A stretch of DNA of 58,434 bases from Persicirhabdus sediminis (GTDB lineage Bacteria; Verrucomicrobiota; Verrucomicrobiia; Verrucomicrobiales; Akkermansiaceae): positions 1 through 58,434 of the forward strand of contig NZ_JAENIM010000007.1 of assembly GCF_016595495.1 (NCBI RefSeq), read 5' to 3'. Position 1 is the stretch's first letter; each line of letters begins with the position of its first letter. The notes below the pieces were generated by a model that saw nothing but the letters and a program-made list of their open reading frames with translations, was not told the DNA's origin and made no database searches. Positions 1 through 58,434 of this stretch are shown one piece after another. Position numbers and translations under genes: made by a program.

Positions 1-402
1 TTAAGTACACTCTGTAAAAGAACTAATACGAGGAGATAAAAAACCCGACTGGCTACTGGAGCTCGTCGGCGTTTGCTTCTCTCTCGTGCCCCCTTGCGGC
101 TGGCGGGGCGCAACCTACTCAAAATTCGGATTTGCGCAAGATAAAACTACACCGAAAGTGACAAAAAATTCACCCACCACCCGCAAAGCCCACAAAATCA
201 ACCCTTAGCGATTTTTACAAAAATCCATCACCTCAGCAAACTACCCACATCACAGCTGGCCAAAATACAATTTTGCCTCCCAGCTGGTATGTTTCACCGG
301 CCTGAAAGTTGGCTAACAATCTGACTTATTATGGGTATTTGTAAAAATAGGTGGAGATAAGACCATTCTTGCCAGCTGGCAGATGATGGATATATTGCGC
401 GC
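1..402. other. Intergenic stretch, no gene recognised
   Basis: No convincing coding region is visible. On the minus strand a short stem (CCGAC/GTCGG, about 49-70) is followed by a run of six T, so it could be the terminator of a short minus-strand transcript. A GC-rich hairpin lies at 80-109 and is listed separately. The remaining sequence up to the first gene is AT-rich and contains three AGCTGG-type words. I could not match it to tmRNA, SRP RNA, 6S RNA or RNase P RNA. Confidence 0.4.
80..109 (+). repeat. Possible diverged REP-like hairpin
   Basis: TCTCTCG at 80-86 is followed by GCCCC (88-92) that can pair with GGGGC (105-109). The same layout, TCTCTCGG followed by a GC hairpin, occurs twice at 41923-42029. 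The shared lead sequence suggests a family of small palindromic repeats, but this copy is diverged and could be chance. Confidence 0.25.
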
Positions 403-777
403 GTGACGAGAGAACCTGACCACGACCCAAATATTTGGTACCAATGTGACCGCTGCACTGCCTGCTGTAAGTGGCCAGGTGACGTTCGGCTCGAAGATGG
501 CGAGGCGGAAAAAATTGCTGAGTATCTAGAAATGGACTTCAATGAGTTTATTGACCAACTCACTCGTCTACGCAGTGACCGCCAGGGGCTTTCTATAATT
601 GAGAAGGAAAACCACGAATGCAGCATGCTAGAGAATAACCAATGCAAGATTCACGCGGTTAAACCAATCCAGTGCCAGGGGTTTCCCAACAAATGGAATT
701 TTAAAGGATGGCGCCAAGTGTGCCACGCAAAAGCCTACCCGCTAGAAAAAGCCCGCCAGCTCGGGTTTTGCGAATAA
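403..777 (+). CDS. YkgJ-family cysteine-cluster (Zn/Fe-chelating) protein
   Basis: A 124-residue protein with the hallmark N-terminal CxxCxxCC cluster (C15, C18, C21, C22) and further cysteines at 72, 80, 90 and 106. The 'CKIHAVKPIQCQGFP' segment is typical of the YkgJ/UPF0153 family, whose members are thought to chelate zinc or an iron-sulfur cluster; the biochemical role is unknown. The start is GTG: an ATG about 20 bases upstream is in another frame and closes at once. No strong Shine-Dalgarno is visible. It stands alone, convergent with the next gene. The family call is confident, the function is not. Confidence 0.85.
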   Translation: MTREPDHDPNIWYQCDRCTACCKWPGDVRLEDGEAEKIAEYLEMDFNEFIDQLTRLRSDRQGLSIIEKENHECSMLENNQCKIHAVKPIQCQGFPNKWNFKGWRQVCHAKAYPLEKARQLGFCE

Positions 778-837
778 CTAAATACAAGTCTGAATCCAGC
801 TAGCTGGTCAGCCAGTTGTTAGACTAGAATTTTGGAC

Positions 838-873
838 AAAAAAAACACGCCGTGGCACAAAGCCATGACGTGT
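838..873 (-). terminator. Intrinsic terminator of the pterin-dehydratase-like gene
   Basis: Stem 845-856/862-873 (one mismatch, one G-U) with loop ACAAA, followed on the minus strand by a run of eight T (838-845). It lies just past the stop of the minus-strand gene at 902-1189 and may also slow transcripts from the convergent upstream gene. Confidence 0.8.
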
Positions 874-901
874 ATGCTCTAGGGTTATCGCCCCTTGCAG
901 A

Positions 902-1189
902 CTAGTCTACAAGGTTATCGACACGTGAGGCGAACTCGAGGTCGATTTCTGTAACGCCACCTGCATCTTCGGTTTTGAGAAATAGAGACACCTTGGTCTC
1001 TGCAATCTCAATGACTGGATAATGCTGAGCATCATCGGCCATTTCTGCAAGTTCGTTGACAAAATCAATCGCCTCCGAGAACTCTTCAAAGTCGATGGCG
1101 CGGGTAATGAGATCTCCCTCAACTTCCCACTCAGGGCAACGCTTGAGGGCATCTTCCAATTCATCTTCTGGGATCAATTCTTCTGACAT
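902..1189 (-). CDS. Pterin-4a-carbinolamine dehydratase-like protein (DCoH fold)
   Basis: A 95-residue protein of the usual PCD/DCoH length and layout: an acidic N-terminus, W21, an 'F..F..AIDFVNELAE' helix, the 'QHYP' segment (H56, Y57, P58) and a 'GGVTEIDLEFA' C-terminal strand and helix (D83). Canonical enzymes dehydrate 4a-hydroxytetrahydrobiopterin and carry NHHP, then an aromatic residue, then TH. Here the aromatic is absent from the expected place and TH is T73-E74. The fold assignment is good, but catalytic competence is doubtful. It is monocistronic with its own terminator. Canonical family members outside aromatic-hydroxylase pathways are often of uncertain role. Confidence 0.75.
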   Translation of the reverse strand: MSEELIPEDELEDALKRCPEWEVEGDLITRAIDFEEFSEAIDFVNELAEMADDAQHYPVIEIAETKVSLFLKTEDAGGVTEIDLEFASRVDNLVD

Positions 1190-1475
1190 GATATTTTGCG
1201 GTTCGCTGTGAAAGCTTGTGACCCTTCAAGCGTCTTTGGCAAGCATGTTTCTCTACGATTTTTCATTTTCTTTTTCTCTAGCTGGATGACATGCCATGCA
1301 CACGCTATATTAATACACAAAACTCATTCACGCTAGGAAGGTTAGAACAAATGACAAAAGTTAAACTATCATCGTAATTTCAACAAGCAGTCGCCGGAAT
1401 GTGCTGTGTCAGCACATTTTTCACGCTCTCTATCACCGCTAATGTCCCGTGAGTTTGCTAGCAGCTGGCATGAAA

Positions 1476-2306
1476 TCAGTACAGTTGATCGTATTGAGCC
1501 ATCAACTGGCTCAGCTCGGAGTCGGCTTCAGCTGGCAATTCATAGCCGCCAATGCGCTCGACTAACTGCACACCACGCATGGTTCCAGTGAGAAATGCCG
1601 CTTGAATATTTGCCATTTCATTAGAAAAAATCTCTCTCTCGATGATTTCTATCTCAGCAGACTTCGCCAAATCTAATACCAACTGACGTGTGACCCCAGC
1701 TAAGCAGCCACTAGATAGCGGCGGCGTCACCCACTTATCAGAAATTTTCACAAAAAGGTTCGAGCCACTTCCTTCGCACAGCTGGTCTTGGGTATTGAGA
1801 AATAATGCCTCATCACAGCCGTGCGCGCGAGCTGCTGATAGAGCAACTAAGTTCTCGCTGTAGGCAGTAGATTTTGCCCCCATCAGCGCCGCACGTTCAT
1901 TACGGCGGAATTCATAAACATGCAGACTGGCACACCCGCTGGTCAACTCAGCTGGAATTGCGCTGACCAGCTCAGTGGTTTGCGCTTGGCTGAGGTCCAT
2001 GCCAATAGCGCCGGAGCCAGCAGTATAGGTAATGCGAATTCTAGCCACGCCAGTGTCACAGCCATTTTCAGCCATCAATTGATAAACTTTGTCCTCCAGC
2101 TCCGCAGCTGGAGAAATCCGCAGTCCACCGATGATTCTAGCGGACTCCAGCAACCTCTTATAATGTAGATCAAATGCTAACACCCTGCCATGGCGCGCCA
2201 CCAAGGTTTCAAATACGCCGTGACCACAGGTAAAGCCTTGATCATTGATAGAAATACTAGCCAGCTGGGATTCCACCAGCTGCTTATTGAGAAATACTTT
2301 AGTCAT
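1476..2306 (-). CDS. Class IV aminotransferase (PabC/BCAT family)
   Basis: A 276-residue fold-type IV PLP enzyme. The catalytic lysine is probably K145 in 'GAKSTAYSENL'; the family signature E178-GSGSN is present, as is the C-terminal 'GCLAGVTRQL' phosphate-binding turn. These features fit 4-amino-4-deoxychorismate lyase, branched-chain or D-amino-acid aminotransferases; I cannot separate them by eye. I place the start at the ATG at 2306, because it overlaps the stop of the upstream aminotransferase in ATGACTAA, a translational-coupling arrangement. An open frame extends ten codons further upstream inside the neighbour. The coupling suggests the two PLP enzymes act in one pathway (inference). 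Confidence 0.85.
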   Translation of the reverse strand: MTKVFLNKQLVESQLASISINDQGFTCGHGVFETLVARHGRVLAFDLHYKRLLESARIIGGLRISPAAELEDKVYQLMAENGCDTGVARIRITYTAGSGAIGMDLSQAQTTELVSAIPAELTSGCASLHVYEFRRNERAALMGAKSTAYSENLVALSAARAHGCDEALFLNTQDQLCEGSGSNLFVKISDKWVTPPLSSGCLAGVTRQLVLDLAKSAEIEIIEREIFSNEMANIQAAFLTGTMRGVQLVERIGGYELPAEADSELSQLMAQYDQLY

Positions 2307-3597
2307 GGCTAGGCAACATGGTTGAGAGTAGGCCAATTACAAAATCAATCTCCTCATGAGTCACCGAGAATGGCGGCACAAAAGCCAGCACATTGCCATC
2401 ATCACCGTCAGCTAGCATTAATACACCTGCAGCTAACATTTCTGAGAGAATCTTTCCAGCTAGTGCACCATCTGGAGAACCATCAGCCTGCACCAGCTCA
2501 GCGCCTATCATTAGGCCGCGTCCGCGCACTTCTTTGATAGACGGGTGCGCTAGCTGCTCCAGCTGCTTAACGAGATATTCGCTCGCTGATAGGACCATTT
2601 CCCCAACTCCATCATCATCTAGCTGGCGCAATGCCTCCAGCGCCATCGCGCAGCCCACTGGATTACCAAGGAAGGTGCTGGTATGTAGCGCCTCGCCGGG
2701 AGAAACTGGCCACGCATCCATCACCTCAGCAGTTCCTATACAGGCAGAAATTGGATAACCACCGCTCAGAGCCTTGCCTACACAGATGAGATCGGGAAAT
2801 ACCCCCTGCCACTCGCAGGCAAATAATTTACCCGTCCTATAAAACCCGGTGTAAATTTCGTCGTAAATCAAAACCACACCATTGGCGTCACACCAAGCGC
2901 GCAGTTGCGCTAGGAATCCAGCTGGCGGCACCACTTTGCCACCGCGTCCCTGAATCGGCTCAACGATCAATGCGCCCATCTGGCTGGCATCTATCTTCTC
3001 CAGCTCGCTAGCTAGCTGTGTAAGATCATCAGCTGTGCGCGGAAATGTTAGCTGAACACTTACCTCCGCCAGCTGGCTGGAAAATGGTTCTTTGAAGCGC
3101 GCCAGCCCTACGCTCAACAACGCGCCGTAGCCAAGCCCATGATAACCATTTTTAAAACTAACGATGCCCGCCTTCCCGGTCTTCACTAGCGCGGTTTTTA
3201 ATGCTGACTCAACAGCCTCAAACCCTGAGTTAGAGAGAATAGATTTTCCAATACCTAATCCCCAGCGCTCGTAGCTGATCTTAGATAACTGCTCACAGAG
3301 CTGCGCCTTCAGCTCGGTAGGATGAACGTCGCCCATGCCGTGCACCAGCTGGCCAGCCTGAGCGACCATCGCATCCGCAGTAGATCCGTGGCCCATACCT
3401 GCGACCCCAAATGCTGAGGTAAAATCCAGAAATCGATTACCGTCCACATCCCAGACATTTCTCTCTGCAGCTCGCTGCCAAAATACTGGCCAATCATCTG
3501 CCATATAGGTGATATTTTGGCATTCGTAGCGACGAAGTTTTTCACTAGCTTGTAGCGACTTCGGTCCCGGTATTTGCGTTTTCAACTCTGGTAACAC
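2299..3597 (-). CDS. Class III PLP aminotransferase
   Basis: A 432-residue protein with the complete class III pattern: 'LSNSGFEAVESALK' near 121-134, 'IVEPIQGRGG' at 211-220, the D246-E247 of 'IYDEIYTGFYRTG' that contacts PLP, and the Schiff-base lysine K275 in 'CVGKALSGGYP'. Relatives include 4-aminobutyrate, ornithine and 2,4-diaminobutyrate aminotransferases; the substrate cannot be read from the sequence. The start is GTG at 3597. It overlaps the class IV enzyme downstream by eight bases, so the two are almost certainly co-translated. Confidence 0.88.
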   Translation of the reverse strand: MLPELKTQIPGPKSLQASEKLRRYECQNITYMADDWPVFWQRAAERNVWDVDGNRFLDFTSAFGVAGMGHGSTADAMVAQAGQLVHGMGDVHPTELKAQLCEQLSKISYERWGLGIGKSILSNSGFEAVESALKTALVKTGKAGIVSFKNGYHGLGYGALLSVGLARFKEPFSSQLAEVSVQLTFPRTADDLTQLASELEKIDASQMGALIVEPIQGRGGKVVPPAGFLAQLRAWCDANGVVLIYDEIYTGFYRTGKLFACEWQGVFPDLICVGKALSGGYPISACIGTAEVMDAWPVSPGEALHTSTFLGNPVGCAMALEALRQLDDDGVGEMVLSASEYLVKQLEQLAHPSIKEVRGRGLMIGAELVQADGSPDGALAGKILSEMLAAGVLMLADGDDGNVLAFVPPFSVTHEEIDFVIGLLSTMLPSHD

Positions 3598-3733
3598 ACA
3601 GCCAAGTTAACCTGTCACATTTCAATATCCAGCCGAATATGGCAGTGCATTACGGAATTTGTGATTGATCCCAGCCCGCTAGCCAGCCATTTTAAAGCCC
3701 CCTTTCAAACACCCACAATAACCAAACACAAAA

Positions 3734-4549
3734 ATGGATATCGAAAAACTATTCACCCAAATCTCTGAACTAGCCCTTAAATATGGCTCTGACATCCTTA
3801 TTGCCCTTGTCGTCCTGTTCATTGGCTTTAAGTTAGTCAATCTATTCACCCACGCACTGCATTCCTATTTCCAAAAAGCCGACTACGACGAAGCGCTCGA
3901 AACCTTTCTTGTTAGCTTATCCAACATCGGTCTGAAAGCAGTTGTTGCCGTCGCAGCCCTCGGCACAGCTGGCGTTGAAAGTACCTCATTTGCAGCTGTT
4001 CTCGCTGCAGGAGGTCTCGCAATCGGCATGGCTCTATCAGGCACACTGCAAAACTTCGCAGGCGGCACACTCATCCTCATGCTGCGTCCATTCAAAGTTG
4101 GCGATGTGATCGAATCACAAGGCTACACTGGTAAAGTGGCTGAAATCCAAATTTTCAATACCATCCTCAATACGCCAGATAACAAGCGCATCATCCTTCC
4201 TAACGGACCAGTTGCTAACGGTTCACTCGTTAACTACTCAGCTGAAGAAACTCGCCGCGTCGATTTTGTCTTTGGCATCGGCTATGACGACGACATCGAT
4301 AAAGCACGAAGCATCATCGAAGAAATCTTAAAATCCGACGAGCGCGTACTCAAAGATGAAGACCTCACTATCGTTATTGGCGAGCTGGCTGATAGCTCAG
4401 TCAACTTCACCGTGCGCGCATGGGCGAAGAGCGCTGACTACTGGGGCGTCTTCTTCGACACTCAGGAGAAAGTCAAAAAAGCATTCGATGCTCAGGGCGT
4501 TTCTATCCCATTCCCACAGACAGACGTGCACCTGCACAAAACTGCCTAG
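3734..4549 (+). CDS. mscS: Small-conductance mechanosensitive channel (MscS family)
   Basis: A 271-residue inner-membrane protein matching the length of E. coli MscS. Predicted membrane segments are at about 18-40, 64-82 and 86-118. The third is the glycine/alanine-rich pore helix ('AAVLAAGGLAIGMALSGTLQNFAGG') followed by 'RPFKVGDVI', the most conserved stretch of the family. The beta and alpha-beta domains that follow form the cytoplasmic cage. It gates on membrane tension and releases solutes on hypo-osmotic shock, which suits a marine organism. It is monocistronic and followed by a strong terminator. Confidence 0.93.
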   Translation: MDIEKLFTQISELALKYGSDILIALVVLFIGFKLVNLFTHALHSYFQKADYDEALETFLVSLSNIGLKAVVAVAALGTAGVESTSFAAVLAAGGLAIGMALSGTLQNFAGGTLILMLRPFKVGDVIESQGYTGKVAEIQIFNTILNTPDNKRIILPNGPVANGSLVNYSAEETRRVDFVFGIGYDDDIDKARSIIEEILKSDERVLKDEDLTIVIGELADSSVNFTVRAWAKSADYWGVFFDTQEKVKKAFDAQGVSIPFPQTDVHLHKTA

Positions 4550-4570
4550 GTCATTTTTCTATCAAACAAA

Positions 4571-4605
4571 AACACCGCATGGTCTGTCCATGCGGTGTTT
4601 TTTTT
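4571..4605 (+). terminator. Strong intrinsic terminator, probably bidirectional
   Basis: A perfect 12-bp stem (4571-4582 / 4588-4599) with a five-base loop and a T-run at 4598-4605. On the other strand the stem is followed by TTTTTG. It lies between the convergent mscS and DUF5069 genes and can serve both. Confidence 0.9.
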
Positions 4606-4625
4606 CGGAAAATAAATAGCCTAAC

Positions 4626-5048
4626 TTAGCGACCCTCTTCGGCATCGATGAAATCAAAGAACGACTGGATATCATCGCGTTCACCTAAGCCAGCGTCATT
4701 TTTGCGCATCACTAACTTTTCTGATAAACCGTCGCGGTAACCGCAGTTGCGCATGTAGCTCAGCCACCAGTCGCGCACGCAATCAGCTGGCTTGGCGCCA
4801 TTTTCATAACACCACTGCAGCGCTTGCTCGTCAGTTAGACCGGCAAGAACCTGCGCTTTCAATGCTTCGTAATCAACGCTCAGAAACTGACAAGTCCACA
4901 GGTCCATCGCCTTGCCTAGATTAGCGTGGTAATCGGCATGCAACTCGCCTGCAGCAAACAAACGTATCTTGTCACACATACGTGGAAAATAAACCACACC
5001 ATCAATCTGCAGTTTCGGGCTGCATGGAATTTTTTGTCCAGTGCTCAT
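4626..5048 (-). CDS. DUF5069 domain-containing protein
   Basis: A 140-residue soluble protein recognised as DUF5069 from 'FPRMCDKIRLFAAGELHADYHANLGKAMD' (the family's 'PR..DK.R....G' opening) and the 'W....G' motifs further on. DUF5069 proteins are common in Verrucomicrobiota and Planctomycetota and have no known function. I chose ATG at 5048; a GTG lies two codons upstream. It stands between the mscS terminator and the DUF58 operon and is read in the same direction as that operon, but the gap of about 60 bases leaves co-transcription open. Confidence 0.8.
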   Translation of the reverse strand: MSTGQKIPCSPKLQIDGVVYFPRMCDKIRLFAAGELHADYHANLGKAMDLWTCQFLSVDYEALKAQVLAGLTDEQALQWCYENGAKPADCVRDWWLSYMRNCGYRDGLSEKLVMRKNDAGLGERDDIQSFFDFIDAEEGR

Positions 5049-5111
5049 GCCCACAGCTAATCCGCCAGCTACTAATAATCAACCCAAAAGCCAGCTGGAA
5101 ATATTAATCAG

Positions 5112-6410
5112 CTAGAGCATTTCGCGCATCGTCAAATAGCGGTTAGCTAGCGCAATCGGCAATTCCTTTGCCGTACTATCAATGCAGAAGACACCGTGCT
5201 CATGCAGCTCAGCCATCACTTCGTTGCGCTCCTCCAGATACCGCTGCGTCGCTGCATACTCCAGCGATTCTTCAAAACTTTCCACCGCCGTCTCCAACCT
5301 ATCAGCAATGGATTGCTCGCGCAGGCTAGCTAACAAAGTCACATGCCGCTGGCGCAACATGCGCATCGGCTCAACCAATGAGATGCCGTCTTCACCTCGA
5401 ATATTACTCAGCATCACCACCATTGACCGGCGCTTCTGCCTAGCTAACAAAGTCCGCGCTGCATGACTGAAATCACTTGGCGCATTGGAAGTTTTATAAT
5501 CGTAGAGGTGATTGAGAACGGTAGTCATCGCCTGCACACCCTTAACAGGAGGGAGAAACCTCTCATCAGAACCAAAACTAATCACGCCAACGTGATCACC
5601 CTGACGCAAAGCGATGTATGCTAACAATAAGGCAGCATTAAGCACATGGTCAAATTGAGGAATACCTCCATCTAATGATCGTAAGCGGCGGCCACAATCA
5701 ATCGCAATAATGACCGTCTGATCACGTTGCTCTTGGTAATCTCGGCTGATCAAATTCAGCCGCTTCGAGCTCGCCTTCCAATCTATCTGCGCTAAGGAAT
5801 CGCCCAATTGATAGTCGCGCAGCTGGTGAAACTCCCGGCTCATACCAGCTAGATTGCGCTTCTTAATGCCCATCTGACTAATCTTATTATCCATGGCTAA
5901 CAACGCGTAGCGCATTACCGGCTCATAGTTTGGATAAACTTTAGTTTCCTGCACCTCACCAGCTCGGCACTTTCTGCGCCACAAGCGCAGCGGTGAGTAC
6001 AAACGTAGATGCACTGGCTGAAAACTCATGCGCCCGCGTTCGCTAATTTTCACAGGATAGCTCAGCTGCTCAAAGCTAGCTGGCGCCACCCGAAAGCTCC
6101 ACGGCAACTCATCGGTATGCGCTTGAGCTGGTAGGCCATCGTAAAAATCGCACGCTAACGAAAACCGCGAACGATTGGTCATTTTCACCACTACCGTCTG
6201 CTCAATATCGATGGCAAATCGCGTCGGCAAATCGCGCTCAAATTCAGGTTTGGCCTGCAGATAGAGAAGTAAGAGATCGAATAACAAAAAAGCTAACAAC
6301 AATGCAGCCAAAGCTAACCACAAAACCTGTAGAGAACTCATGACGCTGGCTGCTAGGCCAAGCAGAGTCCACAGAGTGGCTAGGTACAATGAATATCGGG
6401 TGACTTGCAT
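5112..6410 (-). CDS. DUF58 domain-containing membrane-anchored protein
   Basis: A 432-residue protein with two N-terminal membrane segments (about 8-25 and 27-50) and the DUF58 core 'RDYQLGDSLAQIDWKASSKR'. This is followed by a von Willebrand A-like region starting at 'VIIAIDCGRRL'. DUF58 proteins accompany MoxR AAA ATPases almost universally; the pair is thought to act in protein maturation or complex assembly at the membrane. It is the last gene of the six-gene operon, 30 bases after moxR. Confidence 0.9.
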   Translation of the reverse strand: MQVTRYSLYLATLWTLLGLAASVMSSLQVLWLALAALLLAFLLFDLLLLYLQAKPEFERDLPTRFAIDIEQTVVVKMTNRSRFSLACDFYDGLPAQAHTDELPWSFRVAPASFEQLSYPVKISERGRMSFQPVHLRLYSPLRLWRRKCRAGEVQETKVYPNYEPVMRYALLAMDNKISQMGIKKRNLAGMSREFHQLRDYQLGDSLAQIDWKASSKRLNLISRDYQEQRDQTVIIAIDCGRRLRSLDGGIPQFDHVLNAALLLAYIALRQGDHVGVISFGSDERFLPPVKGVQAMTTVLNHLYDYKTSNAPSDFSHAARTLLARQKRRSMVVMLSNIRGEDGISLVEPMRMLRQRHVTLLASLREQSIADRLETAVESFEESLEYAATQRYLEERNEVMAELHEHGVFCIDSTAKELPIALANRYLTMREML

Positions 6411-6440
6411 CGCTGATAAATTCTAAATAAACCAGCTGGC

Positions 6441-7439
6441 TTAGATTCTCGGCGCTTCTACCGATTGCACAATCTGGCTCACCGCCTCGTCAACAGTTTG
6501 CCCGCTGATGAGGAATTCTGGCGACAGCTGCACACGGTGCCTAAGCACTGGCAAACTCGCGTCCTTCACATCGTCAGGAGTGACAAAATCACGTCCAGCC
6601 ATCAATGCATAAGCCTTAGCTACTTGGATCAAGCTGATAGCCCCACGAGTTCCAGCCCCCAGGCTAATCACCCCCGTTTCGCGAGTCGCACGGCATAGCT
6701 CAACGGCATACTTCACCACCTCGGCAACCACGCGCACATCGGCACATTCCTGCTGTGCTGATAGAATATCTTGCTTAGTACAAACTTCTCTAACGGCATT
6801 AGGATTCAATCCTTTGCCACCAGCTCGCTGAGTCACCTGAGAAACAATCATCTCTTCAGTTGCCTTAGCTGGGTAATCAATCACCACCTTCATGAGAAAG
6901 CGATCCAGCTGGGCCTCTGGCAATGGATAAGTCCCCTCTTGTTCGATTGGGTTTTCCGTAGCTAGAGTCATGAATGGCGCATCTAGCGGCAAGCTATCAC
7001 CATCGATGGTTACTTGCTGTTCTTGCATCACCTCTAGCAGAGCTGATTGGGTTTTGGCTGGCGCACGGTTAATTTCATCCGCTAACAAAAGGTTGGTAAA
7101 TACTGGCCCCTTGCGCAGCTGAAATGTCTGACTTTTCATATCAAACAGGGTAAAGCCTGAAACATCCGATGGCATCAAATCTGGAGTGAACTGAATACGT
7201 CCAAAATCAGCGCCAAATGTATTTGCTAGAGCCAAGACCAAGTGGGTCTTACCTAGGCCAGGTTTACCTTCAATCAGTACATGCCCGCCAGCTAGCAATG
7301 AGGCTAACACTTGCTTAACAACATCATCTTGCCCCAAAAACACGCGCTTCAGTTCGACCTGAATTTCGTTCATGATAGCCTGCGCACTCCGCGAGCTCAC
7401 TACGCTTTGTGTGAAAGGATTTGTTTCTTCCATCTCCAT
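6441..7439 (-). CDS. MoxR-family AAA+ ATPase
   Basis: A 332-residue AAA_3 ATPase. Walker A is GKPGLGKT (58-65), where most relatives have GVPGLAKT; Walker B is LLLADEIN (117-124). 'QSALLEVMQEQQVTI', 'ATENPIEQEGTYPLPEAQLDRF' and a C-terminal lid complete the family pattern. MoxR proteins act as chaperone-like ATPases, usually with DUF58 and vWA partners, which are next door. The start is only four bases from the DUF4350 stop. A second in-frame ATG two codons in is an alternative start. Confidence 0.93.
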   Translation of the reverse strand: MEMEETNPFTQSVVSSRSAQAIMNEIQVELKRVFLGQDDVVKQVLASLLAGGHVLIEGKPGLGKTHLVLALANTFGADFGRIQFTPDLMPSDVSGFTLFDMKSQTFQLRKGPVFTNLLLADEINRAPAKTQSALLEVMQEQQVTIDGDSLPLDAPFMTLATENPIEQEGTYPLPEAQLDRFLMKVVIDYPAKATEEMIVSQVTQRAGGKGLNPNAVREVCTKQDILSAQQECADVRVVAEVVKYAVELCRATRETGVISLGAGTRGAISLIQVAKAYALMAGRDFVTPDDVKDASLPVLRHRVQLSPEFLISGQTVDEAVSQIVQSVEAPRI

Positions 7440-7443
7440 AAGT

Positions 7444-8658
7444 CTATATACGATTAATTAAATTCTGCAGGTTACTGATCAAAGTGTGCATCACACTAGC
7501 ATCTCTAATTTTAGTCTGAAATAGCGCATTGCGAACAGCGCTAATTTGCAGGCCCAAACTATCAGCTAGACGCACTAACTCATCATCTAAATTTTCATCT
7601 TTGGCATTCAGCTTCGACTTGCGCCAAAATTCATTGCGCAGCGGCTGAAGCAGCGCGTCATATTCTTTACGGCGCCATAGAAAACGCCCGAAGCGTTGCA
7701 GCTGGCCCGTGTATTCAAGTACATAACTATCGTCGAGGTCTTCAACAGGGCCAAAGCTTGCTAGATTTTTCCACAGCCAGAAAATCACCACAACCACCAT
7801 CCCTAACAACGGCATCCAAAGATACTTCATCAGCAACTCCCACAAAGAAGTATCCACACCTAACGAGATCATCACCGAACCATCTTCGGCATATGGCGAG
7901 AGCTCAATTAAGTTCTGCAAGAAAGCCGCATGATCATGGTATTTGATGAATCGGTTCCTGAATGGTCGCGCATCGGCTAACACTGTGATACGGCCATCGC
8001 CGTAGTGTTTGCTCAAAAAGAGATCCTGTGAGCTGGTCTCTCCGTACTCGCCGCTGGTGAGACTATTTTCGCTAAATACATTCAAGCTCGCCCATTGTGC
8101 GACCTCAAACTTGTCCATGTCCATCTCGACGGTAATCAACTGGGCACCACGCGAAGCATTCTCGAGCTCTGACTTGTTAGCTTCATCAACCGAGACGTCG
8201 GGGTAGACAGGAGTCAAATCCGGAACGGCTAACTCAATCTCTATATGATCAGCCAGTTGGTTGAAGCCAGCCCAGTCATCATACACAGGAGCTTCTGCTA
8301 CAGTGCGATCGTGGAAGTCGTCCTGCAAGCGGCTCGCTCCATCTAAAAAACAAATTAGATGCCCGCCATTTTCAATCCACATTTCCAGCTCGTACACTTG
8401 GCCAGTTGAGATCAACGAACTAGCAGGCACTATCAATGTTGACCATCCGTAGTTGATCTCAGGATAGCCGGTACTCGTTTCCACCACATAACCCTGTGAT
8501 GATAGAAAACGTTCAGCTGCTAGAAATGGCTTCGATTTTGCCTTTCCTTTAAATCCATCTACCACCTCACGCGTGGCGCGCTGGCCACACGAACTCAGTA
8601 GGCTAACAAATATAAGACCTATAGCTAGAGACCTGTACCATCGTCTAAAGCTAGTCAT
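7444..8658 (-). CDS. DUF4350 domain-containing lipoprotein
   Basis: A 404-residue protein. The ATG at 8658 overlaps the upstream stop in ATGA and gives a clean lipoprotein signal with lipobox LSSC (C24); an in-frame extension upstream lacks support. The central region has the DUF4350 'Y.LEMWIENGGHLICFLDG' motif, and a membrane segment lies near residue 280 ('WMPLLGMVVVVIFWLW'). DUF4350 proteins regularly sit between a DUF4129 gene and a MoxR gene, as here. The combination of a lipid anchor and an internal membrane helix puts most of the N-terminal domain outside the inner membrane. Its role is unknown. Confidence 0.82.
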   Translation of the reverse strand: MTSFRRWYRSLAIGLIFVSLLSSCGQRATREVVDGFKGKAKSKPFLAAERFLSSQGYVVETSTGYPEINYGWSTLIVPASSLISTGQVYELEMWIENGGHLICFLDGASRLQDDFHDRTVAEAPVYDDWAGFNQLADHIEIELAVPDLTPVYPDVSVDEANKSELENASRGAQLITVEMDMDKFEVAQWASLNVFSENSLTSGEYGETSSQDLFLSKHYGDGRITVLADARPFRNRFIKYHDHAAFLQNLIELSPYAEDGSVMISLGVDTSLWELLMKYLWMPLLGMVVVVIFWLWKNLASFGPVEDLDDSYVLEYTGQLQRFGRFLWRRKEYDALLQPLRNEFWRKSKLNAKDENLDDELVRLADSLGLQISAVRNALFQTKIRDASVMHTLISNLQNLINRI

Positions 8659-10166
8659 TTGCGCCCCCCTTCTACAGCAGCAAATGGCCAAGCCTCACAC
8701 AGGCGTCTGACCATTTCACTATCAGTTTGCTGTTGGGCGTATGCTTCTAATATCCACATTTGCGTCAATGATTCAAAATAACTCACCTCACGCTCGACCA
8801 ACTCAGGCTGGGATTTCACTTTGAGCAAACAATCACGTTCGGTATCGCCACTTTGCACTGGCAAATTTCTATGCGTAACAAACTGCATCAGTGACCCACG
8901 ATAGAGTAAACTTAAAGCGAGGTGAGTATTGCCATCGCGCCATGCTTGCAGAGCCTCGGACGCGGGATCATTAGACATGCTTTCAGGGCGAATATCCATG
9001 CCCATCACCGAGCTAGCTACCGCTTTACGTTCGAGCTTATTTGGTCCAGATGAGATATTTGCGAGCAAACCTAACTGCTTTGATACAAGATAAACAATCC
9101 AGCTAACAACACAGATAACCAAGAACCATATAAAGATCTCAACGAGCTTGGCTAGCCAGCCTAAATTCGGAAAACCAGACAACCAAGATAGATCGTGGGA
9201 ATCCGCATTATTAGATGTGCTTTCCTGAGATACACGAACTTTTCTTGTATGGATAGTGAACTCTTCCCCCTCCATCACCTGCTCAACAGCTTGTTTTGCC
9301 TGCGGATAGGCTTCCTCTTCAGCTGATAGATTAGTGCTCCACCCCGCCATTAGGAAAAAGCCAAGGGCGATTAAGGAAATGATAGACGACTTGGATTTAT
9401 TGACCACACCGTGGATTCGCTCACTCATTCTGCGGAAAGCTAGCTCGACATCCCAACCTTCCGTCAGCGTGCGGCTATTAAGATAAAGAGCAAAACCTGA
9501 GCCAACATAAAATGGCTCTAGCAGAGTAATCGCGCACATCTGAATAACAACGATGAACCAAGCAATTTCAGCTGGAATACCATCTGCCTCAGAGAACAGC
9601 TGGCCGATGGAAATCCATAGCTCGTTAGCCACTGTTGGTGGCAACATAAACATAATGCCAGCCGCCAGTGCTCCGGTAACAATAAACTCTAGAAATAAAC
9701 CGGCAAAAGTGGTCATGCTAGCGCCCTCACCACCATTGCGCTCTAGCAAAGCAACGCGATGCCTATAGTCAGTACCTTTGAGCCCCTCGAGCTCAGACAC
9801 TGGTAGGTTCAATGATCGACCAGGAGAAAATCTGGCCATCAGCAGAGAAAAAGGCAGTCTTTTAATCACCAACTTAGGCCATGCCAATAGAACCTGTTTT
9901 GCCGTCGGGCGCGCATCAAACATAGCGCGGCTGAGAATATACAGGGGCAAACGATCATAGATTGGTTTCAACCACCAAACGATAAAGATTATCAATATTG
10001 GCCAGTCAGAAAGAACATACGCTAACAAAGCCCACATCGGCCAAATGAGCAGAGCCCACATTTTCCATATATCTAGCAGGTAACGCCTCGTAAGAGCGCA
10101 ACCTAAATCCACTGACTCCCACGGCGAGCGCGGTCGAATCTCAGCTTGAACTTTATCTAGCTGCAT
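8655..10166 (-). CDS. Multi-pass membrane protein with C-terminal DUF4129-like domain
   Basis: A 503-residue protein with several membrane segments in the first 280 residues and another near 355-380. Its soluble C-terminus ('AWRDGNTHLALSLLYRGSLMQFV...') resembles DUF4129, the usual partner of DUF4350, MoxR and DUF58. The start is secure: a full AGGAGGT Shine-Dalgarno lies three bases before the ATG, inside the end of the SpoIIM-like gene. A loop after residue 280 carries an acidic, probably periplasmic stretch. It overlaps the DUF4350 gene by four bases. Function is unknown. Confidence 0.8.
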   Translation of the reverse strand: MQLDKVQAEIRPRSPWESVDLGCALTRRYLLDIWKMWALLIWPMWALLAYVLSDWPILIIFIVWWLKPIYDRLPLYILSRAMFDARPTAKQVLLAWPKLVIKRLPFSLLMARFSPGRSLNLPVSELEGLKGTDYRHRVALLERNGGEGASMTTFAGLFLEFIVTGALAAGIMFMLPPTVANELWISIGQLFSEADGIPAEIAWFIVVIQMCAITLLEPFYVGSGFALYLNSRTLTEGWDVELAFRRMSERIHGVVNKSKSSIISLIALGFFLMAGWSTNLSAEEEAYPQAKQAVEQVMEGEEFTIHTRKVRVSQESTSNNADSHDLSWLSGFPNLGWLAKLVEIFIWFLVICVVSWIVYLVSKQLGLLANISSGPNKLERKAVASSVMGMDIRPESMSNDPASEALQAWRDGNTHLALSLLYRGSLMQFVTHRNLPVQSGDTERDCLLKVKSQPELVEREVSYFESLTQMWILEAYAQQQTDSEMVRRLCEAWPFAAVEGGRK

Positions 10167-11139
10167 GGAACCTCCTTCCCATCACGAGAAAATACATCAA
10201 GGTCACCGACCACATAAAAACGCCAACAGCATATTTAATCTCAGGCTCAACTGGCTGAGCTGACCAAAACCCCTCAATAATGGCGGCAAAGAATGTCATC
10301 GCAGCTGCGCCATAAATGAGCGGCAATGAAGCCTTAGCTGACTCTACCAAAGATCGAATCCGCGTTTTTCTACCAGGATTTAAAAATCCTAACCCTAACC
10401 TAAGCCCCCCCATACCGGCGATCACCATAGCAACAAGCTCGGGGGCTGAATGGCCAGCTACAAAAGAATAAAATGCCGTCTTATCACAGGCTAGATGAAT
10501 ATAGGCAACAGCCGCGCCAAAAAATAGCCCGTTATAGACAATGAAAAACAGACTCCCTAAACCAGCTAACAAGCCACCTGCGTACAATCTGAAATCAATG
10601 CCTACATTGTTGAAAATATAGAAACAGAACATCATGAAGTTAGAACCATGTTGTTCCCGCAAGTTGGCAATTTGATCGTCTGCACTTCCGTACATCGAGT
10701 CCATGCTGCGCATCCCCTCTACCCCTAGGACCGCCTGCACCCAGCTTAGATCATTGCCTAGCAAGGCTGGCACAAGAATGGCAATACCAGGTAACAAAAA
10801 TGCTAAGGTTGCAATGATTAACAAGCGCCACTCAGACCTCACTATAGTAGGGAAATCGATGACAAAAAACTGTAGAACCTTAATCCACGCCCCCGCAGGA
10901 CGTAGGTATAATAACTTGTGACCACGTATCACCAGCCCATTGAGACGTTCGCACAATGCTAGATCGTACATCCGATAGCGCGCAATCGCCAAGTCGGAGC
11001 ATAGCTCGCGAAACAGCTTGGGCAATTTAGCTGCAGCCGCGGATTTGCTGCGTCGACCACCCGCCTCTAACTCATTGAGCAGAAGTTCATATTCAGCCCA
11101 GCGCGATGCATTTTTCATTTCAAATTCACGTCCCTGCAT
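10153..11139 (-). CDS. Stage II sporulation protein M-like (DUF95) membrane protein
   Basis: A 328-residue protein with a basic helical N-terminus ('LNELEAGGRRSK') and about six membrane segments. The 'FCFYIFNNVGIDF' and 'FVAGHSAPELVAMVIAGMGGLRLG' motifs identify the SpoIIM/DUF95 family. In Bacillus SpoIIM is part of a septal peptidoglycan machine, but in non-sporulating bacteria DUF95 proteins sit beside RDD and MoxR genes and their role is unknown. I start it at ATG 11139, four bases after the RDD stop. ATG 11118 and an upstream overlapping start are possible. Confidence 0.85.
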   Translation of the reverse strand: MQGREFEMKNASRWAEYELLLNELEAGGRRSKSAAAAKLPKLFRELCSDLAIARYRMYDLALCERLNGLVIRGHKLLYLRPAGAWIKVLQFFVIDFPTIVRSEWRLLIIATLAFLLPGIAILVPALLGNDLSWVQAVLGVEGMRSMDSMYGSADDQIANLREQHGSNFMMFCFYIFNNVGIDFRLYAGGLLAGLGSLFFIVYNGLFFGAAVAYIHLACDKTAFYSFVAGHSAPELVAMVIAGMGGLRLGLGFLNPGRKTRIRSLVESAKASLPLIYGAAAMTFFAAIIEGFWSAQPVEPEIKYAVGVFMWSVTLMYFLVMGRRFHAAR

Positions 11140-11143
11140 CTTG

Positions 11144-11863
11144 CTACTTTCTATCGTTGAGCCACTTGGCAATGGCTAGCAATTTAGCTAAGCCCTCTCT
11201 TCCCTCTGATTTGGTCAGCTCAGATGCGTGATCTGATAGCTCCAACTGACGAGCCTCTGACCACTGCCCGGCGCGGTTTTTGAAATCTAATATCGCCGCC
11301 TGCTCTTCTCTCTCCAACGGCATCGTTGGCGCAATCGCCTCCAAGGCTGGCGGTAGAGCTGACACTCGCTGCGTGAATGGTCTTTCGTAAATGACCAAGG
11401 TATTGGCCGCCATGTCGCCAAGTCGTTGGAACTTCTTAGAAGCAAAACAGCTGAACAAACCAATGCCGTAGAATCCAGGCAAGGCATCCACGCCACGCAG
11501 CATATTGCGTAAAAACGACTGCCCAAAGCTGATAGGAATGCCCGATTGATCGACCACCCGTAGGCCCATCGCACGTTTCCCAGGTGAAGCTCCTTTTTTC
11601 CCCGCCTCAAACAAAATCTGATAGAACCAATGTAGAATAAACATGCCCAAGAGCAAAACACCTTGGCCAACGTTTTGACCAAGCGCAATACCTACCACTG
11701 AGGTGATCATGGCTAAACCAATAAAAATCCCTAACTGGATCATCAGATCAATCGCGTAAGCAAAGCTCCGCACGTACGGCCCAGCGATGCGCAATCGAAT
11801 CTCGACCCCTTCGGCGAGCTCAATGCTTTGCAATGTATCTATGCGCGGTGGACTATCTGTCAT
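11144..11863 (-). CDS. RDD-family membrane protein
   Basis: A 239-residue protein opening with 'EIRLRIAGPYVRSFAYAIDLMIQ', the R-D-D type signature, followed by membrane helices and 'GASPGKRAMGLRVVDQSG', typical of RDD proteins. The C-terminal 75 residues are soluble and charged. RDD proteins are proposed transporters or assembly factors. It is the first gene of the six-gene minus-strand operon and its promoter should lie in 11864-12000, opposite the dnaB upstream region. Confidence 0.88.
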   Translation of the reverse strand: MTDSPPRIDTLQSIELAEGVEIRLRIAGPYVRSFAYAIDLMIQLGIFIGLAMITSVVGIALGQNVGQGVLLLGMFILHWFYQILFEAGKKGASPGKRAMGLRVVDQSGIPISFGQSFLRNMLRGVDALPGFYGIGLFSCFASKKFQRLGDMAANTLVIYERPFTQRVSALPPALEAIAPTMPLEREEQAAILDFKNRAGQWSEARQLELSDHASELTKSEGREGLAKLLAIAKWLNDRK

Positions 11864-12257
11864 GCTGAAAAAACTCGTCGTAGACTAATCAAATCTATCC
11901 AGAGGTCACTCTAAAAAATCAGCGATTAAGAACACATGCAAGAAGGCGTTCAAATACATGAACTTAATCGAACCACTGAAGGCGATTTAGTTAGGGGTTT
12001 TATTGCCCCTAAATCACAAGTTTTTCGCAGTCATTCGCACTTACTCAGAACTTATTCACAATAGCTAAGATTGCTTTAATGCATTGATTCATAAGGCTTT
12101 TACCTAATCAATAAGTGCAAATAAGCTGCAATTCACAACTTATTCACAATGATTCAATTTACAGTGACTTAGCTAAATCTATTCACACTTATTCACAAGA
12201 AAATCACCGCTTACGAATATTGACGATGAGGCCGATATCTGCCAATACTCTGGCCAC
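11864..12257. promoter_or_regulatory. AT-rich divergent intergenic region with DnaA-box-like sites
   Basis: This 394-base gap separates the divergent RDD operon and dnaB. It is AT-rich and holds three exact TTATTCACA nonamers (12052-12060, 12140-12148, 12189-12197) in one orientation, a one-mismatch CTATTCACA at 12179-12187 and weaker ATTCACA sites. It also contains a bulged inverted repeat (GATTT..AGGGG / CCCCTAAATC, about 11984-12015). TTATNCACA is the classical DnaA-binding consensus. It may be a DnaA-regulated promoter or part of a replication origin. Confidence 0.6.
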
Positions 12258-13718
12258 ATGTCCACTGACGCACCAGCTAAGAACTTTAACAAAAAATCGG
12301 GGCCCAAACTGCAGGAAGCTCCGTCGCCAGATGATGCGGCTACCGCCGCCAGAGCGCTGCCCCACGCGATTGGACCAGAAAAGAGCATCCTCAGCTCCAT
12401 GCTGCAGGATCCTCAGCAATACATTGCTGACTCGGTGCAAGAAAAGCTCACTGATAGACATTTCTATCACCCAGCTCACGGCAAGCTCTATGAAGTACTG
12501 CTGGAGCTCTACAACCAGAACGAACCTATCGAGCTGGTATCGCTGACGCAAACATTGATGGACCGCGAATTACTCAGCACCATCGGTGGCGCGCCCGCCA
12601 TCACCGAGATTTACACCTACGCACCTACTCATGCACACTTTGGTCACCACCTCAGTATTATCAAAGAGAAGTTCGTCTTGCGTAGTATCATTGGCTCGTG
12701 CACCGAGGCCATCCACCGTGCCTACGAAGACCAAGAAGAAGTAGAACAACTGCTAGATCAAGTGGAGCAGGAAGTCATGGCTATCCGTGAAGGTGCGGAG
12801 AACCAAACCACCGAGACCATCAAAGACAACGTGCAAGCGGTGGTTGCGAATTTAGAAAAATTCCTCTCTGGCGACATTGACTCAGGCGGCTTGAAAACTG
12901 GCTACAAGGAGCTCGATACCATGTCTAACGGACTCAAGGCTGGCGACATGTTCATTCTAGCAGCTCGACCATCAATGGGTAAAACCTCATTGGCGATGAA
13001 CTTTGTTGAGCACGTCTGTCTCGATCAAGGGCTGCCAGCGATGGTATTCTCGCTGGAGATGAGCTCGGAGCAGTTGGTGCAGCGTCTATTATTCTCACGC
13101 GCCCGCTTTGCCTACTCATCACTGCAGAAGGGATTCAAACCTAGCAAACAGGATCTGAAAAACATCATGCGCTCAGCTAAGGAAATTGCCGAGTGTAACA
13201 TGCTCATCGACGATACCCCGGGTATTTCTATCAACGAGCTGCGAGCTAAAGCACGGCGCGCCAAAATGGACCGCGACATTCAGTTCATCGCAATCGATTA
13301 CCTCCAGCTGATGAAATCTAACTCGAAGCAAGCGCAGAACTCTCGTGAGCGTGAGGTGGCGGAAATTTCAGCGGGTCTGAAAGCAATTGCCAAAGAGCTG
13401 AAAATCCCCGTACTGGTTCTAGCTCAGCTTAACCGAGGTCCGGAAAACCGAACTGGCGGAACTCCAAAAATGTCTGACCTTCGTGAATCTGGCTCGATCG
13501 AGCAGGACGCCGATATGATTGGGCTTCTCTACCGTACCGCATACTACGCTGAGAAAAATGAGGAAAATGCCGAAGCCACTGCAGCTGAGGTAGACGAAGG
13601 TAAAGCCGAACTCGTCATTGCCAAAAACCGTAACGGTGAAACTGGTAGCGTCCCGCTAACATTCATCGCTAACCTCATGCGCTTCGAAACTAGAGCATGG
13701 GAAGATGAGCCTAACTAA
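12258..13718 (+). CDS. dnaB: Replicative DNA helicase DnaB
   Basis: A 486-residue hexameric helicase. The N-terminal DnaB domain ('AIGPEKSILSSML') spans about 37-140, followed by the linker and the RecA-like C-terminal domain. The Walker A lysine is K242 in ARPSMGKTS. 'VFSLEMSSEQL', Walker B 'FIAIDYLQLM' and the H4-type 'LAQLNRGPENR' are all present. It unwinds DNA ahead of the replisome and is loaded at the origin. The ATG lacks an obvious Shine-Dalgarno. Three DnaA-box-like sites lie just upstream, and a terminator follows. Confidence 0.97.
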   Translation: MSTDAPAKNFNKKSGPKLQEAPSPDDAATAARALPHAIGPEKSILSSMLQDPQQYIADSVQEKLTDRHFYHPAHGKLYEVLLELYNQNEPIELVSLTQTLMDRELLSTIGGAPAITEIYTYAPTHAHFGHHLSIIKEKFVLRSIIGSCTEAIHRAYEDQEEVEQLLDQVEQEVMAIREGAENQTTETIKDNVQAVVANLEKFLSGDIDSGGLKTGYKELDTMSNGLKAGDMFILAARPSMGKTSLAMNFVEHVCLDQGLPAMVFSLEMSSEQLVQRLLFSRARFAYSSLQKGFKPSKQDLKNIMRSAKEIAECNMLIDDTPGISINELRAKARRAKMDRDIQFIAIDYLQLMKSNSKQAQNSREREVAEISAGLKAIAKELKIPVLVLAQLNRGPENRTGGTPKMSDLRESGSIEQDADMIGLLYRTAYYAEKNEENAEATAAEVDEGKAELVIAKNRNGETGSVPLTFIANLMRFETRAWEDEPN

Positions 13719-13745
13719 GGCGAACTAGCCAATCTAGCAATTCTC

Positions 13746-13780
13746 AAAACGCAGCTAGCTGACTCAGCCAGCTGCGTTTT
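13746..13780 (+). terminator. Terminator of dnaB, stem built from CAGCT words
   Basis: A perfect 11-bp stem, AAAACGCAGCT (13746-13756) against AGCTGCGTTTT (13770-13780), ending in a short T-run. It follows the dnaB stop by about 28 bases. Confidence 0.8.
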
Positions 13781-13819
13781 GACGTTTACAATCACCGCCT
13801 CCAGCGCTTTCTTCGGGGC

Positions 13820-14482
13820 GTGAGTTTACCAGACTTTTCCGACATCCAAGCCGTCCTGTTCGATTTCGACGGACTCATTCTCGATACCGAATGGCCAATC
13901 TACACCTCGTGGCTGCGCCTCTATCAGCGCGAAGGGCAAGACCTCCCCGTGCAGATGTACGCGCAGTGTATTGGCAGTGGATTTCACACTTGGTCGCCTG
14001 AAGCCTATCTGGAAGAGCTCACCGGCAAAGAATTCGACTGGGAAAAGGAAAATGCCGCGCGTCAGATAGAGCTAGAAGCTGATATTGAAACGCAAGACCT
14101 GCTCCCCGGCATCAAACAGACTCTCATCGGCCTGAAACAAAAAGGCATCATCTGCGCGGTTGTTTCCAGCTCGTCACATGCCTGGGTCGACCGCTGGGTT
14201 AGCCATCACCAACTCGACGAATTTTTCCTAACTACAGTGTGTCGCGAAGACGCCAATCAGATCAAACCAGCGCCAGACCTCTACCTCGAAGGCGCTAAAC
14301 AAGTCGGCATTAAGCCAGCTCATTGCCTCGTCATCGAAGACTCACAGAATGGGGTGCTCGCTGGCGCCGAAGCAGGCATGCGCACTGTCGTTGTACCTAG
14401 CAGGCTCACCCAGCACTACGAATTTGAACTCGCCACCATGCGCACCTCCAGCCATCTCAGCTGGCTAGAACAACTGGGCTAA
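13820..14482 (+). CDS. HAD-superfamily phosphatase (beta-phosphoglucomutase-like)
   Basis: A 220-residue HAD subfamily IA protein. Motif I is DFDGLILDTE with nucleophile D15 and acid/base D17; motif II is 'VVSSSS'; motif III/IV is 'KPAPDLYLEGAKQVG...CLVIEDSQNGVLAGAEAGM'. The helical cap sits between motifs I and II, as in beta-phosphoglucomutase and related sugar-phosphate phosphatases. The substrate cannot be assigned. The start is GTG at 13820, with a GGGGC-type stretch just before it. It stands 40 bases after the dnaB terminator and is probably transcribed separately. Confidence 0.9.
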   Translation: MSLPDFSDIQAVLFDFDGLILDTEWPIYTSWLRLYQREGQDLPVQMYAQCIGSGFHTWSPEAYLEELTGKEFDWEKENAARQIELEADIETQDLLPGIKQTLIGLKQKGIICAVVSSSSHAWVDRWVSHHQLDEFFLTTVCREDANQIKPAPDLYLEGAKQVGIKPAHCLVIEDSQNGVLAGAEAGMRTVVVPSRLTQHYEFELATMRTSSHLSWLEQLG

Positions 14483-14609
14483 AACATGTAAGTCACAGAG
14501 GGCCAACAGAATCCAACTAACTGATCCTCTACTCAATCAGCAGGGTCCATAATTATTTTCAACTAAAAGCAATTATGACCTGTCCATTCGAAGATAATCA
14601 CCTAGATTG

Positions 14610-14639
14610 TAGAATAGTCATTAAAATTGGACTATTCTA
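14610..14639. promoter_or_regulatory. 10-bp inverted repeat just before a GNAT start codon
   Basis: TAGAATAGTC (14610-14619) and GACTATTCTA (14630-14639) form a perfect inverted repeat with a ten-base AT spacer, ending three bases before the ATG at 14643. It could be an operator, or an RNA hairpin that hides the ribosome-binding region. There is no following T-run, so it is not a terminator. Confidence 0.5.
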
Positions 14640-14642
14640 ATC

Positions 14643-15452
14643 ATGCTAACGATTCAAAAACTAGGCTCACAAGATTCTCTCGCTCCATTTAAAAATCAAT
14701 ACTTACAGGAAACCACGGCGCCGCTTGATGGCATGTGGTTAGATAGCTTTGTCGCCGATGCCTCATTCTTTGGCATCCACGACCAAGACCAACTCGTCGG
14801 CTACTACTGCGTCAACGAAGACGGCTACATTCTACAATTCTATCTACAGCCAGATAAACACAATCAGGCTCACGCCATCTTTGCCACCATTCTGAATAAC
14901 GAGGACCGCTCACTCAAACGAGTAGTAGGTGCCTACGCCAGCACGGCTGAACCTAACTACCTGTCAACTTGCCTTGATCATTTTACAAAATTTCAGCCGC
15001 ACACCTTGATGTACCAACTCGGCGAACATGCTCCTGAAATCAAGTCACCACTGACCATGGTGCCGCTGAGAAGCAAAGACCTCGCGGCAGCTGTTGATTT
15101 TGCTCACCAGAGCATAGGTGCTAACAAAATCTGGCTAGAGAGTTATTTTGACAGGCTGATATCACGCCAAGAACTCTACGGCTACTGGCAGAATAACGAG
15201 CTCATTGCCACTGGCGAATGCCGTGCATTTGATGATCACCAGAGCGGCTATGCAGATCTAGGTCTCATCATCGCCGAAAACCATCGAGGCGAAGGCCTAG
15301 GCACGCAAGTGATGTGTTTCCTCGCAGCGACGGCAAAAGACAAAGGTCTCAAACCTATCTGCTCAACAGAAAAAGCCCACTTTGGCGCCCAACGTGCCAT
15401 TTCCAAAGCTGGCTTCGTTGCCCATAACCGCATCATTAAATTCGATTCCTAG
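14643..15452 (+). CDS. GNAT-family N-acetyltransferase
   Basis: A 269-residue protein. The C-terminal half is a standard GNAT domain with the acetyl-CoA pyrophosphate-binding loop in 'ENHRGEGLGTQVMCFLAATAK' (the RGxGxG-like R/Q-x-x-G-x-G/A motif) and a closing 'AQRAISKAGF' segment. The N-terminal half looks like a second, degenerate GNAT-like fold. The acceptor is unknown. The 10-bp inverted repeat immediately before the ATG suggests dedicated control. Confidence 0.82.
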   Translation: MLTIQKLGSQDSLAPFKNQYLQETTAPLDGMWLDSFVADASFFGIHDQDQLVGYYCVNEDGYILQFYLQPDKHNQAHAIFATILNNEDRSLKRVVGAYASTAEPNYLSTCLDHFTKFQPHTLMYQLGEHAPEIKSPLTMVPLRSKDLAAAVDFAHQSIGANKIWLESYFDRLISRQELYGYWQNNELIATGECRAFDDHQSGYADLGLIIAENHRGEGLGTQVMCFLAATAKDKGLKPICSTEKAHFGAQRAISKAGFVAHNRIIKFDS

Positions 15453-15459
15453 AATCGAA
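15441..15459. repeat. 8-bp inverted repeat across a stop codon
   Basis: TTCGATTC and GAATCGAA form a perfect inverted repeat with a 3-base centre (CTA) that spans the stop codon of the GNAT gene. It lies just before a separate terminator and may help end the transcript or stabilise its 3' end. Confidence 0.4.
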
Positions 15460-15468
15460 ATACTTAGC

Positions 15469-15509
15469 AGCGCGCCCATCTCATTTTTGAGTGGCGCGCT
15501 ATTTTTTTT
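15469..15509 (+). terminator. Intrinsic terminator of the GNAT gene
   Basis: AGCGCGCC (15469-15476) pairs with GGCGCGCT (15493-15500), with additional pairing inside the loop, followed by eight T at 15502-15509. It separates the plus-strand GNAT gene from the convergent minus-strand lipoprotein gene. Confidence 0.88.
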
Positions 15510-15533
15510 GCCTAGCAGGCAAGCTAACTAAAC

Positions 15534-16076
15534 CTATAGCTCAGGCAAGGCTGGAAGTTCAGCAGCTGGCAGTGGCTCGTAGACTGGAAAATCATACTCC
15601 TGTGGCTGGCCATTATTTTGCGGCTGAGTGCCAGATCCACCAGCTGGCCCAACCTGCACGTAAAAGTAGTTCGTTTTTTCTACCAGATACTGACCGTCTT
15701 CGCCATATTCGTAGAGAGACTTATGAGGTTTAGGGAAAACGGCTCGGTTGATATAATACATTTTCACTCTGCCAGGTTGGCGAGCAATCAACTCCGTCTT
15801 CGTGGTCGTACCTGAAATGTCATAGCGCACGTCGACGATTTGCGTATTCTCAGAAACAAGGCCTGGGAAATAACCACCGCCGGAAGACATCATGCCGCGT
15901 TTGTCTACCAGAACGATCTTGCGAGCCTGCTCAGGTAGGTACAGATCATCTAGCTGCGTCCCTTCTCCTGGCACGTTGCGATTCCAATCTGAGTGAACGG
16001 TGTTAGTCACGCCACTACAAGAGACAAGCAACAATCCCGCTAGCCCAGCCAATATGCTAACACTCTTTTTGATCAT
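15534..16076 (-). CDS. Predicted lipoprotein, unknown function
   Basis: A 180-residue protein. Starting at ATG 16076 gives a signal peptide 'MIKKSVSILAGLAGLLLVSC' with lipobox LVSC, and a GGA-containing stretch lies just before this ATG; an upstream in-frame ATG adds a non-signal-like tail. The mature part is hydrophilic and ends in a proline- and glutamine-rich tail ('GGSGTQPQNNGQPQEYDF...'). I do not recognise a family. It lies about 50 bases downstream of aroA on the same strand and may be co-transcribed with it. Confidence 0.7.
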   Translation of the reverse strand: MIKKSVSILAGLAGLLLVSCSGVTNTVHSDWNRNVPGEGTQLDDLYLPEQARKIVLVDKRGMMSSGGGYFPGLVSENTQIVDVRYDISGTTTKTELIARQPGRVKMYYINRAVFPKPHKSLYEYGEDGQYLVEKTNYFYVQVGPAGGSGTQPQNNGQPQEYDFPVYEPLPAAELPALPEL

Positions 16077-16127
16077 TCCTAATTCCAACAGATATGCGAG
16101 TTGATGACAACTCATCATTTAGCCAAA

Positions 16128-17417
16128 TCAGTCATCGACGCGAATGCTATCAAGAACCTCAAAGTAAGTAGGGAATGTTTTAGAAGTACATCCCGGATCA
16201 TTGATAGTGATTTCACCAGCGCCAAAGCTAGCTAGAGAGAAACACATCGCCATGCGGTGGTCATCATAGGTATCGATCGCCGCTGATTGCACTTCAGCTG
16301 GTGGCGTGATGTGGATGTAATCTTCACCTTCATCAACGATGGCTCCAACTTTTCGCAGCTCCGTCGCCATTGCTGCTAGACGGTCAGTTTCTTTGACTCG
16401 CCAGTTATAGACGTTGCGAATCGCTGTTGGCCCATCGGCAAACAAGGCCGCTGTGGCAATCGTCATCGCTGCATCTGGGATGTGGTTCAAATCCACATCA
16501 ATGCCCGTCAACGTGCCCGAACCAGTGACCTCAACCCAGTAATCGCTAAACTCAACTTGGGCACCCATCTGCACCAGCACGTCAGCAAAAGCAACGTCAC
16601 CCTGCACACTAGCTTTACCAATTCCGTGAACCCTAACTGGCCCACCGCCAATTGCTGCAGCTGCTAGAAAATAAGAAGCCGATGAGGCATCTCCCTCGAC
16701 CATCGCTTCAGCTGGAGATTGGTATTTCTGCCCGCCGGAAATCTCAAACGACTGGTAGTCGTTATTTTTCACCTGCACGCCAAATTTCTCCATCACATCC
16801 AGCGTGATATCGATGTATGGCTTAGAGACGAGTTCACCAATCACATTGATCGTTAGATCTCCTGATAGTAGAGGCGCAACCATCAGCAGCGCCGTCAGAT
16901 ACTGGCTAGAAATATTACCTTTGATGCTAACTTGCCCGCCAGCCAGCTGACGACCGTGAATCTTCAAAGGTGGCATTTTATCGTCCTGCAAATACTCCAC
17001 CTCAGCTCCTAGCTGGCGCATGGAGTCTATCAAATCACCAATTGGACGCTCGTACATGCGCGGCTCGCCCGTGATGGTAAATTCACCCTGACTCGCACAT
17101 AAGGCAGCCACCAGAGGTCTAACGGCTGTGCCCGCATTTCCTAAAAATAATGTCAGTGGCTCAGTCACCTGAAACAATCCACCTAGCCCGTCAACGACAC
17201 ACACCGTACGGTCATCGCTCAGCTGGTAATTCACGCCCAGCGCCTTCAACCCGTTGAGCATGTGACGCACATCATCACTATCTAGCAGGTTAGTCACCTT
17301 GGTCTGACCTTCAGCTAGTGCGGCTAGCAGCAAGATGCGGTTCGACAAACTCTTAGATCCAGGCAGAGTCACCTCTCCCTTCACCGCCTTGAGTGGTTTG
17401 AGCTTCAACGTTTCCAT
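16128..17417 (-). CDS. aroA: 3-phosphoshikimate 1-carboxyvinyltransferase (EPSP synthase)
   Basis: A 429-residue enzyme of the usual length that joins shikimate-3-phosphate and PEP in aromatic amino acid synthesis. The [10 protein letters not shown] motif (18-27), '[10 protein letters not shown]' (the PEP/glyphosate-site loop, G-N-A-G-T-A) and C-terminal '[18 protein letters not shown]' with '[12 protein letters not shown]' are all intact. The GNAGTA loop is the class I (glyphosate-sensitive) type. No other aro gene is adjacent. Confidence 0.96.
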
Positions 17418-17762
17418 GCCCGAGCATTGCCAGCTTCAGAACAAAAAGAAAAGCGCGTAATCCATCAGCTGAAAAAAAGGTCAGCCATTCGCCACTCAAA
17501 ACCGCTCCAGCCCATAACTTGTCCGCGGTGAATGATGGCGTAAAACCCAGCCCATAGCGCGGTCATCTTTAACATCGGAAAACAAATGGTACGGAAATTT
17601 ACTGAACTTATACCTTCTAAGACCACTAATATTTTCAGCCAGCACGCTGTAACCAACGCCTCAATTTTAGCCAATGTAAATAGATGCCGAGAAATCGATG
17701 ATCATTAATTAGCCTGAAATCTAGCTCATCTAGCAAATGAGGCACTGCGAACCTTCTCTCCC
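17418..17762. other. Intergenic stretch, no gene supported
   Basis: About 345 bases between aroA and the next minus-strand gene. An open frame for 69 residues exists on the minus strand (17465-17674) but has no recognisable domain and no clear ribosome-binding site, so I do not call it. The aroA promoter should lie here. I see no RNA gene or repeat. Confidence 0.4.
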
Positions 17763-18635
17763 CTAGCCCAACTCAAAGCTCGTCACCCCGTAGAGGCGGA
17801 AAAAATCGACCATGGGCATGGCGCCGCGGTACATCCTAGCAGTTTCAAAAACCACTTGCATGCCGAGCGACTCGGCTAGCTGGACGGCAAACATATTAGG
17901 CTCCGGAACATCCAGATAGAAATTCTCACCAGCGGGAAGACCTCGAAGTAGTTGATCTAAGATCGACTCGGCAATCTCAGAGCGCTCAGCGTAGAGTGGC
18001 CCAATTTTGTAACCATCACGGCATTTTCTAACGCCACCAAAACCACTGATTTCACCATCCTGGCTCACACAGAGAAATTCACTATCATCAGCTGAAATCC
18101 ACGACTGCAAAAATGCCTGCCTGTCAGCTGGAAAAAACTGCCTATCGTAGGCATGTAGCGCGGTAAAATCGACCTCATTGGCAGGCACCATCACCGCCGA
18201 CATGTCTATCAGAGGAACTGGAAATTCTACACCCGTTTTGCCCTGGTAGCGCACGTTGCGGTACGCCAGCTGGAAACCCGATTTTTTGTAATTCTCCTGC
18301 TGCTCAACTACACCATCTAGGCCAAGCACTCGCTTACCTAACGACTCCATAGCGGCATGCCACAGCTGCAGCCCATATCCGCTTCCACGATGCTCTTGTT
18401 TGACGATGTAAAATCCAACAAAAGCAAAACTATCACCATACTTCACCGCGGAGATCGATGCGATAGGCTCGCCATCGAGAAAGCCCATCAAAAAGCCAGT
18501 TGAGTCTGCAGCCCAAAAACTTTGCAGGTCGTGTAGCCCTGGGTTCCACCCCTCAGCGGCTGCCCAGTCAATCGCCTGAGCCAGCTCGCATTTCTTCATC
18601 ACACGAATTTCATATCCAGCTGGTTTTGTCTGCAT
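17763..18635 (-). CDS. Two-domain GNAT acetyltransferase
   Basis: A 290-residue protein with an N-terminal GNAT domain (acetyl-CoA loop 'QEHRGSGYGLQLWHAAM', then 'QQENYKKSGFQ') and a C-terminal domain like Acetyltransf_18/DUF1248, ending 'GMQVVFETARMYRG'. Such bidomain proteins are widespread and rarely characterised. I use ATG 18635, five bases after a TAGAG stretch; another in-frame ATG 13 codons upstream is less convincing. It follows the PD40 cytochrome gene by about 85 bases on the same strand. Confidence 0.85.
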   Translation of the reverse strand: MQTKPAGYEIRVMKKCELAQAIDWAAAEGWNPGLHDLQSFWAADSTGFLMGFLDGEPIASISAVKYGDSFAFVGFYIVKQEHRGSGYGLQLWHAAMESLGKRVLGLDGVVEQQENYKKSGFQLAYRNVRYQGKTGVEFPVPLIDMSAVMVPANEVDFTALHAYDRQFFPADRQAFLQSWISADDSEFLCVSQDGEISGFGGVRKCRDGYKIGPLYAERSEIAESILDQLLRGLPAGENFYLDVPEPNMFAVQLAESLGMQVVFETARMYRGAMPMVDFFRLYGVTSFELG

Positions 18636-18719
18636 CACTCTATCAAACAAAATCCCAGCTGGATGACAATGCAAGAATCAACTCAGTCAGCTAGATTCAG
18701 CATTGCTCATCGACCTAAC

Positions 18720-21155
18720 TTAAGGCTGAAGAATATTCTTATATAACTTCGTATGCTCTTCAGTGCGTACTTCTTTGGCTCCCTCAATGTCGATACGTGG
18801 ACGATTTTTCATCAACTCATAAGTCTCGTCAAAAGCGCGAATGAGCTTCTGATAGTCAGGGTCATTCTTATCTTTAAACACAGCCTTGCCACACGCTTCA
18901 GTCCCGCCCGCACTCTTTGCTAGAGGAGCTAACATGAAGTTATTCATCTCTGGATTTTCCCAGTTAAGATAATGGTCACGTGGAGTGAGTCGCCCTTTGC
19001 GATCTCTCCCGCCACCCCAGCTCCACCATCCAGCAGTGTGCTTTTTCTCAGTATGGCATTCCATACAGCGGCTTTCTTCTACCTTGCTTAGCAGCCTATC
19101 AAAATGACGAGGGGTAACGTCGCGCATGCCTCTATCAAGTTGTGGGTGGTTCGTGTGGCTGCTATGGTAATAAGGCACGTTGTAGTCAATCCAGGCATAA
19201 ACAATGCGCTTCTCTAACTCAGATAAATTAACCCGCGGTTTGCCGTCGGCGTCTTTGTGGCCAGACTTTATCAAATCAACCAAAGGGCTCTTATAAGCGC
19301 CCCATGAGAATGGCTTGAACGATTCCTCTGATAGATACTTATGCTCCACGCCATTATACGATGGGATATACGAAATATGACGATGCTCAAACGCCTCAGG
19401 TCTAGCATTTGTCACTGTTGGATCTTTGTTAACATCTGTGCGCACGAGGTTATCGTAGCTGACGCTAAATAAGTCAGTTTTATCACCAGTCAGGTCTAGC
19501 CCACCTTTTTTATCTTTAGCATGGTGGCACTCGATGCAATGCGCATCCCAAATCGGCTGCACTAAGGCTGAATAGCTAAAGCCTCCCAGTGATTCATCCC
19601 ACTCGGCGCCATTTGGTTTCTGCGCCACTTTTTTATATGCTGACAGACTAACATTCTTATTCACCGGCAGTGAATTATTTCTATCCATATGGCACCCCGT
19701 GCAGCTCTGCACTTCCCCCGGCATCAACTGCGTGAAGGTACGCATTCTCTGAATCACTTTGCCATCAGCATCGAGAGCTTGGAAAAACAGAGGGGTCATA
19801 GGTGGCACCTCAAACATAGCCGAGCCATCATCTTCCACCTTCACTCTAGATAAAGTGCGCTTGGGTTCCATCGTCGCGCCGCCACTAACCACTGGAAACT
19901 GCCAGCAGAAGGCACGCTTTCTTTGCAGACCTTTGTTATCTTTTGCTAGAAGCTCGATCACTCTGAGCTCTTTGATGTCGCCTCGTTTGATGAGTTTTTT
20001 CTCCAGTTCCTGCTCGAGGCCAATGTAGACATCCTGCATGATCACCGTGGCATTTTTGTCTTTGTCATTTGCCGAGATTGACTTTTTGATCACCGGTTCA
20101 CGCTCGCGTGGCTGCACTGGAATCGCCGCATGAAAACCCAAACGTTCATCACTAGGTCCCATGCCTCTTGGTAGAATCACGCTAACATTCTTGCCATCGA
20201 AATCAGACATCTCAATAGAACCCGCGTTAGACACTAGAAAATGATTCTCGTCGATAGGATATGGGAACTCGTATTTCTGTCTATCAGTACGTCTGCCCTG
20301 ACCTCTGAGAACCACCATGTCACCTAGAATTGTCTTAACCGCGTCTGGATTGTTAGCGCCCGCATTCAGATCAACCACGCCAATCGCGCCGCAAATCGGC
20401 CCATTATGGCCCGTTAGCGTTGCTACTAACTTATTCGTTCCAGGAATACTTCGCGCTTCAGAAACTGTGATTGGATCAATCAAGCGGCCGGCAAAAATGT
20501 GCTTCAGGCCAGTACCATCTGGGTTTTGCGCCCACAGCCCCTGACAAGGAATCTGGGTTCGGTCGACATACTCCCAGCGGCAATAAACAATCTTACCATC
20601 GTGCATCACACTCGGCGCAATATCGCTGAGGTAGTTTGCTGATAGACGAGTCACCTGCGAGCCATCCGCCTCCATGCGATAAAGCACGGCTGATGAACTG
20701 TGCATGCAGTATGCGTAGTTGCTATCACGGTCTGATAGAAAAGCGATCCCACCGTCAGGCAGCCAAGTCGCATTGAAATTATTAGATGGATGAGAAGTCA
20801 GCTGCTGCAAGTCAGATCCATCTACATTGATCGTATAGAGGTCATAGTTCGTCCGCTCATCTTTTTTCCAGCTGAACATCACCTTCTGTGCGTCGTAAGA
20901 CAATGAGCAGTCGAGAATCTGACCTTCGGCGGCATCCACTAGTTGTTGAAATCCATCTGCTCCATATTTGTAGAGACCTCCACCTTTACTGAAACCTTCA
21001 TTGAAATAAGTATAGTTATGTGAGCTGCCGATATGGGCGCGCACAATCACAATCATCTCATCTGGCGCAACGGGCTTGGCCTTAGCCACATTGACTACCA
21101 TCAGCCAACTGACCAATAGAATCCATAAGGTCGGTGATAATTTTCTTATACTCAT
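18720..21155 (-). CDS. PD40/HzsA-like secreted multi-haem c-type cytochrome
   Basis: An 811-residue exported protein (signal peptide with hydrophobic core 'LWILLVSWLMVVNVAKA'). The first half is a TolB/PD40-type beta-propeller ('DLYTINVDGSDLQQLTSHP', 'YRMEADGSQVTRLSA'). The middle matches the region shared with hydrazine synthase alpha. The second half carries three CxxCH haem-binding motifs at about 485-489 (CTGCH), 540-544 (CIECH) and 697-701 (CMECH). HzsA-related proteins are common in Verrucomicrobiota and Planctomycetota outside anammox and have no known reaction. I chose ATG 21155 because it gives the signal peptide. No dedicated redox partner is adjacent. Confidence 0.83.
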   Translation of the reverse strand: MSIRKLSPTLWILLVSWLMVVNVAKAKPVAPDEMIVIVRAHIGSSHNYTYFNEGFSKGGGLYKYGADGFQQLVDAAEGQILDCSLSYDAQKVMFSWKKDERTNYDLYTINVDGSDLQQLTSHPSNNFNATWLPDGGIAFLSDRDSNYAYCMHSSSAVLYRMEADGSQVTRLSANYLSDIAPSVMHDGKIVYCRWEYVDRTQIPCQGLWAQNPDGTGLKHIFAGRLIDPITVSEARSIPGTNKLVATLTGHNGPICGAIGVVDLNAGANNPDAVKTILGDMVVLRGQGRRTDRQKYEFPYPIDENHFLVSNAGSIEMSDFDGKNVSVILPRGMGPSDERLGFHAAIPVQPREREPVIKKSISANDKDKNATVIMQDVYIGLEQELEKKLIKRGDIKELRVIELLAKDNKGLQRKRAFCWQFPVVSGGATMEPKRTLSRVKVEDDGSAMFEVPPMTPLFFQALDADGKVIQRMRTFTQLMPGEVQSCTGCHMDRNNSLPVNKNVSLSAYKKVAQKPNGAEWDESLGGFSYSALVQPIWDAHCIECHHAKDKKGGLDLTGDKTDLFSVSYDNLVRTDVNKDPTVTNARPEAFEHRHISYIPSYNGVEHKYLSEESFKPFSWGAYKSPLVDLIKSGHKDADGKPRVNLSELEKRIVYAWIDYNVPYYHSSHTNHPQLDRGMRDVTPRHFDRLLSKVEESRCMECHTEKKHTAGWWSWGGGRDRKGRLTPRDHYLNWENPEMNNFMLAPLAKSAGGTEACGKAVFKDKNDPDYQKLIRAFDETYELMKNRPRIDIEGAKEVRTEEHTKLYKNILQP

Positions 21156-21285
21156 GACACACAGATCTACGTTTAAACTTAAATCCATTCAATAACAGCT
21201 CAAGCGGGTGATTAGTTTTGACAAGATATGCGCTACAGCTAGCACCCCCTGCCACATCACACAGGTCTCCATGCCAACAAAGACA

Positions 21286-22797
21286 TCAAACCACACGAGG
21301 CAAAACAACAAGAGCGCGGCATCCTACCACCAGAGCTTTGCCATCATCACCGTAGACAAAACGGTTTTCAAGCCTAGCCGTGCCTCCGTGCAGCTTCGCC
21401 GCCTCTTTGACTAGCGGCAAGCCAAGGCCAGTTCCCTTGGCCCGACCACTAGGGCGCGGCAAGGAGTAAAAGTGCTCAAATACTTTGCGCTGAGCGTATT
21501 CCGGAATTCCAGGCCCGTAATCTATCACCTCAATGTCCAGCCAGCGTTCACCGCGTTTAGAAATGGCAACGTGCACTTCCACGTTGGCGCCAGCTGGTGA
21601 AAAACCAATCGCGTTTTCAAACAAATTGGCCAGTGCCATCTTCAAGACCATGCCATCACCCAGCACACGCAACGCATCTCTATCACCATCAATTTCCAAA
21701 CTGGCGGTAACATCAGCGCGCTGCAAATTTACTTCGTGCTCAGCTAGTACCTGACGACACATGTCGCTAGCTGAAATCATCTCGCGTTTCTCAAGGTGAT
21801 GCATCCCCTCTAGCTGAGAAAGGTAAAGCAGATCCCTAACGAGAATCTCACCGCGTTCTACTTCACGGCTAATGTTAGCTATAAACTTCTGCCGCATTTC
21901 CTGAGGCATATCTTCATTCAGCAGCTCAGCCGCACCTTTAATTCCAGCCAGCGGGCTCTTCAACTCGTGAGTGAGCGAAGTCACGTAGTTTTCTACATAC
22001 CGCCGCCCCTCGAGAGTTTCGCGCATCTGATAGAGTGCACGCCCCAGCGTATTCACCTCGCGTCCACTTCCCAGCTGCGGCAATGGTAAGCGCTCACCCT
22101 CACTAACCGCTTGTGCGTATTTTGTCAAAATCCCCACAGGTCGGTAGACCCAGATTAATACCGCTACCGTGAGCAAAACCACACCAACACCTATCATCAA
22201 TGTGGAGAATACAATATCGCGGCGCCTTTCATCGATGAAAGCTTTGAGATCCGATTGATTTTTGTAGATCGTTAGGACGGCAACTAGTTCTCCTTCACAG
22301 TTCACTGGTGCAGCTACATAAAGGACCGAACTGGTTTTCAAATTCTCATCGTCGCGAGAAGAACGCGCACCGTATTCACCGCGTATCGTTTTGTAGACAT
22401 CATTATACTCAGAATAATCCATGCCCACGCGCATGCCTCCAGCCGAGTCGTAAACCACCAAACCTTGCAGATTTGTTAGGTAAACATTCAGCCCTAACTT
22501 CACCTTCATGTGCCGGTAGATTTTTGCATCAATCTCGTGCGCATTGGCTTTTCCCACCGCCACAGCAAGCAAATCTATAGCCGGCTGCATCTCCAACTGC
22601 TCGCCATCCAGAGTGGATGTTTTTTTCAGTTCGGCTTCAACCACCCCAGCTAATAAATGCGCGGTATCTACCATCACCTCTTCTGAGGCTTTGAATGCCT
22701 GCGCTTCTACGTCCTCTAACAAATAGCTCAGCACCTGATAGAAGCCGAAGCTAATGATCAGCACAATAATGAATAAGGTGACTCGAGTTAAACGCAT
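21286..22797 (-). CDS. creC: CreC-like sensor histidine kinase
   Basis: A 503-residue two-pass membrane kinase. A periplasmic sensor region of about 140 residues between two membrane segments contains 'YGARSS...SSVLYVAAPV', characteristic of CreC. The cytoplasmic part has a HAMP-like linker, the phospho-accepting His in 'SLTHELKSPLAGIKGAAE', and the HATPase boxes 'LANLFENAIGFSP', 'DYGPGIP', 'FEHFYSLPRPSGRAKGTGLGL'. Start is ATG 22797; the reading frame also opens at a TTG three codons upstream. It follows the response regulator by 17 bases. In E. coli CreBC responds to carbon-source shifts in minimal medium; the signal here is unknown. Confidence 0.85.
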   Translation of the reverse strand: MRLTRVTLFIIVLIISFGFYQVLSYLLEDVEAQAFKASEEVMVDTAHLLAGVVEAELKKTSTLDGEQLEMQPAIDLLAVAVGKANAHEIDAKIYRHMKVKLGLNVYLTNLQGLVVYDSAGGMRVGMDYSEYNDVYKTIRGEYGARSSRDDENLKTSSVLYVAAPVNCEGELVAVLTIYKNQSDLKAFIDERRRDIVFSTLMIGVGVVLLTVAVLIWVYRPVGILTKYAQAVSEGERLPLPQLGSGREVNTLGRALYQMRETLEGRRYVENYVTSLTHELKSPLAGIKGAAELLNEDMPQEMRQKFIANISREVERGEILVRDLLYLSQLEGMHHLEKREMISASDMCRQVLAEHEVNLQRADVTASLEIDGDRDALRVLGDGMVLKMALANLFENAIGFSPAGANVEVHVAISKRGERWLDIEVIDYGPGIPEYAQRKVFEHFYSLPRPSGRAKGTGLGLPLVKEAAKLHGGTARLENRFVYGDDGKALVVGCRALVVLPRVV

Positions 22798-22814
22798 GGC
22801 TACCAAAATAAATA

Positions 22815-23585
22815 TTATGGTTTCATGGTATATCCCAGACCGCGGCGGGTTTCGATGTAATCCAGCTCAGACTCACAAGCTTTACGAATCTTCGCCCGCA
22901 AGCTCTTGATGTGAGCATCTACGGTACGATCCATCGCAGAACCGGGGTCGTCCCACGCGTGAGTTAGAAGTTGGTCGCGGCTGAAAATCCTGCCTGGCTG
23001 GCTCAATAAAACAGCCAAAAGTTTATACTCGTGAGCTGTTAGCACGAGCTCCACACCACAACATTTCACCGTCTTCGCTAGTTCGTTATGAGAAAAAGCT
23101 CCCGCTTCAACTGGCCAGTCAATCTCTGCTTGACGCTCCAGCTCAGGCAAACCGACATCAGCTGGCGATTTGCTAGACACTGGCTCCTCCGCCAAACTCA
23201 CTGCTTGTGGCTGCACTCTGCGCAATACCGCGCGCACCCTAGCCACCACTTCGCGCGGGCTGAATGGTTTGGTCACATAATCGTCACCACCTAACTCAAG
23301 GCCCAGAATCCTATCAATTTCCGAATCTCGCGCAGTCAAAAATATCACCGGTAATTTTCCAACCAGCTGCATATCCCTGCATAGATCAAAGCCTGACCTA
23401 TCTGGCAAACCAACATCTAGGATAGCCAAATCTACCAAGTCACCTGCCGAACGACGCATTTCCATAAATGCCATCGCCTCCGCGCCTGTAGTCACGTGTT
23501 TCACATCGAAATGCTCAGTCTCCAATGCATAAATCAAACTCTCAGCAATGGAAACCTCATCTTCTACCAACAATACACACGCCAT
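22815..23585 (-). CDS. creB: CreB-like response regulator (OmpR family)
   Basis: A 256-residue regulator. The receiver domain starts 'LLVEDE'; 'LAILDVGLPDRSGFDLCRDM' holds the phospho-acceptor Asp and 'FLTARDSEIDRILGLELGGDDYVTKPFSPREVVARVRAVLRRV' is strikingly CreB-like. A winged-helix DNA-binding domain follows ('FSRDQLLTHAWDDPGSAMDRTVDAHIKSLR'). The linker between the domains is about 45 residues, longer than usual. ATG 23585 aligns with CreB starts; a TTG eleven codons upstream is unlikely. Its targets cannot be read from the window; no creD gene is adjacent. Confidence 0.87.
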   Translation of the reverse strand: MACVLLVEDEVSIAESLIYALETEHFDVKHVTTGAEAMAFMEMRRSAGDLVDLAILDVGLPDRSGFDLCRDMQLVGKLPVIFLTARDSEIDRILGLELGGDDYVTKPFSPREVVARVRAVLRRVQPQAVSLAEEPVSSKSPADVGLPELERQAEIDWPVEAGAFSHNELAKTVKCCGVELVLTAHEYKLLAVLLSQPGRIFSRDQLLTHAWDDPGSAMDRTVDAHIKSLRAKIRKACESELDYIETRRGLGYTMKP

Positions 23586-23770
23586 AACAAAAAAGACGCT
23601 AGCAAACCCACGGACCAATGCAATGCCTGATCCTGCAATGCGATGGCCTCACATCTACTAACTAAGACAAAACTGTAATGTCCGCCCCCGTGGAGATGAA
23701 ATTCGCACAAAACAGCTTAGTGTAAATTTAACACTTTGCTATTTACAAGCTGCCAGAATAGCCTATTAGT

Positions 23771-25144
23771 ATGCGCATGATCACACCGCTCCTCACTGAT
23801 CTTTACCAACTGAACATGGCTGATGCCTATTGGAAAAACGGCATGCAAGACCACCATGCCGTCTTCCACTTGTTCTACCGCAAAGCACCCTTTGGCGACA
23901 AAGCCTGCCTTACAGCGGGAACTCAAGAGGCAGTTGAATTTCTATCAGACATTCATTTCTCTCCCGTGGAGCTCGACTATCTAGCCACGCTCACAGGTGC
24001 TGACGGAGCCGCGCTTTTCAGCTGTGATTTTCTAGACTATCTAGCAAAAATGCACTGGCAGCTAGATGCCGCCATCATGCCTGAAGGAGAAATTGCCTTC
24101 CCACACCAGCCAATTATGCGTGTTAGCGGCCCGCTCATTCAGTGCCAGCTGGTAGAAACAGCACTGCTAAACCTCGTTAACTTTCAGACACTGATAGCCA
24201 CCAAAGCTGCGCGTATCTGCGACGCCGCCGCCGGCGACCCAGTCATCGAGTTTGGTCTACGCCGAGCTCAGGGATTTGACGGTGGACTCAGCGCCAGCCG
24301 CGCTGCCTACATCGGCGGCTGCAATGGCACATCTAACGTATATGCTGGACAAAAGTTTGGCATCCCGGTCAAAGGAACTCACGCCCATAGCTGGGTGATG
24401 AGCTTTGACAGCGAGACAGATGCCTTCCGCGCCTACGCTGAGGCCCAACCCAACAATACTATCTTGCTAGTAGATACCTACGATACCATCGAAGGCGTGA
24501 AAAAAGCAGCCGCCATTGGCCTCGAGTTAGAAAAATCAGGCCATCCATTTTTAGGCATTCGGCTAGACTCAGGAGATCTAGCAGCACTGAGCATTGCCGC
24601 TAGGAAGATCCTCGATGAGACTGGCCTCGAGCACACAAAAATCGTTGCCAGCAATGATCTGGACGAATACAGCATCCGCCAGATCAAACAACAGGGTGCG
24701 AAAATCGATACATGGGGAGTGGGCACCAAACTCGTCACCGCCTACGATCAACCAGCTCTAGGTGGTGTTTACAAAATGGGCGCCATCAAAGCTCCCGGTG
24801 GTAGCTGGCAGGGAAAAATGAAGTTTTCTAACGACACGATTAAAACCAGCTATCCGGGCCACCTGCAAGTCGCCCGCCAACGCGACCCAGCTGGAGCCAT
24901 CACCAAAGATACCCTGTACGATTGCAAGCTAGTCATATCTGCTCCACACCCTGACCAACAACCATTGTTAGTCAGTGCGCTGGAAAATGGTCAAATCTGC
25001 CGCCAGCCAGATGCGCTCGACCTCATCCGCAAAAGAGCCATACTCAACTGGCAATGGCTGCAAAAACGTGCTACTCCTGAGCTCGCAGTCGACCCACAAG
25101 TTGACGCAGCCAAAGCCCGCATTCACAAAACCAAGGCCAACTAA
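23771..25144 (+). CDS. pncB: Nicotinate phosphoribosyltransferase
   Basis: A 457-residue enzyme that makes nicotinate mononucleotide from nicotinate and PRPP in the Preiss-Handler route. Recognised from 'LLTDLYQLNMADAYW', 'EFGLRRAQG', 'GTHAHSWVMSF', 'IRLDSGDLAALS', and 'WGVGTKLVTAYDQPALGGVYKM'. The histidine in GTHAHSW corresponds to the conserved auto-phosphorylated histidine region. The nadE start is two bases after its stop, so the two are one operon. Confidence 0.95.
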   Translation: MRMITPLLTDLYQLNMADAYWKNGMQDHHAVFHLFYRKAPFGDKACLTAGTQEAVEFLSDIHFSPVELDYLATLTGADGAALFSCDFLDYLAKMHWQLDAAIMPEGEIAFPHQPIMRVSGPLIQCQLVETALLNLVNFQTLIATKAARICDAAAGDPVIEFGLRRAQGFDGGLSASRAAYIGGCNGTSNVYAGQKFGIPVKGTHAHSWVMSFDSETDAFRAYAEAQPNNTILLVDTYDTIEGVKKAAAIGLELEKSGHPFLGIRLDSGDLAALSIAARKILDETGLEHTKIVASNDLDEYSIRQIKQQGAKIDTWGVGTKLVTAYDQPALGGVYKMGAIKAPGGSWQGKMKFSNDTIKTSYPGHLQVARQRDPAGAITKDTLYDCKLVISAPHPDQQPLLVSALENGQICRQPDALDLIRKRAILNWQWLQKRATPELAVDPQVDAAKARIHKTKAN

Positions 25145-25146
25145 TC

Positions 25147-27072
25147 ATGAAACTCATCCGTGTCGCCACCAGCACCGTAAACCAAACGCCACTAGATTGG
25201 CTAGGCAACCACGAGCGCCTCATTCAGTGCATTGACGAAGCCAAAGACTCTGGTGTTAGCCTGCTCTGTTTACCCGAGCTAGCCATCACAGGCTACGGCT
25301 GTGAAGATCAATTTCTAGCTACCGACACCACTGAGCGAGCGCTCGACAGCCTCGAAGCTCTGATTCCACACTGCGCCGAAATGATTGTCGCCGTAGGCCT
25401 GCCACTGCGCTATCAGAATACGGTCTACAATGTGGTAGCGGTGATCGCAGATGCCGAGCTGCTAGGATTTTACGCCAAACAAAATCTAGCTGGCGATGGA
25501 CTGCATTACGAACAACGCTGGTTCCGCCCTTGGCCAACTGGCGAGGCTGTACAAACAGAAATCCGCGGCGACCAAGTTGCCCTCGGTGATATTCTTTTTG
25601 AAATTGGCGGAGTGAAAATTGGTCTCGAAGTCTGCGAAGACGCCTGGGTGGCTAACCGACCTGGCCGCCGATACGCAGAGCGTGGCGTTGATATCATTCT
25701 CAACCCAAGCGCTAGCCACTTCGCCTTCGGCAAACAGGAAATCCGTGAGCAATTTGTGCAAGAAGGTTCACGTGCATTTGGCGTCACCTACATATACGCT
25801 AACCTAACGGGAAATGAAGCTGGACGAGCTATCTACGACGGCGGCTCAATGGTAGCCACACGCGGACACATCGTGGCGCAAGGCAAACGTCTATCATTCC
25901 TCGACCACATCGTCACCGATGCGGTGGTTGATATTGACCTTAACCGCTTGGTGCAGGCAAAAACTATCTCACGAGATATCGACCTAGCAAGTCACCCTAC
26001 CGTCCAGCTAGACTTCGACTGGCCCGCTGAAGGACCTCCTAGCGGAAAAATGATTCCAAGCCAGTGGAGCAAGGAACAAGAATTCACCCACGCTCTAACT
26101 CTTGGCTTATACGACTACATGCGTAAAAGCCATTCTCGCGGTTTTGTAGTTTCTCTCAGCGGCGGTGCTGACTCAGCAGCGATCACTACGCTGATCTACT
26201 TAATGCATGTGCTCAGCAAGCGTGAGTTAGGTGACAAAGTTGCAGGCCCAAGTAATATGAAAGACCTTCTCATCTGCGTCTATCAGGCTAGCAAAAACAG
26301 CGGCGAAGTTACCCGCAATGCAGCCAACACACTGGCTGACGCACTTGGAGCTGAATACTCTGAATGGCAAATTCAAGACGCCGTTGACCATTACATTTCA
26401 CAAGCGGAGAAAACCATAGGCCGTCAGCTCAGCTGGCAGCAAGATGATCTAACACTACAAAATATCCAAGCTCGCGTACGCGCACCTGGCGTCTGGATGT
26501 TAGCCAACATTCGCGGCGCATTGTTAGTAAGCACCAGCAACCGCTCAGAAGCCGCGGTTGGATACGCTACCATGGATGGTGACACCAGTGGTGGCATCAG
26601 CCCAATTGCCGGTATCGACAAAGCTTATCTGCGCGAGTGGCTCGTATGGTTAGAAAAAGAAGGCTGCGATGAAATTGAAAAAATCCCAGCACTCAGCGTG
26701 ATCAACGCGCAGCAACCTACCGCCGAACTGCGTCCAGCTGACCAAGCACAAACTGACGAAAGCGACCTCATGCCCTACCCAGTGCTCGACAAGATTGAGA
26801 AGCTGGCCATCCGTGACAAACAATCACCCATTGAGATCTATCAGCTGATCCAGTTCGACTTCCCACAATACAGCAAAGCCCAGCTGAAAGGCTACGTCAC
26901 GCGCTTCTTCACTCTGTGGAGCCGCAACCAGTGGAAACGTGAACGTTACGCTCCAAGCTTCCATCTAGACGACGAAAACTTAGATCCTAAAACTTGGTGC
27001 CGATTCCCAATTCTCAGCGGAGGGTTCCAGCTAGAACTCAGCGAGTTAGAAGCTTTTGATGACGGAGAATAA
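25147..27072 (+). CDS. nadE: Glutamine-dependent NAD+ synthetase
   Basis: A 641-residue bidomain enzyme. The N-terminal nitrilase-type glutaminase has the catalytic triad E44 ('CLPELAITGYGCED'), K111 ('AKQNL') and C163 ('LEVCEDAW'). The C-terminal synthetase domain has the P-loop SGGADS (338-343) that adenylates nicotinate adenine dinucleotide before amidation. Ammonia is channelled between the sites. With pncB directly upstream it forms a compact NAD-salvage operon; nadD is not in the window. Confidence 0.96.
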   Translation: MKLIRVATSTVNQTPLDWLGNHERLIQCIDEAKDSGVSLLCLPELAITGYGCEDQFLATDTTERALDSLEALIPHCAEMIVAVGLPLRYQNTVYNVVAVIADAELLGFYAKQNLAGDGLHYEQRWFRPWPTGEAVQTEIRGDQVALGDILFEIGGVKIGLEVCEDAWVANRPGRRYAERGVDIILNPSASHFAFGKQEIREQFVQEGSRAFGVTYIYANLTGNEAGRAIYDGGSMVATRGHIVAQGKRLSFLDHIVTDAVVDIDLNRLVQAKTISRDIDLASHPTVQLDFDWPAEGPPSGKMIPSQWSKEQEFTHALTLGLYDYMRKSHSRGFVVSLSGGADSAAITTLIYLMHVLSKRELGDKVAGPSNMKDLLICVYQASKNSGEVTRNAANTLADALGAEYSEWQIQDAVDHYISQAEKTIGRQLSWQQDDLTLQNIQARVRAPGVWMLANIRGALLVSTSNRSEAAVGYATMDGDTSGGISPIAGIDKAYLREWLVWLEKEGCDEIEKIPALSVINAQQPTAELRPADQAQTDESDLMPYPVLDKIEKLAIRDKQSPIEIYQLIQFDFPQYSKAQLKGYVTRFFTLWSRNQWKRERYAPSFHLDDENLDPKTWCRFPILSGGFQLELSELEAFDDGE

Positions 27073-27090
27073 ATCAAAAATTTAACAAAA

Positions 27091-27124
27091 AAAACCAGCT
27101 GAAGGAATGCCCTCAGCTGGTTTT
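27091..27124 (+). terminator. Terminator after nadE, stem built from CCAGCTG
   Basis: AAAACCAGCTG (27091-27101) pairs with CAGCTGGTTTT (27114-27124), an 11-bp perfect stem, with extra pairing in the loop. A and T runs on both sides make it usable by the convergent esterase gene too. Confidence 0.88.
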
Positions 27125-27143
27125 CTGTTTGTAAAAATCGCGG

Positions 27144-28304
27144 TTAGTTCTCAAATACTTTGCGGAAGAATGCTAGAGCTTTCTCCGCACTTTCTTCATC
27201 CATGTAGAATACGTGCCCTTCATCAGGCAGGATTTCTAACTCAGACATGATGCCCAGCTTCTGATAGGCAGCAAACATATCTTTAGCCTCTTCTACCTTA
27301 ACAAGTCCATCTTTCGCGCCGTGGATGAATTTGATCGGTGCGTCATCTGCTGAGACATGGTGATAGGGAGACACCTTCATGAACCAGTCAGGAAGCACAT
27401 TGCCTTTTTTATTCGGCCAAGTCTTGCGTTTGCCAGTCATCGCAGGAGTCGCAAATCCAACAGCTGCCTGAATAGCACTAGAAACACCTTGGTTGCCGCC
27501 CTCTCCCTCCAGCTCGACTACACCGTTAGTAGTAGCTAGAGCAGTTGAAAGCTGGGCTCCAGCTGAGCCGCCAGAAGCCCCCAGACGATCAGGGTCGATG
27601 CCATATTGAGCAGCATGCGCACGCACCCATCGCACCGCAGCTTTGGCATCATGCAGGCACTCAAGGGGAGTAGCGCAGTTAAGCATACGATAGTCAATTG
27701 TAGCCGCCGCATACCCCTGGCTTGCCACATACTTGGCATGTCCTTCCATCCAAGCTCGCTTGTGAGATCTCCACCCGCCACCGTGGATGAAGATGATGCA
27801 GGGAACTTTATCAGATGATGGATTTTTTGGCAGGAAGAGATCTAACTTCTGCGAATACTCATCATCACTCTGATAGGACAAATCGCGGTGTTCAATGATA
27901 GCTTCACCATCTACTTCAAATGCCACTTTATCAGAAATCAGCTCAACACCTAAGGTCTCAGCCGCCTTCTTGAACTCAAAGCGCTTGTGATTGACTAACT
28001 CATTTTCATCGCAAATATCCAGAAATGATTTCATCGCGTTACTCGGCCTAGCGACTCCAGGATTCACATAATAACAGTCATTTAAAAAATCCCAGCGCGC
28101 TTGATAGTAAACATCGTTAGGCTCAGGCACTGCCAACTTCTCCGCGGCAAAAAAATTGGTCAATGGCTCAGCTGACTTTGCCAGCTGCATCACTGCCGCA
28201 TAATTCTCCCTTTGTGATTTCTCCGCTGGCTGCCACTCAGCCACAATGCTTGCTGGCAGCATGGCGAATAAACCTAATACCAAAGTGATTAGTTTGTGTT
28301 TCAT
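27144..28304 (-). CDS. Secreted alpha/beta-hydrolase (esterase/lipase family)
   Basis: A 386-residue protein with signal peptide 'MKHKLITLVLGLFAMLPASIVA'. The oxyanion-hole motif HGGGW is followed by the nucleophile elbow in 'GASGGSAGAQ' (G-G-S-A-G) and C-terminal 'GAKDGLVKV' (Asp) and 'EGHVF' (His). This is the BD-FAE/acetylxylan-esterase-like layout often seen next to sulfatases in polysaccharide-degrading Verrucomicrobiota. About 120 residues precede the hydrolase domain and match nothing I recognise. ATG 28304 gives the signal peptide; a start 14 codons upstream does not. It is convergent with nadE and divergent from the sulfatase. Confidence 0.85.
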   Translation of the reverse strand: MKHKLITLVLGLFAMLPASIVAEWQPAEKSQRENYAAVMQLAKSAEPLTNFFAAEKLAVPEPNDVYYQARWDFLNDCYYVNPGVARPSNAMKSFLDICDENELVNHKRFEFKKAAETLGVELISDKVAFEVDGEAIIEHRDLSYQSDDEYSQKLDLFLPKNPSSDKVPCIIFIHGGGWRSHKRAWMEGHAKYVASQGYAAATIDYRMLNCATPLECLHDAKAAVRWVRAHAAQYGIDPDRLGASGGSAGAQLSTALATTNGVVELEGEGGNQGVSSAIQAAVGFATPAMTGKRKTWPNKKGNVLPDWFMKVSPYHHVSADDAPIKFIHGAKDGLVKVEEAKDMFAAYQKLGIMSELEILPDEGHVFYMDEESAEKALAFFRKVFEN

Positions 28305-28774
28305 GATGCCCACAATGTACGCCACTATTGAAAAAATCCTACCCACAATATAACCAGCTTGCGGCTTATCATTACCGTAAATCGATACATCAATTTTAAG
28401 CCCTCAAATGTCTTAGATTTGCCCTCAAAATGGCCACTCTAAGTTAAATCTCAAGCTCTTTTGTTAAGTGCCTCGCGGTTAGCTAAAAAGCACCACGCGC
28501 GCGACATCACAGCCTGACCTCCAGTTACTAATAACTTAACAAACTAACACCCGCTATATCAGCGAAGAACAACACCAATCCGAGCCAAAACATTTTTCAT
28601 ATAAGTTGACAAAGCTGGCCCCTACGAACGTATTCACAAGAGTAACAAAACGCCTTATAGCACTGCGTCACCATGCCTGTGGCATGCAGCTATAATCGTC
28701 CGCCAGATCAGAATAAGTCATCCAAGTTCACCTGTACGTATAAGTAAATTCACACACTAAAGAGGACCCTTAAT
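28305..28774. other. Divergent promoter region, esterase and sulfatase
   Basis: A 470-base AT-rich gap. Apart from the TATAAT and palindrome listed separately, a TTGACA at 28606-28611 has a possible -10 (TATTCA, 28631) at 19 bases, and a GTATTCACA at 28630-28638 resembles a DnaA site by one mismatch. I see no gene or riboswitch. Confidence 0.35.
28672..28696 (+). promoter_or_regulatory. Palindrome plus TATAAT upstream of the sulfatase
   Basis: CATGCC-TGT-GGCATG (28672-28686) lies four bases before a perfect TATAAT (28691-28696). This places a candidate operator inside the promoter spacer. The -35 region is weak, which fits an activator- or repressor-controlled promoter. The start codon is about 78 bases downstream of the TATAAT, with an AGAGGA Shine-Dalgarno at 28761-28766. 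Confidence 0.4.
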
Positions 28775-30274
28775 ATGAAATCTATCCTTCACAAGATAAG
28801 CAAGCTACTCAGCCTGACATGCGCCTTCGCATGTGCAGCCTCAGTTACAACTCAGGCTTCAGCTGCGGAGCAAGAACAACCTAACGTCGTCGTCTTTCTC
28901 ATCGATGACATGGGCTGGAAAGATCTCGCCTGCTTCGGCGCTGAACTCTACGAAACTCCAAACATCGATAAACTCTGTGGCGATGGTGTGAGATTTTCTC
29001 AAGCATACACCTCAGCTGCTATCTGCTCACCAGCTAGAGCGAGTCTACTATCCGGCCTAAACCCACTCAAGCTAGGCATGTGGAACCACACTCACCACAT
29101 GGCACCTAGAGAAGACTTTCTGCCACAGAAGCTCAAAACTGCTGGTTATCAAAACTGGCACGTTGGCAAATGGCATGCAGGCAGCCCTAAAGACAAGACC
29201 ATGCCAAAAGATATTGGTTTTGACGTCAACGTCGGCGGCTGGACATCATGGGGACCTAAATCATACTTTTGGCCGTACGGCGTCAAACCAGGTTCAGATG
29301 TACCAAGTGGTAACACAGGCGTACCAGGTCTAACTAAAGGCGGTCAACAGGGTGAATTCCTTACTGATAGACTAACTACAGAAGCCGTTTCATTGATTGC
29401 AAACAGAAAAGCTGACCAACCATTTTATCTGAACATGTGGTACTACTCAGTCCACAATAAGAAAGAGGCTAAAAAGGAACTCATTGAGAAATACAAAAAG
29501 AAGATTGCTGATAAAGGCACCAAGGCGGCCTACCGTCACTCAGAACTGGTTGGCAAGAATCTCATCACCACAGAAATCAATGCTGTCTACGCAGCAATGA
29601 TAGAATCTCTGGACGACTCAGTAGGACGCATTGTTGCACAACTCAAAAAAGACGGTAGCTACGACAATACCCTATTCATCTTCTATTCAGACAATGGCCC
29701 AACCACCAACGACGTTCCTTGTGCACCTCTCAATGGCGGTAAAAATACTAACTACGAAGGCGGCATCAGAGTGCCAGCATTTGCAGCTTGGCCAAGTAAG
29801 ATCAAAGCTGGCTCTGAGTACTCTAACCCAGTTTACATCTGCGACATCTACAGCACCGTGCTTGAAGCTGCAGGTCAGCCACTACCATCACCTAGCGAAA
29901 AAGACAGCACCTCATGGTTCCCAATTTTCGAAGGCAACAAACTAAAACCTCGTCAGCTCTGTTGGTACTTCCCACGTAGCCAAACTGTTTACGGTGGTGT
30001 CGCTAGCGCGGCTATCTACGACGAAAATAGCCAGATGAAATACATCATGTCTCTAGTAGATAACAATGACGAACTCTACAACATTGGTGAGGACTTAGCT
30101 GAAACTAATAACATCATCCAACAAAACCCAGAAGTCGCAGAGAACCTCAGAAAGAACCTCCATTCATTCCTCAAAACCAACTTACCTGGCTCTAGAGCTC
30201 CTGCTTCAGCTCAACAGAAAATACTGGAACAAAAGTTAGGTGTTTCTATCAAATACAATACCTCAAAAAAATAA
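28775..30274 (+). CDS. Secreted sulfatase (formylglycine-dependent, type I)
   Basis: A 499-residue arylsulfatase-family enzyme with a Sec signal peptide (cleavage near 30, ASA). The metal-binding D44-D45 of 'FLIDDMGWKDL' and the formylglycine motif C84-S-P-A-R88 are intact. 'KNWHVGKWHAG'-type lysine/histidine residues ('QNWHVGKWHAG') and 'YSDNGPTT' complete the active site. It hydrolyses sulfate esters, probably of marine polysaccharides, in the periplasm or outside; activation needs an FGE enzyme that is not in the window. Good AGAGGA ribosome-binding site and a strong terminator flank it. CAGCTGG-type words are scarcer here than in neighbouring genes, as expected of a well-expressed gene. 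Confidence 0.94.
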   Translation: MKSILHKISKLLSLTCAFACAASVTTQASAAEQEQPNVVVFLIDDMGWKDLACFGAELYETPNIDKLCGDGVRFSQAYTSAAICSPARASLLSGLNPLKLGMWNHTHHMAPREDFLPQKLKTAGYQNWHVGKWHAGSPKDKTMPKDIGFDVNVGGWTSWGPKSYFWPYGVKPGSDVPSGNTGVPGLTKGGQQGEFLTDRLTTEAVSLIANRKADQPFYLNMWYYSVHNKKEAKKELIEKYKKKIADKGTKAAYRHSELVGKNLITTEINAVYAAMIESLDDSVGRIVAQLKKDGSYDNTLFIFYSDNGPTTNDVPCAPLNGGKNTNYEGGIRVPAFAAWPSKIKAGSEYSNPVYICDIYSTVLEAAGQPLPSPSEKDSTSWFPIFEGNKLKPRQLCWYFPRSQTVYGGVASAAIYDENSQMKYIMSLVDNNDELYNIGEDLAETNNIIQQNPEVAENLRKNLHSFLKTNLPGSRAPASAQQKILEQKLGVSIKYNTSKK

Positions 30275-30343
30275 TCAGTACTAGCTGACCCAGTGATACA
30301 GCTGATGTCCAAGCTCTAACTTAGCTGTATAGCTGACTCAAAA

Positions 30344-30381
30344 AAAGCCCATCACACGCACTCGTGTGATGGGCTTTCTTT
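30344..30381 (+). terminator. Strong terminator of the sulfatase gene
   Basis: A 12-bp stem GCCCATCACACG (30347-30358) / CGTGTGATGGGC (30363-30374), flanked by A and T runs, so it may also serve the convergent small membrane protein gene. Confidence 0.9.
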
Positions 30382-30388
30382 TTCGATA

Positions 30389-30649
30389 TTAAACAAGGCC
30401 AATCAAGGCACCTGCTACACAGATGATCCAAAATGGAGCCCCTTCGTCAAATTTGTACAATAGGCAAAAATAAATACTAGCGAGGACAAAGGAAATCGCC
30501 GCTCCAATAAATGCAGCTAGCGCTGATGCGCCAAATAATAGGCCAAACAATAAGGCTATTCCTGCGTATATGCCTGAGCACCACAATGGCTTATCGGTCT
30601 CTTTCAAGAGCTTAATAAGGCCGAATAAAATAAGTATTTTTATGATCAC
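30389..30649 (-). CDS. Small hydrophobic membrane protein
   Basis: An 86-residue protein with about three membrane segments ('IYAGIALLFGLLFGASALAAFIGAAISFVLASIYFCLLY' and a C-terminal helix) and almost no soluble part. The start is GTG. No family is recognised. The composition and its convergent placement against the sulfatase terminator favour a real gene, but support is only moderate. Confidence 0.55.
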   Translation of the reverse strand: MIIKILILFGLIKLLKETDKPLWCSGIYAGIALLFGLLFGASALAAFIGAAISFVLASIYFCLLYKFDEGAPFWIICVAGALIGLV

Positions 30650-30869
30650 TTTTCGATAGGGTAGAAGTTAGCTTCTAGCCATAGCAAATAGAAAGATGTG
30701 CTAACGACTAGGCGCGAACTATTAGCAAAATGCTAACATATAACAAGACGAACATACGTCTTACCTATAAGTAATCTGTCATTACTTCGGCCAGATCTAT
30801 CATAGATCGAGAAACCAATTCGCTGGCTCGCTTTACCATGCTCAAGCATCCACACTCAGAAATTTGGGC

Positions 30870-30902
30870 AAAAAAAATCCCGCATTCAATGTGATGCGGG
30901 AA
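30870..30902 (-). terminator. Terminator of tRNA-Ala
   Basis: CCCGCAT (30879-30885) pairs with ATGCGGG (30894-30900); on the minus strand it is followed by a run of T (30870-30877). It lies about 30 bases past the 3' end of the tRNA. Confidence 0.85.
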
Positions 30903-30930
30903 ATTACCAGACCATTTGTAGTGAAACAAA

Positions 30931-31006
30931 TGGTGGAGCATAGCGGATTCGAACCGCTGACCCCTTGCATGCCATGCAAGTGCTCTACCAACTGAGCTAA
31001 TGCCCC
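30931..31006 (-). tRNA. tRNA-Ala (anticodon GGC)
   Basis: A 76-base tRNA on the minus strand. The acceptor stem GGGGCAT pairs with ATGCTCC, one G-U pair. The D-arm GCTCAGTTGGTAGAGC, anticodon arm CTTGC-ATGGCAT-GCAAG and T-arm AGCGG-TTCGAAT-CCGCT are canonical. Loop positions 34-36 read GGC, decoding GCC and GCU. The 3' CCA is encoded. A 9-bp hairpin (30911-30919/30926-30934) overlaps the CCA end and could guide trailer processing. Confidence 0.97.
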
Positions 31007-31023
31007 CCGTAGGATTGCTACGC

Positions 31024-31063
31024 CCTGAGGCGCGGCAGGGATTTACCCTGTGCCGGCCTCAGG
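31024..31063 (-). promoter_or_regulatory. Long hairpin and possible promoter upstream of tRNA-Ala
   Basis: CCTGAGGC/GCCTCAGG, then CGG/CCG and CAGGG/CCCTG with loop ATTTA, form a near-continuous hairpin of 16 pairs. On the minus strand a TTGCAC at 31068-31063 and TAAATC at 31045-31040 are spaced 17 bases apart and could be the tRNA promoter, with the hairpin inside it. The -10 fit is weak. Confidence 0.4.
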
Positions 31064-31215
31064 TGCAAGTTCTTTTTTCCTCTAATGCTGATTTTTTTAC
31101 CAACAAACAGCAAGTCATCGCCCAGCAGATCTCTCCCGCTAATTCAGAGTCAACAGCTTGGCTAGAAGCCAGCTGAGGTGGACAAGAAACAAAGCTGGCC
31201 AGCTGAAAGCTTTAC

Positions 31216-32514
31216 TCATTCGCCCTCTTCAATTGCGGCCAGAATGGCAGCTTGAGTATCCTCATCCTGCTGCTCTAGCCACTTAGACGCTCCCAACTGA
31301 TGTTCGTCAGCCCAGCGTTTATAATACTTCGCTGTGGACTTAGTCCGTCGCTCATCATTTTCCATTTGCATCACCCAGTTTAGCGGCAATTCTGGATCAT
31401 CATAATGCCTGTTTACTGCCTGCTCCAACAAATCGTCACGATTAAAATCGTCGCCATGCTTCTCTAACCAGCTCTGAGCCGCCTCTGGCTGATATAAAGC
31501 CATACTGGCAAAACAGAAACTAACTGCCTTATCGCGATACTCATCACCTTCAATGTCCATAGCCACAACCATGCCTTCCTCCGCGCGCCAAAAAGATGCC
31601 CATTTCGCCATATCATATTGATATTTGGCGACGTGCTCTGTGTCTGATAGATTCATTTTATCCAGTAATAACTGAGCCTCAGCAAGGGAAACACTGGAAA
31701 TACTTGCAATAAGATTACCGATTAGTTCATTCTTCGTATCTTCATCCTCTAAACCTTGCACTAAACTCAATAGTTCACTGCGTTTTTCACTCATCAGGCT
31801 CATCTCATAACAAAGGCTTTGGGCTGCATTACTTTGCTGAAGATCATCCCAATCTATCGATTTGAAGGTGCCAGCTAGATCCCTCTTTGCGAGCTGTTTG
31901 AATAACATCAGCTCAATAAATTTATCGTCTAGATGAGCCAAATCATGCAAATCCTTATTCTCTTCATACCATGCAGAAAGCGCATAAGGGTCAGCCTCTG
32001 CCCAAGTCTTGAATAGAGCATCTAATGGCAACATCTTCCTACTAGCCTCTGGCAATGTTAGACTGTACTCAATAGCAGCTTGCCCATCAATTTTGCACCA
32101 GCGATTCAGTAGAGCCATCACCAATTTGTCTCGCTCTTTAGCTTCTTGTTCGTTCTCAAGAGTGAGAGCCAAACCACGCTGAAGCTCATCTGCTGACCAA
32201 GCGGAAATGTTTTCCATCGAACCAATCCACGAGCTAGTTCTGGGATCGTCAGACTGCATCATCTCACGAATACCATCAGCTATCTGAGTTAGCTGCGCCT
32301 CCAGCTCCAGCTGGCTCAATGGCTGCCTCTCAGTGGATAGATCTAGTGTGTGATCAGCATGCTGATCACTAGTGCCCCGTGAGCTAAGTTGATCTTGGTT
32401 CTGCTCACCAGCGTCTGGGTTTGTTTTTGACCACGTGCTGCCAACAGCTAAACCTAACATCAGCCCAACAAAAATTATTCCTGATAGTTTTGTATAAAAA
32501 TGCATTTTCCTCAT
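31216..32514 (-). CDS. Exported/anchored acidic helical protein, paralogue 1
   Basis: About 432 residues with an N-terminal membrane anchor or signal ('LSGIIFVGLMLGLAVGSTW') followed by an acidic, Glu/Asp-rich, alpha-helical body with regularly spaced Trp residues and segments such as 'ALFKTWAEADPYALSAWYEE' and 'AQSWLEKHGDDFNRDD'. The C-terminus 'ASKWLEQQDEDTQAAI' matches that of the next gene, so the two are tandem paralogues. The repeated W-x(n)-D/E pattern suggests an alpha-solenoid-like repeat. No known family is recognised. Several starts are close together (GTG 32517, ATG 32514, ATG 32505). Confidence 0.75.
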   Translation of the reverse strand: MRKMHFYTKLSGIIFVGLMLGLAVGSTWSKTNPDAGEQNQDQLSSRGTSDQHADHTLDLSTERQPLSQLELEAQLTQIADGIREMMQSDDPRTSSWIGSMENISAWSADELQRGLALTLENEQEAKERDKLVMALLNRWCKIDGQAAIEYSLTLPEASRKMLPLDALFKTWAEADPYALSAWYEENKDLHDLAHLDDKFIELMLFKQLAKRDLAGTFKSIDWDDLQQSNAAQSLCYEMSLMSEKRSELLSLVQGLEDEDTKNELIGNLIASISSVSLAEAQLLLDKMNLSDTEHVAKYQYDMAKWASFWRAEEGMVVAMDIEGDEYRDKAVSFCFASMALYQPEAAQSWLEKHGDDFNRDDLLEQAVNRHYDDPELPLNWVMQMENDERRTKSTAKYYKRWADEHQLGASKWLEQQDEDTQAAILAAIEEGE

Positions 32515-32548
32515 CACCCTAAATTGTATTTCATTTTAGATTAAGCGA

Positions 32549-33877
32549 CTACTTCAAGAACGCCTGAATGTCTTCGTCTTGCTGGCTGAGCCATTTCTCA
32601 GCGCTACGTTTATTTGCCTCTAGCCAATTTTTGTATGCCGAGTTCAGATGCGTACTTTTCTTATCCTCATCATCTATCATCAGAGCCCAGTCGACAGCCC
32701 TATCATAATTTCCTTCAACCCGGAGACCATAAGTTATGGAGGCAACTAAGACATCGCTTTCAAAGCCATGCCCGTTCTCAGCTATCCATGCCTGAGCTTT
32801 AGACTCATTTTCCATAGCTAGATACTTCAGACCCTCTTGCACAACCTTGTTTTGCCTTTTGCCTGGCTCTATATACTGGATGGCAAAGTTCATTGATTTG
32901 ATCGGTGCTTTCCAAATATGTTCTAAGGTATAAGCGTCCTCAAGCACCTCTCGCTCTACTCCCCCCGCGCTAACCAACTGATCGATGAACTCATCCACCT
33001 CAGCATCTGACTTTCCGTATTGTGACGCCATCACCTCTTTGAGCAAAGCCGTACGCGTTTGTGGTTCTTCAATCATCGCGATGGTATTCACCATGGAATC
33101 AACATCTCCTTGATTGCTTATGACATGCCCCACCATCTCAAGGCCGCGCTTCCATTGTCCATAGTTAGACCAATCAAGAGAAGCTAAAGCACCAGCGAAG
33201 TCGTCTTCCCCATGGGCATTGAGCAAGCGCTGCTCAATCTGCGTACCTTTGATTTCTTGAGTACTCATCTGATGTTTATTTTCCTCAAACCACTGGCGGG
33301 CCAGCTCAGGAGATTCATCCATCCATAACTGAAGAACGGGAAAACTTAATAAACCATAGCGATTATGGGCGACGGCAAGTTGCACCACTGCATATGGATT
33401 ATCCTCCGCTACCACCCCCCTCAAATGATAGATCAAAGTATCATCAACAGCTCGTTCGTCATTCGCTTCTAGCAAAGACGCCAAAATCAACTCCTTATCA
33501 CCTTGTGAACATTGAGAAAATATTTTCCGCATCGCCATTTCAAAATCAGGCCCCCATGCCTCAGATCGAAAACAATTCGCTAGGTAGGCCCGAGCTTGGA
33601 CTAGGGCCATTCTAGCAGCTGGAGAAATCCCCTCAATTTCATCTACGCTACCCGCTCCCCGAAAAGCTGAATACCTCTTCTCGCCTGAGCCGCCGAGATC
33701 ACGTTTGCTAGCCGGACCTGCGTCTCCAGCGTCAGCCGTAAGCTCAGAGCCAGCTGGAGCTAAATGACCAAAACCAATTTCTGTACGCGCGCCTGCCCAT
33801 AGGCCAATACCGATGGACAATCCCCCTGATAATAAGAGAATTACATTTTCTAACTTCACTCTAGCATTAAGACACAA
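32549..33877 (-). CDS. Exported/anchored acidic helical protein, paralogue 2
   Basis: A 442-residue protein with an N-terminal membrane segment ('VILLLSGGLSIGIGLWAGA') and an acidic helical body. It shares with the preceding gene the layout, 'AQAWIAENGHGFESD' versus 'AQSWLEKHGDDFNRD', and the C-terminal 'AEKWLSQQDEDIQAFL'. This implies a gene duplication. The frame opens with TTG at 33877, placed seven bases after a GGGG stretch; a GTG six codons in is possible. It lies 25 bases from the upstream DASS gene and may be co-transcribed with it. Function unknown. Confidence 0.72.
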   Translation of the reverse strand: MCLNARVKLENVILLLSGGLSIGIGLWAGARTEIGFGHLAPAGSELTADAGDAGPASKRDLGGSGEKRYSAFRGAGSVDEIEGISPAARMALVQARAYLANCFRSEAWGPDFEMAMRKIFSQCSQGDKELILASLLEANDERAVDDTLIYHLRGVVAEDNPYAVVQLAVAHNRYGLLSFPVLQLWMDESPELARQWFEENKHQMSTQEIKGTQIEQRLLNAHGEDDFAGALASLDWSNYGQWKRGLEMVGHVISNQGDVDSMVNTIAMIEEPQTRTALLKEVMASQYGKSDAEVDEFIDQLVSAGGVEREVLEDAYTLEHIWKAPIKSMNFAIQYIEPGKRQNKVVQEGLKYLAMENESKAQAWIAENGHGFESDVLVASITYGLRVEGNYDRAVDWALMIDDEDKKSTHLNSAYKNWLEANKRSAEKWLSQQDEDIQAFLK

Positions 33878-33901
33878 ACAAACGCCCCATCAATTAGAAT
33901 A

Positions 33902-35338
33902 TTAGAAAATCAACCAGCTAAGCGCAGTGAGCAGAACAACAAAAAGTAAATTGAGCACTAGGCCAGTACGCATCATCGTGCGCTGGCGAATTTTCCCTGA
34001 GCTAAAAACGATGGCATTAGGAGGCGTAGCCACGGGCAACATAAATGCGCAGGAAGCAGCCATCGCCAGCGGCACAACCAATTGTTTGGGAGCCAAGCCC
34101 ATATCAGCAGCCACTGCTGCGAAAACAGGAACTAACAATGCTGCTGTTGCGGTATTACTCGACACCTCGGTAAGAAAAATAACAAAGATAATGACTACTG
34201 CTATCAGAGCGAGATACGGCCAAGATTCGATTGTTTCCCGTAGCTGATGCGCGAGAAATAAACTCGCCTTAGTTTCGCTCAGCACCTTGCTCAAAGTGAG
34301 CCCGCCGCCAAACAATAACAAAACTCCCCAGTCAGTGGTATGGTCGATATCCTTCCACCTAACCAGACGTCCCATCGTCAGAATAAGCACCGCACTAACG
34401 GCCACTAGAGTATCAAAATATTTAGCAATGCCCAGCCAGCTAGCTAGCGATTGACTGAACAGCCAACCCGTGACAGCTAGGGCAAAAACGCCCAGAGTTG
34501 CGATGCGTTCGCCATTAAAATCAAATGGCAAACAATCGACGTCTAGCTTAGTCACCTTGCCCGGATGCACCAAGCAAGTCAGCACTAACAACATCAGCGG
34601 CAGCAAAATCAAAACGGCAGGAATTCCAAACTTCAGCCAGCTGACAAAATCGATGCCTAACTCAGTAGCGGCAATGGCATTGGGTGGTGAACCTATCAAT
34701 GTACCAATGCCGCCGACACTGGCCGAATAACAAAGGCCAAGTAAAAGACAAGGAGCCACTCTAGCTGCGACCTTTTCACCCTGCGCCAACTCGACTTTTG
34801 ACAAGAGTCCTAATACAACAGGCAATAACAAAGCAACCGTCGCCGTATTGGAAATCCACATCGACAACGCCGCCGAGGCAACGCAAATCATCACAAAGGT
34901 GAGGTAAAACCGCCCGCCACTAACACAGACAATTTGCTGAGCCAGCCATTGGTCGAGTTTTTGTCGTGATAGAGCTGCAGCGAGACCAAAGCCACCTAGA
35001 AATAGGAAAATCAAGGGGTGGGCAAAATTAGCAAAACTAGCAGAAACCTCAAGCACCCCAGTGAGCGAAGCCATCACAGGGATCAAAATAGCCGTCATCG
35101 CCAACGGCAAGGCTTCGGTGAGCCATAAGATAGCGGCGAGCACTAACAATGCTAGCCCTGCTTGTACCTGAGCTGGCTGCATATCACCAGCTAGCTGCGA
35201 ACAATCTAGCTGGCAAAAAAAGCTCACCCACGCCCAAGCTAGGAAAGCAATCACTACCAGGATGAGACGACGACGGCGCACGGCAGCGGAATCACCACCA
35301 TGAGTCTCACGCGCTACTGTCACTTTATGCCCAGACAT
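33902..35338 (-). CDS. DASS/SLC13-family sodium-coupled anion symporter
   Basis: A 478-residue inner-membrane protein with 11-12 hydrophobic segments. 'LWISNTATVALLLPVVLGL' and the C-terminal 'SSNTATAALLVPVFAAVAADMG...MLPVATPPNAIVFSSGKI' are the two SNT-type sodium/substrate-binding motifs of the divalent anion:sodium symporter family. Substrates in the family are dicarboxylates, citrate, sulfate or phosphate; sulfate would fit the sulfatase a few kilobases away, but this is inference. Confidence 0.92.
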   Translation of the reverse strand: MSGHKVTVARETHGGDSAAVRRRRLILVVIAFLAWAWVSFFCQLDCSQLAGDMQPAQVQAGLALLVLAAILWLTEALPLAMTAILIPVMASLTGVLEVSASFANFAHPLIFLFLGGFGLAAALSRQKLDQWLAQQIVCVSGGRFYLTFVMICVASAALSMWISNTATVALLLPVVLGLLSKVELAQGEKVAARVAPCLLLGLCYSASVGGIGTLIGSPPNAIAATELGIDFVSWLKFGIPAVLILLPLMLLVLTCLVHPGKVTKLDVDCLPFDFNGERIATLGVFALAVTGWLFSQSLASWLGIAKYFDTLVAVSAVLILTMGRLVRWKDIDHTTDWGVLLLFGGGLTLSKVLSETKASLFLAHQLRETIESWPYLALIAVVIIFVIFLTEVSSNTATAALLVPVFAAVAADMGLAPKQLVVPLAMAASCAFMLPVATPPNAIVFSSGKIRQRTMMRTGLVLNLLFVVLLTALSWLIF

Positions 35339-35462
35339 TCTAGCAAAGTAACAAGATACTTAGAGTAAATCAATTAAGAAGGGATGGGATAGTTTTCAGT
35401 TTTCAGTTAGCTGATGGCTGGCTGGATACTGATCAGAGCCATGCTACTTAATTGCTGAGAAC

Positions 35463-36080
35463 TCATAGTTTGAGAAAATCACGTGATAGATACGGCCAGT
35501 GTTTTACCCCATCGGCCATCACCTCTCTAGCATGATAGACTGATTGCGTTTTGCTCTGCTGGTGAAATGTCATGAGCAAACTAGATTCCACAATGGTATT
35601 ACTTACCAAATGAGCTGGAATCACCTTCTCATCTTGCCACTCATCGCGATACCGAGTCACCGGCATACGCTCGCCATTGTAGAGTTGGATCGAAGTTTGA
35701 TAGGCTTTGCTTTTCCAATATCCGGGCAGAGTTCTTTCAGGAAAGGATGAAATTTCTGCCTTAGTTTCTACCTCCAGCTGGCTCACATAAAAAACATCTT
35801 CCCCCTGCTGTAGGCAAATCTCGGCAGCGCGCAGCAGGCAGAGTTTTTGGCACTTCTCTTCATCAAGATCATTGTAGCTGCGGTAATAAACTTTCCAGCT
35901 AGAGTTAGACTGAGCTGTGGCAGAATACCCACCCCAAGTTTTATCTTTCCCTTTCCATGGCGCCTCAGGTTTTGCTGTTTCCGGTCGATAGGCAGCAGAG
36001 GTGAATGAACTGCAGCTAGATAGAAATATGGATATCATCACTGCCGCGGATAAGCCTAAAAACCTGAGAGCTAAGGTCAT
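35463..36080 (-). CDS. Lipoprotein, CC0125/CC1285-like
   Basis: A 205-residue protein with signal peptide and lipobox LSSC ('LSAAVMISIFLSSC'). The segment 'WGGYSATAQSNSSWKVYYRSYNDLDEEKCQKLCLLRAAEICLQQGEDVF' has the pattern of the CC0125/CC1285 lipoprotein family: GY..., a V-x-Y strand, then LLRAAE followed by a G-x-D-x-F strand. Function unknown. ATG 36080 gives the signal peptide; an in-frame start ten codons upstream does not. Confidence 0.7.
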   Translation of the reverse strand: MTLALRFLGLSAAVMISIFLSSCSSFTSAAYRPETAKPEAPWKGKDKTWGGYSATAQSNSSWKVYYRSYNDLDEEKCQKLCLLRAAEICLQQGEDVFYVSQLEVETKAEISSFPERTLPGYWKSKAYQTSIQLYNGERMPVTRYRDEWQDEKVIPAHLVSNTIVESSLLMTFHQQSKTQSVYHAREVMADGVKHWPYLSRDFLKL

Positions 36081-36233
36081 GATAGATTTGTAAGTGGCTT
36101 CAACGACCATTGTCTAGCAATAAGCGTCAATTCCCCAGCTAGAGGCTCAGCCGGCTAAAGCTAACTTGCTCACACCTTTCCCAGCTGGCTCAGTCTTGCA
36201 ATTGCTGGCTGAAACCGCTATCTGGATGTCAGC

Positions 36234-39200
36234 ATGCACAACAACTGGGAAATTTGTATCGATACTGGAGGCACCTTCACCGACTGCTGGGCACAAGAAC
36301 CTAAGCAGCTGGAACCAAGGCTAGTGAAAGTTCTCTCGTCTGGTCGGCTGAGGATGCGTTGTACTGCACTGATTTCAGAACATGTTCTACAGCTGGAAAT
36401 CCCAGCGAGCTGGCGGTGCCCAGATGATTTTTTTGTTGGCTTCAAGATCATCGTCGACGGCAGAAAAACCCAAGCAGTTAGCTGGAACCAATCGCGGGCA
36501 GAACTCCAGCTAGACAATGATTTCCAGCTAGCTGAAATGCCCAACAGCATCGAACTTCATACAGGTGAAGAAGCGCCCGTCATCGGCATGCGTTTACTCA
36601 CAGGTACTGGGATTTCAGAAAAATTCCCGCCGCTCAATTTACGCCTAGCAACAACCCGAGGCACCAATGCGCTGCTAGAGCTGAAAGGAGCTGAAATTTG
36701 CTTTTTCACCACCAAAGGATTTGCCGACTTGCTAGAAATACGCGACCAACGACGCGCCGATCTTTTTGCGCTACAGCACGCTGAACGTCAATCACTCTAC
36801 CAAAATGTCATCGAAGTCGATGCCCGCATGGATGCTGAGGGGTCAGAACTAGAACCGCTGGCTCCAAACTCCAGCTGGCTAGCTGAAGCGAAAAGTGCTC
36901 TAGCTAGCGGCTGTAAAGTAGCGGCCGTTGCCTTACTGCACAGCTACCAGAACCCTGCCCACGAGGAACAAGTACGTGAGCAACTCCTTGAGTTAGGTTT
37001 CGATCACGTTTCACTCTCCAGCGAGCTGGCGCCGATGATCAAGATCTTGCCGCGTGCAGAAACAGCGGTGATCGACGCGTATCTAACTCCCATCATGCAA
37101 AGTTTCATTCGCCACGTGCACAGCGCTATTGGCGACGAGCAGCAAATGCTCACCATGACCAGCGCCGGTGGGCTCGAGAGCCCACACCATTTCCGTCCAA
37201 AAGACAGCCTGTTTTCTGGGCCAGCTGGCGGAGTTGTCGGCGCTGCGGCAGCTGCTAGACAGCTGGGACATGAGAAAATCATCACCTTCGACATGGGCGG
37301 CACCAGCACCGATGTGGCCCGCTACGATGGCGACTATCAATATCAATTTGAACAACGCATTGGCGACGCCTCACTGATGTCGGCGGCATTAAAAATAGCC
37401 ACCGTTGCCGCTGGTGGCGGCTCTATCTGCCAGTGGACAGATGCCGGTTTGCGGGTCGGACCAGAGTCAGCTGGAGCTAATCCAGGGCCAGCTTGTTACG
37501 GTCGCGGTGGCCCACTCACCATCACTGATGTCAACCTGCTGCTAGGTCGTATCGATCCAGATAATTTTGGCATTCCTATTGGCAAAGAAAACATCTCAGC
37601 CGCTAGAGAAAAACTTCACCAGCTACAGAAGCTGGCTGGCGACAGCTCGTCTGAGCAAAACTTTCTCGAAGGACTCGCCGCCATTGCCACCGAGCAGATG
37701 GCAGATGCGATTAGAAACATTTCTATCAGAGAAGGCGCTGCGCCAGAAGACTACGCGCTGATGGCCTTTGGTGGAGCTGGTCCGATGCACGCCTGTGACA
37801 TTGCCGAGCTGCTAGGCATGCAACGCATTCTCGTGCCCGCTGAAGCCGGTTTGCTCAGCGCCTACGGCCTTCACCACGCAGTGATTGAGCGTTTTGCGGA
37901 AAAACAAATGCTCATCCAACTAGATGAACAAAGCAGCCAATCTATCCAAGCGGAAATCGACCAGCTGTGTGACTCAGCGCTCGATCAGCTCAATGATGAC
38001 CTTGGGGAGAATCATACTCAGCCGCTAGAAATTCGCCGTCGCCTAGCTGAACTACGCATGCTTGGCCAAGATGCCACGCTCACCGTCGAGTTTGACTCAC
38101 TCACAGAGGTGGCTCCACGCTACCGCCAGCTGTATGAAAAAATCTTTGGTTACCCAGCTGACGCCGACCGCCAGCTAGAGTTGGTTTCACTACGTATCAT
38201 TGCCTCAACAGAAGCCAAACGATCATCCAACACTGCGCTCTATCAGGCCGACTCAGTCGCAGCGCCGACTCAGCGATTTATCAACCGCGCCAGCGTCAAT
38301 GTGGGTGATTCGCTAGCTGGACCAGTGATCATTCAAGATCCATTCAGCACGCTCTACCTGAAGGCTGGCTGGACAGCTACCAAACAAGCCAATGGTGCGC
38401 TCACATTAGAATACAGTCAGCCAGCCGCACAGACTAACAAAACAGCAGAATCCGCTGACAGTGCGGTGCAGCGCGAGCTCTTCCGTCACCGCTTTGGTAA
38501 CATCGTGGAAGAGATGGGAGCAATGCTGCAGCGCTCATCGATTTCCACTAACGTCAAAGAACGGCTGGACTTTTCATGCGCACTGCTAGACGCCAATGGC
38601 GAGCTGGTAGTGAACGCGCCGCATATTCCTGTGCATCTCGGAGCTCTAGGGCTATGCGTTCGCGAGGTTGCCAAACAGATCGCCATGCAGCCGGGTGATA
38701 CCATCATTACTAACCACCCTGCATTTGGCGGCTCACACCTGCCAGACGTCACTCTAATCACGCCAGTATTTGCTCAGAATGATCCTAGCCAGCTGGTAGC
38801 GTATTTAGCTAACAGAGCACACCACGCAGAAATCGGCGGCATCAGTTCGGGGTCAATGCCACCCGATGCAAAAAACCTAGCTGAAGAAGGCGTCGTCATT
38901 CCTCCCAGCTACCTTTACCGCGGTGGTCAGGCATGTTTTGACCAGCTAGAAAAGCTACTAACTGAGTCCCCTTACCCAACACGCAAACTAGCCGATAACA
39001 TTGCCGACCTCAATGCTCAAGCGGCGGCTAACTTACGAGGCAAGCTGGTGCTCGAACAGATGCTCAAGGACTATGGCATCGATCATGTGAGCGCCCGGCT
39101 GGAAGAACTAGCAGCCGAATCACGCGACTCACTGAGCCAGCTGATTCGCCATGCTGGCTTTGAAACAAGGACGGTCAGTGAAAAGCTAGATAACGGCACC

Positions 39201-40010
39201 GTCATCCAGCTAACAGCAAGGATAGATAATGGCAAACTGCAGCTGGATTTCACCGGTACCAGCGCCAGCTACGATGGCAACCTGAATGCAACCCCGGCGA
39301 TTATCCGCAGTGCAGTGCTGTATGTGATGCGCCTATGGACCCAATCTAACTTACCGCTCAACGAAGGGCTGCTGCGCGACGTTGAAATCAAACTGCCGAC
39401 CTGTTTCCTCAACCCAGAATTTCCTGCTGAGGCGGAAAATTGCCCCGCTGTGGTGGGTGGCAATGTGGAAACCAGCCAGCGCGTAGTGGACACCTTGATC
39501 AAGCTGCTAGAACTACAAGCATGCAGCCAAGGAACAATGAACAACTTCATCTTTGGCGACGAAACCTTTGGTTATTACGAAACGATCTGTGGTGGCTGCG
39601 GTGCTGGCGACGGCTACCACGGAGCCAGCGCACGACATTCCCACATGACCAATACCGCGATCACCGATGCGGAGATTTTTGAAAAACGCTATCCGCTGAG
39701 CTTGCTAGAATTTTCTATCAGGAAAGATTCTGGCGGAGCTGGCGCCTTCCGTGGCGGCGATGGCATTGTGCGTGAGGTAGAATTTCTCAAACCACTGAGT
39801 GTTTCGCTACTCACTCAGCACCGCAGTGAAAAGCCGTACGGGCTAGCTGGTGGTGAAGCAGGTAGCTGTGGCCGACAAATCCTAACTCGCAAAGGCAGCC
39901 AGCCAGAAACTCTAGCTGGAATTGTCCAGCTGAGTGTTAGTCCTGGCGACAGACTTCGCATTGAAACTCCTGGCGGTGGCGCGTATGGTGAGTCACAGAA
40001 ACCATCATGA
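36234..40010 (+). CDS. 5-oxoprolinase (ATP-hydrolysing), fused HyuA-HyuB form
   Basis: A 1258-residue cytoplasmic enzyme that opens 5-oxoproline (pyroglutamate) to glutamate using ATP. The N-terminal hydantoinase A half starts with IDTGGTFTD (residues 9-17) and contains 'RGTNALLE', 'FDMGGTSTDVA' and 'GAGPMHACDIAELL'. The hydantoinase B half begins near residue 745 ('FRHRFGNIVEEMGAMLQRSS') and ends 'GGDGIVREVEFL' and 'TPGGGAYG'. Between 'VKVLSSGRL' and 'LRLATTRGT' (residues about 37-130) lies an extra segment of about 90 residues that most bacterial forms lack. It overlaps miaA by four bases (ATGA). Confidence 0.93.
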   Translation: MHNNWEICIDTGGTFTDCWAQEPKQLEPRLVKVLSSGRLRMRCTALISEHVLQLEIPASWRCPDDFFVGFKIIVDGRKTQAVSWNQSRAELQLDNDFQLAEMPNSIELHTGEEAPVIGMRLLTGTGISEKFPPLNLRLATTRGTNALLELKGAEICFFTTKGFADLLEIRDQRRADLFALQHAERQSLYQNVIEVDARMDAEGSELEPLAPNSSWLAEAKSALASGCKVAAVALLHSYQNPAHEEQVREQLLELGFDHVSLSSELAPMIKILPRAETAVIDAYLTPIMQSFIRHVHSAIGDEQQMLTMTSAGGLESPHHFRPKDSLFSGPAGGVVGAAAAARQLGHEKIITFDMGGTSTDVARYDGDYQYQFEQRIGDASLMSAALKIATVAAGGGSICQWTDAGLRVGPESAGANPGPACYGRGGPLTITDVNLLLGRIDPDNFGIPIGKENISAAREKLHQLQKLAGDSSSEQNFLEGLAAIATEQMADAIRNISIREGAAPEDYALMAFGGAGPMHACDIAELLGMQRILVPAEAGLLSAYGLHHAVIERFAEKQMLIQLDEQSSQSIQAEIDQLCDSALDQLNDDLGENHTQPLEIRRRLAELRMLGQDATLTVEFDSLTEVAPRYRQLYEKIFGYPADADRQLELVSLRIIASTEAKRSSNTALYQADSVAAPTQRFINRASVNVGDSLAGPVIIQDPFSTLYLKAGWTATKQANGALTLEYSQPAAQTNKTAESADSAVQRELFRHRFGNIVEEMGAMLQRSSISTNVKERLDFSCALLDANGELVVNAPHIPVHLGALGLCVREVAKQIAMQPGDTIITNHPAFGGSHLPDVTLITPVFAQNDPSQLVAYLANRAHHAEIGGISSGSMPPDAKNLAEEGVVIPPSYLYRGGQACFDQLEKLLTESPYPTRKLADNIADLNAQAAANLRGKLVLEQMLKDYGIDHVSARLEELAAESRDSLSQLIRHAGFETRTVSEKLDNGTVIQLTARIDNGKLQLDFTGTSASYDGNLNATPAIIRSAVLYVMRLWTQSNLPLNEGLLRDVEIKLPTCFLNPEFPAEAENCPAVVGGNVETSQRVVDTLIKLLELQACSQGTMNNFIFGDETFGYYETICGGCGAGDGYHGASARHSHMTNTAITDAEIFEKRYPLSLLEFSIRKDSGGAGAFRGGDGIVREVEFLKPLSVSLLTQHRSEKPYGLAGGEAGSCGRQILTRKGSQPETLAGIVQLSVSPGDRLRIETPGGGAYGESQKPS

Positions 40011-40945
40011 GCACAGCGGCAACATCACCAAGAGTGCGCGACCTGCGCCCCATCTACGTCTGCGGCCCAACAGCCTCGGGTAAATCTGCGCTGGCTATCG
40101 AGCTAGCGCGGCTGAGCGATGGCGAAGTGGTCAATGCCGATGCCTATCAGCTCTACCGCGGCATCGACATCATCTCGGCGGCGCCGTCAACTGACGAGCT
40201 AGCCAGCGTACCACACCATTTGTTTGGAGTGCTAACGCCAGCTGAGAGCTGCGATGCGATGGCCTACCGCGAGCTAACGCTGCCTGTAATTGCCGAGGTT
40301 CAGTCGCGCGGCAAAGTGCCCATCGTGGTCGGCGGCTCTGGCCTCTATCTAAAATTTCTAACTCACGGCCCCTCACCAGTTCCATCAGGTGACGACCAAC
40401 TGCGCGCCGAGCTGGATGTTTTCAGCGACGCCGAGCTGGTAGAAAAACTCCAACAGCTGGACCCTGAAGGTGCGGCGATGACCAATTTACAAAACCGCCG
40501 CTATGTGATTAGAGCGCTAGAAATCTGCATGCTTTCCGGGCAGAAGATGTCAGTGATCAAAAACGACTGGGCAAAATACTCCGAGCAGATCACAGCAAAC
40601 TTACGTGGCATTTACCTATTCTGGGAGCGCGCTAGCTTGCGCGAGCGCATTGGCCAGCGCACTCAGTTGATGTTGGAGGCGGGAGCAGTGAACGAAGTGG
40701 CTGCGGTGGAAAATTTCTCTGAAACCTGTGGCAAGGCGATTGGCATTCCGCAGATCTTGGCCCATCTAGCTGGCGAGATTTCTCTAGCTGAATGCGAGGA
40801 GCTAATCACTAACGCAACTCGCCAGTACGCCAAACGCCAGACCACTTGGTTCAAAAAAGAAAGCTGGCTGGAAAAAGTGGATGTTGACGAAAGCACGACG
40901 GTGGCGGCAATTGCCAAAGATTTCCTCAAACAACAAGCCAGCTAG
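40007..40945 (+). CDS. miaA: tRNA dimethylallyltransferase
   Basis: A 312-residue enzyme that prenylates A37 of tRNAs reading UNN codons. The P-loop GPTASGKS spans 20-27, 'VVGGSGLYLKFL' is the substrate-binding loop, and 'TRQYAKRQTTWFKKE' is the classic C-terminal signature. The block that usually reads ADSMQVYRG-DIGTAKP is ADAYQLYRG-DIISAAP here, which keeps the catalytic Asp but changes neighbours. It is translationally coupled to the 5-oxoprolinase gene upstream. Confidence 0.92.
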   Translation: MSTAATSPRVRDLRPIYVCGPTASGKSALAIELARLSDGEVVNADAYQLYRGIDIISAAPSTDELASVPHHLFGVLTPAESCDAMAYRELTLPVIAEVQSRGKVPIVVGGSGLYLKFLTHGPSPVPSGDDQLRAELDVFSDAELVEKLQQLDPEGAAMTNLQNRRYVIRALEICMLSGQKMSVIKNDWAKYSEQITANLRGIYLFWERASLRERIGQRTQLMLEAGAVNEVAAVENFSETCGKAIGIPQILAHLAGEISLAECEELITNATRQYAKRQTTWFKKESWLEKVDVDESTTVAAIAKDFLKQQAS

Positions 40946-41021
40946 AAACGACAATCGCGAGCCATCTGTTTGATTAGAGTGATCTTGTTGACTCCAGTTA
41001 ATCTTTGGAGATGATAGATGG

Positions 41022-41828
41022 ATGGCAGCTTATTCATTTTCCCCAAAAACTAGTCTCCTCGTGGCGATGATTTGCTGGCTAGCGAGTTGGTCGATATCAT
41101 CAGCTCAGCCAGTGAAGGCTGAGGTAAAAACCATAGACCCCGTGAGGATGGAGAAGATAGAATTTCTCAACCATCAATACCTGCTGCTAGGTGACGGCCA
41201 GCCGAATAAGCCAGCTGGCAAAAAGCCTGCGCTAATTATTTATCTACATGGAGCAGGTGGCCGCGGTGAGGATATTAACAAAATAACCAGCCAGATAACA
41301 ACTCTGCACAGTCATGTAAAAAAGTATAACAAAGGGCCGTGTCTGATCGTGGCTCCACAGGTGCGCAAAATCACTAACCATGGTGAGAATGCCACTTGGA
41401 CGGCAGCTGATCTGGAGGAGTTTTTGATAGAGGTGAAGAAAAACCACCAGCTAGACGAAAGCCGCATCTACCTAACTGGTAATAGCATGGGCGGCTATGG
41501 CAGCTGGATGTGGGCAGCTAGCCATCCTGAGCACTTTGCCGCGGTGGCTCCTGTTTCGGGTGGCATTGGCCGCAGCGGGCCAAAAGATATCACGCCTCAT
41601 CTTAGCCAGTGGGGCGAGAATTTAGCCAAACTCCCAGTGTACGCCTTTGCTGGAGGAAATGACCGAGTGGTGCCAGCTGATCGCTCACAGAGCGTGATTG
41701 AGGCCATTGTGAAGGCTGGAGGAAATCAGGCCAAGCTGAAGATTTTTCCCGATGAAGGCCATAACGTACGAAGATTGGTTTATAGCTCGGCGGAGTTTTA
41801 CGATTGGTTATTTGCCCAGAGGAAATGA
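41022..41828 (+). CDS. Secreted alpha/beta-hydrolase (prolyl-oligopeptidase-like)
   Basis: A 268-residue protein with a signal peptide ending near 'ISSAQP'. It carries the LHGAGGRG oxyanion motif (75-82), the nucleophile in G-N-S155-M-G-G, then 'GGNDRVVP' (Asp) and 'EGHNVRR' (His). This is a phospholipase/carboxylesterase-type or PHB-depolymerase-like hydrolase; the substrate is unknown. It follows miaA by about 76 bases and probably has its own promoter. Confidence 0.85.
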   Translation: MAAYSFSPKTSLLVAMICWLASWSISSAQPVKAEVKTIDPVRMEKIEFLNHQYLLLGDGQPNKPAGKKPALIIYLHGAGGRGEDINKITSQITTLHSHVKKYNKGPCLIVAPQVRKITNHGENATWTAADLEEFLIEVKKNHQLDESRIYLTGNSMGGYGSWMWAASHPEHFAAVAPVSGGIGRSGPKDITPHLSQWGENLAKLPVYAFAGGNDRVVPADRSQSVIEAIVKAGGNQAKLKIFPDEGHNVRRLVYSSAEFYDWLFAQRK

Positions 41829-42211
41829 GCTGAACCAGCACGTCGGTTTCCTCAAACAATAGGCTAGCTAGAAGCGATGGCTTTCTAGCGAGCTGGTGCA
41901 TGTCTTCATTGCGGCGGTCCTTTCTCTCGGTCTTTCAGACCTCTGACTGGCTTGCTGATCTATCCCAGCCCTGCGTTGGCCCTTCAGGCCAGCCTTGGAC
42001 TGGGCTGTAATCTCTCGGCCCCTTGGGCCTGGATGGGGGCTCAGGTCTTCAAAACGCCATCATAGGGAGCATGACGAGAAATATGCTGAATCAGCGCTTG
42101 AACCTTCTTCAGCATTCTTTTCTCAGTCTGTTGGCGGGATGTGAAAAACGAAGCAGTGGACGGCGCGCAAATTCACTTGGCAATTGGCAAATCTGCATTA
42201 GCTTTGCGCGC
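41829..42211. other. Non-coding gap with hairpin-rich repeat
   Basis: A 383-base gap between the hydrolase and the YceD-like gene. A reading frame continues in from 42023 without a stop, but it translates into repeat DNA and lacks a domain, so I start the gene at 42212. The central 110 bases hold the REP-like hairpin cluster. Confidence 0.5.
41923..42029 (+). repeat. REP-like cluster of three GC hairpins
   Basis: Two TCTCTCGG direct repeats (41923 and 42011) each lead into a hairpin: GGTC-tttca-GACC (41929-41941) and GGCCC-ctt-GGGCC (42017-42029). Between them a larger stem CCCAG (41964-41968) / CTGGG (42000-42004) encloses GGCC-cttca-GGCC (41978-41990). This ordered mix of hairpins and TCTCTCGG leads resembles small palindromic repeats scattered in Planctomycetota/Verrucomicrobiota genomes, some of which are mobilised by RAYT-type transposases. 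No such transposase is in this window. Confidence 0.6.
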
Positions 42212-42706
42212 ATGCCGAATCTTGTCATTGATATAGCAAAGCTGCCGGAGGAGGGAAAAACTATTTCTGGTGAGCTAGACGCGAGCTTGTTTGATTTCAA
42301 AAACGATCAAGTCAAAGCAGCTGGACCGCTGAGCTACGAGCTGTATGTGCAGAAATTTGAAAGTGAGTTGCTATTACGCGGCTGGCTTTCTGCGCCTATG
42401 GAATTCCTCTGTGTGAGAACCTTACAACGGTTCATTCAAACTATTTCGGTAGAAGAAGCTGCTATTTCTTTGGAGATTGTGAGTGGCGAAATGGACGTTG
42501 CTGAAGCGCTGCGCGAGGAGGTAGTTATTAACTTTCCGACCTATCCAAGGTGCGACGAAGGAGACGATCCGATGCCCTGCGAAGTAGATTCTCGATATTT
42601 AGCAGTGGACAAACCCGTAGAAGATGATGTAAAGACCCCCCCCCAACCTGACGAGCCCAATCCATGGGCTGATCTGGATCAACTGGATAAGAATTTAAAC
42701 AAATAA
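42212..42706 (+). CDS. DUF177/YceD-family protein
   Basis: A 164-residue protein recognised by its N-terminal 'IDIAKLPEEGKTISGELDASLFD', the beta-barrel-like middle ('ESELLLRGWLSAPMEFLCVRTLQRF') and, most of all, by its position directly before rpmF and plsX, the standard YceD-rpmF-plsX order. The family is required for 23S rRNA accumulation in some bacteria and plants. The usual CxRC pair is only partly kept (CVRT, then a later RC). The C-terminal tail ends in a Pro/Asp-rich linker and 'NPWADLDQLD'. Start ATG 42212. Confidence 0.83.
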   Translation: MPNLVIDIAKLPEEGKTISGELDASLFDFKNDQVKAAGPLSYELYVQKFESELLLRGWLSAPMEFLCVRTLQRFIQTISVEEAAISLEIVSGEMDVAEALREEVVINFPTYPRCDEGDDPMPCEVDSRYLAVDKPVEDDVKTPPQPDEPNPWADLDQLDKNLNK

Positions 42707-42713
42707 TAAGACC

Positions 42714-42896
42714 ATGGCCGTACCTAAGCGCAGAACATCAAAAATGAAGCAGAAGCAGCGTCGCGGAGCAAATCGCTTTAAAGCACCTCAGCTGAAGACA
42801 TGCCCTGATTGCGGAAGCCGCATCCCAGGCCACATTGCATGCCCAGAGTGTGGCACCTACCGCGAGCGTCAAGTGCTCGAAGTAGACGCTCTCTAG
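42714..42896 (+). CDS. rpmF: Large ribosomal subunit protein bL32
   Basis: A 60-residue basic protein starting MAVPKRRTSKMKQ with a zinc ribbon of C30-x2-C33 and C43-x2-C46. This is the zinc-binding (C+) form of L32. It follows the YceD-like gene by seven bases and is followed by a hairpin and plsX, an ancient gene order linking ribosome assembly and phospholipid synthesis. Confidence 0.96.
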   Translation: MAVPKRRTSKMKQKQRRGANRFKAPQLKTCPDCGSRIPGHIACPECGTYRERQVLEVDAL

Positions 42897-42939
42897 TCGC
42901 CTGCTCGTCAGCAGTATAATGGAGATCAACTTCCTTAAT

Positions 42940-42972
42940 ATAGCGGAATGCCGAAAAGCATTCCGCTATTTC
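42940..42972 (+). terminator. Hairpin between rpmF and plsX
   Basis: A perfect 12-bp stem ATAGCGGAATGC (42940-42951) / GCATTCCGCTAT (42958-42969) with a six-base loop and only a short T-run. It probably attenuates rather than fully stops transcription into plsX. Confidence 0.65.
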
Positions 42973-43043
42973 TGGTTCGACACATTTCTAGCTACGAGTT
43001 ATCGATAGAGAAAGAATTCCACACAAACTAAGCAAGCGACACT

Positions 43044-44072
43044 ATGAAAATTGCACTGGACGCTATGGGTGGCGATTACGCTCCCGAAGTAGCGGTAATT
43101 GGCGCGCGTGATGCGCTCAAGCTATATCCAAAGATTGAACGGCTATTTCTCACCGGGGATGGCAATCAACTTCAGAAGCTAGCCACTGAGCACAAGCTAG
43201 ACGACCCACGCGCCATCATCATCCACGCCCCAGAGGTGGTGGAAATGAATGAGTCTGGGGCGAAAACATTGCGTCGCAAAAAGAAATCATCCATCGCCGT
43301 GGCCACTGATTTGGTCAAATCTGGCGATGCTGACGCCGTCGTCAGCGCTGGAAATACTGGAGCTGCTGTAGCTGCAGCCACCGTGAAACTTCGCACGCTC
43401 AAGGGCGTGGAGCGCGCCGGCATCTGCACACCGCTGCCTAATGAATTTGGTGTTTGCAACCTGCTCGACGCGGGTGCGAACCCAGAAGCGAAACCACAAC
43501 ACCTCGTCACCTACGCGACTATGGGATCGATCTACGCCAAGCACGTGCTCGGCGTGAAACATCGCCCGAAAGTCGGCCTGATGTCGAATGGTGAAGAGGA
43601 CGAAAAAGGCACTACTTTTACCAAGCAGACATTTGCCCTACTGCGCATCCTCGATGAAACTGGCCGCGCGCCATTTGACTTCGTCGGCAACGTAGAAGGC
43701 CACGACCTGTACGCGTCTGAGCTAGACGTCGTGCTTACCGATGGATTCACCGGCAATGTGATTTTGAAAACAGCCGAAGCCACCGCCAAGGCGATGTCCC
43801 GCTGGATCAAACACGAGTTCAAACGCAATCCATTCCGCGTCATGAGCGCCGCCATGTCACGCAACGTCTTCCAGGCTGTGAAGAAAAAAAGCAGCTACGA
43901 ATACTACGGTGGCAGCCCGCTGCTCGGCGTCAATGGTGTCTGCATCATTGCCCATGGCGGATCATCCGCGCTGGCAGTACGTAACTCCATCCGAGTCGCA
44001 GCTGAAGCCGTAGAACAGCAAATCAATCCTCAGATCGAAGCTGCTCTCGCCGCTCTCAATCGACCTAGCTAG
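43044..44072 (+). CDS. plsX: Phosphate acyltransferase PlsX
   Basis: A 342-residue enzyme making acyl-phosphate from acyl-ACP, the first committed step of PlsX/PlsY phosphatidic acid synthesis. 'IALDAMGGDYAPEVAVIGA', 'SAGNTGAAVAA', 'GVERAGICTPLPN', 'LLDAGANPEAKPQHL', 'TDGFTGNVILKTAEA' and 'YGGSPLLGVNGVCIIAHGGSSA' are all family-typical. A CTAGCTAG word spans the stop codon. The usual fabH neighbour is absent. Confidence 0.96.
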   Translation: MKIALDAMGGDYAPEVAVIGARDALKLYPKIERLFLTGDGNQLQKLATEHKLDDPRAIIIHAPEVVEMNESGAKTLRRKKKSSIAVATDLVKSGDADAVVSAGNTGAAVAAATVKLRTLKGVERAGICTPLPNEFGVCNLLDAGANPEAKPQHLVTYATMGSIYAKHVLGVKHRPKVGLMSNGEEDEKGTTFTKQTFALLRILDETGRAPFDFVGNVEGHDLYASELDVVLTDGFTGNVILKTAEATAKAMSRWIKHEFKRNPFRVMSAAMSRNVFQAVKKKSSYEYYGGSPLLGVNGVCIIAHGGSSALAVRNSIRVAAEAVEQQINPQIEAALAALNRPS

Positions 44073-44120
44073 CTGACAAAACTGTCATTTCCCGCAGCTG
44101 GAAATTTTTCAACTATTCAC

Positions 44121-44150
44121 AAAAAAGGACTCCAGCTGGAGTCCTTTTTT
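44121..44150. terminator. Loopless 30-bp perfect palindrome, bidirectional terminator
   Basis: Six A, then GGACT, a central CCAGCTGG, AGTCC and six T make a perfect 30-base palindrome. As RNA it folds into a stem with A/T tails on each side, so it can end both plsX and the convergent gene at 44185. The centre is the word that is so abundant in this window. Confidence 0.9.
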
Positions 44151-44184
44151 ATGGGCTATGCGCTAGCTAACATGCTGAGTGAGC

Positions 44185-44622
44185 TCATTTGCCATCTGCA
44201 TGAGCGTACTCAACCTTTCCTAAAAATGAAGCCCCCCAGTTGGACTCAGCCTTGTACTCTGATAGACCAGCTTTACGGCTAACAAGTAAGCTGCTATCAG
44301 ATAACCAGCGCAGTTCTATCCCAGCATCTCCAGCAGAAGAACCAACGATATAAATATTACCTGTATCATTATCATTCAGTTGGCGAGCTTTTGGAAAAAT
44401 AGAAATATGCGTACTATGTCCAACCGTAGCTCCACAAGCACGCTGATAGACATAAACTACGTAGGCACCAGAAGGCGAACGAGACTGTGAAATGATTTCA
44501 TTCTCACACAAGTCACGATCGCAGATAGACAGCAGGATGAAAGATGAAGCTAACAATATCAGCAGGATTATAAACATACGCAGAATGATTTTTTTCACCC
44601 TGCTGCCAGCTAGCTCACTCAT
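44185..44622 (-). CDS. Small single-pass membrane-anchored protein, unknown
   Basis: A 145-residue protein with one N-terminal membrane helix ('MFIILLILLASSFILLSIC') and a soluble extracytoplasmic domain. The latter has paired cysteines and the segment 'SPSGAYVVYVYQRACGATVGHSTHISIF', a pattern I associate with uncharacterised bacterial proteins having a CGAT motif. 'LSDSSLLVSRKAG' looks like a WD/beta-strand end. Family unnamed. It starts 13 bases after the Spx/ArsC-like gene stop and is probably its operon partner. Confidence 0.65.
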   Translation of the reverse strand: MSELAGSRVKKIILRMFIILLILLASSFILLSICDRDLCENEIISQSRSPSGAYVVYVYQRACGATVGHSTHISIFPKARQLNDNDTGNIYIVGSSAGDAGIELRWLSDSSLLVSRKAGLSEYKAESNWGASFLGKVEYAHADGK

Positions 44623-44635
44623 GGCACGATACTAA

Positions 44636-44992
44636 CTATTTGAGCAATGCATCAGCCCAAAGCTCTTCTTTGAAGCCTAGCAATCCCACACCGTCACCGA
44701 TGACAAATGGGCGCTTCACTAACATGCCATTAGATTGCAGCAAATCAAAAGCCTCATCTTCGCTCATGCCAGCCAACTTATCCTTCAGTCCCATTGAGCG
44801 GTAGTCCATGCCGGAGGTATTGAATAGCTTGCGAATATTGCCATCTTGAATCTTCAGCATCTCAGCTAACTCGCCACGGCTCGGCTGCTGATCTTTGATA
44901 GCGATATCCTCAAAGGCCACACCCTTTTCCTCTAGCCACTTCACCGCCTTGCGGCAGCTAGAGCACTTGTTATATTGATAAACTCTAATCAT
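44636..44992 (-). CDS. Spx/MgsR/ArsC-family thioredoxin-fold protein
   Basis: A 118-residue protein with the ArsC/Spx fold: 'YQYNKCSSCRKAVKWLEEKG' with redox pair C10-x-x-C13, 'RKLFNTSGMDYRSMGLKDKLA', and 'LVKRPFVIGDG'. The CxxC is kept, as in Spx and YffB types; the arsenate reductase Arg of 'R-P' is present in KRPF. It could be a stress regulator, a glutathione-dependent reductase or an arsenate reductase; I cannot decide. Confidence 0.87.
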   Translation of the reverse strand: MIRVYQYNKCSSCRKAVKWLEEKGVAFEDIAIKDQQPSRGELAEMLKIQDGNIRKLFNTSGMDYRSMGLKDKLAGMSEDEAFDLLQSNGMLVKRPFVIGDGVGLLGFKEELWADALLK

Positions 44993-45078
44993 CCGCAGGA
45001 AAATGCCAAAGCTAGCTCACGACGCAAGGATGAATTCAGCCAGCTAGAAATTCCTAGCTAGCTAGAACCTATCATTAA

Positions 45079-47112
45079 CTACTGGCCAACTTCCTCAACA
45101 ACCACCAGCCAGTTCATAAAATGAATTGGCGGAATTTGCTGCACAGAAGTCGCCGGCTTCAAATCAGCCTCAATCATGGAGCCAAAGCTCTTACCTGAAG
45201 CTGAACGCAAATCCAATGGATTCACCACCGCATCTCTATCTGTAGACAACACATTCACACGTCCTTCAAAGGTAACCATCAAATCTGCAGTAGCTGCACC
45301 AAATCTAACGTCAGGGCTGAAAATAGACACCGCGGGATAATTACCATTAGACAAGGCCTTCTGGTTGAAATCAGAATCAATGAAACAACGCATGTGAGTG
45401 ACCACAGATAATCCATCTGCAAAGTCGGAAGTTAGATCGCTAGCACCAGAAATCTTCACCGCGATATTAGTATCATTATTGAGCGCATCATCAAACAGAC
45501 TATCAGATGGCGCAGGACTTACCGAAGGAATAGCCTTATAGGTGACCATGATCTTATTATTATCAGAAAGCAATATACCCTGTTTATTACAAAACTCGCG
45601 CAGCAGGGAGACATCAATCTCTAAGGTACTCTGAGCCACTGTAGATGCATCATATTCATTACCGAGGTAAGCCTTACTAACAACAAATGGAAACCTGGTA
45701 TCTTTTGTATGCAAACTCCAGTCGTAATAACCGTTCAAACCAATTAAGGAGTGAGACTTAGGCAAATAGAAGTTACTTGTTAGTCCTCCACTCCTATTGG
45801 TGTAACTAACACGAATACCATAAGGAGTCCCCTGCCCGCCAGACTCAGCAGCCTCGACAATATCAATGATTAAATTGCACTGCTTCGCGCCACGTGAATA
45901 AACATCCCACGCTGTTGGAGAAACACCATTTGAAGAGTCATTGCCGTAGAGGTCAAAAAATTCCGTGCCCGCATTGATTGGAATAAAGGCAACTCGCCCG
46001 GAATCTGATGAACGCGAAACCGGGAAGAATGATTCCACACCATCCTGGCCACCACCTGTGCTAGAGCCGTAAATGTTAGCATTCGCACTATTATAGCTAT
46101 CCCGGTCAACGGAATTACTCGTGATGCCACCCACTGAAGTTAGATCACTTATTTCAGCGCCTTCAGTCGTCGCTACATAATCATAGTTTTGCGAGCCACC
46201 ATCTTGTTGCACTCGGCGACCATAAACACCACCCTCAATTTTGATAGAATCACTCCACTCCCCGCCTCCGCCGCTGACGACATCATCAGAGCCATGCCGG
46301 CCAAGATTCATAAAGGCATCGGCTGAAATTGGCAGCTGAGAAGGAATCTCGTAGAGCGACATGATGTAATGCTTCACCGTGGAGCCAACGTACGAACTCT
46401 CACCATGATGTTTAGCCTCACCGTCATCGGCGAAATCTACACTAAATGCCCACCAGTTGCGCTTGGCCACAAAATCTTCACCCGGCTTCGCATAACCAAA
46501 CTGAATGTTAGGGTAAGGAAGCATACTATAGTTAGAAAATGACCCTCTGTCATAATAGCCTTTTTCGAAGCTAACAATAGGCGCAGCTATCTCATACTTT
46601 TCATTGAGGTTAGACCCAGAATCATATGACAAGGCAAGCGGCATTTTGATGTCATCAGGCAGAGCGAAAGTAATGCCCGATTTCCCAGCTGACTTATCGT
46701 AGCCGACAATCGAGTTTACCAAATTTCCCTTAGAATCATAATCCGCAACATTTGCCGACAGAGCTTTACTGTTGATCTTCGATACAAAACCGTCCTGAGC
46801 AATCTCAGCATTGGCCGCCTCGATAGCATCTTCAAATATTTGCCCCCACTGGACTTTGCTAAAACCAGCTGAGCCAGGAGCACTACCTTCTTGCATGGCT
46901 AGAGCCGCTCGCTCTGGCACCATTTGTACTAAGGAACGCAAAAATGCGTCTTCACGCTGGCTATAATCAGCACGCAAATGAACATCACGCTGCACATCTA
47001 AAGCAGCCACAGCATTACGCTGATTCACCAGCATCACCCCCAATAACAGCATGCCTAAGCTAACAACTGATATCATTGCTGCGTATCCAGGGCGGAGGCT
47101 ATTCTTTTTCAT
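45079..47112 (-). CDS. Large PilX-like protein of a pseudopilin cassette
   Basis: A 677-residue protein whose N-terminus 'SLRPGYAAMISVVSLGMLLLGVMLVNQ' is a single membrane helix of the PilX/minor-pilin-assembly type: a basic residue and glycine before a hydrophobic stretch. The rest is a Ser/Gly/Asn-rich extracytoplasmic beta-rich region. It is the last gene of a six-gene run and resembles in place and size the large 'A' protein of the Verru_Chthon cassettes, but I cannot confirm that model by eye. It probably works with the two pseudopilins just upstream. Confidence 0.65.
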   Translation of the reverse strand: MKKNSLRPGYAAMISVVSLGMLLLGVMLVNQRNAVAALDVQRDVHLRADYSQREDAFLRSLVQMVPERAALAMQEGSAPGSAGFSKVQWGQIFEDAIEAANAEIAQDGFVSKINSKALSANVADYDSKGNLVNSIVGYDKSAGKSGITFALPDDIKMPLALSYDSGSNLNEKYEIAAPIVSFEKGYYDRGSFSNYSMLPYPNIQFGYAKPGEDFVAKRNWWAFSVDFADDGEAKHHGESSYVGSTVKHYIMSLYEIPSQLPISADAFMNLGRHGSDDVVSGGGGEWSDSIKIEGGVYGRRVQQDGGSQNYDYVATTEGAEISDLTSVGGITSNSVDRDSYNSANANIYGSSTGGGQDGVESFFPVSRSSDSGRVAFIPINAGTEFFDLYGNDSSNGVSPTAWDVYSRGAKQCNLIIDIVEAAESGGQGTPYGIRVSYTNRSGGLTSNFYLPKSHSLIGLNGYYDWSLHTKDTRFPFVVSKAYLGNEYDASTVAQSTLEIDVSLLREFCNKQGILLSDNNKIMVTYKAIPSVSPAPSDSLFDDALNNDTNIAVKISGASDLTSDFADGLSVVTHMRCFIDSDFNQKALSNGNYPAVSIFSPDVRFGAATADLMVTFEGRVNVLSTDRDAVVNPLDLRSASGKSFGSMIEADLKPATSVQQIPPIHFMNWLVVVEEVGQ

Positions 47113-47124
47113 TTTTTTATTTAT

Positions 47125-47703
47125 CTATAATGCCGCGCTAGCAGCATAAACAATTTCTTCGTTTAGCGGGCCAACCAAGCGAGTTTCTAATACCCCGCTA
47201 AACATCTCAAAGGTAACACCATTTTCACCGTTAGCTGGAGCATTCCAGCCAGCGATTTTCCACAATGGTTTATCACCAGGGCGGCCACTGCCGTTAAAAT
47301 AATAGTTCAGCTCAACCTCTCCAGATGACTTATTAAGCTCAGCTGCGATCATGCCAAATTGCTTATTGCCAACCGCATCACGGAATACCAACACTAAGGC
47401 ATTGCCTGAAGCCGAACCTTGTGTGCCAGCTTGGGCCGCTGGAATATCATCAAAGATCATAAAGCGATCAGCTCGCTGAATCACTCGTCCTAACATGTTA
47501 TTCACTTGCGGCGCCTTGCTAACAAGAAAATTTCTCTCCTTGATAATGCCTGCCATGGTGACCTGCTGCGACAATAACCCCATGCCAAGACCAGCCAAAA
47601 GAACCATCATGCCGATGACGATGGTCAACTCAACCAAAGTCATACCAGATAGATGAAACCTACCGCGGCGAGAAGATCTAGCTCTTCTTAAATTAATGAT
47701 CAT
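47125..47703 (-). CDS. Type IV pilin-like (pseudopilin) protein
   Basis: A 192-residue protein with a basic leader and a class III signal, G-M-T-L-V-E-L, in which prepilin peptidase would cut after G and the +5 residue is Glu. A hydrophobic helix follows ('TIVIGMMVLLAGLGMGLL'). The globular C-domain contains 'VNNMLGRVIQRADRFMIFDD', as in GspJ/PulJ-type minor pseudopilins. It overlaps the upstream pseudopilin gene by four bases (ATGA). Confidence 0.8.
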   Translation of the reverse strand: MIINLRRARSSRRGRFHLSGMTLVELTIVIGMMVLLAGLGMGLLSQQVTMAGIIKERNFLVSKAPQVNNMLGRVIQRADRFMIFDDIPAAQAGTQGSASGNALVLVFRDAVGNKQFGMIAAELNKSSGEVELNYYFNGSGRPGDKPLWKIAGWNAPANGENGVTFEMFSGVLETRLVGPLNEEIVYAASAAL

Positions 47704-48206
47704 TGTGTCCTAACTACAGTTCTTGAGGCTATATAGGTTTTACCGTTTGCCTCATATTCTAGCGCCACTCGTAGCCGCCAAGTTTCAGATAGATCTTCAC
47801 TCAGGCCTAGCGCCTTCTCTCGGGCACGTGTCACTCTACCCATCACAGCTACACCTTCACCCACATTGCCGTCAGCTTGAACGGTTCCTGACCTTCTTCC
47901 AAGTATCGTTAGCGAAGACGGCGGTACCTGACCACCATCTTCATACAGCCCGTAGCTAGGCCAAACTCCATTACTATCAGCCTCACTGATCAGCTCAAAT
48001 GGGATGGCATTTGCAATTGCCACTTCGCGTACCAAATAAGCATCTGCTAGAGACTTACTAACAACCCAATTCCTTTGACTCAAGGTATTCATCATGCTTT
48101 GGAATGAAACTGAGCCGATCACAACCATAACCATCACAGCGGCTGAAATTTCAACCAAAGCACTACCTTTTCTGAAGCCAGAGATATTGTTAGCAAGTAA
48201 TCTCAT
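47700..48206 (-). CDS. Second pseudopilin-like protein
   Basis: A 168-residue protein. A short basic leader precedes G-S-A-L-V-E, a class III prepilin cleavage site with Glu at +5, then 'ISAAVMVMVVIGSVSF'. The C-terminal domain ends 'LRVALEYEANGKTYIASRTVVRTQ'. I start at ATG 48206, eight bases after the previous stop and next to an AAGGGG stretch; an in-frame ATG 24 codons upstream would bury the leader inside the neighbouring gene. It is translationally coupled to the next pseudopilin. Confidence 0.72.
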   Translation of the reverse strand: MRLLANNISGFRKGSALVEISAAVMVMVVIGSVSFQSMMNTLSQRNWVVSKSLADAYLVREVAIANAIPFELISEADSNGVWPSYGLYEDGGQVPPSSLTILGRRSGTVQADGNVGEGVAVMGRVTRAREKALGLSEDLSETWRLRVALEYEANGKTYIASRTVVRTQ

Positions 48207-48213
48207 CTTCCCC

Positions 48214-49392
48214 TTAGCGGATTGTATTGATGTCAGCCTTGACGTTAATCCGAGGCGGCACATTAATTTGCTTTTCACCTAACACTTCAGTACCATAAAT
48301 AGATTCATGGATAACCTCCATGATCCAATAGCCGTCCTCCGTGACAATTTTATCTAACTCATACAAGTTGGCTGTAACTGAAACCGGATCCGTATCGGTA
48401 GGTATTGTTTTGAACAGATAGGAATCCGTCTTACCTGGTCTGGATGTGCCCTTTTTATAAATCACAAGATAGGTATCTGAACCGGGATAGAGATTGTTAT
48501 AATCAACAGTCACCACCACCGTCGCTAGTTCGGCACCGATGACTTGCCCATCAGTGATCCCACTAATCTCAGCATCAGGCACAGGACACACTCTAAGCTC
48601 AAAGCTATTAAAGATAATTGGCACTGGGTTATCTCCAGTTCCGCCCTCTTGATAGAACCTTACAACTTCATTTTTCTGTGCCTCAGATAGAGTATAATCT
48701 TTGATTTTGTCATCATCTCCCAAATCATCATCAAAAAGACTTGGCACCCCTAATAGAGTGATAAACTCAGAGCCATTTGCTCTGATTGCATCTGCAGCAG
48801 GAATGATTGTTTTATTGTTATTAAACTTGTTATTGCCACTCTTAGAAATCAACCATGAGTCATTAAGCTCGTAGTCGTCTGAGCCCGTTTCAGCACTTTT
48901 ATACTCGTGAACCACCACAATATTTGAGCAGGCATAACTACCATTATTCGACGTTGGAGGCATGAAGCCTTTTCCCCATTTGATCGTAAAATCATAGGTC
49001 TTATCAGCACGCATGCGGATGTAGCGACCACCATCTTTAGGTTTACTAGGATCAATAGGATTCGGGTTATATGGATCTAATGTTGAGTTTGTCAGCTCTA
49101 CGGTACGAGGGTCAGCGGGAACGTGCTTTTCATCCAACAACCAATTGTTAGATGAGGTATCCCTTTCAGCGGTAAAAAGCACAAAATTACTACCGCCTTC
49201 ACCTACGGACATATCTGACATTCTGGAGCCTGCAATTTCGATATCCATCCACTGGTAAACACCATCTTCCTTACCGTTCTTCTTCAGAGGATACTCATAG
49301 ATGAAACTAATATAACGTTCATCTTGAGCAAGGAGGCTAGAGCCAGACAGCAAAGCTAAGGCGCAGCTAACAATAAATTTATGACCATTCAT
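48214..49392 (-). CDS. Secreted protein, unknown, in pseudopilin cassette
   Basis: A 392-residue exported protein (signal 'HKFIVSCALALLSGSSLLAQ'). It is rich in Asp, Asn and Ser with strand-forming stretches such as 'TVVVTVDYNNLYPGSDTYLVIYKKG' suggestive of Ig/FN3-like beta sandwiches. A 'NPNPIDPSKPKDGGRY' linker divides it. I recognise no family. It sits between two other secreted proteins and two pseudopilins. Confidence 0.65.
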   Translation of the reverse strand: MNGHKFIVSCALALLSGSSLLAQDERYISFIYEYPLKKNGKEDGVYQWMDIEIAGSRMSDMSVGEGGSNFVLFTAERDTSSNNWLLDEKHVPADPRTVELTNSTLDPYNPNPIDPSKPKDGGRYIRMRADKTYDFTIKWGKGFMPPTSNNGSYACSNIVVVHEYKSAETGSDDYELNDSWLISKSGNNKFNNNKTIIPAADAIRANGSEFITLLGVPSLFDDDLGDDDKIKDYTLSEAQKNEVVRFYQEGGTGDNPVPIIFNSFELRVCPVPDAEISGITDGQVIGAELATVVVTVDYNNLYPGSDTYLVIYKKGTSRPGKTDSYLFKTIPTDTDPVSVTANLYELDKIVTEDGYWIMEVIHESIYGTEVLGEKQINVPPRINVKADINTIR

Positions 49393-49401
49393 TATCTCAA
49401 T

Positions 49402-49830
49402 CTACGGGTTAGAATTTACCTCAAATGGCTTCATTGATACCAAGCGATGGCGATTGCTTGCCACTACGATCACACGCTGCACGGCAAATTGGTCCTTCAC
49501 TTCGTCAGGAATCGGCTCCTCACCTCGAATCTGCGCTTCAGTCACTTCATAAGTTTTGATCAAACTACGATTCTGATTAGCAAACTCACTAAACTGCACG
49601 AGGCGCCCTTTAGGTTTATCACTCAAGCGTGACTTCAAATGGTCTGGCACATGCAGCACGGATGTTTTCGGTGCAATGGTCCAAATTGAACCATTAGAAA
49701 TTTTCACCTTGCCGTCAAATAGGCTTCTTGATTTACGCACAGCACTATCCTGCGCGCCAACCCAGCTAGCTAGACCGCAAAAAGATACGGCCAGAACTAA
49801 ACAGAAAGTTAATAAGGAATGGGTTTTCAT
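49402..49830 (-). CDS. Small secreted protein, unknown, in pseudopilin cassette
   Basis: A 142-residue exported protein with a clear signal peptide ('LTFCLVLAVSFCGLASWVGAQ'). The mature domain is basic and contains 'ISNGSIWTIAPKTSVLHVPDHLKSRL', 'FSEFANQNRSLIKTYEVT' and a strand-rich C-terminus. No family recognised. It lies nine bases before the next cassette gene. Confidence 0.65.
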   Translation of the reverse strand: MKTHSLLTFCLVLAVSFCGLASWVGAQDSAVRKSRSLFDGKVKISNGSIWTIAPKTSVLHVPDHLKSRLSDKPKGRLVQFSEFANQNRSLIKTYEVTEAQIRGEEPIPDEVKDQFAVQRVIVVASNRHRLVSMKPFEVNSNP

Positions 49831-49835
49831 CTTAT

Positions 49836-50558
49836 TTATTGTTCTATCTTACTCTCTTTAAATGAGACAATGAAGACGATGTCCTGCATGTCATAACCAT
49901 GATCCAATGGATCACCAGTCTCTGAATACGGGTAAAATCTATCAAGCTCCCCAAGATAAATAATGTCACGAGGACCAATATCGACACGGCCAGTTTCCTG
50001 ATCCAAGTATGGGCGCAGAAATTCTTCGATACTAACATCTGTACCAAAAGGAATGTATTCAGGCACCTCATCACCATCTTGAAGAACCACCATAGAGTTC
50101 ATCGGGTCATCCTTAGGCAAGTCAGACCAACGAACACCTTGGCCATTCGTCTGCGGGCTCTTACCAAACATACCAAAATCTATCCTATCTCCCTTATTCA
50201 CGGGTCCCGAATATAACAACTGGCCAGAAGTGAAGGTCGATGCCAGTCCTCGTGAAAATATCTTCTGAGATGAACCGCCATTGATTTTCATATTGAGCTC
50301 AATGTTTTTGTTACCATTCCAATAACCAGCTCCAATAGCAATGACTTCGATGTCACAAACATCAATAACTGTCACCGTATTGGTTCCTTCATCAATCTCA
50401 CCGCCCTCGTTAGGGAGTTGGATTTGCCAACCAACATCCACTCGCTGACCAGCCATAGCTGACTCAGGGGTAAAGAGTGATCCAGTTGGCTTAGCATCTG
50501 CAGCCATAACATTGGCTGTCGCGCACAGGCTCATCAGTCCTATTGTTATATTTTTCAT
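49836..50558 (-). CDS. Secreted protein, unknown, first gene of pseudopilin cassette
   Basis: A 240-residue exported protein (signal 'MKNITIGLMSLCATANVMAA'). The mature part is acidic and strand-rich, with 'VTVIDVCDIEVIAIGAGYWNGN' and a C-terminal 'RDIIYLGELDRFYP'. It opens a run of six closely spaced minus-strand genes, the last three of which carry pilin-type N-termini. No catalytic motif is visible. Confidence 0.65.
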   Translation of the reverse strand: MKNITIGLMSLCATANVMAADAKPTGSLFTPESAMAGQRVDVGWQIQLPNEGGEIDEGTNTVTVIDVCDIEVIAIGAGYWNGNKNIELNMKINGGSSQKIFSRGLASTFTSGQLLYSGPVNKGDRIDFGMFGKSPQTNGQGVRWSDLPKDDPMNSMVVLQDGDEVPEYIPFGTDVSIEEFLRPYLDQETGRVDIGPRDIIYLGELDRFYPYSETGDPLDHGYDMQDIVFIVSFKESKIEQ

Positions 50559-50747
50559 TGTTTCGTGTGTTTGATAACTAAGGTCTCGAAATTTGCTGAG
50601 CTGATAAGCTCTATCACAGCAAGTAAATCGGGGGGCTGACTAATACATCATACCAATGAGCAACAAAAACGAACAAGTCGAATACGAATACGAACGATTA
50701 ATAAATAAGACAGACAATATTCATTAATAGTAACATAGATAGTGCAC

Positions 50748-50778
50748 AAAAAAAACCACAGGGATTACTCCCTGTGGC
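50748..50778 (-). terminator. Terminator of the gyrase operon
   Basis: CCACAGGG (50756-50763) pairs with CCCTGTGG (50770-50777); on the minus strand it is followed by a run of T (50748-50755). It lies 34 bases after the gyrA stop. Confidence 0.9.
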
Positions 50779-50811
50779 TCAATGTCTAAATCAATAATTC
50801 AACTAAACTGA

Positions 50812-53478
50812 TTAAGCTTCATCTGAGTCTACTGACTCTTCGGGCTCACTTTCGAGAGCTTCAGGTGCCACTTCAGTTGATCCATCTTCCTCGACTACAT
50901 CATCAGAATCCAGAACACCTTCCTGTTCATCATCTTCGTCAGGTGCGATACGAGCAATGTCTCTAAGATGCTCACCTTCTTTCAGTGTTACTAACTTCAC
51001 CCCTTGGGTATTGCGGCCAGCTTCACGAATGTCAGCAGTACGAATGCGAATACTCTGGCCACCTGAGGTCATGAGCATGAGGTCATCTTCAGTGTAGACG
51101 CGCACGGCACCTACCACGTCACCGGTTTTCTCCGTACACTTCATGGTGATAATCCCCTTACCGCCACGGCTCTGACTACGGTAATCAGCAAACGGCGTAC
51201 GTTTACCAATGCCATTTTCAGAGGCCACTAGCAGAGTACCATCTTCATCAACCATAGCTAGGCTAACAACATAATCACCTTCCACTGGGTTAATACCACG
51301 TACACCAGCGGTAGCGCGTCCCATTGAGCGAGCTTGCTCTTCATTGAAACGCAGGCTCAAACCTTTACGGGTAACAAGGATGACTTCGTCCTGACCTGAA
51401 GTTAGACGAACATCAATCAGTTCATTCCCCTCTTCCAGTTTGATCGCAATGATGCCGTCTTTACGGTAGTTTTTGAAGTCTACCAATGAGGTTTTCTTAA
51501 CCTTACCACTGCGTGTCGCAAAGAGAACAAATCCATTTTCTTCACCAAAAGTAATATCGTTGCCGTCTTCATCCGTCTTGCGTTCAAGGCGTAATGTAGC
51601 CGCTACGGTTTCTTCAGCTTGCAGGTTCAGCACGTTCTTAATGCTACGTCCCTTAGAGGTACGAGATCCTTCTGGAAGTTCATAAACGCGCTCAACATAA
51701 ACACGCCCAGTGTTAGTGAAGAACATCAGGTAATCGTGCGCGGATGCCGTAAACAGGTGCTCGACAAAATCTTGTTCCTCATCGTCACCGCGCTTACCGC
51801 GAGTTTCCATTCCACGTACCCCTTTGCCTCCGCGGCCTTGAACTCGATATTCGTTAGTCGCAGTACGTTTGATGTAACCACGGTTAGAAAGAGTTACAAT
51901 CATTCCCTCGTTAGCAATCAAGTCTTCAACGGCAATCTCACCTTCATCAGGAAGGATTGGGCAGCGACGAGGTGTTGCAAACTTCTCTTTGATAACTAGC
52001 AGTTCATCTTTGATGATAGCAAGAACACGAGATTCTTTAGCCAGGATGTCGAGGAAGTCTTTGATGTCGATGAGGATATTGTCGTATTCACCTTTTACTT
52101 TATCGCGCTCCATGCCAGTCAGCTGATAGAGACGAAGTTCAAGAATGGCATTCACCTGACGATCAGTAAAGATGTAGCGATCTCCAACGATGCTAGGCTG
52201 TGAGCGGACTAGAATTCCTAGCTGCTCGGCAGTTTTGGTTGGGAAATCGTATGATTTCAAGCGCTCACGAGCTTCATCGCGGTTCTTAGAATCACGAATG
52301 ATTTTGATGAAGTCATCAAGATGACCAAGTGCCAGCAAAAACGCTTCTAAGTTCTCGGCTCTGTCTTCTGCCTTTTGCAGCAAATAACGAGTCCGGCGAA
52401 TAACCACTTCACGACGGTGCTCGATGAAGGCATCCAAAGCATCAGTCAATGACATCTGTTTAGGACGGCGCTCGTGAATTGCTAACATGTTCACCCCAAA
52501 TGATGTTTCCATCGAAGTGAGTTTGTAAATCTGATTCACAACCACCTGAGGACGAGCATCGCGCTTAAGCGTAATTTCGATGCATGTTTCGTCATCTGAT
52601 AGATCGCGCATGCCTGAAATATCAGTCAGCACTTTCTCACGCACCAACTCGGCAATACGTTGCTGCAGCACAGCTCGGTTCACGCCGTGAGGAACCTGAG
52701 TAATCATGATCATGGAGGTCCCCGAAGCCTTTTCAACAACTTCCATGGTACCGCGCATTTTCACGCTGCCACGACCAGTGCGGAAGTAGCTATCAATACC
52801 CTTGTAGCCGCGAATCTCACAGGCTACCGCGAAGTCTGGCCCCTTGATGATTTGCTTAAGATCTTCAATTGGAATCTGTGGGTTATCAATACGAGCACAA
52901 ACACCATCAATCACCTCGCCGAGGTTATGAGACGGGATGTTAGTAGCCATACCCACCGCAATACCTGTACCACCATTTACTAGCAGGTTAGGAATCGAAG
53001 CTGGTAAAACGACTGGCTCAGTACGCGTTTCATCGTATGTTGGAGTATGATCAACCGTATCCTTTTCAAGGTCGGTCAACATGCTTGAACCCATGTGAGT
53101 TAGGCGGGCCTCAGTATATCGCATTGCCGCTGCGGCATCACCTTCAACCGAACCAAAGTTACCCTGACCATCAACGAGAATCTCGCGTAATGTCCATGGC
53201 TGAGCCATGTTTACCAAAGTAGTGTAAATCGAACTATCACCGTGTGGGTGGTACTTACCCATGGTATCACCAACAATACGCGCACACTTCAGGTGAGCCT
53301 TGCTAGGTGTAAGCGATAGATCGTGATGCATCGCGTACAAAAGGCGACGTTGCGACGGCTTTAAGCCATCACGTGCATCTGGAAGAGCGCGGGAAATAAT
53401 CACTGACATCGAGTAGTCCAAGAATGACTTGGACATCTCATCTGCCACGTTTATCGGCTCAATAAAATCATTAGACAT
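50812..53478 (-). CDS. gyrA: DNA gyrase subunit A
   Basis: An 888-residue subunit with the breakage-rejoining winged-helix and tower domains, then the C-terminal beta-pinwheel. The catalytic tyrosine is Y121 in 'AAMRYTEARL'. The quinolone region reads HGDSSIYTT: the Ser83 equivalent is Ser, but the Asp87 equivalent is Thr (T86). The GyrA-box is QGRGGKG, one residue from the consensus. The last 35 residues are strongly acidic (EDGSTEVAPEALESEPEES), as in many Gram-negative GyrA proteins. It follows gyrB by 29 bases. Confidence 0.96.
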   Translation of the reverse strand: MSNDFIEPINVADEMSKSFLDYSMSVIISRALPDARDGLKPSQRRLLYAMHHDLSLTPSKAHLKCARIVGDTMGKYHPHGDSSIYTTLVNMAQPWTLREILVDGQGNFGSVEGDAAAAMRYTEARLTHMGSSMLTDLEKDTVDHTPTYDETRTEPVVLPASIPNLLVNGGTGIAVGMATNIPSHNLGEVIDGVCARIDNPQIPIEDLKQIIKGPDFAVACEIRGYKGIDSYFRTGRGSVKMRGTMEVVEKASGTSMIMITQVPHGVNRAVLQQRIAELVREKVLTDISGMRDLSDDETCIEITLKRDARPQVVVNQIYKLTSMETSFGVNMLAIHERRPKQMSLTDALDAFIEHRREVVIRRTRYLLQKAEDRAENLEAFLLALGHLDDFIKIIRDSKNRDEARERLKSYDFPTKTAEQLGILVRSQPSIVGDRYIFTDRQVNAILELRLYQLTGMERDKVKGEYDNILIDIKDFLDILAKESRVLAIIKDELLVIKEKFATPRRCPILPDEGEIAVEDLIANEGMIVTLSNRGYIKRTATNEYRVQGRGGKGVRGMETRGKRGDDEEQDFVEHLFTASAHDYLMFFTNTGRVYVERVYELPEGSRTSKGRSIKNVLNLQAEETVAATLRLERKTDEDGNDITFGEENGFVLFATRSGKVKKTSLVDFKNYRKDGIIAIKLEEGNELIDVRLTSGQDEVILVTRKGLSLRFNEEQARSMGRATAGVRGINPVEGDYVVSLAMVDEDGTLLVASENGIGKRTPFADYRSQSRGGKGIITMKCTEKTGDVVGAVRVYTEDDLMLMTSGGQSIRIRTADIREAGRNTQGVKLVTLKEGEHLRDIARIAPDEDDEQEGVLDSDDVVEEDGSTEVAPEALESEPEESVDSDEA

Positions 53479-53507
53479 AGTAAAATATTAGTTATTAAGT
53501 TGGCAGA

Positions 53508-56111
<2,604 letters not shown>

Positions 56112-56159
56112 TCACTTTTTATGCAGAAATACTAACACTAAGAAACACCTGCTACGCGT

Positions 56160-56516
56160 CTAGCCTGCAGCTAGGTGAAAATACTCGAAATATAACCAAA
56201 CAACGAGCAAAGCGAGGATGATCACCGCCGCTAAAATCAACAAACGGATCTGCCCCGGACGGCGATCGCGACCAAAAAGGATGCTTCCGAGCCGCGCTTC
56301 TCCAGCGATCTCATCAACGGGCTCAGGGATACCACTGAGCTTTACAGGTGCTTTGACATCCGCCGAGGCCTCACCCGGCAAGCTAGGAGCCGTCACCGTG
56401 CCACCACAATCTGGGCAAGGCCCCTCTTTACCAGCCATCTCACTGCCAACCGTCAGCTCGCAGCCACAATGCTTACATTGGAAAATAAGCTCTAGCGGAT
56501 TCAAAAATCCTTTCAT
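56160..56516 (-). CDS. Zinc-ribbon tail-anchored membrane protein
   Basis: A 118-residue protein with an N-terminal zinc ribbon of two CxxC knuckles ('FQCKHCGCEL' and 'GPCPDCGG') and one C-terminal membrane helix ('LLILAAVIILALLVVWLYF'). Such proteins are frequent in Planctomycetota/Verrucomicrobiota and uncharacterised. It lies 11 bases after RNase D and about 100 before gyrB on the same strand. Confidence 0.75.
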   Translation of the reverse strand: MKGFLNPLELIFQCKHCGCELTVGSEMAGKEGPCPDCGGTVTAPSLPGEASADVKAPVKLSGIPEPVDEIAGEARLGSILFGRDRRPGQIRLLILAAVIILALLVVWLYFEYFHLAAG

Positions 56517-56527
56517 AGACAGTCTAA

Positions 56528-57583
56528 TTACAACTCCATGAGCTCACGCTGCCATTTCATTAGCAGATCATAAGACTCACCTTCCCCAGAGCACAATGCT
56601 TCCAAAACAGCACGCGATCCCAGCAGAGATGGATCAATATCCAGCTCAGTAGCAACAGAATCTCGCTTGGCTAACACAGCTTCTAATCGGGCCTCAAACT
56701 CATCATCACGCTTACGACGCTGAACGCGTAGCCGCTGCGGGTAATCAGCTGCATCCATTTCTGCTACAGCAGCAACAGCTTTCTTAAATTTGATCACACG
56801 CTTAGAGCGGTAATGTTTTGGCAGTTCAGGCTTTTTCCCCTGCAATAAATTCTCCACCCACACTAGCAACTGCTTATTGCCACAAACCATAAATGTTGGT
56901 CGGTCCCAATCCGCGGCCTCAGCATCACGCCAATACCAAAGCGCCTTCAAGTAAGCCAAACCCTTCGGCTGCAACTTGCCAGCTCCTTTGATCCTCCATG
57001 GGTCAACTTTTTCGACAATGCGGTTGAGTGCTTTTTCACGAGCCACCTCGCAACTTTCAAGAAACCAATCGTAGCGACCTAACTCTTTAAGCTGAGCGGT
57101 AATTTTATCCGCCATAGGCAGCAGGTAAACAACATCGTTAAGCGCGTACTCAGCCATAACAGGAGTCAGCGGACGTTTCGCCCAATCTGCCTTCTGCGAA
57201 GTTTTTGATAGACTCACACCCTCGTAATGCAAAACCAAATCCGCATAACCAAATTTGCGCACACCTAACAAACGAGCTCCAATCTGCGTATCAAAAACCG
57301 TCTGCGGAATCTCGTCAAAGGTCTGGCGCAACATGCTCATATCATAATCAGCACCGTGCATCCACACCACACGCTCACGCATATAATCACGCAGCGAGCT
57401 CATGTCTTCGATCGCTAATGGATCGATAAGGACCTGCTCGTGTTCGTTGCTAAACTGAACCAAACACAGACTCTCACTATATCGATGCAGACTATCTGCT
57501 TCGGTATCAATCGCGCAGCGCACTTCCCCATTACTCTCACTAGCCGCCAAAAACTCACGCAATCTCTCCGAACTCTCAATCAT
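56528..57583 (-). CDS. rnd: Ribonuclease D
   Basis: A 351-residue 3'-5' exoribonuclease that trims tRNA 3' ends. The DEDDy exonuclease domain has Exo I 'AIDTEADSLHRY', Exo II 'MHGADYDMSMLRQ' and Exo III 'YALNDVVYLLPM' (tyrosine form). The remaining 170 residues correspond to the HRDC region; its sequence match is weak. It heads a possible rnd/zinc-ribbon/gyrB/gyrA transcript. Confidence 0.9.
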   Translation of the reverse strand: MIESSERLREFLAASESNGEVRCAIDTEADSLHRYSESLCLVQFSNEHEQVLIDPLAIEDMSSLRDYMRERVVWMHGADYDMSMLRQTFDEIPQTVFDTQIGARLLGVRKFGYADLVLHYEGVSLSKTSQKADWAKRPLTPVMAEYALNDVVYLLPMADKITAQLKELGRYDWFLESCEVAREKALNRIVEKVDPWRIKGAGKLQPKGLAYLKALWYWRDAEAADWDRPTFMVCGNKQLLVWVENLLQGKKPELPKHYRSKRVIKFKKAVAAVAEMDAADYPQRLRVQRRKRDDEFEARLEAVLAKRDSVATELDIDPSLLGSRAVLEALCSGEGESYDLLMKWQRELMEL

Positions 57584-57673
57584 TAGTAAATTATTTCAAC
57601 AAGAAGTAGTCAATTTACCCCAAAGGATCAACAAATAAAAAACATCATTCGATTCGCTCGCCCAATGTTACCA

Positions 57674-58348
57674 CTAGGCATTCTTATTAACCAGATCCAC
57701 AAGATGGCTCTCAACAGGTAGAAACTGATTGAAATCAAGAATTTCATCAGCAATTCCATTCAACCTAGAGTCGTGCGTACAGATCACCGCTACGCGGTTT
57801 CCGCTAGAGATATAATCACTAAGCACCTTGGTAATAAGCTCCGTATTGAGATCATCTAGGCCTGAAGTTGGCTCATCTAGCAAGAGCACACTTGGCTCCT
57901 TGATCAACGCTCGAGCAATCGTCGCGCGCTGCTGCTGACCTCCAGATAAAGAAGTCGGCAAACGCTTTTCATAACCTTCCAACCCCAACTTCGCCAAATA
58001 TTCAGAGACTCTCACCTTCGTTTCCTTACGAGACAGTCCAGCCAAGCTCGCCGCCAGCTCTAGATTTCTGCTCACGCTAGCCAGCGGTAACAAGTTCAAC
58101 TGCTGGAAAACAAACCCCAAATCTCTACGCCAATAATCAATGCCTGGCTTTACTTGCTGCTCGCCTATCAATACTTCGCCACGATCAGCCGGCAAATACC
58201 CCCCCATAATCCTCAGCAAAGTAGACTTGCCACAGCCAGAAAACCCTTTAATCAAATGGATCCCAGCCTTAAATTCATGGCTAAAATCATCAAGTATCCA
58301 TTCTTGTTTTTTGTGGTAGCGGTAATAGATGTGGTTACAGTTGATCAT
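57674..58348 (-). CDS. ABC transporter ATP-binding protein
   Basis: A 224-residue stand-alone ATPase: Walker A GFSGCGKST, Q-loop 'FVFQQLNLLPLAS', signature LSGGQQQR, Walker B 'VLLLDEPTSGLD', and H-loop 'VICTHD'. The pattern resembles LolD/MacB-type exporters (MacB family). No permease is encoded within the window; it may be beyond the right edge (58349 onward). Confidence 0.9.
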   Translation of the reverse strand: MINCNHIYYRYHKKQEWILDDFSHEFKAGIHLIKGFSGCGKSTLLRIMGGYLPADRGEVLIGEQQVKPGIDYWRRDLGFVFQQLNLLPLASVSRNLELAASLAGLSRKETKVRVSEYLAKLGLEGYEKRLPTSLSGGQQQRATIARALIKEPSVLLLDEPTSGLDDLNTELITKVLSDYISSGNRVAVICTHDSRLNGIADEILDFNQFLPVESHLVDLVNKNA

Positions 58349-58434
58349 TTTCGGTATTGAAAGCAGCTAATAGTATGGATAGAAGTCGTGCAACCTGATC
58401 AGAATTAAATAGTAAATCTAAGAAAAAGTCAAAA

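Follow-up and report, generated by a model that had tools for sequence, protein, structure and literature searches.

Three identical DnaA-box nonamers stand in the same orientation directly in front of the replicative helicase gene dnaB of Persicirhabdus sediminis, raising the question of whether they couple helicase synthesis to DnaA or form part of the chromosomal origin. Both readings had been proposed in a first-pass annotation of the stretch of DNA analysed here, a window of 58,434 nucleotides. The boxes lie in a gap between dnaB and a divergent RDD-family gene, whose neighbours are SpoIIM-family, DUF4350 and MoxR-type AAA genes together with a DUF4129-like gene below the cut-off. In agreement with the annotation, the gap is AT-rich (63% AT, compared to 52% in the window) and contains an inverted repeat. 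The dnaB gene was matched in all 78 genomes searched, its own included; the nearest named DnaB match (66% identity) was that of an Akkermansiaceae bacterium (locus L169). The features of the region are as follows.

11144..11863, minus strand: RDD-family gene, divergent from dnaB (Pfam-type domain match)
11864-12257: gap between the RDD-family gene and dnaB, 394 bp
11991..12012, no strand: small hairpin TTAGGGG-N8-CCCCTAA in the gap, from the sequence
12021..12049, plus strand: weaker boxes TTTTTCGCA (12021), TCATTCGCA (12031) and TTACTCAGA (12041), 7/9 each, 10 bp spacing
12052..12060, plus strand: exact DnaA box TTATTCACA, last in a run of four 9-mers (starts 12021, 12031, 12041, 12052)
12129..12137, plus strand: weaker box CAATTCACA, 7/9, starting 11 bp ahead of the exact box at 12140
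12140..12148, plus strand: exact DnaA box TTATTCACA
12179..12187, plus strand: CTATTCACA, one mismatch, starting 10 bp ahead of the exact box at 12189
12189..12197, plus strand: exact DnaA box TTATTCACA; distance from its start to the -35-like TTGACG, 31 bp
12211..12219, plus strand: degenerate 9-mer TTACGAATA, 6/9, abutting TTGACG
12220..12225, plus strand: predicted -35 element of the dnaB promoter, TTGACG; TTGAC precedes dnaB in 30 of 77 genomes
12244..12249, plus strand: predicted -10 element AATACT, 18-bp spacer, 4/6 (promoter-like motif match)
12258..13718, plus strand: dnaB, replicative DNA helicase, 486 aa (Pfam DnaB_C, E=2.5e-94; DnaB N-terminal domain, 3.9e-22)

A motif scan bore out the exact TTATTCACA sites at 12052, 12140 and 12189 and the CTATTCACA site at 12179, all of which are oriented towards dnaB. 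Each exact box has a partner upstream: the pairs 12041/12052 and 12129/12140 combine it with a 7/9 box 11 bp upstream and the pair 12179/12189 with an 8/9 box 10 bp upstream, with gaps of 2, 2 and 1 bp inside the three pairs. Consensus boxes thus occur in tandem about one helical turn apart before the gene, the arrangement of a DnaA-regulated promoter. The window contains exact TTATNCACA three times, always in the dnaB gap. As a count for the whole window this is unremarkable (expected 1.9; at least three in 29 of 100 shuffles). However, the clustering of the boxes in the gap is beyond chance, as none of 5000 dinucleotide shuffles of the gap had three boxes (both strands counted; mean 0.027). 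With N counted as a match, 9-mers of at least 7/9 in the gap numbered 12 forward and 1 reverse, compared to a forward mean of 3.95 and a maximum of 11 in 2000 shuffles. The annotation erred in recording only a few one-mismatch relatives elsewhere in the window (28630, 44113); 15 other such sites occur, and the total of 19 matches on the two strands compares with a shuffle mean of 14.1.

The region upstream of dnaB was compared in 77 of the 78 genomes (the own genome included, G051 left out), using the best dnaB match per genome. Counts of box spacing and TTGAC distance leave out G020 and G039, near-duplicates of G008 and G030, both of which are included in counts of box occurrence. For the 45 exact forward boxes located within 400 bp of dnaB, partners of at least 7/9 accumulated at offsets of -11 (13 cases) and +10 to +12 (5, 7 and 4), a pair of exact boxes being scored on both sides. 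A further peak occurred at -21/-22 (5 and 3), and all other offsets from 9 to 40 had 0-2 partners each. The boxes upstream of dnaB are therefore a tandem array at about the helical repeat, ~11 bp.

The array is also linked to a -35-like element. In some relatives, as in the window, the sequence TTGAC precedes dnaB: in the window's own genome (G000) and in G009, G012, G034 and G043, where the matches begin at residue 1, its first base is 38-39 bases ahead of the match start. TTGAC was found 25-160 bp before the match in 30 of 77 genomes and was absent from this interval in the other 47, while the control GTCAA, in nearly the same interval, occurred in 7. An exact box at most 60 bp upstream of TTGAC was present in 13 genomes (13 boxes), at distances of 19, 19, 20, 29, 30, 31 (seven times) and 34 bp. 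The 31-bp distance is shared by G000, G005, G013, G017, G029, G038 and G047, which belong to four genera (g1, g6, g7, g14). In the window, the nearest strong box ends 22 bp before the hexamer. A 9-mer of at least 7/9 directly abuts TTGAC in six genomes; the window, with 6/9, is not among them.

Together, the predicted -35 and -10 elements match at 9/12 positions, and three promoter-like sites occurred in 521 bases, compared to 1.3 in shuffles; taken alone, the prediction of the dnaB promoter is weak. Only eight bases separate the -10 element from the dnaB ATG at 12258, so a leaderless dnaB mRNA is predicted; with transcription starting about seven bases past the -10 element, the leader would be all but absent.

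The layout TTATNCACA-N18-23-TTGAC was matched 18 times across 58 whole genomes, compared to 6 times for the reversed control. Seven of the 18 were placed by position: six are dnaB promoters (G000, G005, G007, G017, G029 and G034, from 5 genera) and one, on contig C8 of G000, precedes an nrd gene. Since the layout was learned from dnaB, this result shows specificity and not an independent discovery. The support from the layout is weakened by the TTGTTCACA form, which performed no better than its control (3 matches each); one of its three matches is at dnaB (G013).

The annotation had proposed conservation of the nonamers in related genomes as a check, and its outcome was mixed. Within 250 bp before the dnaB match, TTRTNCACA occurred 44 times in forward orientation, in 30 of 77 genomes, and 5 times in reverse, in 5 genomes. 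Shuffle controls (200 runs) gave a mean of 0.59 (maximum 3) forward and 0.26 (maximum 2) reverse, and the reversed pattern was found 3 times forward and never in reverse, indicating that the reverse sites too are above chance, although far less so than the forward ones. As background, a sample of 799 kb of G047 and G035 DNA contained TTRTNCACA 7 times, counting both strands. However, 47 of the 77 genomes lack a forward box within 250 bp of dnaB. Within the same family, 22 of 48 genomes (own included) have one and 26 do not, and all four genomes of genus g3 are without. Among 80 named loci, a forward TTDTNCACA within 300 bp of dnaB was present in 3 of 33 from Verrucomicrobiota and 3 of 47 others; one of the three box-bearing Verrucomicrobiota loci, L171, is probably the same record as G020. 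As boxes are lacking in many relatives, the feature is patchy.

G006 (contig C4, ~143640-143850; L030) has four forward TTATTCACA at 529-730 bp ahead of dnaB, a far greater distance than in most other box-bearing genomes.

Most probably, the gap upstream of dnaB contains a promoter that responds to DnaA, and production of the helicase is probably tied to the replication switch. The proposal that helicase synthesis is coupled to DnaA is favoured by same-strand boxes in 30 of 77 genomes and by their preferred distance to TTGAC, and is weakened by the 47 genomes without forward boxes, which include 26 of 48 in the family. It is further weakened by the 9-mer abutting TTGAC, which is only 6/9 in the window, and by the third pair, whose 1-bp gap differs from the 2-3 bp of E. 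coli. From the arrangement we infer a promoter on which DnaA, probably as ATP-DnaA, would bind the strong TTATTCACA boxes, each together with the weaker box that lies about one helical turn (10-11 bp) further upstream, so that binding would occur in pairs. The oligomer would then spread head to tail over the weaker boxes, along a single face of the DNA, until it reaches the -35 element; there, DnaA would change the recruitment of RNA polymerase and hence dnaB transcription. The output of dnaB would track the state of the replication switch.

The sign of this effect may be either. With the predicted start near 12256, the centres of the box at 12189 and of the 9-mer abutting TTGACG would lie near -63 and -41, positions that fit those known for activators. 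Activation is favoured on this account by a small margin over repression, in which DnaA would cover the -35 element.

The boxes could instead titrate DnaA as a sink, in the manner of E. coli datA, and leave dnaB transcription unaffected. The presence of several strong boxes away from oriC would suit this role, and the pairs at 12052 and 12140 are distant from the -35-like hexamer. However, a sink needs neither a fixed orientation nor a preferred distance to TTGAC, both of which were seen in relatives, and many box-bearing relatives have only one exact box. We therefore regard a pure sink as unlikely.

Less likely still, the 9-mers could be bound by another protein or represent a promoter-proximal repeat unrelated to DnaA. 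Binding of DnaA to the boxes is itself a prediction, and the recognition helix of the DnaA of this genome (L004 9306-10730, minus strand), GRDHGTV, differs by one residue from that of E. coli DnaA, GRDHTTV. Because of this difference, the assumed box specificity is that suggested by motif enrichment: the genome of the window has 43 copies of TTATTCACA, compared to 9 of the reversed pattern. In contrast to what a DnaA-unrelated repeat would suggest, the same 9-mer recurs on contig C44, in the box cluster close to parS where the cumulative skew is lowest, and before an nrd small-chain gene, and nrd is regulated by DnaA in E. coli.

That the cluster is the chromosomal origin or a part of it is very improbable: it is a DnaA-box cluster in an AT-rich gap adjoining a replication gene, but it has neither a cumulative GC skew minimum nor a nearby parS. 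Since the assembly consists of 47 contigs, skew was read contig by contig. No skew switch occurs at the dnaB boxes; the skew is negative on both sides (-0.14 up to 12052, -0.115 after 12197), and of 14 bins of 4 kb in the window a single one (40-44 kb) is slightly positive. No parS was found on the contig of the window, and all three matches in the genome are on C44: two exact palindromes, at 24571 and 25441, and a one-mismatch match at 102863. The cumulative skew minimum of C44 is at 15 kb (1-kb steps), at another box cluster ~10 kb from the two exact parS.

C44:14243-14378 (L002 9244-9379), upstream of ribD: TTATCCACA on the minus strand at 14243 and TTATTCACA on the plus strand at 14304, 14360 and 14370

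To the left of the minimum, the skew of C44 is -0.075 (over 14.3 kb only, with mixed bins from -0.24 to +0.04); to the right it is +0.111, and every 10-kb bin from 20 kb to the contig end is positive. The origin of the chromosome thus appears to lie elsewhere than in the dnaB gap, and C44:14243-14378 is the probable oriC of this genome. This cluster resembles the dnaB gap in using the same 9-mer and in having a tandem pair 10 bp apart, and differs from it in its skew minimum, its proximity to parS, its box on the other strand and its position upstream of ribD.

G027 and G037 likewise have a box cluster immediately ahead of ribD, with an exact parS no more than a few kb away. In three complete genomes, G047, G018 and G035, dnaB is far from the parS group (4.86 versus 2.42 Mb, 5.46 versus 3.04 Mb and 3.74 versus 0.41 Mb, respectively), corresponding to ~2.4, 2.4 and 1.6 Mb by the shorter way round. 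An origin upstream of ribD in every relative is not supported, as loci of ~4 kb around ribD in G047, G018, G035 and G052 contained no boxes of the scanned types; ribD is ~205, 67 and 359 kb from parS in G047, G018 and G035. The match between skew and parS is also inexact in G047 (minimum near 2.48 Mb, parS at 2.42 Mb) and in G035 (switch at 0.66-0.88 Mb, parS at 0.41 Mb), where a stray positive block occurs. At the skew minimum of G047 we found long ORFs and no box cluster; a weak opposed box pair is present at 2424713/2424773, 7 kb from parS. An oriC at dnaA was rejected for the window's genome: 19.9 kb around dnaA-dnaN on C29 contain no exact TTATNCACA and two TTTTCCACA. A search for plasmids found nothing. 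In a gut-strain study that cultured Akkermansia muciniphila, origins placed by parS and skew were, in the part of the text consulted, not always at dnaA (PMC10197239). For Methylacidiphilum infernorum (Verrucomicrobia), the portion consulted of another report uses skew to place the origin 250 nt upstream of dnaA (PMC2474590), which counts against a general rule of an oriC away from dnaA.

Sites of the same type were observed elsewhere in the genome. Upstream of an nrd gene for the small chain of ribonucleotide reductase, the four genomes looked at have conserved tandem DnaA-like boxes followed by a CATATG-/CATGTTG-like stretch, which we take to be NrdR-like.

G000 C8 ~97266-97302 (L286; also L285, L287, L288): nrd-upstream site

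The starts of contigs C20, C37, C42, C46 and C47 of G000 (L005-L009) have a repeat with a double box of the type TTATTCACC-AC-TTATTCACA. On C20 the repeat leads into what we assume, from a primer site, to be the 5' end of a 16S rRNA, so that DnaA boxes may precede rRNA operons. An Rfam search of the five box-bearing contig starts gave no match.

A third arrangement consists of three boxes.

G000 C21:266512-266850 (L003 9513-9851; further loci L086, L087, L088, L269, L271, L273, L276, L282): three-box element with flanks CAAGTTATTCACAA, box order +,-,+

The box order is kept and the spacing is similar in G047, G018 and G035, and the sequence from one box to the next aligns little. The 15-mer ACAAGTTATTCACAA (at most 1 mismatch) was found in 41 of 58 genomes, the reversed controls totalling 5. 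Among 20 regions chosen for their hits, 9 have the +,-,+ order with spacings of 93-115 and 201-232 bp, the middle box being weak in two of them, 5 have the outer pair only, separated by 288-335 bp, and 6 follow neither pattern. Seven neighbour genes from C21, compared by tblastn with the regions of G047, G018 and G035, yielded one repeated family only, near the element in G047. The element was first considered as oriC because its geometry is conserved; this was rejected, as it is nearer the skew maximum than the minimum in G047 and G035 and far from parS (~2.0, 2.0 and 2.3 Mb by the shorter way in G047, G018 and G035). It could be datA- or DARS-like. Tentatively, these sites might form a DnaA network in an Akkermansiaceae-like lineage that uses one 9-mer in several geometries: an oriC at ribD away from dnaA, a phased one-way array on the dnaB -35 element, boxes at nrd and rRNA, and a gene-independent three-box element, far from the origin where seen, that would set DnaA activity in a datA- or DARS-like manner. 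In such a network, helicase supply would be timed by the dnaB array as its output arm.

Control of dnaB by DnaA is already known as a kind from Caulobacter and Mycobacterium. For Caulobacter, the section consulted of PMC9879097 names dnaB and dnaQ as genes transcribed under the control of DnaA, and the excerpt of PMC7738170 credits Hottes et al. 2005 for placing dnaB of Caulobacter crescentus under DnaA control. The window is alike in that the replicative helicase gene is, here by prediction, under DnaA control; it belongs to another phylum and has a one-way array with a preferred distance to a -35-like element. In M. tuberculosis, DnaA bound upstream of dnaB in vitro, among five strongly enriched regions, and the homologous regions of M. 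smegmatis were bound in vivo (PMC7738170, excerpt). A DnaA site upstream of dnaB, predicted in the window, is common to both cases; that excerpt gives the mycobacterial site as Rv0057. Two tandem boxes about one helical turn apart also characterise the DnaA regulon of E. coli, whose DnaA prefers box pairs 2-3 bp apart, compared to 2, 2 and 1 bp in the window, and purH combines a weak upstream box (7/9) with a perfect downstream box, as do the pairs of the window (PMC11317965, in the portion consulted). Added here are the lineage and the box-to-promoter geometry. Among titles and abstract openings of the Verrucomicrobia/Akkermansia papers retrieved on oriC, dnaA and DnaA box, we found no study of a DnaA regulon.

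For this genome the analysis supplies a candidate origin located away from dnaA, and for the phylum Verrucomicrobiota it names a series of likely DnaA sites. The architecture of the dnaB array is simple enough to be tested by moving a single box. Taken together, the findings suggest that a further distant lineage couples its helicase supply to DnaA.
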